Origin: Alphaproteobacteria bacterium
GTDB lineage: Bacteria; Pseudomonadota; Alphaproteobacteria; Micavibrionales; Micavibrionaceae
DNA: 64,000 nt
Direction of reading: 5' to 3'
Assembly (NCBI GenBank): GCA_023150415.1
Contig: JAKLKY010000003.1
Location: 1-64,000 of the forward strand
A program made the translations under genes and the position numbers. How positions within the stretch are numbered: position 1 is the first letter of the stretch; each line of letters opens with the position of its first letter. This document shows, piece by piece, positions 1-64,000 of the stretch. The notes under the pieces are model-generated. The model had not been told where the DNA came from. It was given only the letters and a program-made list of their open reading frames with translations, and ran no database searches.

Positions 1-889
1 CTTTGGCGTGCACCAGCGCCTGATGCTGTCGCAAAAAGGCAAGGGCGTGGATGTGCTGGTGATGACGGCAACGCCCATTCCGCGCACGCTGACGCTCACG
101 GCCTATGGCGACATGGATATCAGTCGTCTGGATGAGAAACCGCCGGGACGAAAGCCCATCGACACACGCTTGATCCCGGCGGAAAAGATGGATGCGATGA
201 TCGACGGCCTGCGCCGCCGCATCAAGGACGGCGCACGCGTGTATTGGGTGTGCCCGTTGGTAGAGGACTAGGAGGTAATGGATCTGGCCGCGGCGGAAGC
301 GCGCTTTGATCACTTGCAACAAATTTTCGGCGTGCGTGTAGGGCTTGTTCATGGACGCCTGAAACCAACGGAAAAAGATGATGTGATGGCGCGGTTTGCG
401 GCGGGCGATCTTGATATTCTTGTTGCAACAACAGTGATCGAAGTTGGTGTTAATGTGCCGCAGGCGACCGTGATGATCATCGAACAGGCCGAGCGCTTCG
501 GCCTCTCGCAATTGCATCAGCTGCGCGGGCGCGTCGGGCGCGGCATGGATCAATCCTATTGCTTCTTGTTGTATACGGGTCCGTTAAATGAAACAGCCAA
601 GGAGCGCTTGTCCATCATGCGCCAGACCGAAGACGGATTTCTGATTGCCGAGAAGGATCTGGAATTGCGCGGCGCGGGCGATGTGCTGGGCGTGCGGCAA
701 AGCGGTCTGGCGGAATTTCATCTGGCTGATCTGATGGTGCACGGGGAATTGCTGCAAGCGGCGCGCGATGATGCAAGGCTTATCCTGGCGCGTGACCCGG
801 AATTGCAGTCCGAGCGCGGGCAAGCGTTGCGGACGCTGCTCTATCTGTTCGAGCGCGATCAGGCAATTGCGTATTTAAGGAGCGGATAA
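1..889 (+). pseudogene. recG: ATP-dependent DNA helicase RecG, 3' part, interrupted by an in-frame TAG
   Basis: RecG remodels stalled replication forks and branched DNA. The window opens inside the gene (FGVHQRL..., then the TATPIPRTL helicase motif). The reading frame is open except for TAG at 269-271; the same frame resumes at once (EVMDLAAAEARF) and runs to TAA at 887-889, including ATTVIEVGVNVP, the QLRGRVGRG motif and the C-terminal FLIAEKDLELRGAGDVLG block. RecG proteins normally have a residue such as Ser at this spot (CPLVEESEV), so one base change from TCG would produce the stop. The rest of the sequence looks intact and conserved, so the mutation is recent, suppressed, or a sequencing error. 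An ATG at 278 could only start a fragment without helicase motifs I-III. The last 110 bp overlap the convergent phosphatase gene. Confidence 0.8.
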
Positions 890-1346
890 ATTCTGCTTCC
901 GAGGGTGGATGGATCGTTTCAATAAGCCTCCCCGATTTGGTTACAAAGGCGGCAGCAAAGCCGATATCTGTTCGATTAACGGGCACACCAAATGAATCTA
1001 AAATATTGCTTATGTGGGGTTGATGCGCAACCACAAGCGTATCCTCTCTTCTCTCCGCAATTCTTGCGCAGGCTTTCTGCGGATCGATCAGCTTTTGATC
1101 TGCGAATGTTAGATCAAGCAACTGTTCGACACGCGCATTAAATTTGTTCTGGAACGTCGCAGCGATAATTTGGGCTGTACGCAGGACGCGCGGCGTGGAC
1201 GAGGTGATAATCACCGTCGGCATATGTCCCTTTTCATGGAGCTGAAAGGCAATGCTTCGCGCCTGGAGTTCAGCGTATTTCGCCAGCTCATCTGTCATTT
1301 CGTTCTGCTCGCCAAAGGCAGCATGGCGCATAAAAATTATCTTCAT
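780..1346 (-). CDS. Histidine phosphatase superfamily protein (SixA/phosphoglycerate mutase-like)
   Basis: The protein begins MKIIFMRHAAFG, the RHx phosphohistidine motif of the histidine phosphatase superfamily. It also has the expected basic/acidic middle segment (SSTPRVLRTAQII) and a second catalytic-type His in TLVVAHQPHISNIL, as in SixA-type phosphohistidine phosphatases. I prefer the ATG at 1346 to the one at 1352 because GGA sits about 7 nt upstream. The last ~35 residues (from about EFIRSLN) are antisense to the conserved end of recG and look like low-information read-through past the normal family end. It lies 43 bp downstream of the FkbM methyltransferase gene on the same strand and may be co-transcribed with it. 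The substrate is unknown. Confidence 0.75.
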   Translation of the reverse strand: MKIIFMRHAAFGEQNEMTDELAKYAELQARSIAFQLHEKGHMPTVIITSSTPRVLRTAQIIAATFQNKFNARVEQLLDLTFADQKLIDPQKACARIAERREDTLVVAHQPHISNILDSFGVPVNRTDIGFAAAFVTKSGRLIETIHPPSEAEFIRSLNTQLPDRARTDRAASATLARARTAIPGHAPG

Positions 1347-1388
1347 GGTCATTCCATATGGCGAGGTTAGAATATTATAGAAAAATAA

Positions 1389-2231
1389 TCAAGGAATTTT
1401 TCTGGCAAACAACATATACCGCCGCGATTTTGTGGCATAGCCGCGATTTTCCAGCGCGGCGCGGATTTCATTGATGTTGGATTTTCCCTCACGTTCGGGC
1501 GAACAATCGACGGCGAATTTGCGCACCGGAATGCTGCTGATCCCTTCCAACACTTCGTTCTCGACGCCTTCGGCCTCGAGCTTGAAGAAATCGACCTGCG
1601 TCACATTATTCTCCCGCGCCCAGTTTTCAAACCGGCGTAAGACAATAGATTGCGTCTGACCGGTGGCCTGTTCATCGGGTGCAAGCAATGAGTCATCGAA
1701 ATGCGTAGCACTCATGTTCAATGCGGCTTGCTTATCTTCATAATAAAGGCCACAGGCTTGCGGCCGGATTCTCGCGTAGCCGGCAATGTTTTGCAGCAGC
1801 GCCTTGTGATTAAGCGGTGAAGGTTCAAAGGCGAAAATCATCTGCGCCCGCTCATGCGCGCTGCGCGAAAACAGACCCGCGAAAGCGCCGCAATCAACGA
1901 CAAGATCGCCCGGCTCAACTTCGACAAAACCTGGCATCTGGTATTTCTCGCGCAGCCAGCGCTCCGCCCCCACCGCCATCATATGCACAATCGACAGCGG
2001 CACCGGCGCATCCGCGCCGCAGGGAAAGACAACGCGCTGGCCGCCCGCTTCCACAGCACAAAAATCGCTGTCGATGCGCTGCAGACGCACGGGCTGATGC
2101 CCGGGTAAAAATCCGCTGATGGTCTGGAATATGGGTCCAGCCTGCCGACGTGCAAATTTTCGCAACAGGCGCGCAGTCCAGACGCCCAGAAGAATTTGCG
2201 GATGGGAATGAAAATCGCGCTGTGCCGTCAT
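1389..2231 (-). CDS. FkbM family SAM-dependent methyltransferase
   Basis: A 280-residue protein with the FkbM-type fold: SAM-binding motif I DLVVDCGAFAGLFS, the acidic motif MIFAFEPSPLNH, and the family hallmark DFFKLEAEGVENEVLEG (usually DxxKIDVEGxExEVL). FkbM enzymes O-methylate sugars or small molecules. The start is 21 bp after the flagellin stop on the same strand, so the two are probably co-transcribed. FkbM genes next to flagellin genes elsewhere are often linked to methylation of flagellin glycans; that role here is inference. No signal peptide or membrane segment is evident, so it should be cytoplasmic. Confidence 0.85.
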   Translation of the reverse strand: MTAQRDFHSHPQILLGVWTARLLRKFARRQAGPIFQTISGFLPGHQPVRLQRIDSDFCAVEAGGQRVVFPCGADAPVPLSIVHMMAVGAERWLREKYQMPGFVEVEPGDLVVDCGAFAGLFSRSAHERAQMIFAFEPSPLNHKALLQNIAGYARIRPQACGLYYEDKQAALNMSATHFDDSLLAPDEQATGQTQSIVLRRFENWARENNVTQVDFFKLEAEGVENEVLEGISSIPVRKFAVDCSPEREGKSNINEIRAALENRGYATKSRRYMLFARKIP

Positions 2232-2251
2232 GGCGTCAGCATAGCCCAGCC

Positions 2252-3952
2252 TTAGAACAGCCGCAATGTGCTCTGAAGCGTTTGTACACCTAGCGCCAGG
2301 CCCGTCGTGCCCAGCAACTGCCGCGTTTGCAACGCGAGTAACAAGGCGCTGTCTTCGTTTTCATCGCCAAGGGTGAGATCTTCAGCGCCAGCGTTAAGCG
2401 TATTGATCGTATCTTCCAGATAGGTCTGGCGCGCATCGATCACGGCCGTGTCGTTTGCCAAGCCACGAGCGAATGTTTCCAGCGTATTTTGCGCGGAATC
2501 AACTTCGTCCTGCGTATCACTGATGGTCGAACTGCTGCTGAAATTTGCCTGGCTGAGGCCCAGCCCGTCTGCGTTCAGCTGTGCGCCTTCGCTGGTGAGG
2601 GAGTCGCCGTTGGTGTCGCTAAAGTAGATGGTCATGTCATCCCCGGCCAGCAAATTCACGCCTTCGAATTCGGAATCTTCCACCAGAGTGTCGATTTGAT
2701 CGAGGAGGTCATTGTATTCGGCCTCGTAATTAGCAAGATCGCCAGCGCTTTCGCCCAGCAAAATGCTTTCCGATGAGGTATTGCCGCTGCCGTCCGCGCC
2801 GGACTGCAAAACGCGCGTACCGAAGCCCAGCTGTTGCAGATCGATTTTTCCGGCTGTGCCCGCGGCTGCCCCGTCTTCGACCAGACTGATCTGAACGGAT
2901 TCAACGCTGTCATCAATGGCACGGATAGTCAGCGTGCCATTCGATGAATCAAAGCTGGCTTCGACAAGCGTGTTCAAAGAACCATTGTTATTGATGCCGT
3001 CGAGAAGATCTTGCACTGTGTCCGTTGTTGGATCGGTGGTAACGCTTACGCCCGTTAGGCCGTTGATGCCGATTTTCAGCGTATCGCCACTGTCGCCGTC
3101 GAAAATATCGCCCGCTGCGCCGCCCGATGTGTCGGTGAGGTTGCGCAATACGGTGCTGGTCTGCGCGGTTGTACCACCCACAGCGTACAAGGAAACGCTG
3201 GTTAAGGATGGCTCGGCAATGACCGTGATGCGCGTCTTGGCCGTGCCGTCCGTGCTGGCGGTGATGTCAAAATCGCTAAAGCCCAGCGCGTTGGCGAGTT
3301 GTGAATCGGCCGCGCCGGCAGAGCTCTCAAACTCCACTTCAAAGCGCGTATTATCCGCCGTTTTGATGTTCAGCTGGCCGGAGCCATTGAGGCTGGCCTC
3401 GAAGACCTGCGTAGCGCTGGAGTCTGTGATCGCGTTGATCTCATTCACCAGATCGCTAGCAGAATCCCCGGTATTGATGGTGACACTGTTGGCGCTGTTG
3501 ATTGAGCCATCGGAGTCGACAAAGCGGAAGCGTAGCTTATCGGTATTATCAATCCCGGCCACAGCCGTAAGATCGGAGAAGGCGCTGAGGCTGCGGTCGC
3601 CGGTGATGCTGGCTTCCTGCGTTGTGCCGGTCAGGGTTTCAAGCGCATCTTCTGCGATGCCCTCGGCCTGATCGATCAAATCTTGCAATGATGTGATTGA
3701 ATTATTTGCAGATTCAATTGTTGAAATCTTGCTGGTGATGCCATCCAGAACGGTGGTCAAGCGCGCGGCGCGGCTGCTGAGGCCTTGCGATGTGAAATAG
3801 CTGCTGGGGTTGTCGAGCGGCGTGGCGACGCGCAGGCCGCTGGCCAGGCGCTGTTGCACATCATCGATCTGGGTCGCGGTTCTTTGCAGCGCCAAAAGCG
3901 TGTTTTTCATGGGCGCAGTTAGGCCTGCGCCATAAGATAATATGGACGTCAT
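2252..3952 (-). CDS. Flagellin
   Basis: Structural subunit of the flagellar filament, exported by the flagellar type III system. The N-terminal D0/D1 helices (residues ~1-110) contain RLASGLRVATPLDNPSSYFTSQGLSSRA, an alphaproteobacterial variant of the usual RLSSGLRIN...DDAAG block. The C-terminal helices (~400-566) contain DSEFEGVNLLAG and end QTRQLLGTTGLALGVQTLQSTLRLF. The middle is long, acidic and Ser/Thr-rich, with two segments resembling the flagellin IN/hook repeat (about 140-210 and 290-360). At 566 residues it is larger than a minimal flagellin. The start is supported by GAGAGA about 6 nt upstream. It heads a run with an FkbM methyltransferase and a phosphatase. I see no convincing sigma-28 or sigma-54 promoter in the ~295 bp upstream. 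Confidence 0.93.
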   Translation of the reverse strand: MTSILSYGAGLTAPMKNTLLALQRTATQIDDVQQRLASGLRVATPLDNPSSYFTSQGLSSRAARLTTVLDGITSKISTIESANNSITSLQDLIDQAEGIAEDALETLTGTTQEASITGDRSLSAFSDLTAVAGIDNTDKLRFRFVDSDGSINSANSVTINTGDSASDLVNEINAITDSSATQVFEASLNGSGQLNIKTADNTRFEVEFESSAGAADSQLANALGFSDFDITASTDGTAKTRITVIAEPSLTSVSLYAVGGTTAQTSTVLRNLTDTSGGAAGDIFDGDSGDTLKIGINGLTGVSVTTDPTTDTVQDLLDGINNNGSLNTLVEASFDSSNGTLTIRAIDDSVESVQISLVEDGAAAGTAGKIDLQQLGFGTRVLQSGADGSGNTSSESILLGESAGDLANYEAEYNDLLDQIDTLVEDSEFEGVNLLAGDDMTIYFSDTNGDSLTSEGAQLNADGLGLSQANFSSSSTISDTQDEVDSAQNTLETFARGLANDTAVIDARQTYLEDTINTLNAGAEDLTLGDENEDSALLLALQTRQLLGTTGLALGVQTLQSTLRLF

Positions 3953-4180
3953 GGTGTCTCTCTCGGGTGTTAATCTGAAGTTGGAAAGAACTTAAGAAGT
4001 AACGCACTTGCCCGGCGCAAAACCGCGAATCCTGGGATTCCGCACCAGCAGTGACGAGAGCGACATCCTGCCGCTTATGAGGGCAGTATCGCGGGAAAGG
4101 GTTAAAATATGGTTAGAGTCGCAAGAAAAGCGGTCAAAAATAATATAATCTATTGATAATATTGAATATTTTTAACCCCC

Positions 4181-4210
4181 TCAGCACAACTTCGTTGTGC
4201 TGATCTTTTT
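4181..4210 (+). terminator. Hairpin with T tract, reading rightward
   Basis: A 9-10 bp perfect stem (TCAGCACAA / TTGTGCTGA) around a CTTCG loop at 4181-4203, followed by TCTTTTT. It looks like an intrinsic terminator on the + strand, although all neighbouring genes run on the - strand; on the - strand the tail is only GGGGGTTAAAAA. It may stop antisense transcription toward the tRNA or act as a processing hairpin below tRNA-Lys. Confidence 0.5.
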
Positions 4211-4247
4211 GATTCTTCGCGGGTTCGAAGGAAGCACTACGCTTGAA

Positions 4248-4323
4248 TGGTGACCGCGGTGGGATTCGAACCCACGACCCCATCATTAAAAGTGATGTGC
4301 TCTACCGGCTGAGCTACGCGGTC
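4248..4323 (-). tRNA. tRNA-Lys (anticodon UUU)
   Basis: On the - strand a full cloverleaf can be drawn: acceptor GACCGCG/CGCGGTC, D arm GCTC...GAGC, anticodon stem CATCA/TGATG with loop CTTTTAA (anticodon TTT), T arm GTGGG-TTCGAAT-CCCAC, discriminator A at 4251, and an encoded CCA at 4248-4250. It is 73 nt plus CCA. It reads AAA/AAG lysine codons. Confidence 0.96.
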
Positions 4324-4350
4324 GGTCTTGAAATTCATTAAGACTGGGGC

Positions 4351-4379
4351 ACAATATGGATTTGCCCCTCTGCCGTCAA
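4351..4379 (-). promoter_or_regulatory. Sigma-70-type promoter for tRNA-Lys
   Basis: On the - strand: -35 TTGACG (4374-4379), 17-bp spacer, -10 TATTGT (4351-4356), ending 27 nt before the mature tRNA. It lies directly after the coaD stop codon. Confidence 0.6.
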
Positions 4380-4383
4380 GAAA

Positions 4384-4890
4384 CTATTGCGTCTGGCCCA
4401 ATTTTTTCTGCAGTTTCTGCGCGACCTGAGGCGTCACGAAGGCCGTGATATCCCCGCCAAGGGCGCAGATTTCCTTGACAAAAGAAGCTGAGACAAACTG
4501 CCACTTATCCGATGCCATCAGGAAAACCGTCTCGATCCCAGGGTCGAGCTTGGCGTTCATGCCCGTCATCTGGAATTCATATTCAAAATCCGATATGGCC
4601 CGCAGGCCGCGGAAAATACAAGCCGCCTTCATGTCACGGGCAAAGCGCACCAGGAGGCTGTCGAAGGGTTGAACGTCGATGGGACAGCCTTTCTCGGGCA
4701 GATTGGCGATATCCTCGGCCACCATCGCCACGCGCTCATCTCGCGAGAAAAGCGGTCCCTTGCGGGCGTTGCCAGCGACACCGACGATGAGCCGGTCCAC
4801 CAGCTTGCTGGCGCGCTGGATCAGTTGCAGATGGCCCTTGGTGACAGGGTCAAAAGTACCGGGATAAACGCCGATGCGGGGAATGCTCAT
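4384..4890 (-). CDS. coaD: Phosphopantetheine adenylyltransferase
   Basis: Catalyses ATP + 4'-phosphopantetheine to dephospho-CoA + PPi, the penultimate step of CoA synthesis. The 168-residue length is normal. Residues 11-20 (GTFDPVTKGH) hold the nucleotidyltransferase TxGH motif; FRGLRAISDFEYEFQM and SASFVKEI are further CoaD signatures. I start at the ATG at 4890 (MSIPRIGVYPG), which fits the family; the longer frame upstream has no homology-like content. It follows the transporter gene with a 7-bp gap and so belongs to a gyrA-transporter-coaD run. Confidence 0.96.
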   Translation of the reverse strand: MSIPRIGVYPGTFDPVTKGHLQLIQRASKLVDRLIVGVAGNARKGPLFSRDERVAMVAEDIANLPEKGCPIDVQPFDSLLVRFARDMKAACIFRGLRAISDFEYEFQMTGMNAKLDPGIETVFLMASDKWQFVSASFVKEICALGGDITAFVTPQVAQKLQKKLGQTQ

Positions 4891-4897
4891 GCGCTCA

Positions 4898-5815
4898 CTA
4901 TAGCCGGATTTTAGCGCGCGGCAATATGTTGATCTGCAGGCGCGGCCCCAACTCCACCAACACAAGTGCAAGCACAATCAAACCGCAGCCCGCCCAGCCC
5001 AGAGCATCCAGACGCTCGCCCAGAAAAAACGCGCCGGCACCAGCCGCAAACAAGGCCTCGCTGGCCATGATGATCCCGGCATCGGCGGGCGGGGTGTGGC
5101 GCTGCGCCACCGCCTGGAGCGTAAAACCCAGCCCTCCGGCAAGCAACCCGGTATAAAGCAAGGGCAAGATATGGGCTTTTGCTGCTTCGAGGTTCAACCC
5201 CTCCCAGCCGAAACCGCCACTGAGGCCAAGAAGAATGCAAAACACGAATTGTACGATGGCCAGTGTCACAGGCCGTTGCGTAACTTGGACCAACCAGCCC
5301 ATCAACGCCACCTGCAGCCCGAAACACACCGCACAGGCGAGAATCAAAAAATCGCCAGTATGAAAGGATTCCAAGTGTCCGCCGCCCAACAAGAATGTGC
5401 CGCCCAGCGCCAGAACACAGGCCGGACCGATATGCCATGAGGGAACCCGCCCAAATAAGGGCCAGGCGAAAAACGGCACCAGCAGAATATAAAGCCCCGT
5501 TAGAAATCCGCCATTAGTGACGCTGGCGGTCAGCATGCCGACTTGCTGCAAAAATGTTCCGGTACAAAAACTCAGGCAAAGAATGAGAACAGGAAGAATA
5601 TACCCGCGCCGAAGCGGCGGGCCGTTGCGGGCCTCGCGCAGCGCAAAGGGCAACACCACAAGAAACGAGAGCAAAAACCGTGCGCCGATAAAGCCGAAAG
5701 GACCGAGCGCGAAACCATCACTATCTTGTTGCATGGCGGATTTTTGCGCGACAAACGCCGCACCCCAAATGGCGGCGGTCAGCAGCAGCAACAGATCGGC
5801 GCGGAGGCGGGACAT
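4898..5815 (-). CDS. EamA/DMT-family inner-membrane transporter
   Basis: Drug/metabolite transporter superfamily protein of about 305 residues with some ten hydrophobic segments in two EamA-like repeats. The first repeat starts LLLLLTAAIWGAAFVAQKSAM and the second contains the GIIMASEALFAAGAGAFFLGE signature (usually ...SLEPVFAALFGWLLLGE). The substrate cannot be predicted. I place the start at 5815 (MSRLRADLL) because the membrane domain begins there; an in-frame ATG at 5872 would add 19 residues, and neither has a strong ribosome-binding site. It sits between gyrA and coaD on the same strand with very short gaps. Confidence 0.85.
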   Translation of the reverse strand: MSRLRADLLLLLTAAIWGAAFVAQKSAMQQDSDGFALGPFGFIGARFLLSFLVVLPFALREARNGPPLRRGYILPVLILCLSFCTGTFLQQVGMLTASVTNGGFLTGLYILLVPFFAWPLFGRVPSWHIGPACVLALGGTFLLGGGHLESFHTGDFLILACAVCFGLQVALMGWLVQVTQRPVTLAIVQFVFCILLGLSGGFGWEGLNLEAAKAHILPLLYTGLLAGGLGFTLQAVAQRHTPPADAGIIMASEALFAAGAGAFFLGERLDALGWAGCGLIVLALVLVELGPRLQINILPRAKIRL

Positions 5816-5885
5816 GGAGTTTATTAAGGGCAATCCTAGGCGCAGCGCAAGGGAAGAATCTGCGTATTGCAATCAGGCACGGAAC

Positions 5886-8606
5886 TTATATTCCCTCTTC
5901 CGGGGTGTCGGGGCTGTCTTCTTCCCCCTCTTCCTGCACCAGCCAGGCCACAGACACGACGTTTTCGCCCTCGCCGACCTTGAAGACGGTCACGCCCTGG
6001 GCGCTGCGGCCGGTGACGCGGATATTCTCGACCGGCGTGCGTATCAGCTGGCCCTTATCGGAGACCAGCATGATCTGGTGATTGTCGGTGACCGGGAACG
6101 TCGCCACCACCTGCCCGCCATTCTTCGACGTCAGCGCCATATTGGTGACGCCCTGCCCGCCGCGCCCTGAAACACGGTATTCATAGGCCGAGGTGCGCTT
6201 GCCGAAGCCCTTGTTGGTGACGGTGAGCAGCAATTGCTCGCCTGCCAGCAATTCGCGGTAGCGTTCCTGCGAAAGTTCGATTGTGGCGACATTTTCCTGT
6301 GGCTCATCAGATACAACCGCTTCGCCTTCGTCCGCGACCATACGGCTGGCGGCTTTCAGATACGCGTCACGTTCTTCAGGCGTGATATCGAGATGTTTTA
6401 AAATCGACATGGAAATCACTTCATCATCCTTGCCCACCAGCTTGATGCCGCGCACGCCGGTCGAGGTGCGGCCCGCAAACACGCGAATGTCGCTTACAGG
6501 GAAGCGGATCGCCTTGCCGTTGCGCGTGGCGAGAAGGACATCTTCGTCTTCCTTGCAGATTTTCACGGAGACGAGTTTCTCGCCCTCCTCGAGTTTCATG
6601 GCGATCAGCCCGTTGGCGCGGATATTCTGGAAGTCGGCCAGTTTATTGCGCCGCACCGAGCCGTGCGAGGTGGCAAACATGATGTCAAGCTTGTCCCACA
6701 ATTCTTCGTTCTCAGGCGTGCGTAGATAAACGCTCACCGTTTCGCCCGCTCCCAGCGGCAGCATATTCACCAGTGCCTTGCCGCGCGACTGCGGCGTGGC
6801 CAGCGGCAATTGATAGACCTTCATGCGGTGCACAATCCCGCGCGAGGTGAAGAACAAAATCGGCGTGTGGGTGGAAGCCACAAACAGATCGGTGACGTAA
6901 TCATCATCCTTCGTCGTCATTGCGGCCCGGCCCTTGCCGCCGCGGCGCTGCGCGCGATACGTGTCAAGCGGCACGCGCTTGACGTAGCCGCCACCTGTGA
7001 TTGTCACCACCATATCCTCACGCTGAATGAGGGATTCGATATCGGTTTCAAATTCGGATTCGATGATTTCCGTACGGCGGGGCGTGCCGAATTTTTCTTT
7101 GACCTCTTGCAATTCGCCCACCAACACACCCAGCATTTTCTCACGGCTGGCGAGGATCGCTAGATATTCACCGATTTGGTCGGTAATTTCTTTCAGCTCA
7201 TTGCCGATTTTATCGCGCTCCAGTCCTGTGAGGCGATGCAAGCGCAGCTCCAGAATCGCGCGGGCCTGTGCCTCGGAGAGATTATAGGTGCCATCCGCAG
7301 ACACCCTATATTCGGGGTCATCAATCAACGCAATTAGCGGCGCAACATCGCGCGCGGGCCAGGCGCGCGCCATCAATTGTTCGCGCGCGGTGGTGGGGTC
7401 TTTGGCGGCGCGGATCAGGGCAATGACTTCATCAATATTCGCCACCGCGACGGCCAGACCAGCCAAGACATGCGCGCGCTTGCGCGCCTCGCCCAGTTCG
7501 AACACCGTGCGGCGGGTGATGACTTCCTCGCGGAAGCGCACGAAAGCGCGAATGAAATCTTTCAGCACCAGCATCTGCGGCCGGCCACCCATCAGCGCCA
7601 CCATGTTGCACGGGAAATTCGTCTGCAGCGCCGTATGCTTGAACAGCTGGTTCAGCACCACTTCGCCGTTTGCATTGTTCTTTAATTCCACCACGATGCG
7701 GGTGCCGTCCCGGTCGGATTCGTCGCGCACTTCGTGAATGTCTTCAACGATTTTCTCGCGGCCGACTTCGCCCAGACGCTCGAGCAATTTGCCCTTGTTA
7801 ACCTGATACGGCACATCGTCGATGATGATTGCCTGGCGTTTGCCGATCTCCTCGAAATGCGTGCGGGCGCGCATTGTCACGGACCCGTTACCGGTGTGAT
7901 ACGCGCTGCGGATACCGCTGCGCCCCAGGATCATCGCGCCGGTGGGAAAATCCGGGCCGGGGATGATCTGATTTAATTCTTCGGTGCCGATATCCGGATT
8001 GGCCACATAGGCGATACAAGCATCAACCACTTCGTTCAAATTATGCGGCGGAATGTTGGTGGCCATACCCACGGCGATTCCGCCCGCGCCGTTGACCAGC
8101 AAATTCGGAATGCGTGCCGGTAGCACCATAGGCTCCACCGTCGATTCATCGTAGTTGGGCTGGAAATCCACGGTCTCTTTTTCAATGTCTTGCAGCAGGG
8201 CTTCGGCGGCCTTGTCCAGCCGCGCCTCGGTATAGCGCATCGCCGCCGGCGCATCGCCGTCCATCGAGCCAAAATTCCCCTGTCCGTCGATCAACGGCAG
8301 GCGCAGTGACCAGGGCTGCGCCATGCGCACCAATGCGTCGTAAATCGCCAGATCGCCGTGCGGGTGATATTTACCCATCACATCCCCGACGATGCGGGCG
8401 GATTTCTTATACGATTTATCGGACGTATAACCGCCTTCGCGCATAGCGTGGAAAATGCGCCGGTGTACCGGCTTCAACCCATCGCGCACATCGGGCAATG
8501 CCCGGCTCACGATCACGCTCATCGCGTAATCGAGATAGGATTGTTTCATCTCATCTTCGAGGGAGATAATCGGGAAAGTCTCGTCAGTTTTGGCCGGATC
8601 GGACAT
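5886..8606 (-). CDS. gyrA: DNA gyrase subunit A
   Basis: Breakage-reunion subunit of the A2B2 gyrase that introduces negative supercoils. The 906-residue length fits GyrA. The N-terminal domain carries the catalytic Tyr125 in [10 protein letters not shown]; the GyrA box QRRGGKG (in [11 protein letters not shown]) opens the C-terminal beta-pinwheel domain, and the protein ends in an acidic tail. In the quinolone-resistance region ([16 protein letters not shown]) the residue equivalent to E. coli Ser83 is Leu86 (codon CTG at 8349-8351), while the Asp87 equivalent (Asp90) is kept. It is first in a run with the transporter and coaD genes. Confidence 0.98.
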
Positions 8607-8708
8607 CGATCTTTACGCTATGTTTAAATGTTGATTTTTCAAGGGATTTTGTAGCAGTTGGGGGTAAGAAAAACAAGACCTTTTCCCCCTCTTCTGCACC
8701 TGTTTGTT

Positions 8709-8728
8709 ATCCCCGCGAAGGCGGGGAT
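8709..8728. repeat. REP-like GC-rich palindrome
   Basis: ATCCCCGC-GAAG-GCGGGGAT, a perfect 8-bp-stem hairpin between the ssb stop and gyrA. This (A)TCCCCGCGAAGGCGGGGAT type is a familiar dispersed intergenic palindrome in proteobacteria. No T tract follows on the - strand, so it is not a standard terminator for ssb. Confidence 0.6.
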
Positions 8729-8736
8729 GACAAGTA

Positions 8737-9204
8737 CTAAAACGGTATCTCGTCTTCAAATTCCTGCGGTGCCGGCTGGCGCGCGGCTGCGGTGCCACCG
8801 GATGACATGGAAGAATCATTGCTGGCATACGAGCCGCCGCTATCGCGCGAACCTTTGGAATCGAGCATCGTCAATTCACCCCGGAACGGGCGCAGCACGA
8901 CTTCGGTGGAATATTTCTCAACGCCGCTTTGATCCGTCCATTTGCGGGTCTCCAGCTGGCCTTCGATGTAAACTTTCGCGCCTTTTTTCAGGTAATTCTC
9001 GCACACATTGACGATGTTCTGGTTGAACACAACGACGCGGTGCCATTCGGTTTTTTCCTTGCGCTCGCCGCTTTGCTTGTCCTTCCAGCTCTCGGACGTG
9101 GCGATGGAGAGATTGCACACGCGGTCCCCGGACTGCATCGACCGCACTTCCGGATCCTTGCCCAGATTGCCCACGAGAATGACTTTATTGACTGAACCGG
9201 CCAC
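8737..9204 (-). CDS. ssb: Single-stranded DNA-binding protein
   Basis: Binds and protects ssDNA in replication, recombination and repair. The N-terminal OB fold begins [21 protein letters not shown] and includes [10 protein letters not shown] and [17 protein letters not shown] low-complexity Gly/Ser linker leads to the acidic tip EFEDEIPF, the conserved docking peptide for SSB partners. 155 residues is typical. GGAGAA (in AAGGAGAAGC) precedes the ATG. The gene ends with TAG, which shows that TAG is a normal stop here (relevant to recG). Confidence 0.97.
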
Positions 9205-9274
9205 AGCGCTTCTCCTTTAAGTTGTTGTTATAAGAGGGACTATAGAGCGTTGCTTTGAGAGAGGCAATGAAGAA

Positions 9275-9307
9275 TATAAAAGGGGACGGAACTGAAGTTC
9301 CGTCTCC
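9275..9307 (-). terminator. Intrinsic terminator after the GST gene
   Basis: A GC-rich inverted repeat (GACGGAACT / AGTTCCGTC, 2-nt loop) at 9282-9307, followed on the - strand by CCCCTTTTATATT. It lies 18 bp past the stop of the leftward GST gene. A closely related hairpin lies at 13709-13734. Confidence 0.7.
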
Positions 9308-9324
9308 TGACTGACACACAGGCA

Positions 9325-9957
9325 CTATGCCGCCGCCTTGTATTCCACTTGCTCTTCCTGCAGTGCCTTTTGATAGGCGGGCTGGGCGCTAATGGTTTTC
9401 AGCAGCGTTTTTGTCTTTGGGCCGAAGCTGAACTGACGCGGCAGCCATGACCAATTGGCAATGACGGTGAGAAGAATATCGGCTGCTGTTTGCTCCTTGC
9501 CGCACAGATACGGGCCGTTCGCAGCCAGATGGGTTTCGATTTCGTCCCACATGGACTGAATACTGTCGAGCGCGGCCTTTAAAGCTTTTTCCTTGGATGG
9601 GCCATCATCGACCGTGCGCCCGATCATGCCTGCTTTACTATAGGCCACATGCAGCGTCGCATTCGCGAACATCAGCCATTGCAGCGCATTGGCGCGCGCC
9701 CAGCCGGATTTCGGCAATAACGGACTGCTATGCGCATCGCACAGATAGGTGATGATCGCGCCGCCTTCGCGCATGCCATGCCCATCGAATTCCAGAAACG
9801 GCACAGCGCCACGGGGATTCTTTTTGAGGAATTCAGGTTTTTTGGTGTCACCGTCCTTGATGGATGTTCTCACCGCCTTGAACGGCACGTTGAGCGTATT
9901 CAAAATCACATGCACCGCCATCGAGCAGGCACCGGGGGAATAATAAAGCGTATACAT
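9325..9957 (-). CDS. Glutathione S-transferase family protein
   Basis: A 210-residue cytosolic GST: N-terminal thioredoxin-like domain with MYTLYYSPGACSMAVH (Ser/Cys region near the catalytic position), NPRGAVPFLEFDG (cis-Pro of the glutathione site) and the GGAIITYL motif, followed by an all-helical C-terminal domain. Such proteins conjugate or reduce substrates with glutathione; the substrate is unknown. The start at 9957 is fixed by a strong AGGAG 6 nt upstream; the frame upstream of it is not protein-like. Confidence 0.88.
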   Translation of the reverse strand: MYTLYYSPGACSMAVHVILNTLNVPFKAVRTSIKDGDTKKPEFLKKNPRGAVPFLEFDGHGMREGGAIITYLCDAHSSPLLPKSGWARANALQWLMFANATLHVAYSKAGMIGRTVDDGPSKEKALKAALDSIQSMWDEIETHLAANGPYLCGKEQTAADILLTVIANWSWLPRQFSFGPKTKTLLKTISAQPAYQKALQEEQVEYKAAA

Positions 9958-9995
9958 TAAATTCTCCTTATATATTGCACTTACAGATGCACACA

Positions 9996-10023
9996 CAAAT
10001 AGGGCGGATCCGCATGGCGTCAA
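9996..10023 (-). promoter_or_regulatory. Possible promoter for the GST gene
   Basis: On the - strand TTGACG (10018-10023), 16-bp spacer, TATTTG (9996-10001), about 40 nt before the start codon. The -10 match is weak. Confidence 0.35.
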
Positions 10024-10024
10024 G

Positions 10025-10149
10025 AACTATAAGATAGTCATTCCAATTAAGAATCTGACACTTACCATCGTCATTACCCGCATGAAGCGGGTGATGACGG
10101 CTGAGGGATATGTGTCCGGCTCTTAATTGCAATGGCTATACCTATAGTT
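10025..10149. repeat. MITE-like imperfect palindrome of about 125 bp
   Basis: The outer arms 10025-10061 and 10112-10149 are inverted repeats: over the inner 28 positions about 23 match, with AACTATA/TATAGTT at the tips and CAATTAAGA/TCTTAATTG in the middle. Inside lies a second nested hairpin, CATTACCCGC-ATGAA-GCGGGTGATG (10071-10096). No ORF is inside. The structure fits a miniature inverted-repeat element rather than a terminator. Confidence 0.6.
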
Positions 10150-10186
10150 GAAATAATAAAGTAACAAAATTACAAAATTTTATTAC

Positions 10187-10195
10187 TGTGGATAA
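10187..10195 (-). promoter_or_regulatory. Consensus DnaA box
   Basis: TGTGGATAA on +, i.e. TTATCCACA on -, a perfect match to the DnaA 9-mer in an AT-rich intergenic stretch upstream of the orphan gene at 10291. Functional relevance is unknown. Confidence 0.4.
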
Positions 10196-10213
10196 AATGT
10201 GGCAAATTATTAC

Positions 10214-10243
10214 TTGACGCTTGCAAGATAAATCATTTATGGT
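10214..10243 (+). promoter_or_regulatory. Possible promoter for the gene at 10291
   Basis: TTGACG (10214-10219), 18-bp spacer, TATGGT (10238-10243). It lies 48 bp before the start codon. Confidence 0.35.
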
Positions 10244-10290
10244 TTTTATTATGCTATCAAAAGAAAATTTTTAATGGAGGAATTGCAATA

Positions 10291-10740
10291 ATGAGCGCTA
10301 AACTAATCCATCGTACCCATGCCAGCCGAACAGGTGTTTTTGTTGATCGTGATGCAAAACAGCAACTTCTTGAGAGTGTTCCTGCGCGCGGTGCTGTTGT
10401 TGATTTAGGTCCGCAGTTTTATTCCACTGACGCGATGGAGCCTGCATCACCCAATGAATTGACTTCTGATAGATGGGATAAAACAACCATTCGCCGTAGC
10501 GAAGATCCGGTTGATACGCAGGAATTGATCGCAGAGTTTGAGAGGATGGCTTCTCCGGAAGTGGAGAGTAATCCAGATGATCAACCAACGCTACATGAAG
10601 CGTATGCTGTTGAGCTTGTCGTACAGAATGCACGCCCAAAACGTCTTGACATCGATGCAGCCCCAGAAACTGCACTTGACCGTGATGGCGAGGAAGTTTT
10701 TGTATCTCCCGGCGCAAAACTGGTTCTGGTCGCTGCGTAA
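10291..10740 (+). CDS. Hypothetical protein (149 aa), unrecognised
   Basis: I do not recognise this family. It is an acidic, soluble protein without signal peptide or membrane segment; the N-terminus [23 protein letters not shown] is basic and the centre is rich in Asp/Glu/Pro. The gene is supported by a good AATGGAGGAATT ribosome-binding site 9 nt before the ATG and a candidate promoter upstream. It ends 38 bp before uvrA on the same strand, so it could be transcribed with uvrA. A 199-codon frame on the opposite strand is less convincing. Confidence 0.65.
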
Positions 10741-10778
10741 CAAAAAATTGGACTTTGTGCCGCGCATGCGCCATATGA

Positions 10779-13685
<2,907 letters not shown>

Positions 13686-13708
13686 AAACCCAGTCTCTGG
13701 GATGGTTT

Positions 13709-13734
13709 GGGGACGAACCTTAAGTTTCGTCTCC
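13709..13734. terminator. Hairpin downstream of uvrA
   Basis: A 26-bp imperfect palindrome (GGGGACGAA...TTCGTCTCC) 24 bp after the uvrA stop, related to the GST terminator hairpin at 9282-9307. There is little T tract on the + strand, so termination is uncertain. Confidence 0.4.
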
Positions 13735-13820
13735 TGTAGAATTTAAAGTCTTCGCGTAAATGATTGTCTTTAATTTATTCTTATTGACACCCGCTTTATA
13801 ATTATGTCATGTTGAGGACC

Positions 13821-13949
13821 ATGAAATCGTTTCGTTCCAAAGCTCTTGGCTTGGCATTTCGCGATGCGTGCATTCAAATTTGCACGCTTGGACCCCATCA
13901 TAAACAAATCGCCCAGACGACTCTCTTAGCATTTCTTGCGATGTGTTGA
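13821..13949 (+). CDS. Possible 42-residue protein
   Basis: A short frame beginning MKSFRSKALGLAFRDAC and ending AFLAMC, with GAGG 4 nt before the ATG. TTGACA and TATAAT motifs occur just upstream but are too close together to form a canonical pair. It ends 6 bp before the convergent sucD stop. No family is recognised; it could be chance. Confidence 0.25.
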   Translation: MKSFRSKALGLAFRDACIQICTLGPHHKQIAQTTLLAFLAMC

Positions 13950-13955
13950 TCGCGT

Positions 13956-14831
13956 TTAGCGCCCGATCGCCTTCATAACCGCATCACCCAGGCCGGCGGG
14001 AGATTCAGAGACCACAAACCCGGCTTCGCGCATCGCCGCCATTTTCGCGGGGGCGGTGTCATTCGCACCGGAGATCAGCGCGCCGGCATGGCCCATGCGT
14101 TTTCCGGGGGGGGCGGTCGCACCGGCGATAAACCCGGCAATTGGCTTTTTATTCTTCGCGCGTTTGTAGAATTCGCAGGCTTCGAGCTCTGCGGTGCCGC
14201 CGATTTCGCCGATCATCAAAATCGCCTCGGTTTCGGGATCGTTCAGGAACAGCTCCAGGCAATCAATGAAATTCGTGCCATTGACCGGATCGCCGCCGAT
14301 GCCGATGCATGTGCTTTGACCAAGACCGACCGCGCCGGTCTGCGCCACAGCCTCATAGGTCAGCGTACCAGAGCGCGAGACGATGCCCACCTTGCCGCGC
14401 TTGTGGATGTGGCCGGGCATGATGCCGATCTTGCATTCGCCGGGTGTGATAACGCCGGGGCAGTTGGGCCCGATGAGGCGTGTTTTCGAGCCTTGCAAGG
14501 CGCGCTTCACGCGCACCATGTCCAGCACGGGAATGCCTTCGGTAATGCAAACGGCAAGTTCGATTTCCGCATCGATGGCTTCGAGAATCGCATCGGCGGC
14601 AAAGGGCGGCGGGACGTAAATAACACTGGCATTGGCGCCGGTTTTGGCCTTCGCATCGGCGACCGTATCAAACACCGGCAGGCCCAGATGCTGCGTCCCG
14701 CCTTTGCCGGGCGTCACGCCGCCGACCATATTCGTGCCGTAGGCGATGGCTTGCTCGGAATGGAAAGTCCCTTGCGCGCCGGTAAAGCCCTGACAAATCA
14801 GCTTGGTGTTTTTATTAACAAGTACGGCCAT
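13956..14831 (-). CDS. sucD: Succinate-CoA ligase (ADP/GDP-forming) alpha subunit
   Basis: TCA-cycle enzyme subunit that carries the phosphohistidine and binds CoA. 291 residues, normal length. N-terminal CoA-binding Rossmann domain ([29 protein letters not shown]) and the ligase domain with [20 protein letters not shown]. The active His lies in [11 protein letters not shown]. The beta-subunit gene sucC, which is normally immediately upstream in the same operon, is absent; the upstream neighbour is an unrelated rightward gene. Start ATG at 14831 follows GGATACCC. Confidence 0.97.
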
Positions 14832-15005
14832 TGGGTATCCTTTGCAGTGATATGCGGGTGAATCGTTAACTTTCCCTACTCTATCAAGATTTTGCGTCGG
14901 GGAAAGAGGGGATTTTCTATGAATAAGGCGATATTATTTATTGACAGTCTGTCATAATTAAGTTAATTATAATGGCTCATAAAAACATAATACAGGGAGA
15001 CGCCA

Positions 15006-15689
15006 ATGACTCGCGTAAGTGCTGCAAAGACACGGCCAAAAGTAAAACGGGCACCATCAACAAAGGTCAGCCCCGCTTATCGCGAGCAATGCCATGTTCT
15101 TATCGACAGAGTAACAAGCTATATGAATCCCGATGAAGCCCTGACGGAGATTGAACAAGCCTTTAAAAATAACATGGCCTTATGCCGCCAGATGCTGATA
15201 GCGATTAATGAGCTTCTTAAAAGTAAAGGCTCTGAATACAAAAATCTCTGCTTTGATGCTGAGCGGATGAACCGCCTGACCGAGGTTTGTGCTCTGATTG
15301 CCCAATACGATCGCAAGCTTATTCCTCTTGTTACCAAGACACTGGGAAAAATCCTGCAGGAAACCAAAAAACTTCAGGACCCCGAAAATGAAAAGGATGA
15401 CTTTGATCCTTTCCCGGTTTTAACAACGATGGTTGATATTGCGAGCCAAAGACCGGAGCTTCTGGTGCGGGATGTTCTCCCCTTGGCACAGCCGCATCTC
15501 AGCAAGGGCGGGCAGGATAGCCATGCGCTGGCGGCGGCATTTTATACCGCGGCCGTTGACAATCCAGATCATAGGCCAAGAATCTTCGAAGCCTTTAAGA
15601 ATGTGTTTCGCGCAGGCCCTGTCGCGGCGGATCAGGGAACTTTTCTGCATGCGTGTTGTGATGCATTGAAGACCCCTGCAGTTCCTTAA
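15006..15689 (+). CDS. Hypothetical helical protein (227 aa)
   Basis: Not recognised. Predominantly helical in appearance, with a basic N-terminus (RVSAAKTRPKVKRAPSTK) followed by amphipathic helices reminiscent of alpha-solenoid repeats. No signal peptide or membrane segment. A strong ribosome-binding site (ACAGGGAGACGCC) supports the ATG at 15006, and a clean intrinsic terminator follows the stop, so this is a monocistronic gene. Confidence 0.75.
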   Translation: MTRVSAAKTRPKVKRAPSTKVSPAYREQCHVLIDRVTSYMNPDEALTEIEQAFKNNMALCRQMLIAINELLKSKGSEYKNLCFDAERMNRLTEVCALIAQYDRKLIPLVTKTLGKILQETKKLQDPENEKDDFDPFPVLTTMVDIASQRPELLVRDVLPLAQPHLSKGGQDSHALAAAFYTAAVDNPDHRPRIFEAFKNVFRAGPVAADQGTFLHACCDALKTPAVP

Positions 15690-15694
15690 GGAAT

Positions 15695-15726
15695 GGGACA
15701 CATTAGTTTAATGTGTCCCCGTTTTT
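15695..15726 (+). terminator. Intrinsic terminator
   Basis: An 11-bp perfect stem GGGACACATTA / TAATGTGTCCC with a 3-nt loop, then CGTTTTT, directly after the stop of the gene at 15006. Confidence 0.88.
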
Positions 15727-15772
15727 GCCCACATTTTCGGCACGCTCCGCTGGAGCGGACGGATTCAGGAAG

Positions 15773-17608
15773 TTACTGACACGCCAGGCATTCTTCGTAT
15801 TTTTTCTCACCGCTATCGCCCAGCTCGGGTTCGCGCTGGTCTTTCGGCGCGGCGCCTTGCGCGCGCTTCCATGAGGCATCGGATTCGGCGCGCTGGATTG
15901 ATTTGCTGCGGCAATAATACAGCGATTTCACGCCCTTCTTCCACGCCTCGAAATGCACGCGGTGCAGCTCGGCCTTGTGCACGTTGCCGGGCAGGAAGAC
16001 GTTGAGCGATTGTGCCTGACAGACAAACGGGGTTCGGTCGCCCGCATGCTCGATCAGCCAGCGCTGGTCGATTTCGAAAGCGGTTTTAAAGACGTCTTTT
16101 TCCTCCTGCGTCAGGAAATCGAGATGCTGGACCGAGCCTTCATTGGTGAAGATGGACGACCAGACATCTTCGGTATTCTGGCCCTTTTCCGCCAGCAGTT
16201 TTTCGAGATAGGCGTTCTTGACGGCGAAGGAGCCGGAGAGCGTCTTGTGCGTGAAGGCGTTTGCCGCGTTGGGTTCGATGCCCGGCGACGCGCCGCCGCA
16301 GATGATGGAGATGGAGGCCGTGGGGGCGATAGCGATTTTATTGGAGAATCGCTCCATCACGCCGTAATCGGCCGCATCAGGGCATGGGCCGCGCTCATGC
16401 GCGAGCTTGACCGAGGCATCATCGGCCTGACGCTTGATGTGCTGGAACATCCGGCGGTTCCAGACCTTGGCCATCACGCCTTCGATGGGGATCATCTTGC
16501 TTTGCAGGAAGGAATGGAAGCCCATGACACCCAGCCCCACCGAACGTTCGCGCATGGCAGCATATTTGGCGCGTTTCATGGAATCCGGCGCCTTGGCGAT
16601 GAAATCACTCAGGACGTTATCGAGGAATCGCATGACGTCCTCGATGAAGGTGGGATGCGTGTTCCACTGATCCCACGTCTCGAGATTGAGCGAGGACAAA
16701 CAGCACACCGCCGTGCGGTCATTGCCGAGATGATCAACACCGGTGGGCAGCGTGATTTCAGAGCAGAGATTGCTCATCTTCACTGTCAGGCCGGCCATTT
16801 TGTGATGATCGGGGATACGGTCATTCACATGGTCGATGTAGACGATATAAGGTTCGCCCGTCTCGATTCGCGCCGTCAGCAGACGAATCCACAGATCGCG
16901 CGCACTGATGCGGTCGACGATATGATTGTCCTTGGGCGATTTCAGGGCCCATTCCTCGTTATTCTCCACCGCCACCATAAAGGCATTGTTGACCAGCACA
17001 CCATGATGCAGGTTCAGCGCCTTGCGATTCGGGTCGCCACCGGTGGGTCGGCGAATTTCTATAAACTCCTCAATCTCGGGATGCCAGATGGGAAGATAGA
17101 TGGCGGCCGAGCCCCGGCGCAGCGAGCCCTGCGAAATGGCCAAAGTGAGAGAATCCATGACGCGGATAAACGGTACGATACCGCTCGTTTTGCCGTTGCG
17201 GCCGACTTTTTCACCGATCGAGCGCACATTGCCCCAATACGATCCGATGCCGCCACCCAAAGACGCCAGCCAGACATTCTCATTCCACAGGGAGACGATG
17301 TCTTCGAGCGAATCTTTGGTTTCATTCAGGAAGCAGGAAATCGGCAGACCGCGATTCGTCCCGCCATTCGAGAGTACCGGCGTAGCCGGCATGAACCACA
17401 GCTTGGAGATGTAATCATACAGACGCTGCGCATGCGCCGAATCGTCTCCGTAATACATGGCCACCCGCGCAAAGAGATCTTGATACGACTCTTCAGGCAG
17501 CAGGTAACGGTCAGTCAGCGTGGCTTTCCCGAAATTGGTGAGGAAAGCATCGCGGGACCGATCGATCTGGACGCGGTTGCCCCGCTCCATTTGCGCAACG
17601 TCAAACAT
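15773..17608 (-). CDS. nrdA: Class I ribonucleoside-diphosphate reductase, alpha subunit
   Basis: Catalytic subunit reducing NDPs to dNDPs. 611 residues, without an N-terminal ATP-cone, so it is a short form that may lack the usual activity site for dATP inhibition. Catalytic features: the first redox Cys in LPISCFLNE, Cys/Glu in MSNLCSEI, the second redox Cys in VCCLSSLNLE, and the C-terminal thioredoxin-reducible CxxC tail EECLACQ. AGGAG lies 9 nt before the ATG. The partner nrdB lies about 23 kb away at 40420 rather than adjacent. A perfect DnaA box sits about 55 bp upstream. Ends convergently with the gene at 15006. Confidence 0.96.
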   Translation of the reverse strand: MFDVAQMERGNRVQIDRSRDAFLTNFGKATLTDRYLLPEESYQDLFARVAMYYGDDSAHAQRLYDYISKLWFMPATPVLSNGGTNRGLPISCFLNETKDSLEDIVSLWNENVWLASLGGGIGSYWGNVRSIGEKVGRNGKTSGIVPFIRVMDSLTLAISQGSLRRGSAAIYLPIWHPEIEEFIEIRRPTGGDPNRKALNLHHGVLVNNAFMVAVENNEEWALKSPKDNHIVDRISARDLWIRLLTARIETGEPYIVYIDHVNDRIPDHHKMAGLTVKMSNLCSEITLPTGVDHLGNDRTAVCCLSSLNLETWDQWNTHPTFIEDVMRFLDNVLSDFIAKAPDSMKRAKYAAMRERSVGLGVMGFHSFLQSKMIPIEGVMAKVWNRRMFQHIKRQADDASVKLAHERGPCPDAADYGVMERFSNKIAIAPTASISIICGGASPGIEPNAANAFTHKTLSGSFAVKNAYLEKLLAEKGQNTEDVWSSIFTNEGSVQHLDFLTQEEKDVFKTAFEIDQRWLIEHAGDRTPFVCQAQSLNVFLPGNVHKAELHRVHFEAWKKGVKSLYYCRSKSIQRAESDASWKRAQGAAPKDQREPELGDSGEKKYEECLACQ

Positions 17609-17661
17609 GAGTTCATACTCCTATAAATCATTTAGATCCGCGAGGGATTTAGCAGAGGGGG

Positions 17662-17670
17662 TGTGGATAA
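17662..17670 (-). promoter_or_regulatory. Consensus DnaA box upstream of nrdA
   Basis: TTATCCACA on the - strand, 53 bp before the nrdA start. DnaA boxes control nrdAB in E. coli, so a regulatory role is plausible. A one-mismatch copy (TTATCCGCA, +) lies at 17917-17925. The rest of the 383-bp gap from 17609 to 17991 shows no gene that I can recognise. Confidence 0.5.
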
Positions 17671-17931
17671 GTCCTTCTGGACACAATCCGTAGATTAATT
17701 CTTCTTAAAAGCTACTACATCTCGTGGAAGCCTGCCAAGAAAATTTTTGCATTTTTACACCGTCATAAATTTGCGTTTGCGTCGCCGCATACGATGAAAT
17801 GTCTCTTTGATCATGGTCTTAGAACCCTCTATCCCCAGATTCGCCCCCACAAAAAAAGATCGAAAATTGCTGATATAAACTGGAACAAAGCCATGAATGC
17901 ATAGGATTATTGATTGTTATCCGCACCATAT

Positions 17932-17960
17932 TTGACACAATATAAAATGTGTTTTAATGA
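17932..17960 (+). promoter_or_regulatory. Possible promoter with overlapping palindrome
   Basis: TTGACA at 17932-17937 overlaps the 18-bp palindrome-like ACACA...TGTGT at 17935-17952; a weak -10 (TAATGA) lies at 17955. It would drive the frame starting at 17992. The palindrome resembles an NrdR box but is 2 bp too long. Confidence 0.3.
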
Positions 17961-17991
17961 ATACAAATAATAACAATCAGAGATAGGAAAC

Positions 17992-18641
17992 ATGCCTACA
18001 AAAGCACCAAGCCTTCAATCTTCTTTAGCCATAGCGCTACGCGCTGCAAAGCTTAAAACCGAAAAGGGTTTGGCAAGAGGTTTGGGACAAAAAAAGAGCC
18101 TGGTGAATCACCTGCACATCCGTCGAACAGAGAAATAGTAAACCGCATTCACAAGCTTGCAGAATGGATCGAAACCCATAAAACTCAAACAAAAAGACGT
18201 CTATGCCACCGCTTTAAAGATGTTCATAATAAGCCGTGTTCAGAAAACAAACTAGATGCATTGAATGCATTAGAAAATTTTAATATCGCGGGTTTGGATC
18301 CACAAAGCGGGCCAGAACAATTTGATCTTTCGTTAGAGCCACATAGTGAGAAATTCAGAAAAGTGTTCTTTGTAGACAATACCGCCGTATGCCAGGCCCT
18401 TGCCGATTCCTCTACTACCGAGGCCCTCAAAAAACTTATTCAAGCTTGCCTCCGCGCTAATTTTTAAATTTCGATTCGTAATGAAAATACTGGTAATGAA
18501 GACAGGCGTACAATCGGCTTTTGGATCCGGGTTCTTCCATTCTGTACTTTTGATCTTGGGACACTATTGCACACGGGTTGTTTGCCTCATACAGGCGAAA
18601 AACTGGAACAATTGGCACAAGCACCAAAGCCGACGCTTTAG
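17992..18641 (+). pseudogene. Frameshifted/decayed gene of unknown function, or a -1 frameshifting gene
   Basis: A frame with a good ribosome-binding site (ATAGGAAAC) starts at ATG 17992 (MPTKAPSLQSSLAIALRAAK) and stops after 48 residues. At 18089-18095 seven A residues are read C-AA-AAA-AAG, the A_AAA_AAG slippery heptamer known from dnaX. A -1 shift there enters a long frame (EPGESPAHPSNREIVNRIHK...) that runs to TAA at 18465, giving about 158 residues. The same frame is open again after that TAA to TAG at 18639-18641 (DRRTIGFWIRVLP...). An SD-like AGAGG lies 8 nt before the slip site. Either a degraded gene or programmed frameshifting; I recognise no family. A 69-residue frame from 18481 overlaps it and looks less protein-like. 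Confidence 0.45.
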
Positions 18642-18717
18642 GCAGGACTTTTACGCTGCAAAAAGATTAGGTAAGAAAATATTGCAATGAGTGATTCCCG
18701 CACAAATGCGGCAGATT

Positions 18718-19671
18718 TTACTCCCCCGCCGCGGCGGCGATCATGGTCTCGCGCGGAGAGGTGTGCAGCCACCAGCTCTGGCGATTGATGGAATAGATGG
18801 GGCGGTAGCGCCCGGCTTGTTCCGCGGCGACCAATGTCTTGATCTGATTATCCAGCACGAACACCCCCTGCGGCGTGTAGACGGCCAGCACAGCATGCGG
18901 CATGTCGCGCTGGGTGTCTTGCACGATGGCCAGGCGCAGCCGCTCCTCTGGCACGCCCAGCGCGCGCAAGGCTGCGTATTTGGCGATCGCGAAATCCTCG
19001 CAATCGCCGCCTTTATCCAGGAACTCGACAGGCGTCGCCCAATAATCGCTGCGGCCCCAATTTTCCTGATCGGCGATGTAGGGTTGTTTGTTCATAAGGG
19101 CATTCACAGCCGCAGCCATGTCCTTTAGCGACAGCGCGGCCAAAGGTTTGAGATCTGCGCGCAGGCGTGCGAGTGCTTCTTGCGCCTGCCCCGCCTGGGT
19201 ATTAAAGCGGGCAAACATCTCATGCCATTTGGTAAAGGATTCGGTTTGGGCCGAAGCCTGTTCGACCGTGCCGAACAAGGCGCGGCGTACGCCAGGCGCA
19301 GGTATAGAATCGGGCCGATCGGTGAGTACCATCAAGACCGCGGGCAAATCGCGTTGCTGTTCCGGTGCGGCGTGGGCCTTACGCTCGGGTCCGACGCATA
19401 ACGCCATCGCCAAGACCATGACTGCGACAGCACAGCGCACCCCTCCCTGCAACGCCAACGCAAAGCCAAGCTGCGCCCGGTTCAGATTGCCTTGACGCAC
19501 TAGAATGCGCCCCAGAGGCCCGGGAGTGATCTTTTGCTCGCGCAAGGCAGACCGCAAGGCGGCAGGCGAGAGGATCCCGCAAAGAACCAGGAGATCCCCC
19601 AACCGCCCGTTTTTTTGAAAAATACTTCGGAAAAGCGCCTTTTTTGGCGTCTTTTTTAATACCATGCGCAC
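18718..19671 (-). CDS. Membrane-anchored transglutaminase-like cysteine peptidase (LapG-like) with N-terminal MshEN domain
   Basis: 317 residues with three parts. Residues 23-46 and 52-75 each fit the 24-residue MshEN c-di-GMP motif (RLGxxLxxxG...L..aL..Q) and are separated by exactly five residues (KITPG), as in MshE and GspE N-domains. Residues 76-94 form a membrane segment. Residues ~108-317 match the bacterial transglutaminase-like cysteine peptidase family (LapG; PF06035): KGGDCEDFAIAKY with catalytic Cys224, MPHAVLAVY with His259, and VLDNQ with Asp274. LapG is a periplasmic protease that releases surface adhesins and is normally controlled by the separate c-di-GMP receptor LapD. This layout would put c-di-GMP binding in the cytoplasm and the protease in the periplasm. 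Start is GTG 19671 or ATG 19665 (GGGGGTG upstream). Confidence 0.85.
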   Translation of the reverse strand: MRMVLKKTPKKALFRSIFQKNGRLGDLLVLCGILSPAALRSALREQKITPGPLGRILVRQGNLNRAQLGFALALQGGVRCAVAVMVLAMALCVGPERKAHAAPEQQRDLPAVLMVLTDRPDSIPAPGVRRALFGTVEQASAQTESFTKWHEMFARFNTQAGQAQEALARLRADLKPLAALSLKDMAAAVNALMNKQPYIADQENWGRSDYWATPVEFLDKGGDCEDFAIAKYAALRALGVPEERLRLAIVQDTQRDMPHAVLAVYTPQGVFVLDNQIKTLVAAEQAGRYRPIYSINRQSWWLHTSPRETMIAAAAGE

Positions 19672-19852
19672 CCCCGCAACCGCTTTTAGACCCTCTTTTA
19701 GGCTATTTATTCCTCCTTATATTAGACCCCAGAAACATTGACGAAAGGTGAAGAAAGGCGCATAAAAGCGAAGGATTTTAACCGTTTTAACATACCCCCT
19801 GCCCTGAGCCCTTGCGGCGCATTCGAGGTGGAGGGAGATGTAAGCAGAAAAA

Positions 19853-21364
19853 ATGAAAATTGATAATATAAACAATAGCTTAGCAGATATTCTGTCGCAT
19901 TTTAGCCAGTCCCGCGTTCTGGTGGTAGGGGATCTCATGCTCGACCGATTCGTCAGCGGCGTGGTAGAGCGGATCTCCCCCGAAAGTCCAGTACCTGTTC
20001 TTACCATAAAGCGTGAGGATTCAATGCCGGGTGGTGCTGGCAATGCGCTGGCAAATCTGGTGGGTCTGGGTGTGAAGGCGCAGGTGATCGGTTTGATCGG
20101 CGATGACGATGCGGGCATGCTCTTATCCACCAGGCTTGCCACGCTGGGCGCGGACCCTGCCCTGTTGCTGGTGGACCCTGCACGCCCAAGCATCGTCAAG
20201 ACGCGTTATCTGGCCGGCCATCAACAGCTTCTGCGCGCGGATCAGGAGAAGAACATTCCGCTCCGTGATGATCAGGTATCCATACTGTTGAGCAGGATGG
20301 ATCAGCACATCGATACAGTGCGTGCCGTTTTGCTATCAGATTACAGTAAGGGTTTGTTGCGCCCCGATATGGTGAAGGCGATGATCGCACGCGCGCAGAA
20401 GGCCGGCATTCCGGTTCTGATTGATCCCAAGGGAACGGATTACAGCCATTATCGCGGCGCGGATTTGATTACGCCCAACCGCAAAGAGCTGGAGCAGGCC
20501 ACCGGCGGCATGGAAACCGATTCTGATGAGGCCGTGACGCGCGCTGCACAGCACCTGATGACCACACACGGAATCAAGGCCGTGCTGGCGACACGGGCGA
20601 GCGATGGATTATCCTTGATTCAATCCGCACAGCCGCCCTTGCATGTGCGCAGCCGCGATATTGAAGTCTATGATGTCTCCGGCGCGGGCGATGCCGTCAT
20701 TGCCACAGCGACTGCTGTGCTGGCGGCTGGGGGGTGTTTGGAACAGGCCGCACAATTGGCCAATCTGGCCGGCAGCATTGTTGTGACAAAAGTCGGCACC
20801 GCACCGATACGCGCGGAGGAATTGCAATCTGCGCTAGCGCATCAAGAGGCTTATTCCCAGCACAGCCAGAGCGGCCACATGGCGCCTGTCATGGAATGGC
20901 AGGAGGCAGCGGAACAAGCGCGGCGCTGGCGCGCGCGCGGCCTGCGCATCGGATTTACCAATGGCTGCTTTGATATTCTGCACAAAGGGCACGTTGCGTA
21001 TTTGAATCAGGCGCGTGCTGCGTGTGATCGCTTGATCGTGGCAGTGAACAATGACAGCTCGGTTCGTATTCTCAAAGGCGAAGGCCGACCGGTGAATGAC
21101 CAGAACGCGCGCGCCGAAGTTCTGGCCGCACTGGGGGCGGTGGATATGGTCGTATGCTTTGGCGCTGAGAAACCCGAGGCTGACAACACCGCCAGCGATT
21201 TGATCGCCCTGCTGCAGCCTGATCTCTATTTCAAGGGCGGTGATTATACCGAAGATCAAATCCCCGAAGCACCCGCCGTGCGCAAGGCGGGCGGTCGCAT
21301 TCATATTATGGATCATCAAGAAGGTCATAGCACGACGCAAACGATTGCGCGGATGCGCTCTTAG
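19853..21364 (+). CDS. hldE: Bifunctional D-glycero-beta-D-manno-heptose-7-phosphate kinase / heptose-1-phosphate adenylyltransferase
   Basis: Makes ADP-heptose for the LPS inner core. 503 residues. The N-terminal ribokinase-fold kinase (residues ~1-330) has VLVVGDLMLDRF, MPGGAGNALANL and the catalytic DVSGAGDAVIA. The C-terminal nucleotidyltransferase (~350-503) begins RIGFTNGCFDILHKGHVAYL with the HxGH motif, and contains LKGEGRPVN and FKGGDY. The two domains are fused as in E. coli HldE. It lies divergent from the MshEN-protease gene and near envelope genes. Confidence 0.96.
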   Translation: MKIDNINNSLADILSHFSQSRVLVVGDLMLDRFVSGVVERISPESPVPVLTIKREDSMPGGAGNALANLVGLGVKAQVIGLIGDDDAGMLLSTRLATLGADPALLLVDPARPSIVKTRYLAGHQQLLRADQEKNIPLRDDQVSILLSRMDQHIDTVRAVLLSDYSKGLLRPDMVKAMIARAQKAGIPVLIDPKGTDYSHYRGADLITPNRKELEQATGGMETDSDEAVTRAAQHLMTTHGIKAVLATRASDGLSLIQSAQPPLHVRSRDIEVYDVSGAGDAVIATATAVLAAGGCLEQAAQLANLAGSIVVTKVGTAPIRAEELQSALAHQEAYSQHSQSGHMAPVMEWQEAAEQARRWRARGLRIGFTNGCFDILHKGHVAYLNQARAACDRLIVAVNNDSSVRILKGEGRPVNDQNARAEVLAALGAVDMVVCFGAEKPEADNTASDLIALLQPDLYFKGGDYTEDQIPEAPAVRKAGGRIHIMDHQEGHSTTQTIARMRS

Positions 21365-21372
21365 TTTGCGGT

Positions 21373-22011
21373 CTAATCCACCGGCAGATCGTATTCGATG
21401 CCGATGCGGAATTCGTGGTTGTTATAGTCGATGTCGTATGAGCCCGGCTGCAGATCCGGGCTGGCCATGTAACGATAGCCGCCGGTGAAGGCGAAATCCG
21501 GGCTTGTGCGGTATTTAACGCCGCCCCCGACAGTCCAGACATAGGTGGTTGCATCATCGGATACATTGGCAGCAGTGGCAGCCGGCGTTACTTCGACTTC
21601 ATAATTCACAGCCCCCACGCCAGCAGAGACGAAAGGCTGAAGGCTCCAGTCGACATCGAAATCATAATAAAGACTGACTAGCCCGGCCCAGGTTGTCAGC
21701 TCGCCGCCGCTGGCGGTTGAGCCGCCACCGGCAAAGTCGATTTTGCTGAGATCGCTTTTGGCGTTGTGGAATTCGCCCTCAATTCGGAAATGGCGTGTCA
21801 GACGCAGTCCCAGCGCACCCGCCAGAGAGGTGCCATTATCGAGTTCCAACTCGCCGCTGGTGCTATTGGTGGATTCGGAATATTCAATTCCGCGGAATTT
21901 GGTCAGGCCCAGATAGCCTGCGAAATAAAGACGACTGACCTGCGCCTGGGCGGGAAGCGCCGCAACCGTGAAAAATGCCAAAGCGACCAAAGAGCAAAGG
22001 AATAAGCGCAT
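21373..22011 (-). CDS. Outer-membrane beta-barrel protein (porin/opacity-like family)
   Basis: 212 residues. Signal peptide MRLFLCSLVALAFFTVAALPAQA with a cleavage site after AQA. The rest alternates polar and aromatic/hydrophobic residues as in an eight-stranded barrel (LYFAGYLGLTKF, FRIEGEFHNA, WAGLVSLYYDF, AFTGGYRYMA) and ends EFRIGIEYDLPVD, with the aromatic/hydrophobic end usual for outer-membrane barrels. Function is unknown; similar small barrels act as structural or adhesive surface proteins. Convergent with hldE (9-bp gap). Confidence 0.82.
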   Translation of the reverse strand: MRLFLCSLVALAFFTVAALPAQAQVSRLYFAGYLGLTKFRGIEYSESTNSTSGELELDNGTSLAGALGLRLTRHFRIEGEFHNAKSDLSKIDFAGGGSTASGGELTTWAGLVSLYYDFDVDWSLQPFVSAGVGAVNYEVEVTPAATAANVSDDATTYVWTVGGGVKYRTSPDFAFTGGYRYMASPDLQPGSYDIDYNNHEFRIGIEYDLPVD

Positions 22012-22097
22012 AGGATTGAAAATAGAAAAAGAGAAGGGCGGCGAATCAGAACTTCTGATCCGTATCGTAGCAAAAATTCAAAGGAAGGCAAATAGCC

Positions 22098-22718
22098 TTA
22101 CGTTACCGGGCAGTCGACCTTTGTGGGCAGATCCTGCAGGACAGGTTCATCGTCGAGCATCTCGATCATGCCGCCGGGCTGGATCGCGAAGTTGGCGATG
22201 AACAGCGCATTGGAATAAAATACAACGGCATCGCAAAGATAATGGCCCTGGTCATTCATGCCTTCAAAACTGGCGGCGCGGATACAGCCTTCGATCGCCG
22301 CGCGCGTCGTGTCATCCATGTCTTTGGGCATGTTGGGATCGTCCATGGATTCAGCCACGTAGAACGGGCCTTCCTCGCCGCGTACGAAGAAGCAGAAAAA
22401 GCGCAGGTAATCGAGAACATTGGCCTCGGTGATTTTGATCGGCGCCTTGGCGTTGACTTCGTGAATGGGCGGCGATGTGCCGTTGAGGCGGAACAGATTG
22501 CCCTGATCGGTCAGGAAATAGATATTGAGCTTCTTATTAACCCAGTTCGGATCCTTCACGCGGATCAGCGCGACGCTTTCATAAAATGGCAAAGGCCGCC
22601 AATGGACCTGTGTGCTCTCGGGCGAGGTTTTGTATTTGCCGTCGACAGGATTGATCTGCTCTAGAAAACCTACCAATTCCTCGCCCGTCACCGCGTTCCA
22701 GTTATTGTCTTGATACAT
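22098..22718 (-). CDS. Hypothetical cytoplasmic protein (206 aa)
   Basis: I do not recognise the family. The protein is acidic, with no signal peptide or membrane segment, and has the mixed alpha/beta look of a folded domain (RFFCFFVRGEEGPFYVAESMDD, DDTTRAAIEGCIRAASFEG, ALFIANFAIQPGGMIEMLDDE). It lies between the barrel gene and the O-antigen-ligase-like gene, 35 bp after the latter on the same strand, so it may be co-transcribed with it. Confidence 0.75.
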   Translation of the reverse strand: MYQDNNWNAVTGEELVGFLEQINPVDGKYKTSPESTQVHWRPLPFYESVALIRVKDPNWVNKKLNIYFLTDQGNLFRLNGTSPPIHEVNAKAPIKITEANVLDYLRFFCFFVRGEEGPFYVAESMDDPNMPKDMDDTTRAAIEGCIRAASFEGMNDQGHYLCDAVVFYSNALFIANFAIQPGGMIEMLDDEPVLQDLPTKVDCPVT

Positions 22719-22753
22719 AAATTTTTCCTGCCCGTTTTTACAAATATTAAGCC

Positions 22754-23974
22754 TTAGCTTTTACCAAGAATGGGCGAGTCTGGCAAGACATCCCTATGAG
22801 CGACGCGAATCGCCAGTGTCGCCAAAGCCGGTAGTAGGCTGAGAACGCCGATCCACCAACCTTGCCATATTCCATAAGTTATCGCAGCGGTGGTAATCGT
22901 TGCAAAGAATACGGCTGCGCCCAAGCGCGCGCCAGCAGCCGGAAGCGTTTGCAGACGCCGCCAGATGTCGCCAAGAAAGCCGCTGAGAAAAACGGCCCCC
23001 AACAACCCGAATTCAAGCCAGAATTGCAAGACGAAATTATGCGGGTGCAACACGGTGTCGGTTTTGAAAAAGAGTTGCTTGGTATCGAAATGCATTTGCC
23101 GCGCCGCCTCGACGCCGTGGCCAAGCCAGGGTTTTTCCAAGGCTGCGCGAGCGATGAAATCCCAGATTTCCATACGGCTGGCCGCGTAACCTTGGCTCAG
23201 CCAGTCGATTTGGGTACTGGCTTCAGCCAGTTGCGAATAAAGAAATTGCGCCAAAAACGGCGCGCCAATAATCAGCGCGATCAGGATCACTTGCAGCGTG
23301 GGCCAGATCCATGGTCGTCCTGCAGGGAAAAAGAACAGAAAGAACAAGCCTATTAGCAAGGCCAGATGCGCACTTTGGCTATCTGTGACAAATAACATAA
23401 TGGTTAAGAGAAGACTGCCCAAAGCCCAAAGCCAACGCGGTGCAGAACGGGCAAATACAAGCGCCGGAAGCAAGAGCAAAATAAGCGCCACCACACCACG
23501 ATTTTGGTAGGACAGATTGGGGTTCTTGTCGGGAGCAAGAGTAATCAGTTCGTAATAGCCTGCGGCCATCCATACCAGACACAGCGCCAAACCAAAAACA
23601 AACGCCAGTGGGAACAAGCGGTGGATCAGGGCGAGCGTTGCGGAATCAGCCTGCCGCGCCCAGGCCAGCAGCATTACCCCTGCCAACAGCAGCGGGAGAA
23701 TCTTTGCTGCGCGGCTGAGAGCAAAAGACGGATCCAGCGCCCATAACGCACTGGCCGCCATCAGTCCCGCCAGCGCCAAGGACCAATACACAAACACCCA
23801 TTCGATCGTCGGCCAGCGACGGTTCTGCGTGTAAAAGCATCCCCAGCACCCCAGCGCCACCAGAGCCGGAACAACAGACATCGAGCGTGGCACCGTGGCT
23901 GCCACAAGCGGCAGAAGGCAAATCAGAATGACTGGAAGTAGCGCGCAAATGCGCATGAAAATGGATAATGCCAT
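22754..23974 (-). CDS. O-antigen ligase family membrane protein (WaaL-like)
   Basis: 406 residues with about ten to twelve membrane segments. The diagnostic periplasmic loop follows the WaaL/PglL pattern: SRMEIWDFIARAALEKPWLGHGVEA, then HPHNFVLQFWLEFGLLGA, with the conserved Arg and His residues of the family. Such enzymes transfer undecaprenyl-linked O-antigen to lipid A-core, or glycans to proteins; which one cannot be read from the sequence. It sits in an envelope gene neighbourhood close to hldE. The start at 23974 begins directly with the first membrane segment. Confidence 0.85.
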   Translation of the reverse strand: MALSIFMRICALLPVILICLLPLVAATVPRSMSVVPALVALGCWGCFYTQNRRWPTIEWVFVYWSLALAGLMAASALWALDPSFALSRAAKILPLLLAGVMLLAWARQADSATLALIHRLFPLAFVFGLALCLVWMAAGYYELITLAPDKNPNLSYQNRGVVALILLLLPALVFARSAPRWLWALGSLLLTIMLFVTDSQSAHLALLIGLFFLFFFPAGRPWIWPTLQVILIALIIGAPFLAQFLYSQLAEASTQIDWLSQGYAASRMEIWDFIARAALEKPWLGHGVEAARQMHFDTKQLFFKTDTVLHPHNFVLQFWLEFGLLGAVFLSGFLGDIWRRLQTLPAAGARLGAAVFFATITTAAITYGIWQGWWIGVLSLLPALATLAIRVAHRDVLPDSPILGKS

Positions 23975-24019
23975 GTCTCTTTTTTAATCATCTCCGCGTG
24001 AATGTCACGGAGAAAGATT

Positions 24020-25825
24020 TTAGAACCCTTCCGCCGCCAGTTCCATCAGCGGTTTGGCGCCGGCCATCACCATGCGGAAGCGGGCTTCGGTTTCGGGGAG
24101 CATGCGCTCGAAGAAGAAACGCGCGGTGGCGAGTTTGGATTCATAAAAGTCTTTTTTCCCTCCGCCCACTTCCATTTTCTCTAAACTCACCTTTGCCATC
24201 TTCGCCCACATAAAGCCGAGCGCCACGAGCGCGAACTGGCGCAGATAATCGCTCGACGCCGCGCCGGCCTCGACCGGGTCTTTGAGGCCTTTTTGCGCGA
24301 TGGTAGCCGTGACCTGCTGCAGCTTCGCCACCGCCTTGGCCAGCGGAAAAATGAATTCGCCCATGGCGGGATTGTTTTGCTCCGCTTCGATAAATTCCTG
24401 AACCGGGTGGAAAAAACGCCGCAGAAGACGCCCAAAGCTCTGGCCCATTTTGCGGCCGACGAGATCAAGCGCCTGAATGCCGTTGGTGCCCTCATAAATC
24501 ATGGCGATACGGGCGTCGCGCGCATATTGCTCGACCCCGTATTCCCAGATATAGCCCGCCCCACCCAGCACCTGCATGGCTTCGGACGCGGTTTCGAATC
24601 CCATATCCGTCTGATACGCCTTGATGATGGGAGTCAGCAACGCGACGAGATCATCCGCTGCCTGACGCGAGGATTCATCCTCGGCGCGGTGGGCGATGTC
24701 CTGATTCATCCCCACCCAAAAGGACAGCGCGCGCGATCCTTCGATAAACGCCTTGGAACGTAGCAGCATGCGCCGTACATCGGGATGGACGATGATGGGA
24801 TCGGCTTCTTTATCGGGGAATTTCGGCCCGTCGAGCGCACGCATCTGCAGCCGTTCCTTCGCGTAGGCCAGCGCATTCTGATAGGCCACTTCCGCCACGC
24901 CCAGCCCCTGCATCGCCACGCCGAGGCGTGCCGCGTTCATCATCGTAAACATCGCGCGCAGGCCCTTATGCGCCTCGCCCAGCAGCCAACCCTTTGCGCC
25001 CTCATACACCATCACGCAGGTTGATGAGGCCTTGATGCCCATTTTATGCTCGATAGACGCGCATTGCAGTTTATTGCGCGCGCCGGGCGTCCAGTCCCCG
25101 CCCTCTTCTTTGGGTAGAAATTTAGGCACGATGAACAAGGATATGCCTTTCACACCTGCGGGCGCGCCGGGCAGACGGGCAAGCACCAGATGCACGATAT
25201 TTTCGGTGAGGTCATGCTCGCCCGCCGAGATAAAAATCTTCTGCCCCGAAATCGCCCAGCTGCCGTCCTTGTCGGGGTGTTCTTCGACTTTGGTGCGGAT
25301 GAGGCCGAGATCGGTGCCACAATGCGGCTCGGTCAAATTCATGGTGCCAGACCACACGCCGGAGACCAGTTTGGGCAAATAGAGTGATTTTTGCGCCTCA
25401 TCGCCGTAGAGATGAATCGCCTCGTACGCGCCTTGCGAGAGGCCGGGATACATGCCAAACGCCATATTGGCGGCGCAGATCATTTCCTGCATCACCGTGT
25501 TCACCAGCATCGGCATCCCCGCGCCGCCGTAATTCGGATCGGCCGACAGGCCGCACCAGCCGCCCTGTGTGAAAGTATCGTAAGCGTCCTTGAAACCCTT
25601 GGGTGTACGCACGACACCATTCTCGGCGTGGCAGCCTTCCTTGTCGCCACTCTGGTTGAGGGGGAAAAGAACTTCCTCGCAGATTTTTGCTCCCTCCTCG
25701 ATGATTTGATCAATCAGGTCCGGCGTGGCCTCGGCGTAGCCAGGCAGCGCGCTTAAGGCCTCGACGCCCAGAACCTCATGCAAAACGAAACGGATATTCT
25801 CTAAAGGGGCTTTATAGACAGGCAT
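24020..25825 (-). CDS. Acyl-CoA dehydrogenase with C-terminal extension (YusJ/DmdC-like)
   Basis: FAD-dependent enzyme catalysing the first beta-oxidation step. 601 residues, the long class with the extra C-terminal domain, compared with about 380 for short-chain enzymes. Motifs: GTMNLTEPHCGTDLGLIRTKV and ISGQKIFISAGEHDLTENI in the flavin/substrate region, QVLGGAGYIWEYGVEQYARDARIAMIYEGTNGIQALDLVGRKM with the catalytic Glu (YEGTNGIQ), then a helical C-terminal region. Together with the FadN-type enzyme and thiolase at 32.7-37.8 kb it completes a beta-oxidation set like the Bacillus fadN-fadA-fadE trio, but here it is separated from them by about 7 kb. Confidence 0.93.
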   Translation of the reverse strand: MPVYKAPLENIRFVLHEVLGVEALSALPGYAEATPDLIDQIIEEGAKICEEVLFPLNQSGDKEGCHAENGVVRTPKGFKDAYDTFTQGGWCGLSADPNYGGAGMPMLVNTVMQEMICAANMAFGMYPGLSQGAYEAIHLYGDEAQKSLYLPKLVSGVWSGTMNLTEPHCGTDLGLIRTKVEEHPDKDGSWAISGQKIFISAGEHDLTENIVHLVLARLPGAPAGVKGISLFIVPKFLPKEEGGDWTPGARNKLQCASIEHKMGIKASSTCVMVYEGAKGWLLGEAHKGLRAMFTMMNAARLGVAMQGLGVAEVAYQNALAYAKERLQMRALDGPKFPDKEADPIIVHPDVRRMLLRSKAFIEGSRALSFWVGMNQDIAHRAEDESSRQAADDLVALLTPIIKAYQTDMGFETASEAMQVLGGAGYIWEYGVEQYARDARIAMIYEGTNGIQALDLVGRKMGQSFGRLLRRFFHPVQEFIEAEQNNPAMGEFIFPLAKAVAKLQQVTATIAQKGLKDPVEAGAASSDYLRQFALVALGFMWAKMAKVSLEKMEVGGGKKDFYESKLATARFFFERMLPETEARFRMVMAGAKPLMELAAEGF

Positions 25826-25944
25826 GGCGGGACCTCAGGGGCAGGTGAAGAAACGGCTTATTTCTTGAGATGATTATCCGTTTTCTGCGTCTTTGACGCA
25901 AGCGGGTTGGTGGGCCTGACTAAAATTTGCATTCTGGCCAGGAA

Positions 25945-27162
25945 ATGGTTAGAAATGGAGACGTGAAAAGCAAAGGTCAAGGCTTAGAAATTTCCACACT
26001 AGGCACTTCCCCAGAAGAAGTCTTGATGTCGGAAGGAATCACACCAGAGCAAATGGCTCTGGCAGAGCGTGAAGTAGATGATTTTCTGAGAAAAAACCAC
26101 TATGATTCAGAATGCAGGGGTAAGTCTGCCCCTAAACAAGTCGCGTTAGGAAAGCCAAATACGAAAATAATTAAGCCGCAAAATAATGCTCGCTCCGTTC
26201 GTGTCCAAAACATTAATCTTGCAAGGACACGGCATACTCAAATTTCTCAATATAATCAGAAGCTTTTGTCTGAGGATGATTCACAAGAAAAGCAGCAACT
26301 TTTATCGAATATTTGGTGGGCTTTAATAGATAAGCATCGCTGTTTTGCGAATCTAAAATTGCTTGGTTATCCGGGCCTGGAGTTACTTGAACTTGAGCTT
26401 TTTAATATATTATGTCGTGATGCAAGGGATTATATCGAAAAAATCGCCACTGCAAGAGCTAAAGTGAGTCCGGAGTATTGCAGGGTTTTTAATAAAGCCG
26501 TAGCAGAATATCGTGCAAGGTCGCCTATAAATGATGGGGAAACACCTGTCGGTTTCGAAAGCGCGAAGAGAGTGTTGCCAGCAAATCACGCAGCACCTAA
26601 GACTCGTAAGCGGGATGCACGTCCTTTGCCTGCGCCACCAGGGCCGCTAGTGGTTGAAATTACAAGAGTAAACCAAGGTGGCGATCAGACAATTTACCAG
26701 ATTGAAGAAGCACCGCCCAAGGCCCCCAAACCTGTTGATTCTTCAATTATCCGGCCATGGGCAAAAATTCCTGGTCAGTCCGGAGTTCAGTCACAAAAAC
26801 CAGAAGAAACGCAAATACCACCTACCCCTACCCCCCCCTCTGAAGCAAAGATAGAACAACAGCCTGCTGCCACTCCCAGCCCTTCAACCAATACAAGCTG
26901 GGTCAATCGATGGATCGCTGAGACGATTAATGCTGTGGGTTCTGGGATTGAGGATAAAGATCGCGAAGAAATAAGGGAGAAACTAGAGCAGGCAGGAAAT
27001 GATCTTTCACGAGCAGTTTATAGCCATGTCAGTTACCTTGAATGCTTTCAGAATTGGCGATACAAAAGCCATGCTGTCTTCGCGTTTTCATTTGTCGAAG
27101 ATGATTTTGCGCGCGAAAGGACTACTTTTCTCGCGAGTAGCCTTATTTTACAAGTCGCCTAG
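25945..27162 (+). CDS. Hypothetical protein with Pro-rich linker (about 405 aa)
   Basis: Not recognised. The N-terminal ~200 residues are helical and charged; a Pro/Gln/Thr-rich disordered stretch follows (around KPEETQIPPTPTPPSEAK), then a C-terminal helical segment (NRWIAETINAVGSGIEDKDREEIREKLEQAG). No signal peptide or membrane span. The gene is more AT-rich than its neighbours and lies divergently from the acyl-CoA dehydrogenase, which suggests recent acquisition. The start is uncertain: ATG 25945 (AGG only 2 nt upstream), TTG 25927 or GTG 25963. It ends convergently with panD. Confidence 0.65.
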   Translation: MVRNGDVKSKGQGLEISTLGTSPEEVLMSEGITPEQMALAEREVDDFLRKNHYDSECRGKSAPKQVALGKPNTKIIKPQNNARSVRVQNINLARTRHTQISQYNQKLLSEDDSQEKQQLLSNIWWALIDKHRCFANLKLLGYPGLELLELELFNILCRDARDYIEKIATARAKVSPEYCRVFNKAVAEYRARSPINDGETPVGFESAKRVLPANHAAPKTRKRDARPLPAPPGPLVVEITRVNQGGDQTIYQIEEAPPKAPKPVDSSIIRPWAKIPGQSGVQSQKPEETQIPPTPTPPSEAKIEQQPAATPSPSTNTSWVNRWIAETINAVGSGIEDKDREEIREKLEQAGNDLSRAVYSHVSYLECFQNWRYKSHAVFAFSFVEDDFARERTTFLASSLILQVA

Positions 27163-27182
27163 ATAATCAATCAAATCGCTTA

Positions 27183-27542
27183 TCAAGCGCACTTGATGTT
27201 ATTGCGTTCATCAACCAGCACGACGGTGGGTTGGTGCTGCGAGGCATTTTGCGCCTCCATCAGCGCGTAGGCGCAAATAATCAGGCTGTCGCCAACCTGA
27301 ACCAGACGCGCCGCCGCGCCGTTGAGCGCGACCGTACCGGAACCCGCAGGCGCGAGTATGACATAGGTTTCAAACCGCGCCCCGGTGGTAATGTTATAGA
27401 TTTCAACCTTTTCAAACGGCAGAAATCCGGCGGCGCGCACCAGATTTTCATCGAGCGCGATCGAGCCTTCATAATGCAGATCCGCGCCGGTGACGCGGGC
27501 CTGATGGATTTTGCCTTTCAGAAGTGTTAAGAGCATAGGCAT
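27183..27542 (-). CDS. panD: Aspartate 1-decarboxylase (proenzyme)
   Basis: Makes beta-alanine for pantothenate/CoA. 119 residues. The self-cleavage site is visible: HYEGSIALDENL, with Gly26-Ser27 processed to give the pyruvoyl group on the alpha chain. Other conserved blocks are LLKGKIHQARVT, EKVEIYNITTGARFETYVI and GDSLIICAYA. Start at ATG 27542 (or 27536); the longer upstream frame is not PanD-like. No panB/panC nearby. Divergent from the HIT gene. Confidence 0.95.
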   Translation of the reverse strand: MPMLLTLLKGKIHQARVTGADLHYEGSIALDENLVRAAGFLPFEKVEIYNITTGARFETYVILAPAGSGTVALNGAAARLVQVGDSLIICAYALMEAQNASQHQPTVVLVDERNNIKCA

Positions 27543-27580
27543 GCATATAGAATAAAACCTATCGGAAAGGAAACATAAAA

Positions 27581-27949
27581 ATGTCCGCGCCGGTTTATGA
27601 CAGCAATAACATCTTCGCCCGCATTTTGCGTGAGGAAATACCATGCAAGAAAGTTTATGAGGATGAATTCGCGCTCGCCTTTCATGACATTGCGCCGAAG
27701 GCGCCCGTGCATATTCTGGTCATCCCGAAGGGACCCTATGTGTCGATCATCGATTTTAGCGCCAACGCCAACGCGCAGGAGATTAAAGGGTTTTATGCGG
27801 CTGTGGCCGCGGTGGCCGCGCAGGAAAATCTCGATCAAGCGGGATTTCGCCTGATTGCCAATACCGGCGCGAACGGCGGACAGGAAGTGCCGCATTTTCA
27901 TGTGCATATGCTGGGCGGCAAGCGCATTGGCCCGATGGTTGCAGATTAA
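27581..27949 (+). CDS. HIT family (HINT-like) nucleotide hydrolase
   Basis: 122 residues with the histidine-triad motif HFHVHML (pattern HxHxHxx) near the C-terminus and the HINT N-terminal signature DSNNIFARILREEIPCKKVYEDEFALAFHDI. HINT proteins hydrolyse purine nucleoside phosphoramidates such as aminoacyl-AMP adducts. GGAAAGGAAAC lies upstream of the ATG. Cytoplasmic. Confidence 0.93.
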   Translation: MSAPVYDSNNIFARILREEIPCKKVYEDEFALAFHDIAPKAPVHILVIPKGPYVSIIDFSANANAQEIKGFYAAVAAVAAQENLDQAGFRLIANTGANGGQEVPHFHVHMLGGKRIGPMVAD

Positions 27950-27958
27950 CGGCCGTTT

Positions 27959-29203
27959 TTATTGGGCCGGATGGCCTTCGAGGATGCGGATGCGCTCCTC
28001 ATACATCAGGCGCTGGTTTTCCATCTCCACCTGTGCTTTGGCAAGCTGGTCTTCCAGATCGGCCAGACGGGCCATTTGCTGCTCGTTCGTCACCTGCGGG
28101 TCGAACAGCATGCCCTCGAGCTGCTTTTTCTCAGCATCGCAGGCGGCACGTTCGCGCTGCAGCTTCTGGCCCATGGCGGTGAGCTGGCGTTCAGCTTCTT
28201 GAAAGCGCATGGTGGCGCGCTCGAGATTCCAGTTCTCCCCGCTGATGGACGTATGCTCCGCCTTACCTTCCGCTAAGGCGGTTTGCAATTCTGATTGCAG
28301 GGATTCATTTTCCTTGCGCAGTTTGCGCAGACTGGCTTCCAGATCGCTGATCTTGCCGGCCAGTTCGCCAATGCGCTGACCTTCAAGGGCGTCGGGTGCT
28401 GTGGGGCCTTCATCTGTGATATCGAGTTCGCCGCGGGCAACAGACCTATTCACCTTCATCCATGGCTTTTCCTCAGCCTTTGCCGGTGGCGGCAAGGGCG
28501 CAGCGGCAGAAGGTTCAGGCATTGAAGCAACGGCTGGCTTTACAGCAGACGCAGCAGGAGGCGGGGAAGGCGGGGGTGCTGCGCTCATGGCGGCTGTCTG
28601 TACTGCTGGTGGCGGCAAAGCTTCAGGCGCGGCCATGGCCGCCTTGGCGGCATCACTGATGGGCACATCGCCCTTGCCGCATTCCTTCAGACGGGCTGTG
28701 GCATCGCGCACACCGGTCAAATAAAAGCGAAATGCGCTTTCGGCAATGAAGAGGTCAAACGCGCCAGCGCCCTGCAGCGTCGACAAAAGATCAGGCGCAT
28801 GACGCACATCAATGCTCAACAACGCGGGTGATGCCGCGCGCGCCTTGAATGTTGTTCCCTTTTGCCCCGGCACCGCAACAGCCGCATCATAGACTTTGTT
28901 GCCCTGAAAAATGGGCTGACGGAAATTGATGTTGATGGTATCTACGACGCCATTTTGCGCATCCATCTGCATGACAAATCCATTGTCATAGAAACCGCTG
29001 AGGGCGCAGCGCGGCTTGCCATCCTTATATTGCAAATCAGAGGGGCCTATTTTCCAAGCGGCCGCCGGATGAAACGCCACCAGACGCGGTGCGGGTGCTT
29101 GGGCCGCAGGCGGATTCTGCGCCAGCGCAGGGGCAGCCAGAAAACCAAAAGCCGTGAGCAAAAGCGCAGAGCGCAGGGACATTGTCATCAGAGTTTTACG
29201 CAT
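27959..29203 (-). CDS. Secreted/periplasmic coiled-coil protein, unknown function
   Basis: 414 residues. Signal peptide MRKTLMTMSLRSALLLTAFGFLAAPALA (cleavage after ALA). A folded N-terminal domain (about 30-175) contains two Cys (in KPRCALSG and LKECGKGD). An Ala/Pro-rich linker (about 185-250) follows, then a long coiled coil (about 275-410: LAGKISDLEASLRKLRKENESLQSEL and later LADLEDQLAKAQVEMENQRLMYEERIRILE). The layout suggests a periplasmic structural or anchoring protein; no family is recognised. The stop lies 9 bp from the convergent HIT gene. Confidence 0.78.
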   Translation of the reverse strand: MRKTLMTMSLRSALLLTAFGFLAAPALAQNPPAAQAPAPRLVAFHPAAAWKIGPSDLQYKDGKPRCALSGFYDNGFVMQMDAQNGVVDTININFRQPIFQGNKVYDAAVAVPGQKGTTFKARAASPALLSIDVRHAPDLLSTLQGAGAFDLFIAESAFRFYLTGVRDATARLKECGKGDVPISDAAKAAMAAPEALPPPAVQTAAMSAAPPPSPPPAASAVKPAVASMPEPSAAAPLPPPAKAEEKPWMKVNRSVARGELDITDEGPTAPDALEGQRIGELAGKISDLEASLRKLRKENESLQSELQTALAEGKAEHTSISGENWNLERATMRFQEAERQLTAMGQKLQRERAACDAEKKQLEGMLFDPQVTNEQQMARLADLEDQLAKAQVEMENQRLMYEERIRILEGHPAQ

Positions 29204-29294
29204 GGGAATCCTCGGGAAAGAGAATCAGACAGGAATGGTACGATAACATTACCATTCCTGGACTCGGTGCACAACCTTTATGCCGGGAAAGAAA

Positions 29295-32200
29295 TTAGGG
29301 AACTTCTGTGCGCATTGCAGGGTTTGCGTTTACCGCATGACCTGATTTCCAAAAATTCATAATACGCCGCAGAACAGGCTCAGGCCTTGCGCCAAAGGCA
29401 CTGCCGGGCTTGTCCAAAAGATTACCCATATTATAAGGACCTTGAATACGGGCTGAGCTCGCAATATGATGGAGCAAGCTTTTGTCTTGCGCATTATCAG
29501 GATCCAGAAGTCCTTCATTCACACGTCGCTGGGCTTCGTGGATTAATGCGCGGGAGAGGCGACGCTCCCGCTCCATTTTTTGAATATCACGAATGTGCGG
29601 ATAGAACTCTTTTGTTCTGGGACCAAATTTCAGTGTATTCAGGCGATCATCCTCTGCGTAAAGCCGACGGATAATGTCGAAACGATCAGCATCAAAGACA
29701 CAATCATCTTCCTTTCCTGTCGTCAGCAATGCTTCCATCATGCTTGCGGAGAGCAGCGCATCATAGGCGATGCGCACATGCAGGGCCTGATTTTCGCTCA
29801 ACCCCTTATAATCCGATTGAACAGCGTCTAGAACCTTGCCCACTGTCCAGTCCTGCCCCGGGAAGAGTGTATCGAACCCATGTTCGAGATCGGCTGCGGC
29901 AAGTGCTGCAAAAGCATTCGAAAACATCTGACGCATCCGGAATTCATCGTCTTTGAGCGCGAGTAGATCCTGACGGTCAATCTGTCGATTGTTATATGCA
30001 TCATGGACAGCACTCATCCAATGGCCTATCGGATAATAACCATCATGGAACGTCAGGCCAAATTCGTGCAGGATATTCGAGCCAATTGCGCGCAATTCCG
30101 TCGCGGGTTTTGGTTTGCCTTTTCCAGCGCCCGCACGGGCAGGTTTGCGCGCACCGACACCAGCATGCTCGGCGATATAAGGCGCACCAATCGCTTCCAT
30201 ATAATTATCGAGAATATGTGTATCTGGTTTTTCCTTGCTTTCATCTGCGCGCAAATGCTCATACAATTTGATCGCTTCCGCATCCGTTTCTTGCATGAAA
30301 CGCGTCATGCTCTTGCTAAAGCGCGATGGCATTGCGGTTACATGCTCGGGCTTCGCTCTGCCCATAAGCACCAATCCTGCGCCCATGATCTCGCTAAAAA
30401 TACCATGGATCATATCGTAACAGACTTGGGGACGGCCAAGCCGTAACCCCATATCGCGGCCCTGAATAGTGACAGAGACAAACGCGCCCAAACGCATAAG
30501 CATGCGACGCTTTTCCTTATTGCCTTGAAAAAAGCCATTTTTAAAGGCGTGCGGCATGCCCTCTACCAGCGTGGCGATAAATTGGCGCGGCTCCACATTT
30601 GGCGAATATCCACCACGCGCGTAGGAAGCTCCCGTTCCTTTCTTCAAGAGAATGGGCAGTCTGCGTCTGTTGCTGAGTTGAATTGTTTTCCAGCGCAATA
30701 AATGCTGTGTTGGTTTTATGAACAGGCTTAAACCCTTTTGCGAATCGCTTTGGGGATCCATGACAACCATGTAAATGTCAGCCAATGTTTGGCCCTGCTC
30801 TGCCAGTTCATGCTCTGCTTCCTGCTGGTGCTGGTGGAGCATGTTATCGACATAGAACTCCATATTCTTAAGGGCGTCGATAATCGCTTCCTTGTCCTCA
30901 TTCAACGGACAATGCACCATATTCTTGATGCCGAAAGCTTCGGCCAGAATTTGCTGATAAACCGGTGACATGGGTTGTGATTCCGCAATGATGGCAATTC
31001 CCCGCCGTTTGGCATTGAATAAGGCTTTATAGGCGCGAAAACGTTGCAAGACGGCTTGTGCTGCTGGATTATGCTGATTGGCTTTTTGAAGTATGTCCTT
31101 AAGACCATCTTGACCAAATTCTTTTTGAACCCGCACAAGGAATTCAATCTGCCGGTCATGCGGCCAGCCTGAGAATCCCTTGTTCTCCGCTCGTGCAAAT
31201 TCCCCCATCAGGAAATGGTTTTTAACGATGAAATCTTTATGCTGCGTCTTAAGATAAGCGTAAAGATTATCAAAGATCACCATTAGATCCTTGCTGTTAT
31301 GGCGTATTTCCTGCTTGCCCATCGATAGGCCAAGCTGGTTATGGCGCAGCAAGACACGGCGGGCTTGTTTCTTCTCTGCATCTGAAAGCTTTTCGTTATC
31401 CGAGAGATTAACCCCCGCGATCATATCGCGTAATTTATCACGCATGGCTTTAGTGAGTTTTGGGCCGCTGTCGAAAACACCGCCATTAAAAATGGCTGTG
31501 CGAAAAGCTTGACCAAAAGCCTCCAGCGCTTTGTCAAAAACTTCGCTCGGAGCCCCTACCTCTTCAATATTCGCTGCGCTCTGTTGCAAGGAGAGAAGAT
31601 TTTTCTTGATTTGCCAGTAAGTCGCCAGATGGGCACCAAATTTTCCTCCTCTGGCAATAGATTCATCCTCGCGGTCTCCCCCCAGGATTTCAATGTTTTC
31701 CTCGAGGGCCCAGATCGCATCTTGAACACGCTTGTTAAACATGACAGGCGCAGGAACGTCTTTGCCGTCGGCATCGCCGGTGAACCAGTCGCGCATAGCC
31801 ACATCAATTTGTGACTGCTCATCGGCAAGTTCGATCTTATAGCCAGCCGCCCGCAAAGCATCATCAAGATCCTCAAGAAAATCGAGCATGCCGCGGTTGT
31901 AGCGTAGCTGCACCTTGCGCGCGTCGGCGGATTCATCCTCCAGCGTGTCCTTGCGCTCGGGCGTCAGGCGATTATTAAGCATTTTGCGAATGTCATTCCG
32001 TAGCTCTTCGTCGCGTTTATCAGGTTGATGCTCATCAGCCAGCATTATCAAATGACGCAAAGCACCACGACCATTGGCATTCTTATCCTTGGTCGGGTGC
32101 GGTGTGATCGTCAGCCAGATTTTGACATTGTTGAGCAAAAAGCGCAGATCGGCCTCGTTCACGCCCTGCGCTTTCATTGCCTTAAAGTGTCCCGTCATTT

Positions 32201-32552
32201 CCTGAAGCCGCGCCGCACGGTCGAAGGTTTCAGAACCATAGAGCGCATTCTTCTGCCGCCGGTCAGCCACGATATGCGCGCCAGTGGCCAAGATTCCGCG
32301 CACGGTTTGGAAATGCCCAAGTTTGTAAAGAGCATCATTGGACAGGGATTGTAATTCTTGCCGCACCCGGCTCAGGCGCGTTTCCGCCATTGTTTGTGCT
32401 CTGACATTTGTGTATAGGCTCACGCCTTCTCGATCTGCATGGCGTGTTAAACCGCCCTCAAAATGCCGCGCAAACAGAGCATCAATGCCTTCAACCGTAT
32501 CAGGAAATCCTGTGGCAGCTTGGCCCGCTGCAGTGAAAGTTCCACTAACCAA
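29295..32552 (-). CDS. Highly divergent phosphoenolpyruvate carboxylase-like protein
   Basis: 1085 residues against about 880-930 for bacterial PEPC. Several PEPC landmarks appear in order but altered: LTITPHPTK (His152, cf. TAHPTE, E. coli His138), QEIRHNS (Arg417, cf. Arg396), CPLNEDKEA (Glu552, cf. PLFET Glu506), MDPQSDSQKG (Asp603/Lys606, cf. GYSDSxKD Asp543/Lys546), KKGTGASYARGG (Arg646, cf. FHGRGGSVGRGG Arg587), VTIQG (695-698), and a C-terminus NPAMRTEVP in place of the invariant MRNTG. The His and first Arg of FHGRGG are replaced. It may be a PEPC with altered chemistry or a paralogue with a new role. The start is TTG 32552, with GGGAG 7 nt upstream. Upstream 32553-32730 shows no gene. 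Confidence 0.65.
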   Translation of the reverse strand: MVSGTFTAAGQAATGFPDTVEGIDALFARHFEGGLTRHADREGVSLYTNVRAQTMAETRLSRVRQELQSLSNDALYKLGHFQTVRGILATGAHIVADRRQKNALYGSETFDRAARLQEMTGHFKAMKAQGVNEADLRFLLNNVKIWLTITPHPTKDKNANGRGALRHLIMLADEHQPDKRDEELRNDIRKMLNNRLTPERKDTLEDESADARKVQLRYNRGMLDFLEDLDDALRAAGYKIELADEQSQIDVAMRDWFTGDADGKDVPAPVMFNKRVQDAIWALEENIEILGGDREDESIARGGKFGAHLATYWQIKKNLLSLQQSAANIEEVGAPSEVFDKALEAFGQAFRTAIFNGGVFDSGPKLTKAMRDKLRDMIAGVNLSDNEKLSDAEKKQARRVLLRHNQLGLSMGKQEIRHNSKDLMVIFDNLYAYLKTQHKDFIVKNHFLMGEFARAENKGFSGWPHDRQIEFLVRVQKEFGQDGLKDILQKANQHNPAAQAVLQRFRAYKALFNAKRRGIAIIAESQPMSPVYQQILAEAFGIKNMVHCPLNEDKEAIIDALKNMEFYVDNMLHQHQQEAEHELAEQGQTLADIYMVVMDPQSDSQKGLSLFIKPTQHLLRWKTIQLSNRRRLPILLKKGTGASYARGGYSPNVEPRQFIATLVEGMPHAFKNGFFQGNKEKRRMLMRLGAFVSVTIQGRDMGLRLGRPQVCYDMIHGIFSEIMGAGLVLMGRAKPEHVTAMPSRFSKSMTRFMQETDAEAIKLYEHLRADESKEKPDTHILDNYMEAIGAPYIAEHAGVGARKPARAGAGKGKPKPATELRAIGSNILHEFGLTFHDGYYPIGHWMSAVHDAYNNRQIDRQDLLALKDDEFRMRQMFSNAFAALAAADLEHGFDTLFPGQDWTVGKVLDAVQSDYKGLSENQALHVRIAYDALLSASMMEALLTTGKEDDCVFDADRFDIIRRLYAEDDRLNTLKFGPRTKEFYPHIRDIQKMERERRLSRALIHEAQRRVNEGLLDPDNAQDKSLLHHIASSARIQGPYNMGNLLDKPGSAFGARPEPVLRRIMNFWKSGHAVNANPAMRTEVP

Positions 32553-32730
32553 CCCAATTCTCCCTGTTTTTCGTTATTTATTATGCTCTTCAGTACTAAA
32601 GAAATGTTAAACGACGCAAGGGTTTTGGGCTGTTTATGCGGAATTTCTATTGTTGCAGCGCATGATTTCCGTAATAGTTGGTGGTTAATAGCATGGATTT
32701 TGACTGCTCTCATTCTGAGTCTTGAAAAGC

Positions 32731-35130
32731 TTAATTCCGCAGAGGTTTGCCTTTGTCGAGCATGTGTTCGATGCGCGCCAGCGTGCCTTCGTTTTTCAGC
32801 AGATGCATAAACTGGGCAAGCTCAAGTTTCAAAATATCGTCCTCGCTCATCTTCACGCTCCAGTCGCCTTTCGTGCCACCGGTCAGCACATCGGCCAGAT
32901 GCGCCGAGACCACGCCGTCATAGGGCGTGGCCTTGCCGCTTTTCTGCAGGTCGGCCACGGCCATTTCCAGCGCCAATTTGCCTGAAGCGCCGGGAAGGCG
33001 GATATCCTCGCGCTTCATCGGCGGTTGATAGTTCTGCGCCAATTGCAACGCTTTTTGCTTGGCGTCGAACAACAGCCGGTCGCGGTTCATCGTCACGCCA
33101 TCGCGCGTGCGGAAATAGCCGATGTCTTGTGCCTCAAACGCCGATTTTGCAACGGTCGCAGTGCCGATGGTTTCGAATGCTTTTCGCGTCGCGCCCATCG
33201 GCGTGACGGGCGGCGAGAACCACAAACTTTCCTTCTTTACCGCGCTCATGGATTTGTTGAAGGCTTCCTGCTCGCGCTCTTGCAGGCGCAAGATCATCTC
33301 CTTGCAGCCGCCCCAGCCCGGGATCACGCCCACGCCCACCTCGACCAGGCCGACATAGGTTTCGGCATGCGCCTGCACGGCGTCGGAGGCCAGAAGAATT
33401 TCGCACCCGCCGCCCAGGGCCATGCCGCTGGGCGCGCCGACGGTGGGGAACGGCGCAAATTTCAGATCAGTAAAAACTTTCTGCCCGCGCGCGATGAAGC
33501 CCTCGACTTGCGGCCACATGGCAATGTTAATCATAAACAGCGCGATGCCGAGATTGGCCCCGGCGGAGAAATTCGAAGATTCGTTATAAACCACCAGCGC
33601 TTTATATTGTCCTTTGCCGTCGCCGATGGTCTTGATGGTCTGCTCCAGCAGGTCGAAGGTGCCTTCCTCGAACGTGTTCATTTTCGATGTATGCTCGAAG
33701 CACAGCACGCCATCGCCAATATCCCAGACTTTCGCCGCGCTGTTTTTCAGCACGGGCTGGGATTTGAGCTTGATATCCGAGAGCAGCAATACGCCGGGCG
33801 CGCGCACAACATCGTGGTATTGCCCATCAAGGCCGAAGAATTGCTGCGCGCCGTTGTGGATGCGGTAGAACTGCCCATCCCCGACTTGCTGCACAATTTT
33901 TGGCACGCTCAACCCTTCTTGCTGCAGCGCCTGTGCAAACCATGCGGCGCCGAGCTGGTCGATCATCTCGAACGGGCCGGCCTTCCAGTTATAACCCCAG
34001 CGCATCCCTTCATCGATGGCTTGGACCGTATCGGCGATCTCCCCCGCCAGCGAGGCTGCATAATGCAGCGTCTGCAGCAAAACCGCGCGCGCATAGCGTC
34101 CGCCGGAACTGTTGGCTTCCAACACGGCGCGCAAACCGGCCTTGCCGGCATCGACGGCGGGATCGGCGGCTTTTTCGGATTTGGTGTAGTGATCTTCGGC
34201 GAAAGACTTGCCATCGCGCAGTTTCAGGGCCTGTTTGTCCTTGGCCTTCGATGTGGGATCAAGACGGTAAAACCCGCCCTTGCCCTTGCGCCCCGTGTAA
34301 CCGCCGGCGATCATCTGTTTGATGAAGGGATGATCGGTGTGCAAGCTGCGATAGAGATCATCCTGCGGCAGTGTGCTGAGCAAAGAATCTTCCAGCTTGG
34401 GCATTAGATCGATCCCCACCAGGTCGATCAGGCCGAACACGCCGGTTTTGGGGATGCCTACGGGTTTGCTCATCACCGCGTCGGCGATTTCGACGGACAC
34501 GTTTTGCTTGATCGCTTCGTTCACGCCGGCCGTCAGCCAGTAAACGCCCAGACGGTTGGCGATGAAGCCCGGCGTGTCCTTGCACACCACCACGCCCTTG
34601 CCCAGGCGCACGTCGCAGAATTCGCGGATGTTCGCCGCTGCCTTCGCATCGGTCTGCGGCCCGGTCACGAGTTCCAGCAGGCGCATATAGCGCGGCGGGT
34701 TGAAGAAATGCGTGATCATGAAATGCGCCGCAAAATCCTTGCTGCGCCCGTCGATCAAATGCTGCAGCGGGATGGTGGAGGTGTTGGAGCTGACCACCGC
34801 GCCTTTTTTGCGGACTTTCTCGATGGTTTCGTAAGTTTTGTGCTTGACCTTTAAATCCTCCAGCACGACTTCGATAATCCAGTCGCAATCCTTGAGGAGA
34901 TTCACATCGTCTTCCAGATTGCCCGTCGTGATCAGTTTCGCATTCTCGGGCCGCATGAACGGCGCGGGATCGGCCTTGAGCATCCGCGCCACGGCGTCCT
35001 TGGCGAGATCCTTCTCCGGCAGCTTGATATCCAGCAGCACCACAGGCACGCCCGCATTGGTGATGTGCGCGGCAATGCCGGAGCCCATCACACCCGATCC
35101 GATAACGGCGATTTTTGAGAGAGTCATCAT
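32731..35130 (-). CDS. fadN: Bifunctional 3-hydroxyacyl-CoA dehydrogenase / enoyl-CoA hydratase (FadN type)
   Basis: 799 residues carrying two beta-oxidation activities. The dehydrogenase comes first: NAD-binding AVIGSGVMGSGIAAHI (residues ~8-23), then HFMITHFFNPPRYM with the catalytic His and the C-terminal helical domains (GYTGRKGKGGFYRL). The hydratase/crotonase domain follows (~480-720): NESSNFSAGANLGI and MALGGGCEILLASD, then GLVEVGVGVIPGWGG. This order, with dehydrogenase before hydratase, is that of Bacillus FadN (YusL) and is opposite to E. coli FadB. AGAGG precedes ATGATG. It was presumably once adjacent to fadA, but a small cassette now separates them. Confidence 0.92.
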   Translation of the reverse strand: MMTLSKIAVIGSGVMGSGIAAHITNAGVPVVLLDIKLPEKDLAKDAVARMLKADPAPFMRPENAKLITTGNLEDDVNLLKDCDWIIEVVLEDLKVKHKTYETIEKVRKKGAVVSSNTSTIPLQHLIDGRSKDFAAHFMITHFFNPPRYMRLLELVTGPQTDAKAAANIREFCDVRLGKGVVVCKDTPGFIANRLGVYWLTAGVNEAIKQNVSVEIADAVMSKPVGIPKTGVFGLIDLVGIDLMPKLEDSLLSTLPQDDLYRSLHTDHPFIKQMIAGGYTGRKGKGGFYRLDPTSKAKDKQALKLRDGKSFAEDHYTKSEKAADPAVDAGKAGLRAVLEANSSGGRYARAVLLQTLHYAASLAGEIADTVQAIDEGMRWGYNWKAGPFEMIDQLGAAWFAQALQQEGLSVPKIVQQVGDGQFYRIHNGAQQFFGLDGQYHDVVRAPGVLLLSDIKLKSQPVLKNSAAKVWDIGDGVLCFEHTSKMNTFEEGTFDLLEQTIKTIGDGKGQYKALVVYNESSNFSAGANLGIALFMINIAMWPQVEGFIARGQKVFTDLKFAPFPTVGAPSGMALGGGCEILLASDAVQAHAETYVGLVEVGVGVIPGWGGCKEMILRLQEREQEAFNKSMSAVKKESLWFSPPVTPMGATRKAFETIGTATVAKSAFEAQDIGYFRTRDGVTMNRDRLLFDAKQKALQLAQNYQPPMKREDIRLPGASGKLALEMAVADLQKSGKATPYDGVVSAHLADVLTGGTKGDWSVKMSEDDILKLELAQFMHLLKNEGTLARIEHMLDKGKPLRN

Positions 35131-35146
35131 TTACCTCTTTTTTCTA

Positions 35147-35171
35147 ACCACAGCGAACACAGATGAAATCA
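35147..35171 (+). repeat. ACCACAG repeat, copy 1
   Basis: ACCACAGCGAACACAGATG plus AAATCA. It lies between fadN and the 180-residue membrane protein gene, whose TGA stop falls inside it. Same family as the copies at 35833, 36264 and 36349. Confidence 0.6.
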
Positions 35172-35711
35172 TGGCTTTTCCCCTACAGATTTTTGAATCT
35201 TTAATTCTGGATAGATATTCCGAAGTTTAAGATAGGCAAAACAGAACCCAACGATGGGGAAAATTAATATCGCTCCCGAGTTAAGGGTCAGATCTATAAA
35301 GGCCCGACCATGAGCAATAGAAATAATAAGGGGAATTAATGTAAAAAAGAAGACTGTTTTGCCAAAGATCCTTTTCAAAATATTTTCAGGAATATGCATG
35401 GTTTTTTTCATGATAAACAGATAGCAAGCGCAAGCTAAAATCATGCCTACAATAAATCCAACAATTAACCCTATAGGAAAGACAAATATCGATAAGAAAA
35501 AACCTCCTTTGAGAGCATCTATGACCCTTTCATGAAAAGACCATTGTTGTGCGGAATGACTCAAAAAAGGCGTAAACATAGCAATCCAAATTAAAAACGT
35601 TCCTGCAATCAATCCGCATGCAGCGCCTAAAAAACCGCCAAAAAGTGACATTCTTAAGAGCCTTCCTTGGATTGTATCGGGTTTAACGATGTCTTTATGT
35701 TTGTCTACCAT
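35169..35711 (-). CDS. Small integral membrane protein (180 aa), unknown
   Basis: Four predicted membrane segments (around residues 20-48, 73-102, 118-137 and 147-163) with a basic loop MKKTMHIPENILKRIFGK. No family is recognised. It is notably AT-rich compared with fadN and fadA and belongs to the inserted block between them. Its stop codon lies inside an ACCACAG repeat copy. Function cannot be predicted. Confidence 0.65.
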   Translation of the reverse strand: MVDKHKDIVKPDTIQGRLLRMSLFGGFLGAACGLIAGTFLIWIAMFTPFLSHSAQQWSFHERVIDALKGGFFLSIFVFPIGLIVGFIVGMILACACYLFIMKKTMHIPENILKRIFGKTVFFFTLIPLIISIAHGRAFIDLTLNSGAILIFPIVGFCFAYLKLRNIYPELKIQKSVGEKP

Positions 35712-35724
35712 AGTAAGGCCAATT

Positions 35725-35746
35725 CTCTACACCGCCTCCAGCACCG
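35725..35746. repeat. 22-bp direct repeat, left copy (fadA 3'-end duplicate)
   Basis: Identical over 22 bp to 36650-36671, the 3' end of fadA (codons for VLEAV and the stop). The copies are 925 bp apart and bracket the GxxExxY block. Confidence 0.85.
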
Positions 35747-35810
35747 AACGCCCCTGTGCTTCGCCTGTGCGCTTTGTGATGAAAACTGTCTTCAAATGAT
35801 CTTCCATCAT
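35727..35810 (-). pseudogene. 27-codon chimeric remnant (GxxExxY-like start, thiolase-like end)
   Basis: A short frame that reads MMEDHLK at its start, matching MMEDNLK near the start of the GxxExxY protein, and QGRSVLEAV-stop at its end, matching the end of FadA (QGVATVLEAV-stop). It looks like a scar left by duplication or deletion during insertion of the cassette and is probably not a functional gene. Confidence 0.5.
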
Positions 35811-35832
35811 TGCCTTTACTTCATGTTTTTAA

Positions 35833-35865
35833 ACCACAGCGTACACAGACGAAATCACAGGCGCG
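35833..35865 (+). repeat. ACCACAG repeat, copy 2
   Basis: ACCACAGCGTACACAGACG, then AAATCACAGGCGCG. It directly abuts the stop codon of the GxxExxY gene (35867). Confidence 0.65.
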
Positions 35866-35866
35866 T

Positions 35867-36346
35867 TCAGCGCACAAATCTGTGAATTCCGTTTTTGATC
35901 AATTTTTCATTAAAATTGATCAGATAACCCAAACGCGATCCTTTGATTTTCATGTAAGTGAGAAGTTGCGCTTGATGAATTGGTAGAATTTTTTCGCAGA
36001 CCTTCAGTTCGAGAATGATTTCATGTTCGACAAGAAGATCAACTTTATAAGCATTCTGCACGACAAGTTTTTCAAATTGCAGTGGAAGGATTTTTTGTCT
36101 TTCAACAAAGAGTTTTTGGTTCTCCGTCAAGTCGTAGAATAAACATTCCTCATAGGCATTTTCTAACAGGCCAGGACCAAAAGCCATGTGAACTTTAAAG
36201 ATTGATTCTCTTATTTTCAGGGAAATTTGGTTGAGCGGATGATTTGGATCATCCAGCACAGACCGCGCCTGTGTTTCATCTGTGTGCACTGTGGTGAGAT
36301 CGGCTTTTAAATTATCTTCCATCATTGTTTTTATTTCCAGGTCCAT
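35867..36346 (-). CDS. GxxExxY family protein (PD-(D/E)XK-like fold)
   Basis: Contains the family motif GPGLLENAYEECL (GxGxxExxY) preceded by KVHMAFG, and a nuclease-like strand pattern VDLLVEHEIILELKVCE (E/D...ExK), followed by HQAQLLTYMKIKGSRLGYLINF. About 125 residues from the motif region to the C-terminus match the family (PF13366); its cellular role is unknown. The N-terminal ~25 residues (TTVHTDETQA) are encoded by an inverted copy of the ACCACAG repeat. Start may be ATG 36346 (no ribosome-binding site) or the ATGATG at 36325/36322. The gene is flanked on both sides by repeat copies. Confidence 0.85.
   Translation of the reverse strand: MDLEIKTMMEDNLKADLTTVHTDETQARSVLDDPNHPLNQISLKIRESIFKVHMAFGPGLLENAYEECLFYDLTENQKLFVERQKILPLQFEKLVVQNAYKVDLLVEHEIILELKVCEKILPIHQAQLLTYMKIKGSRLGYLINFNEKLIKNGIHRFVR
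36264..36295 (-). repeat. ACCACAG repeat, copy 3 (inverted, inside the GxxExxY gene)
   Basis: On the - strand ACCACAGTGCACACAGATG, then AAACACAGGCGCG, in coding sequence for the N-terminal extension of the GxxExxY protein. Confidence 0.6.
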
Positions 36347-36348
36347 TA

Positions 36349-36369
36349 ACTACAGCGAACACAGACGCG
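36349..36369 (+). repeat. ACCACAG repeat, copy 4
   Basis: ACTACAGCGAACACAGACG followed by CG, immediately upstream of the GxxExxY start codon and in the same orientation as the copy after its stop. A partial copy (CACACAGATGAAAT) also occurs at 37818-37831, upstream of fadA. Confidence 0.6.
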
Positions 36370-36384
36370 TTTTGCACCAGAAAT

Positions 36385-36642
36385 CTAAACATCAGAACAG
36401 CTTGCATAGATATTTTTCAGCCAGAATTTCTTTAGTACCCCTAATGAAAGAGTAGACAAAACATACCCCCCAGCCGGAACAAAGGCATGGAAGTAGAATT
36501 TTTCTACGCCAAGAAAGGCAAGATAAGCTGATGCAACTGCGTATGTAATGAACGCGATAAATGATTTTCGTGTCCATGATGTTTCCCAAGCTTTATCCGC
36601 TTCGACTTTTGCATTTCGTATCTTAATCGCCTCTATATCCAT
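36385..36642 (-). CDS. Small membrane protein (85 aa), unknown
   Basis: A charged N-terminus (MDIEAIKIRNAKVEADKAWETSWTRK) followed by two hydrophobic segments (FIAFITYAVASAYLAFLG and a weaker second one, FVPAGGYVLSTLSLGVL). The KAWETSWTRK...YA pattern looks like a widespread family of short bacterial membrane proteins, but I cannot name a function. It starts 9 bp after fadA ends and lies inside the block bounded by the 22-bp direct repeats. Confidence 0.65.
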   Translation of the reverse strand: MDIEAIKIRNAKVEADKAWETSWTRKSFIAFITYAVASAYLAFLGVEKFYFHAFVPAGGYVLSTLSLGVLKKFWLKNIYASCSDV

Positions 36643-36649
36643 TTTCTTC

Positions 36650-36671
36650 CTCTACACCGCCTCCAGCACCG
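36650..36671. repeat. 22-bp direct repeat, right copy (native fadA 3' end)
   Basis: The fadA stop codon and last codons; identical to 35725-35746. It marks the right edge of the inserted block. Confidence 0.85.
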
Positions 36672-37779
36672 TGGCGACGCCCTGGCCGCCGCCGATGCAC
36701 ATGGTAGCAACGGCATATTTTTTGCCCTCGCGCTTTAGCAAGGACGCCGCCTTGCCGGTAATACGCGCGCCGGATGTGCCCAGCGGATGGCCGAGCGCAA
36801 TCGCGCCGCCGTCGATATTTACCCTGGCGCCATCGATGCCGAGTTCCTTCAACACGGACAAGGATTGCGCCGCGAAGGCTTCGTTCAATTCCCAGATGTC
36901 GATGTCGTTGATCGTCAATCCCGCGCGGGCCAGCGCCTTTTTCACCGCAGGCACCGGGCCGATGCCCATGATCTCTGCCGCGCAGCCTGCCACCGCCACA
37001 GATTTAATTCGTGCGAGCATCGGCAGATTCATGCGCCGGGCGTAATCTTCGGACGTCACCAGCACGGCCGCCGATCCGTCAGTGAGCGGCGAAGCCGTGC
37101 CCGCCGTGACGCTGCCTTTCACATCAAAGGCCGGTTTCAAGCCGGCCAGCGCGTCCAGCGTTGTTTCGGGGCGGATGGTGCCATCGGTTTTGACATCGCC
37201 GATCGCCACCATCTCGGCATCAAATTTTCCCGAGGCTGCGGCTGCGGCGGCCTTTTGATGCGAGGCGAGCGCGAATTTCTCCTGCTCGGCGCGCGAAATG
37301 GAATATTTCTTGGCGAGATTTTCTGCAGTTTCACCCATGCCCATATAGGCCTGCGGATATTTGGCAAACAGCGCCGGGTTGGGCATGGGGTTGAAGCCGC
37401 CCATGGGGATGCGGCTCATGCTCTCGACGCCCGCGCAAATGAAGGCCTGCCCGGCATCCATCTGGATGGCGCCGGCGGCAATGTGGATGGCGGTCATGGA
37501 CGATCCGCAAAAGCGGTTGACCGTCGCACCGCCCACCGTGATTGGCAAATCGGCCAGATTGACGACGATGCGGGCGATGTTAAAGCCCTGCTCGGCCTCC
37601 GGGAAGGCACAGCCCATCAGCAGATCCTCGATATCCGCGGCGGGTACGCCAGTGTCCTTGATCAAAGCCTTGACCACGGCGGCGGCCATATCGTCGGGCC
37701 GGACCTTGGCCAGCGCGCCCTTGGTGGCAGGCTGCATCGGAGAACGCTTGAAACCGCAGAGAACGACAGGTGTTTGCAT
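36652..37779 (-). CDS. fadA: Acetyl-CoA C-acyltransferase (3-ketoacyl-CoA thiolase)
   Basis: Last step of beta-oxidation, splitting 3-ketoacyl-CoA with CoA. 375 residues. Catalytic residues are visible: the acylated Cys in VNRFCGSSM (about residue 90), His in GGAIALGHPLGTSGAR, and the second Cys in TMCIGGGQG. WELNEAFA is the conserved NEAF block. It is paired functionally with fadN, from which it is now separated by the ~0.9-1.5 kb inserted block. Confidence 0.95.
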   Translation of the reverse strand: MQTPVVLCGFKRSPMQPATKGALAKVRPDDMAAAVVKALIKDTGVPAADIEDLLMGCAFPEAEQGFNIARIVVNLADLPITVGGATVNRFCGSSMTAIHIAAGAIQMDAGQAFICAGVESMSRIPMGGFNPMPNPALFAKYPQAYMGMGETAENLAKKYSISRAEQEKFALASHQKAAAAAASGKFDAEMVAIGDVKTDGTIRPETTLDALAGLKPAFDVKGSVTAGTASPLTDGSAAVLVTSEDYARRMNLPMLARIKSVAVAGCAAEIMGIGPVPAVKKALARAGLTINDIDIWELNEAFAAQSLSVLKELGIDGARVNIDGGAIALGHPLGTSGARITGKAASLLKREGKKYAVATMCIGGGQGVATVLEAV

Positions 37780-37944
37780 GGGAAACCTTATGAAGGAGAG
37801 AGTTGCAGAAAAATCATCACACAGATGAAATTAGTGTATTCTTTCTGGGAGGTTAGGTCCACGGCGGAGTGCAGGAAAAATTGATTGACGCAGCACGAAA
37901 TTATTTGCAATAATGTAGCACAACGCAAAAAAGGTGTATTATTC

Positions 37945-38757
37945 ATGCGCAATGACTGGAACCGTACAAGACATCGTCGAGTCTGGCCAGTAAGAGGACA
38001 TGGGTCCCCTTATCTCCCTGGGTCTTTAAATTACATAGATAGTAAAGATACTGGAAGCAGGGACCTTGACTTGCCGTTTCTTGGTGTTGTTAAAGCTTTT
38101 ATTAACATTGGTGATCGAAAAGTGAAATGTGGCTTTTTGATATGGGGAAGATATTACGATGAAGGGGGAAACTTAAGGGCAATTGATTGTTTTAAAGTAC
38201 ATCAGAAATCTCTCAGTTATCCTTCTGAGATGTTACTTCCGCCAGACTTAGTGCCTGGCGCCCAATCCGTTGACACCGGTGTCTGTTATTATCTTTCCAT
38301 AGGGGATATAATTCCTCCTGCAAAATTCATCTCTCTTGACCCAAAATACACGCCTGATTTGGTTATAAGGCGCGCGGGTTCTGTGGCTTTTGATTTTAAA
38401 AATCAGCAAGATGCAGGACGCTTTAAGCAAGAAAATTCTTTCATGCGTCTGGGTATACAATTCCCGCATGAGCTCACAACAACAAACCCAGGGAGACGAA
38501 GCTCTACATTTTTACCCGAATTAAATACTGCTATAACCCACATAGAATGGCCCAATCCACCACTGACGCCAGAAGAAATCAAAAATATTTGTGAATTAGG
38601 CGTTGCGACCAAAATGAAACATATTGAGGACGGAACACGGGTTGTCTATCCACCAACAGGTACATATCCCAACTGGCCAGAAGATCTCCTGAAGCATGGC
38701 GCTCAGATAGGGTCATTTGGTAATTCATGTATCTTGCCCCAAGAACCCGCCGCATAG
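37945..38757 (+). CDS. Hypothetical protein (270 aa)
   Basis: Not recognised. A soluble protein with scattered aromatic residues and the look of a beta-rich fold (FLGVVKAFINIGDRKVKCGFLIWGRYYDE...). No signal peptide or membrane segment. I prefer the ATG at 37945 (MRNDWNRTRHRRVWPVRG, with AAGGTG upstream) to the TTG at 37885. It is AT-rich and follows the fadA promoter region divergently, like the other orphan genes in this window, and is probably acquired DNA. Confidence 0.65.
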   Translation: MRNDWNRTRHRRVWPVRGHGSPYLPGSLNYIDSKDTGSRDLDLPFLGVVKAFINIGDRKVKCGFLIWGRYYDEGGNLRAIDCFKVHQKSLSYPSEMLLPPDLVPGAQSVDTGVCYYLSIGDIIPPAKFISLDPKYTPDLVIRRAGSVAFDFKNQQDAGRFKQENSFMRLGIQFPHELTTTNPGRRSSTFLPELNTAITHIEWPNPPLTPEEIKNICELGVATKMKHIEDGTRVVYPPTGTYPNWPEDLLKHGAQIGSFGNSCILPQEPAA

Positions 38758-38838
38758 ATTTTTCCTTTGACATTTCCTTGAAAATCGGGCACGGGAACCT
38801 TTGAGATTCAAAGATTTTGAAAAAGGGAGTTAAAAACC

Positions 38839-39261
38839 ATGAAAACCGCCACTGTTAAATCATCCGATCCGCGCGGCCTGAAACGCATTTGCCTGGGCTG
38901 CAGCACGCGCTTTTACGATCTGAACAAGCGTCCCATTATTTGCCCCAATTGCAGCGCGGAATTCTCGGGCGAGACAAAAGTTAAATCCCGCCGTGGCCGT
39001 GCTGCCAGTCCGGTTGAGGCTGTTGCGGATACGACAAGAGCCGATCAGAAATTGCGTACAGCGGCCAATGACGCTTCGGAAGAGGAAGCCGATGAAATCG
39101 TCGCCGACGCCGATACTGTCAGTCTGGATGAGGTTGAAGCGCTGGAAAACGCGGATGATGATGCCGATGAAAACCTGGATATGGATGATGATGTTGAGGA
39201 TATGGATGTCCTAGAAGACGATGATGATCTGGAAGAAGAGATCACCGTCGATAAAGAATAA
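38839..39261 (+). CDS. FYDLN acid domain protein (TIGR02300 family)
   Basis: 140 residues. An N-terminal zinc-ribbon-like domain, KRICLGCSTRFYDLNKRPIICPNC (two CxxC pairs and the FYDLN motif), is followed by a very acidic low-complexity tail of Asp/Glu repeats. This family is typical of alphaproteobacteria; its function is unknown. GGGAG lies about 11 nt before the ATG. The acidic tail suggests contact with a basic partner such as nucleic-acid-binding proteins, which is inference. Followed by its own terminator. Confidence 0.92.
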   Translation: MKTATVKSSDPRGLKRICLGCSTRFYDLNKRPIICPNCSAEFSGETKVKSRRGRAASPVEAVADTTRADQKLRTAANDASEEEADEIVADADTVSLDEVEALENADDDADENLDMDDDVEDMDVLEDDDDLEEEITVDKE

Positions 39262-39283
39262 TGATACGTTTTGCATTTCAAAC

Positions 39284-39318
39284 GGGGGCACAATCATCCT
39301 TGTGTCCCCCTTTCTTTT
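39284..39318 (+). terminator. Intrinsic terminator
   Basis: A GGGGGCACAA...TTGTGTCCCCC hairpin (one bulged T) followed by TTTCTTTT, 23 bp after the FYDLN gene. Confidence 0.85.
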
Positions 39319-39328
39319 GGCCTAGCCC

Positions 39329-40240
39329 ATGTTTCGCGCCCGCCTTCATTGCCTACAATTCCTGACAGAGCCGCAGGCGGAAATCCTTACGGGCGCGCTG
39401 GGTGATATTGCGCTGTCTGCAAGTGCACGTGAGCATCAATCCGGGCAATGGATATTTGAATGGCTGTTTGAAATGCAGCCAGATCCTGCCGTATTGGAAA
39501 GCCTTTTGTTTGCAGCGCAACCTGAGCTGACACATTTAGATTGGCAGATTGAGAAACTGGATCCGGCTTGGCAGGAAAAAGACTGGCTTGCGGAAAGTTA
39601 TCGCAGTTTCCAGGCTTTTTGCGTTGGTCCATTTTATATTTACGGGGCGCATGAAACGCCCCAAGCCGCGGGCGACCAAATTCCGTTGCAAATTGATGCC
39701 GCAACGGCCTTTGGCTCAGGCGCCCACCCGACCACAGCCGGATGCCTGCGCGCCATGGCGGATTTGAAAGACCAGGGATTTTGCCCGTGGAACGTTCTGG
39801 ACATGGGTACAGGTTCCGGGATTCTGGCGATTGCGGCGTATAAACTTTGGAAGACATCGGTTCTGGGGATCGATAATGATCCGGAATGTATCATCGTTAG
39901 CGAGCGTCATCAGAGTGCAAATAAAATTCCCGTGGGCGCGCATGGGCTGAGCTTGCAAACAGGCGATGGTTTTTCTTCTCCGCTGGTCACGCAGAAAAAG
40001 CCTTTTGATCTGGTCATTGCCAATATTCTGGCGGGGCCGCTGGTGGCGATGGCGCCTGCGCTTGTATCGGTATGCGATTCCAATGGCTATGTGATTCTCT
40101 CCGGGATTATTGCCGATCGCGCCAGGGAAGTAATTTCTGCCTATACGGATCAGGGTTTGGTGCTGGTTTCTACAGCCGAGGAAACATTAGACGGTCATTG
40201 CTGGACGACACTGGTCTTGCGACGCATGCAACAAAGTTGA
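39329..40240 (+). CDS. prmA: Ribosomal protein L11 methyltransferase
   Basis: SAM-dependent trimethylation of ribosomal protein L11. 303 residues. A divergent N-terminal substrate-recognition domain is followed by IDAATAFGSGAHPTTAGCLRAM, the PrmA signature, SAM motif I VLDMGTGSGILAIAA, acidic GIDNDPEC and the catalytic-pocket motif DLVIANILAGPLVAMAP. The start at 39329 lies just after the preceding terminator. Confidence 0.95.
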   Translation: MFRARLHCLQFLTEPQAEILTGALGDIALSASAREHQSGQWIFEWLFEMQPDPAVLESLLFAAQPELTHLDWQIEKLDPAWQEKDWLAESYRSFQAFCVGPFYIYGAHETPQAAGDQIPLQIDAATAFGSGAHPTTAGCLRAMADLKDQGFCPWNVLDMGTGSGILAIAAYKLWKTSVLGIDNDPECIIVSERHQSANKIPVGAHGLSLQTGDGFSSPLVTQKKPFDLVIANILAGPLVAMAPALVSVCDSNGYVILSGIIADRAREVISAYTDQGLVLVSTAEETLDGHCWTTLVLRRMQQS

Positions 40241-40248
40241 AATTTTTC

Positions 40249-40278
40249 TTGACTGACACAACATATAGTGTATATAAC
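40249..40278 (+). promoter_or_regulatory. nrdB promoter
   Basis: TTGACT (40249-40254), 18-bp spacer, TATAAC (40273-40278). The first NrdR box lies between -35 and -10 and the second begins around the expected start of transcription. Confidence 0.6.
40256..40271. promoter_or_regulatory. NrdR box 1
   Basis: ACACAACATATAGTGT, one mismatch from the NrdR consensus ACACwATATATwGTGT. NrdR represses ribonucleotide reductase genes when dATP is plentiful. Confidence 0.75.
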
Positions 40279-40287
40279 TGATCTTAT

Positions 40288-40303
40288 ACACAATATGTTC
40301 GAT
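40288..40303. promoter_or_regulatory. NrdR box 2
   Basis: ACACAATATGTTCGAT, with a strong left half and degenerate right half. It lies exactly 32 bp from box 1, the three-helical-turn spacing typical of NrdR operators, which supports it despite the mismatches. Confidence 0.6.
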
Positions 40304-40419
40304 ATTGTGGTCTTTCAATTCCATCCCCGTGATTCACACCCGCATCGGCGGCGAGGCCTTCGCATTCGTCCATAGGCGGGCTAGAGTCCTGAACATACAA
40401 CTTATGAGGAGTGATTCTG

Positions 40420-41457
40420 ATGCCTGCGAAAACTGCTGTAAATGATATCGCCAATTCCAATTCGCCCCTTCTGCAGGAGCGCCACGTCTATAAGCCGTTC
40501 TTGTATCCCTGGTGTTATGAAGCTTGGCTGACGCAGCAGCGCATTCACTGGCTGCCCGAGGAAGTGCCGCTGGCCGAGGATGTGCGAGACTGGAAAAAGA
40601 ATCTGACCCCGGCCGAAAAGAACTTGCTGACGCAGATTTTCCGCTTTTTTACGCAGGCGGATGTCGAGGTAAACAATTGCTACATGAAGCATTACTCGCG
40701 CGTCTTTGGTCCCGTTGAAGTGCAAATGATGCTAGGCGCCTTTGCGAATATCGAGACCATTCACATTGCAGCGTATGCGCATTTGCTCGATACAATCGGC
40801 ATGCCGGAGATCGAATACCAGGCCTTCATGAAATACAAGGAAATGAAGGACAAATATGATTACATGCAGGGCGCATCCATGAACTCGCGCCGTGATATTG
40901 CCAAAACCGTGGCGCTGTTCAGTGGTTTTACGGAGGGTTTGCAGCTCTTTGCCTCCTTCGCGATTTTGATGAACTTCCCGCGCTTTAATAAAATGAAAGG
41001 TATGGGGCAGATCGTGACCTGGAGCGTTCGCGATGAAACCTTGCACTGCATTTCCATGATCCGTCTGTTCAACGCTTTTATTGCCGAAAATCCAGATATC
41101 TGGGATGACGAACTTAAGGCTGAGATCACGCAATCGCTGCGCGATGTTATTCGCATCGAAGACGCTTTTATTGATCTGGCGTTCGAGCAAGGTGGCGTGG
41201 AAGGGCTGGAAGCCGATGAGGTCAAACAATATATCCGCTATATCGGCGACCGCCGGTTGCAGCAGCTGAATCTGGAGCCGATTTACGGCATTGAGAAAAA
41301 TCCACTGCCCTGGATGGACCAAATGCTCAACGGCGCCGAGCATACGAACTTCTTCGAAAATCGAGCCACCGAATATTCCCGCGCTTCGACGCAAGGGACA
41401 TGGGAGGATGTCTTCGCGCAAGATGTTTTCTCAGGAAACTACGGCAAGGCGGCCTAA
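40420..41457 (+). CDS. nrdB: Class I ribonucleotide reductase, beta (radical) subunit
   Basis: Di-iron/tyrosyl radical subunit partnering NrdA. 345 residues from ATG 40420, chosen because GAGGAG lies about 8 nt upstream; an in-frame GTG at 40411 lies within that site. Metal ligands and radical Tyr are visible: Asp in FTQADVEVN, ExxH in IETIHIAAY with the Tyr four residues after the His (class Ia type), Glu in FTEGLQLF, and RDETLHC with the last Glu and His. The C-terminus ends in an acidic/aromatic tail (WEDVFAQDVFSGNYGKAA), probably the NrdA-docking peptide. It stands alone, about 23 kb from nrdA, with NrdR-box control. Confidence 0.95.
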   Translation: MPAKTAVNDIANSNSPLLQERHVYKPFLYPWCYEAWLTQQRIHWLPEEVPLAEDVRDWKKNLTPAEKNLLTQIFRFFTQADVEVNNCYMKHYSRVFGPVEVQMMLGAFANIETIHIAAYAHLLDTIGMPEIEYQAFMKYKEMKDKYDYMQGASMNSRRDIAKTVALFSGFTEGLQLFASFAILMNFPRFNKMKGMGQIVTWSVRDETLHCISMIRLFNAFIAENPDIWDDELKAEITQSLRDVIRIEDAFIDLAFEQGGVEGLEADEVKQYIRYIGDRRLQQLNLEPIYGIEKNPLPWMDQMLNGAEHTNFFENRATEYSRASTQGTWEDVFAQDVFSGNYGKAA

Positions 41458-41470
41458 AACCGTCAGAGCA

Positions 41471-41515
41471 GTGAAAAAGAGGGACGGCGTAGTGAAATAT
41501 ACCGTCCCTTTTTAA
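41471..41515. terminator. Bidirectional terminator between nrdB and gcvPB
   Basis: GGGACGG (41481) ... CCGTCCC (41502) hairpin with TTTTT on the right for nrdB and, on the - strand, TCTTTTTCAC for the convergent gcvPB. Confidence 0.82.
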
Positions 41516-41516
41516 T

Positions 41517-43028
41517 TTATTTCCACCGCAGCACCGGCTCGCGCGCAGCCTTGACTTCGTCCAGGCGACGGCGGGGCGAGGAGAGCGGATAATCATGGAA
41601 GATATCCGTACGGTCCTGCGCGACATCGGCGGCGAAGTTTTTCATCACGGTAATAAAGCGATCAATGGATTCCTTGCTCTCGGTCTCTGTAGGTTCGATC
41701 AGCATTGCCCCCTGCACCACCAGCGGGAAATAAACAGTCATCGGGTGGAAACCATGTTCGATAAGACCTTTGGCGATGTCGAGGGTGCTGACATCTTTTT
41801 CCTTCTGGAATTTATCGGTGAGCAAACATTCATGCATGCACGGGCCATCAAACGGCACATGATAAGCATCCTTGAGGGCAGCCAGAATATAATTGGCGTT
41901 TAGCACGGCATCCTCAGCCACCTGCTTAAGCCCGTCTGCGCCGTGTGAAAGCATATAGGTCAGCGCCCGTACATGCATCCCGAATTGACCCTGAAAACCT
42001 TTGAGCATGCCCATGCTGGTCGGGCGGTCTTCAAGGGTCTCGAGATGATACGCTGTGCCGCGCTTTACTGCCGTCGGCACCGGCAGATAGGGCGCCAGTT
42101 CCGCGCTCACGCAGATTGGGCCGGAGCCGGGACCACCCCCACCATGCGGCGTAGAGAATGTCTTGTGCAGGTTGATATGCATGACATCGACGCCAAAATC
42201 ACCAGGGCGAATTTTTCCCACCAGCGCATTGAAATTCGCACCATCGCAGTAAAAATAGCCTCCCACTTCGTGCAGAGCTTTAGAGATTTCCAAAATTTCA
42301 CGCTCGAAAAGGCCGCAGGTATTAGGATTAGTGACCATCATGCCCGCCACGTCATGCCCATCGCCCAGCGCTTCCTTAAACAGCGCCAGCGTCAGACGAC
42401 CGGTATCCTTGGTGGGAATATTGCGCACCGTGAAGCCGCAGATGACCGCCGTGGCTGGATTGGTGCCGTGTGCGGAATCGGGGATGAGGATGACGTTCTT
42501 ATGCTTGTTGCCCTTGAGCTCATGCGCGCGGCGGATGGTCATTAACCCAGCCAATTCGCCATGTGCGCCGGCGGCGGGAGAAAGACAAACGCCCGGCAAG
42601 CCTGTCAATTCCGCCAGCCAGTTTTGCAATTCGAACATTACGCCCAGCGCACCCTGCACCGTACTGGCGGGCTGTTTGGGATGGATATGCGCGAATCCGG
42701 GCAGACGCGCCAACTTCTCGTTCAGGCGCGGATTGTGCTTCATCGTGCAGGAGCCCAGCGGAAAGAATCCGTGGTCGATGGAATAATTCCATGTGCTCAT
42801 GCGCACAAAATGGCGCAGGGCCGTGGGCTCGGAAACCTGCGGCAGACCGATGTCGTCGCGCGCCTTCATACCTGTTCGCGATTTCAGATTTTGCGGTGCG
42901 GGCAGATCAACACCCGGATGATCGCTGCGCTCCTTCTCCCAGAGCAAGGATTCCTCATAATGCAGGGCCCGATTATTGTCCTGATGCTGGCGCGCATCGC
43001 CATCGATGATTTTCATTTCTGCGCTCAT
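41517..43028 (-). CDS. gcvPB: Glycine dehydrogenase (decarboxylating) subunit 2
   Basis: PLP-carrying half of the P-protein of the glycine cleavage system. 503 residues. The PLP lysine is Lys289 in INLHKTFSTPHGGGGPGSGP. Other blocks: STWNYSIDHGFFPLGSCTMKHNPR and CLSPAAGAHGELAGL. It has a 4-bp overlap with gcvPA (ATGA) and is last in the gcvT-H-PA-PB run. The two-gene P-protein differs from the single gcvP of E. coli. Confidence 0.96.
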   Translation of the reverse strand: MSAEMKIIDGDARQHQDNNRALHYEESLLWEKERSDHPGVDLPAPQNLKSRTGMKARDDIGLPQVSEPTALRHFVRMSTWNYSIDHGFFPLGSCTMKHNPRLNEKLARLPGFAHIHPKQPASTVQGALGVMFELQNWLAELTGLPGVCLSPAAGAHGELAGLMTIRRAHELKGNKHKNVILIPDSAHGTNPATAVICGFTVRNIPTKDTGRLTLALFKEALGDGHDVAGMMVTNPNTCGLFEREILEISKALHEVGGYFYCDGANFNALVGKIRPGDFGVDVMHINLHKTFSTPHGGGGPGSGPICVSAELAPYLPVPTAVKRGTAYHLETLEDRPTSMGMLKGFQGQFGMHVRALTYMLSHGADGLKQVAEDAVLNANYILAALKDAYHVPFDGPCMHECLLTDKFQKEKDVSTLDIAKGLIEHGFHPMTVYFPLVVQGAMLIEPTETESKESIDRFITVMKNFAADVAQDRTDIFHDYPLSSPRRRLDEVKAAREPVLRWK

Positions 43029-44344
43029 ACCAAAACCTCATTCAATGCCTGAGCCAATGCAGCAATATCCCGATCCGTTGTCATCTCCGTCGCAGCGACG
43101 ATCAGGTGATTGTCTACACCATAGCCCGCGATGATGCCTCGCGCCGCTAATGCTTCGACAACGCCTTGCGCGGGCTTGGACAAGGCCAGTGTAAATTCGT
43201 TGAAAAAATTCTCAGTGACCAGCTTAATGCCCGGCACTTTTGTCAGTGCTTCCGCAGTGCGAATGGCTGCTTCGTGATTGAGCTGCGCCAGTCGTTTGAA
43301 TCCGTCCTCACCCAGCAAACTCATATGCACGGTAAACGCCAGCGCACACAGGCCCTGATTGGTGCAGATATTCGATGTTGCCTTGTCGCGGCGGATATGT
43401 TGCTCGCGCGTGGAGAGAGTCAACACAAAGGAACGGTGTCCTTCCGCATCCACCGTCATGCCACACAAACGCCCAGGCATCTGGCGCAAATATTTCTCGC
43501 GGCAGGCAAAGAAACCCAGATGCGGGCCGCCGAAGCTCATGGGCAGGCCGATACTCTGTGCCTCCCCGCAAACGATATCCGCTTCCACTGGCGCAGGCAG
43601 TAACCCCAGCGAGACGATTTCATTCACTACAACAATCAGAAGTGCGCCGGTTTCATCACATTTTTTGCGCCACGCATCATACGCATGCGGCGTGCCGTAG
43701 AAATCAGGCGATTGGATAATGATGCAGGCGGTGTCTTGATTTATTTGGTCTTTGCTCGCAACTGCGTCTGGCGACGCGTCGGGTCGAAGACTGCTCACTT
43801 CAATCTCCCCGCCGAAATTCCACATATAAGCTTTGAGAACACCGACATAATCGGGATGGATGGCGTTGCCCAGAACAATCCTTTTGCGCTTGGTGATACG
43901 CAGTGCCATGAGGGCCGCTTCGGTCATGGCGGTCGCGCCGTCATACATGGATGCGTTGGCAACTTCCTGACCTGTGAGCTGCGCGATGAAAGTCTGATAC
44001 TCGAAAATCGCCTGCAGCGTGCCCTGCGCGATTTCAGGTTGGTAGGGCGTGTAGGCCGTCAGAAACTCGCTGCGCTGGATAATGTAATCCACCGTGGCGG
44101 GAATGTGGTGATAATACGCGCCAGCGCCCAGAAAGAACGGCCCCTGCGGCGCGGCGTGGTTCTGGTTGGCGTAGGCGGCCATATGCCGCTCCACCGCGAG
44201 CTCGCCCTGATGATCAGGCAGTTTGGCTTTGCCTTTGATAAAGGCCTGCGTAGGCACGTCAATGAACAGATCATCAACGCTCTTGACGCCAACCGCCTTG
44301 AGCATTGCGGCGCGGGTGTCTTTGGTCTGAGGAAGATAACGCAT
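43025..44344 (-). CDS. gcvPA: Glycine dehydrogenase (decarboxylating) subunit 1
   Basis: N-terminal half-equivalent of the P-protein, forming a heterodimer-type enzyme with GcvPB. 439 residues, beginning MRYLPQTKDTRAAMLKAVGV. Conserved blocks: AYANQNHAAPQGPFFLGAGAYYHHIPATVDYI, AYTPYQPEIAQGTLQAIFEYQ and GGPHLGFFACREKYLRQMPGR. It lies 2 bp after gcvH and overlaps gcvPB by 4 bp, so translation is probably coupled. Confidence 0.96.
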   Translation of the reverse strand: MRYLPQTKDTRAAMLKAVGVKSVDDLFIDVPTQAFIKGKAKLPDHQGELAVERHMAAYANQNHAAPQGPFFLGAGAYYHHIPATVDYIIQRSEFLTAYTPYQPEIAQGTLQAIFEYQTFIAQLTGQEVANASMYDGATAMTEAALMALRITKRKRIVLGNAIHPDYVGVLKAYMWNFGGEIEVSSLRPDASPDAVASKDQINQDTACIIIQSPDFYGTPHAYDAWRKKCDETGALLIVVVNEIVSLGLLPAPVEADIVCGEAQSIGLPMSFGGPHLGFFACREKYLRQMPGRLCGMTVDAEGHRSFVLTLSTREQHIRRDKATSNICTNQGLCALAFTVHMSLLGEDGFKRLAQLNHEAAIRTAEALTKVPGIKLVTENFFNEFTLALSKPAQGVVEALAARGIIAGYGVDNHLIVAATEMTTDRDIAALAQALNEVLV

Positions 44345-44346
44345 GA

Positions 44347-44724
44347 TCAGGACAAGCTTTCCAGATATTGGGCATAGGCCGATTCATCCATCAGCGCGGC
44401 GACCTGCGCGGGATTGCTCATCTTGATTTTGGCGATCCAGCCGTTCTGCGCCAGCGGCGATTTGATCATGTCCAGATGACCCGGCATGTCCGTATTCACG
44501 GCAACGATTTCGCCATCAACGGGGCTGTAGACATCGGCAGCGGTCTTTACCGATTCCACCACGGCAAAGCTTTCTTTGACTTTGAGAGTGCGGCCCACTT
44601 CCGGCAGGTCGACAAACACAAGATCGCCCAAGGCTTCCTGTGCGTATGTCGTGATGCCAACGCGCGCGATATCGCCCTCTACCAGCAAACATTCATGATC
44701 CTTGGTAAATTTTAGTGCAGACAT
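44347..44724 (-). CDS. gcvH: Glycine cleavage system H protein
   Basis: Lipoyl carrier that shuttles the aminomethyl group between P, T and L proteins. 125 residues, usual length. The lipoylated residue is Lys60 in FAVVESVKTAADVYSPVDGEI. It begins MSALKFTKDHECLLVEG with GGGAAAG upstream, lies 33 bp after gcvT and 2 bp before gcvPA. Confidence 0.97.
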   Translation of the reverse strand: MSALKFTKDHECLLVEGDIARVGITTYAQEALGDLVFVDLPEVGRTLKVKESFAVVESVKTAADVYSPVDGEIVAVNTDMPGHLDMIKSPLAQNGWIAKIKMSNPAQVAALMDESAYAQYLESLS

Positions 44725-44757
44725 TCACTTTCCCTTTCGTGTTTAAAATTCTTCTTT

Positions 44758-45855
44758 TTATTTCTTCACAGCCTTCGTCTTTGGCGGTACAAACGGCATC
44801 GTCGCAATCTCAGCCGCCAGCTTCTTGCCGCGCACATCAACGAAAACTTTTGTGCCCGGCACCGCCGCCGCAGGCTTTACATACCCCATACCGATGGATT
44901 GTTTGAGCACTGGCGAATGGCCGCCGGAGGTGAGTTTGCCAATCTCCTGATCCTGCGCATCGAACAGAACCGCGCCTGCGCGGGCCACGCCCGGATCAGT
45001 CAGGCGTACGCCAACGCGCACACGCGAAACGCCATTTGCCAATTCTGCAACGATACGTTCCGCCCCGATAAAATCCTTGTCTGATTTTCGGATAATCCAC
45101 TCCAGCCCGGCTTCGACCGGTGAAATGGTTTCATCCAGATCCTGGCCATAAAGCGGATAGCCCATTTCCAGCCGCAGCGAATCCCGCGCTGCAAGGCCAA
45201 CATTCTTAAGTTCGGAGTGGGAGGAAAGCTTGGCCCATATTTCTGGCACAATGTCGTTTGGCAGGCTGACCTCAAATCCATCTTCGCCGGTATATCCAGT
45301 GCGGCTGATATAGATTTTCTCGCCCGTCGGGGCACGCGATTCGACCATGGTCATATAGCCTTGCTTGTGCGCATCATATTCAAATATCTCGTACATTACG
45401 CGTTCAGCCCATGCACCCTGAATAGCGATCAAGCTGCGGTTATCAAGCACATAAAGAGAAAGATCACTGGGCAGATGCTGCTTGATCCAAACCAGATCGA
45501 CATCCTTACGCCCGGCATTGAGCACGGCATGAAACAGATTTTCAGCTAGACGCGTGACAATCAGATCATCGATGATCCCACCTTGTTCGTTCAACAGCAC
45601 CGTATATTGCGCCTTGCCTGTGGCCTTGGGTTTAAACGCGGACGGGGTGATGCGTTCGAAGAACGCGGCTGCGCCCTCACCCTCCACCAGAATTTGTCCC
45701 ATATGCGAAACATCGAACACACCGCCGTGGCTGCGTGTCCACAGATGTTCGGCAATGACCCCCTCAGAATAGAATAAAGGCATATCGTAGCCGGCAAAGG
45801 GGCCCATCTTGGCACCCTGACGGACATGCAGGTCATGCAGAATCGTGTGTTTCAT
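44758..45855 (-). CDS. gcvT: Glycine cleavage system T protein (aminomethyltransferase)
   Basis: Transfers the aminomethyl carbon from H-protein to tetrahydrofolate, releasing ammonia. 365 residues from ATG 45855 (MKHTILHDLHVRQGAKMGPFAGYDMPLFY); the much longer upstream frame runs into purF and is not GcvT-like. Folate/active-site blocks: DVSHMGQI, RTGYTGEDGFEVSLP, GLAARDSLRLEMGYPLYGQDL. First gene of the gcv run, 69 bp after purF. I see no glycine riboswitch in that short gap. Confidence 0.95.
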   Translation of the reverse strand: MKHTILHDLHVRQGAKMGPFAGYDMPLFYSEGVIAEHLWTRSHGGVFDVSHMGQILVEGEGAAAFFERITPSAFKPKATGKAQYTVLLNEQGGIIDDLIVTRLAENLFHAVLNAGRKDVDLVWIKQHLPSDLSLYVLDNRSLIAIQGAWAERVMYEIFEYDAHKQGYMTMVESRAPTGEKIYISRTGYTGEDGFEVSLPNDIVPEIWAKLSSHSELKNVGLAARDSLRLEMGYPLYGQDLDETISPVEAGLEWIIRKSDKDFIGAERIVAELANGVSRVRVGVRLTDPGVARAGAVLFDAQDQEIGKLTSGGHSPVLKQSIGMGYVKPAAAVPGTKVFVDVRGKKLAAEIATMPFVPPKTKAVKK

Positions 45856-45923
45856 GATGGATTGAGAGTAGCCGGATTGATTAAAAAGGAAAGGGGGGAT
45901 TTGGATTTTTGATAAATAAAAAT

Positions 45924-47396
45924 CTACGCCTTGCGCTTCACCGGTGCACCACAGGAATTGAGGCTGCCCGCAACCATGCCGGTTTTGTTGTTCTCGAAAT
46001 CCGTCAGCACCACCGGATAATCGCCGGTGAAGCATGCATCGCAGAATTGCGGTGCGGACGGGTCGCGGCGGGCTTCGCCCATCGCGCGGTAGAGACCGTC
46101 CATGGAGATATAGGCCAGCGAATCCACGCCGATGAAATTGCGGATTTCCTCGACGGACATTTTATGCGCCAATAACTCCTCGGTGCAGGGCGTATCGATG
46201 CCGTAGAAACAGCTATGCGCCGTCGGCGGGGAAGAGATGCGCATATGGACTTCCTTCGCACCCGCCGCGCGCACCATGTCGACAATCTTGCGCGAGGTTG
46301 TGCCGCGCACGATCGAATCGTCCACGAGAACCACGCTCTTGCCCTCGATAAATTTGCGATTGGCGTTGTGCTTAAGTTTCACACCCAGATGCCTAATGTG
46401 ATCCGTAGGCTCGATAAAGGTGCGCCCCACATAATGATTACGAATGATGCCAAGCTCAAATGGTACGCCGCTTTGCTGCGCATAGCCAATGGCAGCGGGA
46501 ACACCGCTGTCAGGCACAGGTACAACCAAATCCGCGCCCAGCACGGGCGATTCCTGCGCCAGGACCGCGCCAATCGCCTTGCGCATAGCGTAAACCGAGC
46601 GCCCTTCCATCAGACTGTCGGGCCGTGCGAAATAGATATATTCGAAAATGCAAAACCGGTGCGGCGCCTTTTGCAGTGGGAAAGAGGATTGCACGCCCTT
46701 CTCAGTCACCACCACCATCTCGCCCGCCGCGATTTCACGCACATAATCCGCACCGATGATATCCAGCGCGCAGCTTTCCGAAGCCAACACATGCGCTTCA
46801 CCCAGTCGCCCACCATTAGGATCCCGCAGGCCAATCAGCATGCCCGGCGCCAGCACCACCAGAGAATAAGCGCCCTGAATTTGCCGTACCGCATCCACCA
46901 GACGGTCCGACACAGAGCCTGCGCGTGAGCGCGCAACAAGATGGACGATGGTTTCAGTATCACTGGTCGATTGAAAAATCGCGCCATCCTTCACAAGCGC
47001 GGAGCGGATGGTCATCGCATTCGTCAAATTGCCATTATGGCCGACTGCAAAACCGCCGAAATCCAGATCGCCAAACATGGGTTGAACATTGCGGATATGC
47101 GCCTCCCCCGTAGTGGAGTAGCGATTATGACCGATGCCCGCGCGGCCCTTAAGCTGCGCAATCACATTAGCCGATGAAAATGTCGCATCGACCAGGCCCA
47201 GCGCCTTTTTGTTGTAGAAGTTCGATCCGTCGGTGGTGACGATTCCACACGCCTCCTGCCCGCGATGCTGCAGCGCATGCAACCCCAAAGCCGTCAGTGC
47301 CGCCGCGTCGTCATGACCGAACACGCCGAACACGCCGCATTCTTCATGCAGCGTATCGCCCCAAAGTTCGTCGTGAAAATCCTGATCCCGTTTCAT
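45924..47396 (-). CDS. purF: Amidophosphoribosyltransferase
   Basis: First committed step of purine synthesis: PRPP + glutamine to 5-phosphoribosylamine. 490 residues. A 19-residue propeptide precedes the catalytic Cys20 (LHEECGVFGVFG). The glutaminase domain contains GRAGIGHNRYSTTG and VGHNGNLTN. The PRPP loop is VVLVDDSIVRGTTSR. The start overlaps the cvpA stop by 4 bp; the cvpA-purF order is widely conserved. Confidence 0.97.
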   Translation of the reverse strand: MKRDQDFHDELWGDTLHEECGVFGVFGHDDAAALTALGLHALQHRGQEACGIVTTDGSNFYNKKALGLVDATFSSANVIAQLKGRAGIGHNRYSTTGEAHIRNVQPMFGDLDFGGFAVGHNGNLTNAMTIRSALVKDGAIFQSTSDTETIVHLVARSRAGSVSDRLVDAVRQIQGAYSLVVLAPGMLIGLRDPNGGRLGEAHVLASESCALDIIGADYVREIAAGEMVVVTEKGVQSSFPLQKAPHRFCIFEYIYFARPDSLMEGRSVYAMRKAIGAVLAQESPVLGADLVVPVPDSGVPAAIGYAQQSGVPFELGIIRNHYVGRTFIEPTDHIRHLGVKLKHNANRKFIEGKSVVLVDDSIVRGTTSRKIVDMVRAAGAKEVHMRISSPPTAHSCFYGIDTPCTEELLAHKMSVEEIRNFIGVDSLAYISMDGLYRAMGEARRDPSAPQFCDACFTGDYPVVLTDFENNKTGMVAGSLNSCGAPVKRKA

Positions 47397-48172
47397 TGAC
47401 TTTTGTTCTCTTGTGTCGATTTTTTTTCTTCTGGTGTTGCCGCTTGCGGCGGTACGGCTTGCTCAAAAATTTGATCCAGTTTCTCGCGTATCTCTGGTTT
47501 ATAGCCCTGTCCGTTTTGCGGCTCGCTAGACATGTCGGATGCCTTGACATCGCCCGGCGCGGTCTTGAGAAGATCAATACGCTCCAGCGCCTCGCGCGCG
47601 CCCGCCTTGGCGGCCTCATCGGCTGCGCCTTCGGCCTTCTGGAATGTTTCTGCCGGGATGAGCACGGCCATGGCCTGCGTCATTTGTTCCAGGTAAATAT
47701 GCGTTTTACTATCGGCAAACCATTCGTCCCTGCGCTTTTCATCCAGCGCGAAATGAAACGGCAGATACAAAAGACCTAGAACAATCGCGCCGCGAATCAA
47801 CCCAAAGACAAAGCCCAGCGTGCGGTCCACAGCGCCCAGACCAATCGCCCGCGCCGATTCCGCCAGAAAGTGACTGGCCAGGGACAGGGCAATAACCACC
47901 ACCAGGAAAATTGCACCGTAAGATAAGACATCAGCCAGAATGGGATAAGGCACAATGTCGAGAAATTTCTCGACTTTTTGGCCTTCGGCTACTGTTTCCT
48001 GCACCCCCAGCCAGCCAGCCATGAACGGCTTGAGCATCGGACCGCCCAGATAGGCCGCGCTGGCCCCGCCGACTACGCCCAGAATCGTCAGAACCTCGCG
48101 AATAAAGCCACGCACAAAGGCAATGAGCGCCGAAATAAGGAGAACAACACCAACGGCGATATCAAGAATCAT
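47393..48172 (-). CDS. cvpA: CvpA family inner-membrane protein
   Basis: Named for colicin V production; a small membrane protein found next to purF in many bacteria. 259 residues, longer than the ~162 of E. coli CvpA. Four membrane segments in the first ~150 residues (ILDIAVGVVLLISALIAFVRGF ... GAIFLVVVIALSLASHFLA ... GAIVLGLLYLPFHF), then a hydrophilic, probably disordered C-terminal tail rich in Glu/Lys/Pro. Its exact role is unsettled; it overlaps purF by 4 bp, so translation is probably coupled. Confidence 0.9.
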   Translation of the reverse strand: MILDIAVGVVLLISALIAFVRGFIREVLTILGVVGGASAAYLGGPMLKPFMAGWLGVQETVAEGQKVEKFLDIVPYPILADVLSYGAIFLVVVIALSLASHFLAESARAIGLGAVDRTLGFVFGLIRGAIVLGLLYLPFHFALDEKRRDEWFADSKTHIYLEQMTQAMAVLIPAETFQKAEGAADEAAKAGAREALERIDLLKTAPGDVKASDMSSEPQNGQGYKPEIREKLDQIFEQAVPPQAATPEEKKSTQENKSQ

Positions 48173-48291
48173 GCGGCTTCCCCCCGGAACTTAAGTTCCT
48201 TATTGGAATTTGAACCTATGGTCATACGTGGAAAATTCAATATTTACAAGATATTTTTGACATATAGTCTTTTCGCTGTTAGGCTAAAAAA

Positions 48292-48735
48292 ATGACAAAA
48301 GGGGATATAATATCGATTGCTTTGATCTTCGGCATGATAGCCGCAGGTGCAGGGTATTGCTGGAAGAAAGGCTATTTACCCAAAAGTACGCAAAACACAG
48401 CGGAGGACGAACCAATAAAAAGGCCAAAAGTGGTCTTTAAGGGCAATGTTGGTCCTTATGAATTAAGCATGCTTTATCTGCCTGCTGCCCTGACAAGGGA
48501 CAATTTGGCAAAGGCCCAATGTGTGATTATCGCGCCCGATGGGCAACGCCATAAAGGCATTTGCGCCATACGCGACCATGAGAATCCTTGGGCCGAGGCC
48601 GGAGAAATTGCATTGCAAAACCTGATCAAAGCACAAAATCCTGATCCCGACTTGCTCGCTCTTTTTAGAACTCACTTTAACAATCAGCCCATAGCAGAAA
48701 CATCGAAGCCAGACCTTGAGCTGAGCATGCGCTAA
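48292..48735 (+). CDS. Single-span membrane protein (147 aa), unknown
   Basis: Not recognised. An N-terminal membrane anchor (IISIALIFGMIAAGAGYCW) is followed by KKGYLPKS and a soluble domain with two Cys (AQCVIIAPDGQRHKGICAIRDHENPW). The most likely topology is a short anchor with the domain outside the cytoplasm. It is divergent from cvpA and convergent with radA. AT-rich promoter-like sequence precedes it. Confidence 0.65.
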   Translation: MTKGDIISIALIFGMIAAGAGYCWKKGYLPKSTQNTAEDEPIKRPKVVFKGNVGPYELSMLYLPAALTRDNLAKAQCVIIAPDGQRHKGICAIRDHENPWAEAGEIALQNLIKAQNPDPDLLALFRTHFNNQPIAETSKPDLELSMR

Positions 48736-48776
48736 GGAGCTGTCTTAAAGCCTTGCTTGTTCGCTTCGCTGCGCGA

Positions 48777-50171
48777 TTAACCTGTTGCCGCCTTTATTCT
48801 GCGTCCTGTAAACAAGTCTGCCAGATCTTGCACATGCGCCACATGCTGAAGATTAAGAATCTTCTCTCTGCCCTCTTCCTTCTTATTCCTATTCACTGGC
48901 AGCACGGCCTGTTTGAAGCCCAGCTTGGCCGCTTCCTTGCAGCGCAGATCAGGCTGCGCGACGGGGCGGATTTCCCCGGCCAGACCAATTTCGCCGAAGA
49001 AAACGCATTCAGGCGGCAGGGCGTCGCCCTTCAAGGCGCTGATCAGCGCCGCCGCCACGGCCATATCGGCGGCCGGTTCGGCGATGCGGATGCCGCCCGC
49101 GATGTTAAGGAAGATATCGCAGCCCGAGAGCTGCAAACCGCAGCGCGTTTCCAGCACAGCGACAATCATGGCCAGCCGGTTCGGGTCCCAGCCAATGACA
49201 GCGCGGCGCGGCGAGCCTAAGGTTGAAGGCGCGACAAGGGCCTGCACCTCCACCAGCACGGGCCGCGTGCCCTCCAGCGCCGCAAGCACAGCAGAGCCAG
49301 CAACATCTTGTGATCGCTGGGAAAGAAAGAGCGCCGATGGATTTTCAACTTCGACCAGCCCTTCGCGCGCCATTTCAAACACGCCGATTTCATCGGTCGC
49401 GCCGAAGCGGTTTTTTACCGCGCGCAGTATGCGGAAATGGTGGCTGCGGTCGCCTTCGAAATACAGCACGGTATCGACCATGTGCTCCAGCACACGCGGC
49501 CCCGCGATCTGCCCATCCTTTGTGACGTGGCCGACGAAGATCACGGCCATCTCTCCGCTTTTTGCAACGCGGATAATTTCCTGCGCACTGGCGCGCACTT
49601 GCGTGACCGTGCCCGGTGCGCTGTCGATGGAATCGACAAACATGGTCTGGATGGAATCGATGATCAGCAAAGAAGGCGGGTTATCTTGAATGGATGATAA
49701 AATATCACGCACATTACTGGCACTGGCCAGTTCGACCGGCGTATTCTCCAGCCCCAGCCTTCTGGCCCGCAGACGAATTTGATCAATCGCTTCCTCGCCC
49801 GAGACATAGACCGTACGCACATTGCGTTTGGCCAAAGCGCACACAACTTGTAGCAGCAAGGTGGATTTTCCGATACCTGGATCGCCGCCGATCAGCACCG
49901 CCGAACCGGGCACCAGCCCGCCGCCCGTGACACGGTCGAACTCGCGCAAGCCCGTGATATGGCGGGGCGGGGGATTCTCACGCTGGTCGGCCAGTGAGAC
50001 AAAATCCAGCTTGCGGCCCTTTTTGCGGGTGTCCATGCCTTTGGGAATGGGAGCAGCGGCGATGTCTTCGATAATTGTGTTCCAGGCGCCGCAACCCTCG
50101 CATTTGCCGCCCCAGCGCGCATGAACCGTGCCGCAGGCGTTGCATACATAAGTCTTACTGTTCTTGGCCAT
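48777..50171 (-). CDS. radA: DNA repair protein RadA (branch-migration helicase)
   Basis: 464 residues. N-terminal zinc finger (VCNACGTVHARWGGKCEGCGAW), RecA-like ATPase with Walker A GGDPGIGKSTLLLQV, the RadA-specific KNRFGATDEIG motif, and a C-terminal Lon-like domain (IFLNIAGGIRIAEPAADMAVAAALISAL, then ECVFFGEIGLAGEIRPV). RadA processes recombination intermediates, a function overlapping with RecG, whose gene is interrupted in this window. Confidence 0.96.
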   Translation of the reverse strand: MAKNSKTYVCNACGTVHARWGGKCEGCGAWNTIIEDIAAAPIPKGMDTRKKGRKLDFVSLADQRENPPPRHITGLREFDRVTGGGLVPGSAVLIGGDPGIGKSTLLLQVVCALAKRNVRTVYVSGEEAIDQIRLRARRLGLENTPVELASASNVRDILSSIQDNPPSLLIIDSIQTMFVDSIDSAPGTVTQVRASAQEIIRVAKSGEMAVIFVGHVTKDGQIAGPRVLEHMVDTVLYFEGDRSHHFRILRAVKNRFGATDEIGVFEMAREGLVEVENPSALFLSQRSQDVAGSAVLAALEGTRPVLVEVQALVAPSTLGSPRRAVIGWDPNRLAMIVAVLETRCGLQLSGCDIFLNIAGGIRIAEPAADMAVAAALISALKGDALPPECVFFGEIGLAGEIRPVAQPDLRCKEAAKLGFKQAVLPVNRNKKEEGREKILNLQHVAHVQDLADLFTGRRIKAATG

Positions 50172-50260
50172 GGTGTATCATACGAGCAGTCCGCCATGCT
50201 TGCAAATGGACGTTCTTTTTCTTTGCGCCATAACCCGCTTTGCGTTAAAAACACGGGATC

Positions 50261-52198
50261 ATGAAAGAGGCCCGACAAAAAAAAGTCAAAGCGCCATCCG
50301 CCCCCCATGGCCGCAATGTGCGCCTTCTGGATGCGGTGACCATCCCCGCTGACCTAAAAACCCTGAGCGATGAGCAGCTTAAGACGCTGGCCAATGAAGT
50401 GCGGCAGGAATTGATTGCCGTGGTGGCCAATACGGGCGGGCATCTGGGCGCAGGTTTGGGCGTGGTGGAACTAACTGTTGCGATCCATGCCGTATTCGAC
50501 ACGCCCAATGACCGGTTGATCTGGGATGTGGGGCATCAGGCCTATCCGCACAAGATGCTCACCGGACGGCGCGAGCGCTTAGACACCTTGCGTCAAGGCG
50601 GCGGTTTGTCGGGATTTACCAAGCGCAGCGAGTCCGAATACGATCCCTTTGGGGCAGCACATAGCTCGACCTCGATTTCCGCAGGGTTGGGCATGGCGGT
50701 GGCGCGGGATTTTTCAGGCGATGATAAAAAAATCATCTGCGTCATCGGCGACGGCGCGATGTCAGCCGGCATGGCGTATGAGGCGATGAATAATGCCGGA
50801 GCGCTCAAAAGCAATCTGATTGTCATTTTAAACGACAACGAAATGTCGATCGCACCGCCCGTAGGCGCGATGAGCCGTTATCTGACGCGCATTGTATCCT
50901 CCAAAACCTATCAGCACGCGCGGGAAGTCGGTAAGAAGATCACCGATCTGCTGCCCGCGCCCTTGCGTCATGCCGCCAAGCGCGCGGAGGAAGGCGCGCG
51001 CGTCGCGCTGGGCGGCGGCACATTCTTCGAGGAGATGGGCTTCTATTATATCGGGCCGGTGGATGGGCATAATCTGGATCATTTGCTGCCGATCTTGCGC
51101 AATGCGCGCGATTCCGATCATGAGGGGCCAGTGCTCATCCACGCGCTGACGCAAAAAGGCAAAGGGTATAAGCCCGCCGAAGTCGCAGCAGACAAAATGC
51201 ACGGCGTGGTGAAATTCGATGTGGTGACAGGCGCGCAGAACAAACCCAAATCCCTCTTGCCCAGCTATACGAAAGTCTTCGCGCAAGCCCTGATCGAAGA
51301 AGCGCGGCATGACGAGAAGATCATTGGTATCACCGCCGCTATGCCATCGGGCACGGGGATGGATACATTCGAGCAGGAATTCCCGCAGCGCATGTTCGAT
51401 GTTGGCATCGCCGAGCAGCACGCCGTAACGTTCGCAGCCGGGCTGGCGGCGGAAGGATACAAACCGTTCTGCGCGATTTATTCAACATTCCTGCAGCGTG
51501 CCTATGATCAGGTGGTGCATGACGTTGCGCTGCAGAACCTGCCAGTGCGCTTTGCGATGGACCGCGCAGGTTTAGTGGGCGCGGATGGTGCTACGCATGC
51601 TGGCTCATTTGATATTCCTTATCTGGGCTGCCTGCCGAATATGGTGCTGATGGCAGCGGGGGACGAGGCCGAGCTGATGCATATGGTGGCTACAGCGGCA
51701 GACTATGACGCGGGCCCCATCGCCTTCCGTTTCCCGCGCGGCGAAGGTCTAGGCGTAGACTTGCCCGGACGCGGCACAATTCTGGAGATTGGCAAGGGGC
51801 GGATTGTTCGTGAAGGCTCAGATATCGCCCTCCTCTCTTACGGCGCTCGGCTGGGTGAATGCCTGAAGGCAGCGGAGATGCTGGAAGATAAGGGCCTGTC
51901 CGTCACGGTGGCCGATGCGCGCTTTGCCAAGCCGCTGGATGAGGCTTTGATCACACAGCTGGCTTCGCATCACCAGGCCATAATCACGATTGAAGAAGGC
52001 TCGATTGGCGGTTTTGGGTCTTACGTGCTGGAATTCTTGAACCGCAAGAACTTACTGAACGGAAAGCTGCGCGTACGCACGATGCACCTGCCCGACATTT
52101 TCCAAGATCATGACACACCCAACAAACAATATGCCGAGGCGGCATTGATGGCCGAAGATATTGTGCTCATGGCAAAGAGATTGATCTCTCAAGCTTAG
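50261..52198 (+). CDS. dxs: 1-deoxy-D-xylulose-5-phosphate synthase
   Basis: First step of the MEP isoprenoid pathway: pyruvate + glyceraldehyde-3-phosphate to DXP, thiamine-diphosphate dependent. 645 residues. ThDP/Mg site in [20 protein letters not shown]...[10 protein letters not shown]; catalytic region [17 protein letters not shown]; the pyrimidine domain with the catalytic Glu in [18 protein letters not shown]. The basic 15-residue N-terminal leader is extra. Followed after 40 bp by the HAD gene on the same strand. Confidence 0.96.
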
Positions 52199-52237
52199 AC
52201 TTGTTATGATGGAATCGAACATTCTTGAGGTTATAAG

Positions 52238-53017
52238 ATGGGATTAGGATCCCTTTGGCGCAAACATTCTGAGCCCCTGATGTCTTCTGTAATCAAACCG
52301 ACAGCTGTTATTTTCGATTTTGATGGAACCGTGATTCATCACATCGATCCGACATGGATCAACCGTTTAGAAAAGCTTGATGATCTCTGCCATTCTTTAA
52401 AGTCCCTGTTTTCTTCACCGCGCAGTGAAAAGATCATCATTCCATCGCCCGCGCCTGATGGACAAAAAAGAAGGCTGCGCACCCGGCGCACAATTCACAG
52501 ACTACTGCGCTGGTGGCACCGCCATAAGGAAGTTGAAGAAATCATTGAACCCAGCAAGGGTATTGTACCCCTTTTGAATTTTCTCAAGGCGCACAATATT
52601 CCGCTGGGCTTGTGGAGTAATGGCCTGGGGCAGCAATACGGGCATGATATTTTAGAGTATTATGATCTTGAGAAATATTTTTCAGGTATGGTCTTTCGCG
52701 AAGATATCCGCCACGGTAAGCCGAACCCGGAGGGGTTTTTTATCGCGCTGGAACGCATGGGCATCAAGCCAAAACCGCAGGATTGCATATGGTATATTGG
52801 CGACCGGCATAAGGACATTACCGCCGCAATAGCCGCACAAAAAATGCTTGCCTGTTCTGTGGTGCCGCTGGCTTATCGACTGAATGCAAAAATTGCGGTT
52901 CTGGAACATTTACACTCTACCGATTACATGATCGATTCCTTTGAAGAACTGCAAGCACGACTGACCACATTATGTGGTCCTGCTCCTCACACAGTGCTCA
53001 AACCGGCAATAATATAA
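52238..53017 (+). CDS. HAD-superfamily hydrolase
   Basis: 259 residues. HAD motif I VIFDFDGTVIHH, motif II GLWSNGLGQQ, motif III Lys in RHGKPNPEGF and motif IV YIGDRHKDITAA. A cap-like insertion (about residues 50-100) is rich in Arg/Lys and His. Phosphoglycolate-phosphatase-like, but the substrate is not predictable. The start could also be the ATG at 52280 (MSSVIKPTAV). Possibly transcribed with dxs. Convergent with sppA. Confidence 0.85.
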   Translation: MGLGSLWRKHSEPLMSSVIKPTAVIFDFDGTVIHHIDPTWINRLEKLDDLCHSLKSLFSSPRSEKIIIPSPAPDGQKRRLRTRRTIHRLLRWWHRHKEVEEIIEPSKGIVPLLNFLKAHNIPLGLWSNGLGQQYGHDILEYYDLEKYFSGMVFREDIRHGKPNPEGFFIALERMGIKPKPQDCIWYIGDRHKDITAAIAAQKMLACSVVPLAYRLNAKIAVLEHLHSTDYMIDSFEELQARLTTLCGPAPHTVLKPAII

Positions 53018-53023
53018 AATTTC

Positions 53024-54883
53024 TTAATGCCGCAACCGCAGCGGCGCATAAAGAAGCGCGCCCTGGCTCTCTTGTGCGAGGCCAGTCAATTCCAAAACAG
53101 GCCTTAGCATTTGATAGATTTGTATCTGCAACGCCAAGCCCTGTGCCGCTATACCCTGTTGGTGCAGGAATTCAAAAATCTCTTCGAACGGCGTTTTTGG
53201 ACGCGGCAGCTGGATAATCTCAATATCGGCGCGGGTTTTTCCTCCGCTCTCAATCGCAGCATAGGTCAACGCCTCATGAAGCCCGCCGATCTCATCCACC
53301 AAACCATTTTTCAATGCCTGGCGCCCCGTCCAGACGCGACCGCCCGCGATAGCATCAACTTCTTCCTTCTTCATGTTACGTCCCTGAGCAACGCGCTCGA
53401 GAAAGGAATCGTAGACATGATCAAGCATGAGATTAAAACGTTTGGCTTCGCTCTGTGTGAATGGTGTATTCATCGACCACATGCCGGCATTATCGCCCCA
53501 TTGCACACTTTGATCCCAGTTCACGCCCCAATCTTTCCACAACTCACCGATCGACACCTTGCCGCCCAGAACGCCAATCGATCCGGTTAAGGTTGTAGGC
53601 AGGGCAAAGATGTGCTCGGCACCGCTGGCGACCCAATAACCGCCTGAGGCGGCTGTTTCCCCCATGGAGACAATAACTTTCTTGCCCTTTTCCTTGGCGA
53701 GCATGACCGCACGCAAGATGCTTTCGGATGCCACGGGCGAGCCGCCGGGCGAATTGATGCGAAGGACAATAACCTTGATGCTCGGATCTTCGCTGGCTTC
53801 TAAAATTGCTGGAGCAATTTCCTCCGCTGCGGCCATGCCGTCGCCTAGTTCGCTTTGTACAATTGGACCCACAACATAAATCAGCGCGACGCGCGACGCG
53901 GGTTTCCACTGCCCACGATGTGCATTGTAGGTGAGCGGATCAATGAAAATATCGTCGCTTGCGTCCGCATTGCCGGTGACTTTCTTTTTGATGTCCTTAA
54001 TCAGCAAATCCACGTAATCAGCCCGCGTGATTAATTTTGCTGCAAGAGCCTGCGGCGCGGTAAACAGACCTTCATTAATTCCACGTTCGAATTCGGCTGC
54101 GCTTATGCCGCGTGCGGCGGGTACTACATTCACAATCTCTGTGCGGATTCCCTGAACGATGTCCTTCAGCATCTGCCTGTTTTCCGGTGTCATATCACTG
54201 CGCGTGACACTTTCATATGCGGTTTTATAATCCTTGCGTTGGAAGAACTCTGGCGTGATTTTCCATTTGTCTAATAACGGACGCAGATATGGTACTTCCG
54301 CGCGTATACCGCTGATGCTCAGCACACCCATGGGCTGCATCCAGATCTCATCGAATGCGCTGGCCAGATAGTATTGTGACAGCCCCCCACCAGCTTCGCC
54401 AAATGAGGTGGTATAAAGATATGCGAATTTTTTGCTGGTCTTAAACCGCATCACCGCTGCGCGCAATTCCTGCGCATGCGCCAACGATAAGCCAGGTTCG
54501 CGCAAACGCACATACAACCCTTTAACGCGCCGATCGGTTGCGGCCGCATCGATGGCGGTGATTGTTTGATCAAGCGTTGGTATGCTCTCCCAGAACGGAC
54601 CGCTGAAAGCTGCATGACGCTGCATTTCGGGCGGATCGCCGTTGATTTCCAGCGCCAGAACCATATTGCGCGGCAAGGATGGGGCTGGCGCTGTGGGCAG
54701 GTTAGATAGCATCACTATCATCATAACGATGATCAGCAAGACCATAGCGCCTAACGAAAAGCAGATCACTTTCACACCGCGCCATAGCGCGGAGAATATG
54801 CCCTGGCGCGGTTGCTGTGCCTGGTAAGGCTGTTCTACCGGTTGCCGGGGAAAGATCGATCGTTTTTGAAAAAAGCGGAGCAT
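53024..54883 (-). CDS. sppA: Signal peptide peptidase SppA, 67K type
   Basis: Membrane-anchored serine protease degrading cleaved signal peptides. 619 residues with the tandem S49 architecture. N-terminal anchor ICFSLGAMVLLIIVMMIVMLS (residues ~40-60). The catalytic Lys lies in the first half (QRKDYKTAYESVTR, cf. E. coli Lys209) and the nucleophilic Ser in the second (VSMGETAASGGYWVA, cf. Ser409). RINSPGGSPVASE and TLTGSIGVLGGKV are further signatures. Confidence 0.95.
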   Translation of the reverse strand: MLRFFQKRSIFPRQPVEQPYQAQQPRQGIFSALWRGVKVICFSLGAMVLLIIVMMIVMLSNLPTAPAPSLPRNMVLALEINGDPPEMQRHAAFSGPFWESIPTLDQTITAIDAAATDRRVKGLYVRLREPGLSLAHAQELRAAVMRFKTSKKFAYLYTTSFGEAGGGLSQYYLASAFDEIWMQPMGVLSISGIRAEVPYLRPLLDKWKITPEFFQRKDYKTAYESVTRSDMTPENRQMLKDIVQGIRTEIVNVVPAARGISAAEFERGINEGLFTAPQALAAKLITRADYVDLLIKDIKKKVTGNADASDDIFIDPLTYNAHRGQWKPASRVALIYVVGPIVQSELGDGMAAAEEIAPAILEASEDPSIKVIVLRINSPGGSPVASESILRAVMLAKEKGKKVIVSMGETAASGGYWVASGAEHIFALPTTLTGSIGVLGGKVSIGELWKDWGVNWDQSVQWGDNAGMWSMNTPFTQSEAKRFNLMLDHVYDSFLERVAQGRNMKKEEVDAIAGGRVWTGRQALKNGLVDEIGGLHEALTYAAIESGGKTRADIEIIQLPRPKTPFEEIFEFLHQQGIAAQGLALQIQIYQMLRPVLELTGLAQESQGALLYAPLRLRH

Positions 54884-54935
54884 GGGTATTTATACACCAA
54901 ACGCATACGGGTTGGAATTGTTGCGCATAAAAATA

Positions 54936-55991
54936 TCAAAGGCATTGTGCCTTGTGCCGTAGCCAGTGATCGGCCAGAACGCAGGCCATCATTGCCTCGG
55001 CAACCGGTGCGCCCCGAATCCCCACGCATGGATCATGGCGGCCTTTGGTGCTGATCTCGGTTTCGCGTCCATGGATATCAATCGTGCGGAGCGGTGTTAG
55101 GATCGAGCTGGTGGGTTTGAAAGCGATACGCACCACAATATCCTGCCCCGTGCTGATACCACCCAGAATGCCCCCCGCGTGATTGTGCAAAAATGAGGGG
55201 CCTGCGCGCATCTCATCGGCGTTTTGTGAACCCGTCATCGCCGCCGCCGCGAAACCCGCGCCGATTTCCACACCCTTAACCGCATTGATCGACATCATCG
55301 CCTTTGCCAGATCGGCATCGAGCCTATCATAGACCGGCGCGCCCAGGCCCACGGGAACGCCGCTGGCCATAACTTCAACTATCGCGCCGACGCTGTCGCC
55401 GCCTTTACGAACGGTATCTAGATACTCTGCCCATTGTGCGGCTGCGCGTGCGTCGGGACAGAAAAAAGGATTTTCGTCGATTTGATCCCAATCCCAATTT
55501 TCGCGGTTGATTGGATGCGGGCCGATCTGAACTACGGCTGCGCGAATGCGCATGGGAAAGATTTTGCGCGCGATTGCACCCGCTGCCACGCGGCTTGCGG
55601 TTTCGCGCGCGCTGGATCGCCCACCGCCACGATGATCACGAATGCCATATTTCGCTTGATAAGTGTAATCGGCATGTCCGGGGCGAAATTTATCTTTGAT
55701 CTCGTCATAGTCTTTGGATTTGGCATCCGTGTTCTCAATCAGCAATGCGATGGGCGCGCCCGTTGTCTGGCCTGCGAACACGCCCGAGAGAATTTTTACC
55801 TGATCCTCTTCACGGCGCTGGGTTGTATAGCGCGACTGGCCGGGTTTGCGGCGGTCAAGATAGAACTGAATATCCTCTTCCTGCAAGGCAATGCGTGGCG
55901 GCACGCCATCGACAACGCAGCCGATGGCCGGGCCGTGGCTTTCGCCAAAACTGGTATATTGAAAGAGTGTGCCAAAACGATTACCGCTCAT
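54936..55991 (-). CDS. aroC: Chorismate synthase
   Basis: Last step of the shikimate pathway: EPSP to chorismate using reduced FMN. 351 residues. Signatures: [18 protein letters not shown], the RRxP-type [40 protein letters not shown] and [18 protein letters not shown]. Its start overlaps the stop of the upstream 504-residue gene by 4 bp, implying translational coupling. Confidence 0.97.
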
Positions 55992-57502
55992 TGTTCATCC
56001 TCCATCCGCAAATCCGTGATCATATTGGTGATGTCCTTTTTCTTATCTTTTTCGCCCTGATCTTCAGGCGTGTCTTGGGGCGATGTTGGCTCAGACTCTG
56101 CTGCGGAGTCTTCATGACGGCGCGGCGCGAACACATCAAAGGACAAAATGGTTGCTATCGCGCGGAACGATTCATGTTCCTTCATCAGCATGAGAATTTT
56201 ATCTTGTGTTATTTCCTCGCCCTGCGCGCGGCGCGCGTTGATGGCTTGTCCCAAAGCCTGCACAGTTTCCCATGGCACTTCCTGGAGCGTGTTCATAAAT
56301 GTCTTCTGTGCGCGATCTGCCAGTGTATCGGCATCGCCATCGCGGTTATTGAGGATCTGAAGCGCACGTACCAAACCGGGCGCACACCAACCCAAATATT
56401 CACCCTGCATCAGGCGCTTGTTCTGGCGCACCCATTCATCAAGAAACACATAATTGTCCTGGTTCAGGATGGCCTTTGATATACATCGGTCCAGGGCATC
56501 GATGCAAAGCCCCTGATGATGGCGGGCATTGGTTTCGGGATCGGCAAAGGCGTTAAGAAAATCATTCTCAACCGGCATGGCCGGTTCGATATCCAACGTC
56601 TCGGCCAAGAGATAGGCGATCGAACGTGTATATGGATCCTCGTTCGTGTAGACTGCGGCGCCAAGAATCTTATTCCGGTGAACGCCTGCCCAGGCCATGT
56701 CCTGCGCGGCACGGGCAAAGCTTTGCCATTGTGTGGACAATCTTTGATCACATAGTCGCGCAGCTTCTTCCATAAGACGCCAAGCGCGGTGCAAGGGCCT
56801 GAGATTTTCTGTGCGCGGTCCGAAATCTTCCAAAATGGCCTGCACAATATCAACCGCTGCAGGAAGTGGATAAAATTCCGGTTTGGCATGCGCAACAGGG
56901 GTAATAGCATTCAGCGCCAGTTTGGCAGCAAAATTCCTTACAGATCCTGCCGCGCCGAGGAATTCCTGCGCATACGCGCAATAAATATCGGCCAGAAGAT
57001 TATTATAGGCGTATTGATCTGGCGCAAGCGCGGGGCGCAGTACGCCCTCGATCTGGATGTAGTCGCTTTGCTTTTCCTCGCGCACGGCCTGCAAAAGCCG
57101 TAAAGCATACCACCCCTGCCGACGCGCCTCAATCTGCATGGCATCGGCATCGGCCATAATGCTGTAATCAAGGAGTGCACAGGCACTGGCTTGTTCACGC
57201 CGAAGGACAAACCAGGGCCTGCTTCTCTCAAGGCGCAAACCAATAAATCCGGGAGGAATCAAGGATGCATCCTTATTTGCTTCCAAAGCATAGAGCAATT
57301 TGGAAGCGCCAGGCAGCATCCGCAATTCGGGTATTTTGCGGGCAATGGCTTGATCCTTGCGCTGGCCGTCATGCAAGATGAACACCATGTGCAGATCAGG
57401 ATATTCATCGGCCATCTGACGCCGGACGACGTTGCAGGCGTGATCGGCGGCAGCCAATGTCAATTTTTGGGACTGGGCGTTCATTCTGGGGTAAGGAGAC
57501 AT
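55988..57502 (-). CDS. Conserved-looking hypothetical protein (504 aa), coupled to aroC
   Basis: Not recognised. A soluble, Ala-rich, mostly helical protein. The N-terminal ~120 residues look alpha/beta ([23 protein letters not shown] ... [20 protein letters not shown]); the middle (~140-400) is helical; the C-terminal ~45 residues are acidic and disordered ([26 protein letters not shown]). No signal peptide. The start could be 57502 or an ATG at 57484 ([10 protein letters not shown]). It overlaps aroC by 4 bp and is divergent from fabI. Confidence 0.75.
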
Positions 57503-57577
57503 GAATTTGCTGCTTTACACAAGACTCTGGACGCTGGCTTGGAAATGTGTAGGATCAATTTTTCCAAGGAGTAAAGC

Positions 57578-58444
57578 ATGATGGATGTTAATTTTCAGAA
57601 TAATTTTCTCAAGGGCAAGCGCGGCTTGATTATGGGTGTGGCTAATGACCGATCGATTGCTTGGGGCATTGCCGAAATGGCCGCCAATAGCGGCGCAGAG
57701 CTAGGATTTACTTACCAAGGGGAGGCTCTGGAAAAGCGGGTGCGCCCGCTGGCTGAAAGTGTGAATTCGAACATCATCGTTCCGTGCGATGTGACCGATG
57801 AAGCCAGTATTGATGAAACCTTCAAAGCCGTTGAAAAGACATGGGGCGGGCTGGATTTCGTGGTGCATGCCATTGCCTTTTCCGACAAGAATGAGCTGGA
57901 CGGGCTGTATCTGAACACCAGCCGCGCTAATTTCCTGCGCACCATGGATATCTCCGTCTATTCCTTCACAGCTGTGGCCCAGCGCGCCGCGCCTTTGATG
58001 AAGAACGGCGGTGCGATGCTGACCCTCACCTATTACGGGGCCGAGCGCGTCATGCCGCATTATAACGTTATGGGCGTGGCTAAGGCTGCGCTGGAGGCTT
58101 CGGTGCGTTATCTAGCCACAGATTTGGGCCGCGATAATATCCGCGTGAATGCCATTTCCGCTGGTCCGATCAAGACGCTGGCCGCCAGCGGCATTGGTGA
58201 TTTCCGCCATATTCTGCGCTGGAACGAGTTGAACGCGCCCCTCAAGCGCAATGTCACCACAGAAGACGTGGGCCGTGCGGGTCTGTTCCTGCTGAGCGAT
58301 CTGGGTGCTGGCGTGACGGGTGAGATTTTGCATGTCGATGCCGGTTACCACACGGTGGGCATGTGCGCGATTGATAACGCCGCTGAAACTGCTGAGATGC
58401 TAAAATCTGCAGCGCCCAAATCCGGCGACGCGCAAGCGGCTTAA
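57578..58444 (+). CDS. fabI: Enoyl-[acyl-carrier-protein] reductase (NADH)
   Basis: Last reductive step of fatty-acid elongation. 288 residues. An SDR-like fold with FabI features: [20 protein letters not shown], the Y-x6-K pair Tyr162/Lys169 ([12 protein letters not shown]) with accessory Tyr152 (LTYYGAERV), and [18 protein letters not shown]. The residue equivalent to E. coli Gly93 is Ala100 (VVHAIAFSD). A strong CCAAGGAGTAAAGC precedes the ATG. Confidence 0.96.
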
Positions 58445-58465
58445 AATCAGGATCACAGTTATAAA

Positions 58466-59458
58466 TTAACGATCTTGGCTTGGCGCTAAATTTGGAGGCT
58501 GATAAACGTTCCTGCCCCTCGTTTTAAACAATTCATGTGGCATTTGTCTATGACAAGGGGAGTTCGGATTCAGTTGCAAACCTTGATAAGGCAATGCCTG
58601 CCGATTGGCATCAAAATACACTTCTTTCCGCACTGCAGTGATCAGGCTCAATACTGAATCATATGACGCTTTCTTGAAGGAATCCTCAATGTTTACGACA
58701 AAATCACATAGATCTTTGGGTTTGTCCGGCAGGGGACATTCCTCGAATACAGATTTCCAGTTCGCAGGCAAAAGATTGCGGCCATGTCCCGGCGCCATTT
58801 GCTTCAGATTATTTTCGGGGAACGAAAAACCCATGGCATTTACAAGTGAGTAAGCAACGGAATTTGAATTCTGCCCAGGCTCACCAAAGCCAAAACGATC
58901 ATAGATGATGGATTGTTGGTTAATGAAATAGGCAGCATCGAGCGCGATGAGATATTTTCGTGCCGCGTCTTCCAATGTGCCCGCATAAATAACCGTGACA
59001 TCCTGCACGGTCTCTTCGGGACAAAGCGAGGGGCTATAGGATTGCGCTAACTCGCAAACTAGCATATCTGAGTTATCGCCCAGCTTAACCGGACCCAGAT
59101 TGCGAAATCGGTCAGGTTTTCCCGAATCAATTTCTTCATATAAGAATTTCTCTCTATCTGCGGCCATGCCATCAAGGAGACGGTGAATACCTCCCAAATC
59201 CCCCAGTAAGTTATAAAATGAAAATGTGATCCCATTGTGAACAACATTTCCTAAAGGCGTGCGAATGATTGGCTCACTGCGCACGAAGATGATTCCCATA
59301 GGGGTTCTTTTATCTACTTTTACTTTTTCCGCGGCTTCTTGCATGTTATCTGCAAATTTCACAACAAACGGATTGTGACTGCATCCCCCGACACCCAAAG
59401 CAGTGCATGCGCTGGCAAAAAAAGCTCTCAAAAGTCTATTTCCTTGCATATTATACAT
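58466..59458 (-). CDS. Predicted lipoprotein of unknown function (330 aa)
   Basis: The N-terminus MYNMQGNRLLRAFFASACTA followed by LGVGGCSHN resembles a lipoprotein signal with VGGC as lipobox. The mature part is mixed alpha/beta with several Cys. A block around GFGEPGQNSNSVAYSLVNAMGF and APGHGRNLLPANW resembles the NSN-x-AY...P(G)HG pattern I associate with small amidase-like domains, but I cannot assign a family with confidence. Convergent with fabI (21-bp gap). Confidence 0.65.
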   Translation of the reverse strand: MYNMQGNRLLRAFFASACTALGVGGCSHNPFVVKFADNMQEAAEKVKVDKRTPMGIIFVRSEPIIRTPLGNVVHNGITFSFYNLLGDLGGIHRLLDGMAADREKFLYEEIDSGKPDRFRNLGPVKLGDNSDMLVCELAQSYSPSLCPEETVQDVTVIYAGTLEDAARKYLIALDAAYFINQQSIIYDRFGFGEPGQNSNSVAYSLVNAMGFSFPENNLKQMAPGHGRNLLPANWKSVFEECPLPDKPKDLCDFVVNIEDSFKKASYDSVLSLITAVRKEVYFDANRQALPYQGLQLNPNSPCHRQMPHELFKTRGRNVYQPPNLAPSQDR

Positions 59459-59536
59459 ATACTATGGTGTATTATGGTTTGTCAAATAAAAATATGCCAC
59501 CTTGACCCCTGACCCAGGGAGTGATGGTGTAGACGC

Positions 59537-59977
59537 ATGAGCATGATCTGGCATAAGCATTATACCGTTGATTTTCTGCAGGGGTTTCGCAACGCGCATA
59601 TGGGCGTGCATATTGGCATGGAATTCACGGAAATCGGCGATGATTTTCTGCGCGGGCGGATGCCCGTCGACCACCGTACGACCCAGCCTTTTGGCATTTT
59701 GCACGGCGGTGCGTCTTGCGTGCTATCGGAAACGCTGGGCAGCGTCGCGGCCTGGATGGTGATCGACCATGAGCAGTTCAGTGCCGTGGGGCTGGAGATC
59801 AACGCCAACCATATCCGCGCCGTGCGCGAGGGGTTTGTGATCGGCACCTGCCGCCCGCTGCATATGGGCCGCACCACCCATGTCTGGCAAACCGACATCA
59901 CCGAAGAATCCTCCGGCAAGCGCGTGTGTATCTCCCGCCTGACCGTGGCGATCACACCGAAGGGGAAGGTGATTTAG
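59537..59977 (+). CDS. Hotdog-fold acyl-CoA thioesterase (PaaI/EntH-like)
   Basis: 146 residues of the 4HBT/PaaI superfamily: MPVDHRTTQPFGILHGGASCVLSETLGSVAAW contains the HGG(A)...E catalytic segment with Glu in SETLGS, and the central beta strands follow (GLEINANHIRAVREGFVIGTCRPLHMGRTTHVWQ). Close in length and motif to YbdB/EntH and MenI thioesterases. The natural substrate is unknown. The stop overlaps the convergent gene at 59974 by 4 bp. Confidence 0.88.
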   Translation: MSMIWHKHYTVDFLQGFRNAHMGVHIGMEFTEIGDDFLRGRMPVDHRTTQPFGILHGGASCVLSETLGSVAAWMVIDHEQFSAVGLEINANHIRAVREGFVIGTCRPLHMGRTTHVWQTDITEESSGKRVCISRLTVAITPKGKVI

Positions 59978-60447
59978 GCGGCACGAGCAGAAGGTGCGGG
60001 TGGTGTTTGTCTTTCTACGCCTGTAATTTCGTATATTTTCTGAACAGCCCGATGACAAGCCAAAGCATCGCCGGGCTCAGCACGTTCTCCTGCCAAGCGA
60101 CGCAGACAAGCTTCCGCCGCATGTTCAAAGATCGCTATCCAGCGTTGTGTTTCTTCGACCCTTGGTCGCACAAATGAATGAATTGCAGAACGTGACGCGA
60201 GAAATTTCTGCAATTCCGCCTCTGTCGGCAATGAATCAGGATTTTGTTTTACCAGTTCGCTCCACATGGAAGTTAATTTTCCTTCTCGATTAGCAAGTTC
60301 TTGCTGTTCCCGTTCAAGACGCTTGGTATGACCTGCATGGGCATATCCTATAAATTCTAAAGTACGGAGATCGCCTGCAATATCAGGTGCACGGTTATCA
60401 TACTTAACGATTGCCTTTGTATTATTTTGTCCCGAATCTGTGGTCAT
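59974..60447 (-). CDS. Hypothetical protein (157 aa)
   Basis: Not recognised. Helical and charged (HTKRLEREQQELANREGKLTSMWSELVKQ suggests a short coiled coil); no signal or membrane segment. It ends PPAPSARAA. GGGAGCAA precedes the ATG, weakly supporting the start. AT-rich sequence upstream (60448-60530) probably holds its promoter. Confidence 0.65.
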   Translation of the reverse strand: MTTDSGQNNTKAIVKYDNRAPDIAGDLRTLEFIGYAHAGHTKRLEREQQELANREGKLTSMWSELVKQNPDSLPTEAELQKFLASRSAIHSFVRPRVEETQRWIAIFEHAAEACLRRLAGERAEPGDALACHRAVQKIYEITGVERQTPPAPSARAA

Positions 60448-60575
60448 TTATTGCTCCCATTTCATATATAGGATAAATTTATAATTATTTCATAACTATT
60501 TGTCAAGAAATATATTCAACAAAAGAGGGCAGCGCATAAAGCACTGCCCCCCGAAAGCACTCACTTCCTTATGAA

Positions 60576-61052
60576 TTAACTCACGATCTCCCAGCTGCCG
60601 TCGGGCTGCTGGCAGGCGGTGCCGTAGGCGCTTTGCGCTTTGCCACCAACGGTGACTGTTTGCTGGTATTCGCGGCAATAGCGGCCAGATGCGCTGTAGC
60701 CATCTTTGGTCGGTGTAACACTGCCGTAATTGCCGGTTTCCGGATTATTCCATGTGATGGTCTCGCCCACCGGCGCGTTATAAGCGCGGTTATTGGCTTG
60801 CTGAGCGTAAGCCATATCTGCCTTATCCAGCGAACGGCCAATTTCAGAACCTGCCAAAGCGCCCAAAAGAACACCCGCACCCGTCGCCCACAGACGACCC
60901 GAGCCGCCGCCGACCTGCGAGCCTAGCACGCCGCCTAGCACCGCGCCCGTACCGCCGCCGATTAGCTCCTTGTTGCCGCGGTTGTTCAGGCTCTCGCAGG
61001 CCGTAGTTGCGAGGGATGCCGCGATCAAGCCGGCCAAAACAATCTTCTTCAT
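60576..61052 (-). CDS. Glycine-zipper 2TM-domain lipoprotein (rickettsial 17-kDa antigen family)
   Basis: 158 residues. Lipoprotein signal MKKIVLAGLIAASLATTACES with Cys at the lipobox, followed by the glycine-zipper segment LIGGGTGAVLGGVLGSQVGGGSGRLWATGAGVLLGALAGSEIGRSLD, then a C-terminal domain like surface-antigen-2 proteins (ITWNNPETGNYGSVTPTKDGYSASGRYCREYQQTV ... YGTACQQPDGSWEIV). An outer-membrane-associated protein. Start at 61052; the seven upstream codons lack signal-peptide character. Confidence 0.9.
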   Translation of the reverse strand: MKKIVLAGLIAASLATTACESLNNRGNKELIGGGTGAVLGGVLGSQVGGGSGRLWATGAGVLLGALAGSEIGRSLDKADMAYAQQANNRAYNAPVGETITWNNPETGNYGSVTPTKDGYSASGRYCREYQQTVTVGGKAQSAYGTACQQPDGSWEIVS

Positions 61053-61122
61053 TTGTGACTGCCTTTCATGCATGTGTTAAGTGGCGTATGCAACGCCGCA
61101 GGGAATATATATAGTCATTTTC

Positions 61123-61746
61123 ATGAAAGAAGCAATTTCCGAGATGCATTTTGAACCTGATTTTGGCAAAGACCCCATCGCCCTTTTCCTTCAGTGGTAT
61201 GGTTTGGCCAGCAAAGCGGAGCCGAATGATCCGGATGCGGCTTGCCTAGCGACCGCGAATGAGGCAGGAAAACCAAGCGCGCGCATGGTTTTAATCAAGG
61301 GCTATGACGGACACGGCTTTAAGTTCCATACCAACGAAAAAAGTTCCAAAGGGCAGGACCTCGCCGCGAATGCGTCTGCGGCTTTATGCTTTTACTGGAA
61401 ATCGCTGCAACGGCAAATCCGGGTTGAAGGTCCGGTCGAGCGCATTGATGATGCGACTGTCGATGCCTATTTCGCATCCCGGCCCCGCGAGAAGCAGATC
61501 GGCGCGTGGGCATCGATCCAGTCTGCCCCTATGGCCAGCAGGGCTGAGTTCGCCAACAAGCTGAAGGCCACAGAAAAGGAATACGCCAATAAAGATGTTC
61601 CGCGCCCGCCGTTCTGGGTGGGGTATCGCATTGTGCCGCTGACGATGGAATTTTGGCTGGAAAAACCGCACCGCTTGCATGAGCGTCTATGCTTCCGCCG
61701 CCAATCGCCGGAAGCACCTTGGACGTTGCAATGGTTATATCCTTGA
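61123..61746 (+). CDS. pdxH: Pyridoxamine/pyridoxine 5'-phosphate oxidase
   Basis: FMN enzyme converting PNP/PMP to pyridoxal 5'-phosphate. 207 residues from ATG 61123. Signatures: DPIALFLQWYGLA, the FMN-binding KPSARMVLIKGYDGHGFKFHTNEKSSKGQDL, ALCFYWKSLQRQIRVEGPVERI, SRPREKQIGAWAS and the C-terminal PxRLHER-W..LxP block (KPHRLHERLCFRR...WLYP). PLP is the cofactor of GcvP encoded nearby. An alternative start is ATG 61144. Confidence 0.95.
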   Translation: MKEAISEMHFEPDFGKDPIALFLQWYGLASKAEPNDPDAACLATANEAGKPSARMVLIKGYDGHGFKFHTNEKSSKGQDLAANASAALCFYWKSLQRQIRVEGPVERIDDATVDAYFASRPREKQIGAWASIQSAPMASRAEFANKLKATEKEYANKDVPRPPFWVGYRIVPLTMEFWLEKPHRLHERLCFRRQSPEAPWTLQWLYP

Positions 61747-61748
61747 AG

Positions 61749-61919
61749 TTAAACGCGGATGTTGAGTGCGGAGCCACGCCCGTTTAAAGCCTTGATGTTA
61801 TCTGCAGATTGTTCCAATACGCCAACCATGACCCGTTCGGCCTGGGCATTTTGCTTGATCATGGATAAGGCAACATTCTGCCGCATCATCGCAATTTGCG
61901 TACCGATTGCTCCGCTCAT
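61749..61919 (-). CDS. YjfB-like putative motility protein (56 aa)
   Basis: Short gene missed by length cut-offs: MSGAIGTQIAMMRQNVALSM, then IKQNAQAERVMVGVLEQS and a tail ending ALNIRV. A perfect AGGAGG lies 5 nt before the ATG. The pattern (methionine-rich helix, then a second helix and a short tail ending near NIxG/NIRV) resembles the YjfB motility family (PF14070). Convergent with pdxH (2-bp gap). A link to the flagellum is suggested only by family and by the flagellin gene elsewhere in the window. Confidence 0.65.
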   Translation of the reverse strand: MSGAIGTQIAMMRQNVALSMIKQNAQAERVMVGVLEQSADNIKALNGRGSALNIRV

Positions 61920-61997
61920 CTAAGCCTCCTGCTTATGCTCTACTCTTATTTATGATACTAAACAAATCTTAAAAGAATTTAAAGCTCTGAAACGATC

Positions 61998-63704
61998 ATG
62001 CGCCTGTTTATCCCCGTCCTTGTGGCCCTATGCCTGATTATGCCCGCAGAGGCTCAGGAATCCAAGGGTTTTGCACTCTCCATGCACGGCACATCCCGGT
62101 ATGGCGCGACCAGCAAAAATCTGTCCTACGTGAACCCAGACGCACCCAAAGGCGGCGAGATCAAGATCGCGGCGCTGGGGTCATTCGATACCCTGAACCC
62201 CTTTTCCATTAAGGGCCGCGCGGCAGAGGGGTTGAACCTGGTTACTGACCGCCTGATGGCGCGCGTCTGGGATGAGCCCTTCACGATGGTGCCCCTGATC
62301 GCCCAGAGCTACAGCATGCCGATGGATCGCAGCGAAATTACATTTCATCTTGATCCGCGCGCGAAATTTCAGGATGGCACGCCGATCCTAGCCGATGATG
62401 TGCTGTTTTCCTTCGAGACGTTGAAGAACAACGGACGACCCAATATGCGCCGCGTTTACAAGCTGGTGGCAACGGCTGAGAAACTTGGTGCGCGTAGTGT
62501 GCGCTTTGTTCTTGGGCCAGGCCATGACCGCGAAACGGCCCTGATTCTGGCTATGATGCCGGTGCTGTCGAAAAAATGGTGGACGGAACGGAACTTCGAT
62601 TCGGCGGTGCTTACGCCACCCAACACCAGCGGACCCTATAAAATCGCGCAGGTGGAGCCGGGGCGGCGCATCGTCTACCAGCGCGATCCCGATTACTGGG
62701 CGAAAGATTTGCTGGCCAATCGCGGACAATATAATTTCGACCGTATCGTTTATGAAAGCTACCGCGACGATACCGTGGCGTTCGAAGCGTTCAAGAGCGG
62801 CGACCTGACCTTCCGTCGCGAGATGGAAGCAGCGAAATGGGCCAGCGCCTATGACTTCCCGGCGCGCGTCGATGGCCGTGTGGTGGCAGAGGCGCTGCCC
62901 CATCAGAGGCCCGAGCGCGTCAAGGCCTTGATCTTCAACAGTCGACGGCCACCCTTTAACGATCCGCGTGTGCGTGAAGCCCTGAGCCTGAGTTTTGATT
63001 TTACATGGGCGAATACGAATCTATTTCACGGCCTGGCCAAGCCGATCACCAGTATTTTTCCGAATACGGAACTGGCGGCGCGTAATAAAGCCTCTACTCC
63101 TCTTCCGGTGCGAGAAAATCTGCGCCGTGCCGATGCGCTGCTGAAAGAGGCCGGCTGGCTGATCAAGAATGGCCAGCGCCTGAAAGACGGCCATGCGCTG
63201 CGTTTCGAAATCCTTCTCACTGCACCAGAGGATGAAAAACTGGCGCTGCATTTTGTGCGCGGGCTGGAGAAGCTGGGGATCAAGCCGATCATCCGCACGC
63301 TGGACGCTGCGGGATACCTTCGCCGTCTGCAGGATTACGATTTTGACATGACGCTGTATTTCTGGACCTCGACACTATCGCCGGGATCGGAGCAAACGTT
63401 GTACTGGGGCTGCGCCGCCGCGCAGGAAAAAGGGCGGTTTAACTATGCCGGTATTTGCGATCCCGCTATCGACACCGCCGCCCATGCCATTGCACAGGCC
63501 AACACGCGTAAAGGGCTGATCGCAGCTGCGCGCGCTCTGGATGCTAAAATCATGGCCGGACATTATTTCATTCCCCTGCAATATTTGGGCGCGGATTATG
63601 TTGCCTACTGGAAGCCGATTGCCCGTCCCGCCGTAACGCCCGTATATGGCCTCGTGATGGAAAGCTGGTGGATGGACCCACACGCTCAGAAAGAGGGCGA
63701 TTGA
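61998..63704 (+). CDS. ABC transporter periplasmic peptide-binding protein (family 5, YejA-like)
   Basis: 568 residues. Signal peptide MRLFIPVLVALCLIMPAEA, then a solute-binding protein family 5 fold: YVNPDAPKGGEIKIAALGSFDTLNPFSIKG (the YejA-type start), KFQDGTPILADDVLFSFETLK, NTSGPYKIAQVEPGRRIVYQRDPDYWAKDL, FNSRRPPFNDPRVREALSLSFDFTWAN. The RDPDYWAKDLLANRGQYNFD block is typical of YejA. It would deliver oligopeptides to a Yej-type permease, whose genes are not in the window. A lipoprotein gene follows after 5 bp. Confidence 0.92.
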   Translation: MRLFIPVLVALCLIMPAEAQESKGFALSMHGTSRYGATSKNLSYVNPDAPKGGEIKIAALGSFDTLNPFSIKGRAAEGLNLVTDRLMARVWDEPFTMVPLIAQSYSMPMDRSEITFHLDPRAKFQDGTPILADDVLFSFETLKNNGRPNMRRVYKLVATAEKLGARSVRFVLGPGHDRETALILAMMPVLSKKWWTERNFDSAVLTPPNTSGPYKIAQVEPGRRIVYQRDPDYWAKDLLANRGQYNFDRIVYESYRDDTVAFEAFKSGDLTFRREMEAAKWASAYDFPARVDGRVVAEALPHQRPERVKALIFNSRRPPFNDPRVREALSLSFDFTWANTNLFHGLAKPITSIFPNTELAARNKASTPLPVRENLRRADALLKEAGWLIKNGQRLKDGHALRFEILLTAPEDEKLALHFVRGLEKLGIKPIIRTLDAAGYLRRLQDYDFDMTLYFWTSTLSPGSEQTLYWGCAAAQEKGRFNYAGICDPAIDTAAHAIAQANTRKGLIAAARALDAKIMAGHYFIPLQYLGADYVAYWKPIARPAVTPVYGLVMESWWMDPHAQKEGD

Positions 63705-63709
63705 ACAGA

Positions 63710-64000
63710 ATGCGCTTTATTGCTAGCATTTCATCCATGATCAAGAAAAAACCGCTTTTATTGCTTTCTGTCTTGGCTTTATCCGCTTGCGCCGGACAAC
63801 CCACCGGCCCCATCAAGGATGGTCAATACTGGCAGCGTGTCGATTCCGCATCCTTGATTTACACGCAAGGGCCCAAGGCGCAACAAAGCCTCAACCGCGA
63901 TATTGCCGCTTGTGTGGTGGAACTGCGCGAACTGGAACGTCTGGGCAGTCTTAAGAATGGTATTCCAGCGGAAGGTGATGGAACTGTCCTGAGCGCGGAT
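63710..64000 (+). CDS. Lipoprotein, 5' part (continues past window)
   Basis: 97 codons to the window edge. MRFIASISSMIKKKPLLLLS then VLALSACAGQPTG: a lipoprotein signal with lipobox LSAC; the true start may be the second ATG at 63737 (MIKKKPLLLL). The visible mature part (DGQYWQRVDSASLIYTQGPKAQQ...) is not recognised. Probably co-transcribed with the peptide-binding protein 5 bp upstream. Confidence 0.7.
   Translation, partial: MRFIASISSMIKKKPLLLLSVLALSACAGQPTGPIKDGQYWQRVDSASLIYTQGPKAQQSLNRDIAACVVELRELERLGSLKNGIPAEGDGTVLSAD

Follow-up and report, generated by a model that had tools for sequence, protein, structure and literature searches.

In the Lap system, the protease LapG is controlled indirectly by the inner-membrane c-di-GMP receptor LapD. 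LapG-type enzymes cut [T/A/P]AAG sites, and the domains of the MshEN family are c-di-GMP binders. The 64,000-nucleotide stretch of alphaproteobacterial DNA analysed here (the window) contains a gene in which an MshEN-like segment precedes a LapG-type protease, raising the question of how c-di-GMP might act on a protease to which its putative receptor is fused. A preliminary description, made from the sequence alone, had proposed that receptor and protease are one polypeptide, with direct control exerted across a membrane span. We found matches to both MshEN and LapG-type models in a single ORF, in agreement with the first part of this proposal. Read on the minus strand, the ORF extends from 19671 to 18718 with its stop codon and, judged together with its orthologues in the order, encodes a 317-aa precursor composed of an MshEN domain, a probable signal sequence and a LapG-type protease. 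It starts with GTG, an ATG being present two codons further in. No description of an MshEN–LapG fusion was found in the literature searched, which took in only a minority of subscription papers.

An annotation artefact, in which the true start codon would lie at the signal peptide, leaving the MshEN-like part untranslated, would suit the clear AAGGAGG that sits about 45 nt upstream of the GTG, as well as the presence of a Shine–Dalgarno match at only 17 of the 76 starts chosen for the orthologues. We rejected this reading as extremely improbable, because the N-terminal part is conserved at the protein level, in the same frame across the order and from residue 12 onward, and because a Shine–Dalgarno-preceded start near the signal sequence was found in none of the 76 orthologues. 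The divergent neighbour hldE/rfaE (PfkB plus cytidylyltransferase; 19853..21364, plus strand), which is a neighbour in relatives too, is not thought to play a part in the mechanism. There were no Lap genes among the neighbours, which comprise hldE, ribonucleotide reductase, a D-Ala-D-Ala carboxypeptidase-like gene and a phasin-like gene, and an operon link to Lap functions was rejected on this basis. A search with Rfam revealed no riboswitch upstream of the gene, its sole match within the 64-kb window being a single tRNA.

The predicted c-di-GMP-binding MshEN domain spans residues 23-75 (19447..19605, minus strand) and comprises motif I (residues 23-46; 19534-19605) and motif II (residues 52-75; 19447-19518). 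The NCBIfam model NF053729 (c-di-GMP motif, MshE-related) covered exactly residues 23-75, at 53 of 53 positions, with 47.2 bits against a curated cut-off of 38 bits. This bears out the two 24-residue motifs with a five-residue spacer reported in the preliminary description, whose residue numbers were correct. The Pfam model PF05157, which has 90 positions and is broader than the 53-residue motif, did not match the protein even at E ≤ 10 and was listed for 0 of 64 orthologues at 0.01. All 64 aligned orthologues matched NF053729 at E ≤ 0.01, and all 64 matched PF06035 as well. Using phmmer, we retrieved MshE/PilF c-di-GMP domain structures (5htl, 8pfa, 6f8l). In an AlphaFold2 (AF2) model built from 64 orthologues (mean pLDDT 87), the domain adopts the four-helix fold of the ligand site (pLDDT 90-97), and Foldseek superposed it on 5htl, MshE with c-di-GMP, with an rmsd of 0.6 Å over 55 columns at 49% identity. 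We therefore rejected a chance occurrence of the motif, considering the order-wide architecture, the 64/64 NF053729 matches and the superposition on MshE.

The contact residues R23, L24, G25, L39, L43, Q46, L53, G54, L68, L72 and Q75, whose roles in ligand binding were reported previously (PMC5013675), are present in the fusion protein. Motif II starts with Pro52 instead of Arg, the other ligand-contact residues of the RLG and LxxxLxxQ elements being present in both motifs. In an alignment of 78 orthologous sequences, G25 (76/76), R/K23 (76/76), G54 (77/78) and Q75 (77/78) were retained, Q46 was kept in 62 of 77 sequences and replaced in about a fifth, and Gly61 was incompletely conserved. The relaxed MshEN motif tolerates P at the motif start (PMC5013675). 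In PilF, a Ser at the motif start abolished c-di-GMP binding, the near-consensus MshEN of GSPII-A can fail to bind, and a fragment covering residues 9-65 bound c-di-GMP when the consensus motif was restored (PMC12002112), showing that a short N-subdomain can be enough. We infer that the MshEN domain of the fusion protein binds c-di-GMP, Pro52 in place of Arg being the main doubt.

Residues 102-317 (18721..19368, minus strand) form a BTLCP/LapG-type cysteine protease that is predicted to be periplasmic. PF06035 matched residues 172-301 (18769-19158) with 78.4 bits (cut-off, 27 bits), and phmmer retrieved the LapG structures 4u65 and 4fgo at E ~1e-21, the nearest solved structures by sequence being LapG of P. 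fluorescens and L. pneumophila. LapG structures were also the top Foldseek hits of the AF2 model (4u65/4fgq, E ~1e-10). The catalytic residues Cys224 (19000..19002), His259 (18895..18897) and Asp274 (18850..18852) were invariant in 78/78 orthologues, and so were D223, E225 and D226. D223 and E225, which flank the catalytic cysteine in the D-C-E calcium site, are the counterparts of the calcium ligands D316 and E318 beside C317 of DvhG (PMC13090378). The NCBIfam LapG equivalog model NF045674 gave 102.8 bits, below its curated cut-off of 320, indicating that the protease is a LapG relative and not a LapG equivalog.

The fusion protein was found in 91 of 95 genomes of the order, including that of Micavibrio aeruginosavorus ARL-13, and was nearly always full length from residue 5-21 on. 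Outside the order, it was not seen among the matches listed from about 780 sampled genomes (385 from the class and 399 from the phylum); there, the LapG-like matches listed start at about model position 75 or later, that is, without MshEN, and inspection of the whole frame in three cases with long frames revealed no MshEN. As far as sampled, the fusion thus appears to be a trait of this order. A single-sequence scan of genome contigs returned only unrelated transglutaminase-like proteins. Two orthologues are natural variants, one with a frameshift within MshEN (G001; L140) and one that has lost MshEN (G032; L141). In addition, an unfused LapG-like paralogue lies immediately downstream of the MshEN-fused gene in G038 (L059:8843-9568), and in another genome of the order six or more LapG-like genes with a transglutaminase fold stand in tandem (G068:C9:1066-6700).

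We then asked whether the order possesses the usual receptor. None of the order's 95 genomes gave a match to LapD_MoxY_N (PF16448); as a positive control, the same model exceeded its cut-off in 43 of 150 Pseudomonadota. LapD was present in only 10 of 372 genomes of the class, whereas LapG-like profile matches, some perhaps through MshEN alone, occurred in 160 of 385. The lack of LapD is thus a class trait, and since LapD is rare in Alphaproteobacteria anyway, its absence is by itself no proof that MshEN replaces it, which weakens an argument of this kind. The window's genome very likely makes c-di-GMP, since it contains five GGDEF matches. It also encodes a GGDEF-EAL protein with a LapD-like layout, a periplasmic loop between two membrane helices (L041; G000:C44:74043-74519). 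We rejected this protein as a disguised LapD, because its EAL motif is intact and it lacks a LapD_MoxY_N match.

The segment that joins the two domains (19369..19437, minus strand) consists of R79, a hydrophobic stretch (residues 80-95) and an A-x-A sequence (residues 99-101; 19369-19377), with a predicted signal peptidase I cut after Ala101. The preliminary description had called it a membrane span, but the A-x-A site, the fixed junction and the invariance of Ala101 (78/78) make it better read as a cleavable signal sequence. Residue counts in the 78 orthologues revealed exactly three residues between Gln75 and R79 in all 78, a basic R/K79 in 77, A99 in 63, a small residue at −3 in nearly all and agreement with the −3/−1 rule in 77. 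The distance from R79 to A101 ranges from 18 to 24 residues, the residue after the predicted cut is mostly G/D/A/E/S, and the columns flanking Ala101 mostly have an entropy of 2–3 bits as against 0 at Ala101 itself. The maximal 19-residue hydropathy was below 1.6 in 45 of 78 orthologues. Textbook-like signal peptides are found in other families of the order, such as WVIKASTAGMALMMQLFTPSAARA|DDG in L095, whereas in the window's own family a Lys/Arg often lies between the hydrophobic stretch and A-x-A, which is atypical of signal peptides and would fit an uncleaved anchor. The G032 orthologue, having lost MshEN, keeps the segment as an ordinary N-terminal signal peptide, and a signal peptide of the ordinary kind occupies this position in the unfused paralogues too. 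In the AF2 model, a single unbroken helix (residues 63-90) runs from MshEN α4 through the signal core, and confidence is low at residues 93-103, the predicted cut site. The two domains are expected to lie on opposite sides of the membrane, as had been supposed. Because the segment ends in A-x-A with an invariant Ala101, however, signal peptidase I probably splits the receptor from the protease, and direct control across a membrane span is not supported as originally stated. The step under control is consequently more likely to be the export or the maturation of the protease than the activity of an enzyme that stays tethered.

Candidate substrates, sought among large adhesins with a TAAG-type site as the preliminary description had proposed, were found in the order as proteins with a P/T-A-A-G site. 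An ARL-13 adhesin carries LAEQLAAVEPAAGEAGG at about residue 216, and N-termini homologous to its own occur in 73 of the 95 genomes; most of the frames concerned are 1500-3600 aa long. From its size, location and gene neighbours, we identified the ARL-13 protein as the published GMV0107, a 2892-aa hemolysin-related protein with von Willebrand factor domains that adjoins TolC, HlyB and HlyD genes and has an expression index of 16.9 in attachment vs 0.3 in attack (PMC3189940). A-A-G, preceded by P or T, was invariant in 29 of 29 aligned sequences, including that of the window's genome, at a mean column identity of 26%, and a profile of the site alone retrieved the P/T-A-A-G site across the order. 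AF2 predicted two β-rich blocks and a helix (205-213) directly before EPAAG, followed by low-confidence coil. The N-terminal domain had no PDB match at E ≤ 0.001, and 19 of the 29 N-termini matched BapA_N weakly. LapG substrates are similarly laid out, with a retention part, a targeting helix and [T/A/P]AAG (PMC13090378), and V. cholerae LapG cuts PAAG in FrhA, a cut that is stopped by mutation to PRRG (PMC6890996). The giant adhesins of type I secretion systems (T1SS) are thus candidate substrates of the fusion protease, although the protease and adhesin genes are not adjacent. In the window's genome, the only AAG-site protein found was a 286-aa ORF with LLANIEPAAGDD (L179:3370-4227; G000:C66:51369-52226), located on the same contig as a T1SS operon (C66). 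It has a GFRF/GTTLDF signature without adhesin repeats, and we regard it as an adhesin that is short or has decayed. Since the draft is 92.5% complete, it may lack a giant adhesin that the organism possesses. Several adhesins (L158, L159, L161, L170) have two or three successive xEPAAG sites before the segment rich in glycine, which looks like a multiplication of the cut site.

To account for these observations, we tentatively favour an explanation in which the export signal of a LapG-type protease precursor carries a c-di-GMP sensor. The MshEN domain would remain cytosolic, its last helix, with the ligand-contacting Leu68, Leu72 and Gln75, running unbroken into the signal-sequence helix. At low c-di-GMP, the precursor would be translocated by Sec and cut by signal peptidase I after Ala101, and the free Ca2+-dependent protease would cleave the giant type-I-secreted adhesins at P/T-A-A-G, causing their release. 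At high c-di-GMP, ligand-bound MshEN would hold the precursor back, with insertion, translocation or cleavage blocked, and the adhesin would stay anchored. Precursor cleavage, the gating of release by c-di-GMP and its direction are what we infer, the presumed polarity being taken over by analogy from Lap. The more specific claim of a second-messenger-gated signal peptide, in which protease export and maturation would depend on c-di-GMP binding to a folded MshEN with a rigid link to a cleavable signal sequence, is possible but more doubtful. The literature searched, which took in only a minority of subscription papers, yielded no precedent for control of a signal sequence by a c-di-GMP sensor.

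If the segment were instead a permanent signal anchor, as in the preliminary description, receptor and protease would stay one polypeptide. Cytosolic c-di-GMP would then directly alter, across the membrane, how active the protease is or what it can reach, perhaps through dimerisation or because the enzyme is kept at the inner membrane, out of reach of the adhesin. The unbroken helix from MshEN α4 into the membrane and the invariant three-residue junction would suit such mechanical coupling, many members have Lys/Arg close to where the segment ends, and a LapG-type protease anchored by an N-terminal membrane helix exists in DvhG of D. vulgaris Hildenborough (PMC13090378). We nevertheless consider an anchor rather unlikely: an A-x-A with Ala101 in 78/78 sequences has no obvious purpose in it, many members have just 10-15 uncharged residues, other families of the order have a helix breaker ahead of ARA|D, and the low-confidence linker of the AF2 model falls exactly at the predicted cut site. 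The continuous helix is compatible with an anchor as well as with gated export, and it is the invariant A-x-A that favours gated export.

Two further readings retain cleavage. MshEN might be a targeting or oligomerisation element, for example one that brings the precursor to the pole or to the secretion machinery, or too weak a binder, the protease being exported and cleaved constitutively. That near-consensus PilF GSPII-A can fail to bind (PMC12002112), that Gln46 and Gly61 are incompletely conserved, and that the domain is frameshifted in G001 and lost in G032, where at least it must be dispensable, are consistent with this. We think it unlikely, however, given that G25, G54, Q75 and the hydrophobic contacts are kept across a deep order while linkers vary, that NF053729 matched 64/64 orthologues, and that a mere tag needs no constant geometry to the signal sequence. 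Alternatively, the precursor might always be cleaved, leaving an MshEN–signal-peptide stub of about 101 aa as a small membrane c-di-GMP receptor that acts in trans elsewhere. Conservation of both the cleavage site and the receptor would fit, but hardly any of the stub would reach into the periplasm, where it would have to grip a protease, and no partner is known, which makes this reading very improbable.

We regard the fusion as a variant of the Lap c-di-GMP adhesin-release circuit, and its logic is probably the same as that of LapD, LapG, LapA and the LapEBC T1SS. As in Pseudomonas, there is a BTLCP protease with C-H-D and a Ca site, a c-di-GMP input (predicted here) and a T1SS giant adhesin with an N-terminal domain, a targeting helix and a [T/A/P]AAG site. 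In Lap, a soluble protease is sequestered by a GGDEF-EAL protein that acts from the periplasmic side; here, by contrast, LapD is missing (0/95) and the receptor would be a 53-residue MshEN that belongs to the protease polypeptide and precedes its signal sequence. The Dvh system of Desulfovibrio vulgaris likewise combines a LapG-type protease with a non-LapD c-di-GMP receptor, showing that such proteases can be run by other receptors; DvhD, however, is a separate protein with dCache/PAS/HD-GYP, and DvhG lacks a c-di-GMP domain. The MshEN (GSPII) domains of MshE, PilB/PilF and NfrB have the same 53-residue double motif and four-helix fold but are joined to ATPases or glycosyltransferases, whereas in the fusion protein the last helix runs on into a probable export signal, the output would be periplasmic and there is no MshEN_C subdomain. 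Unfused alphaproteobacterial LapG-like proteases such as L131 share the protease domain and have a signal peptide at the same place, but in the sampled genomes they lack MshEN. In known adhesin-release circuits, then, LapD or DvhD serves as receptor from the periplasmic side and is a membrane protein distinct from the protease, while this LapD-less order, which includes the epibiotic predator M. aeruginosavorus, has receptor domain and protease in one gene with an invariant export-signal junction. The LapG-type cut site of its giant adhesins is invariant as well. If our explanation is true, LapG-type circuits that otherwise have no receptor in these bacteria would gain one, the attachment of Micavibrio to its prey and its departure from it would become open to experiment, and protein export might prove to be under a new kind of small-molecule control. 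A gated signal peptide would give Micavibrio-type bacteria a one-gene switch for release from a surface or prey, but proof that gating takes place at the signal sequence would be needed before it could count as a new principle.

Other T1SS-associated proteins were observed in the order. A 695-aa FecR-like protein with an apparent T1SS C-terminal signal is encoded in the window's genome (L054:7236-9323; G000:C11), and its relatives gave sub-threshold NF033682 matches in 65 of 95 genomes, the first half of this LapA retention model being matched below the cut-off. Behind their FecR part lies an F-[ST]-x-I stretch that is conserved. We set these proteins aside as substrates, since the helix-like stretch after FecR is not accompanied by a conserved di-alanine site. 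In ARL-13, a cNMP-binding plus EAL protein is encoded beside a FecR/FG-GAP-like T1SS protein (L057:4970-6310 and 6485-10135), and a second T1SS operon at the same locus includes an adenylate cyclase of the CHASE2 type, so that cAMP and c-di-GMP genes adjoin a surface-protein export locus.
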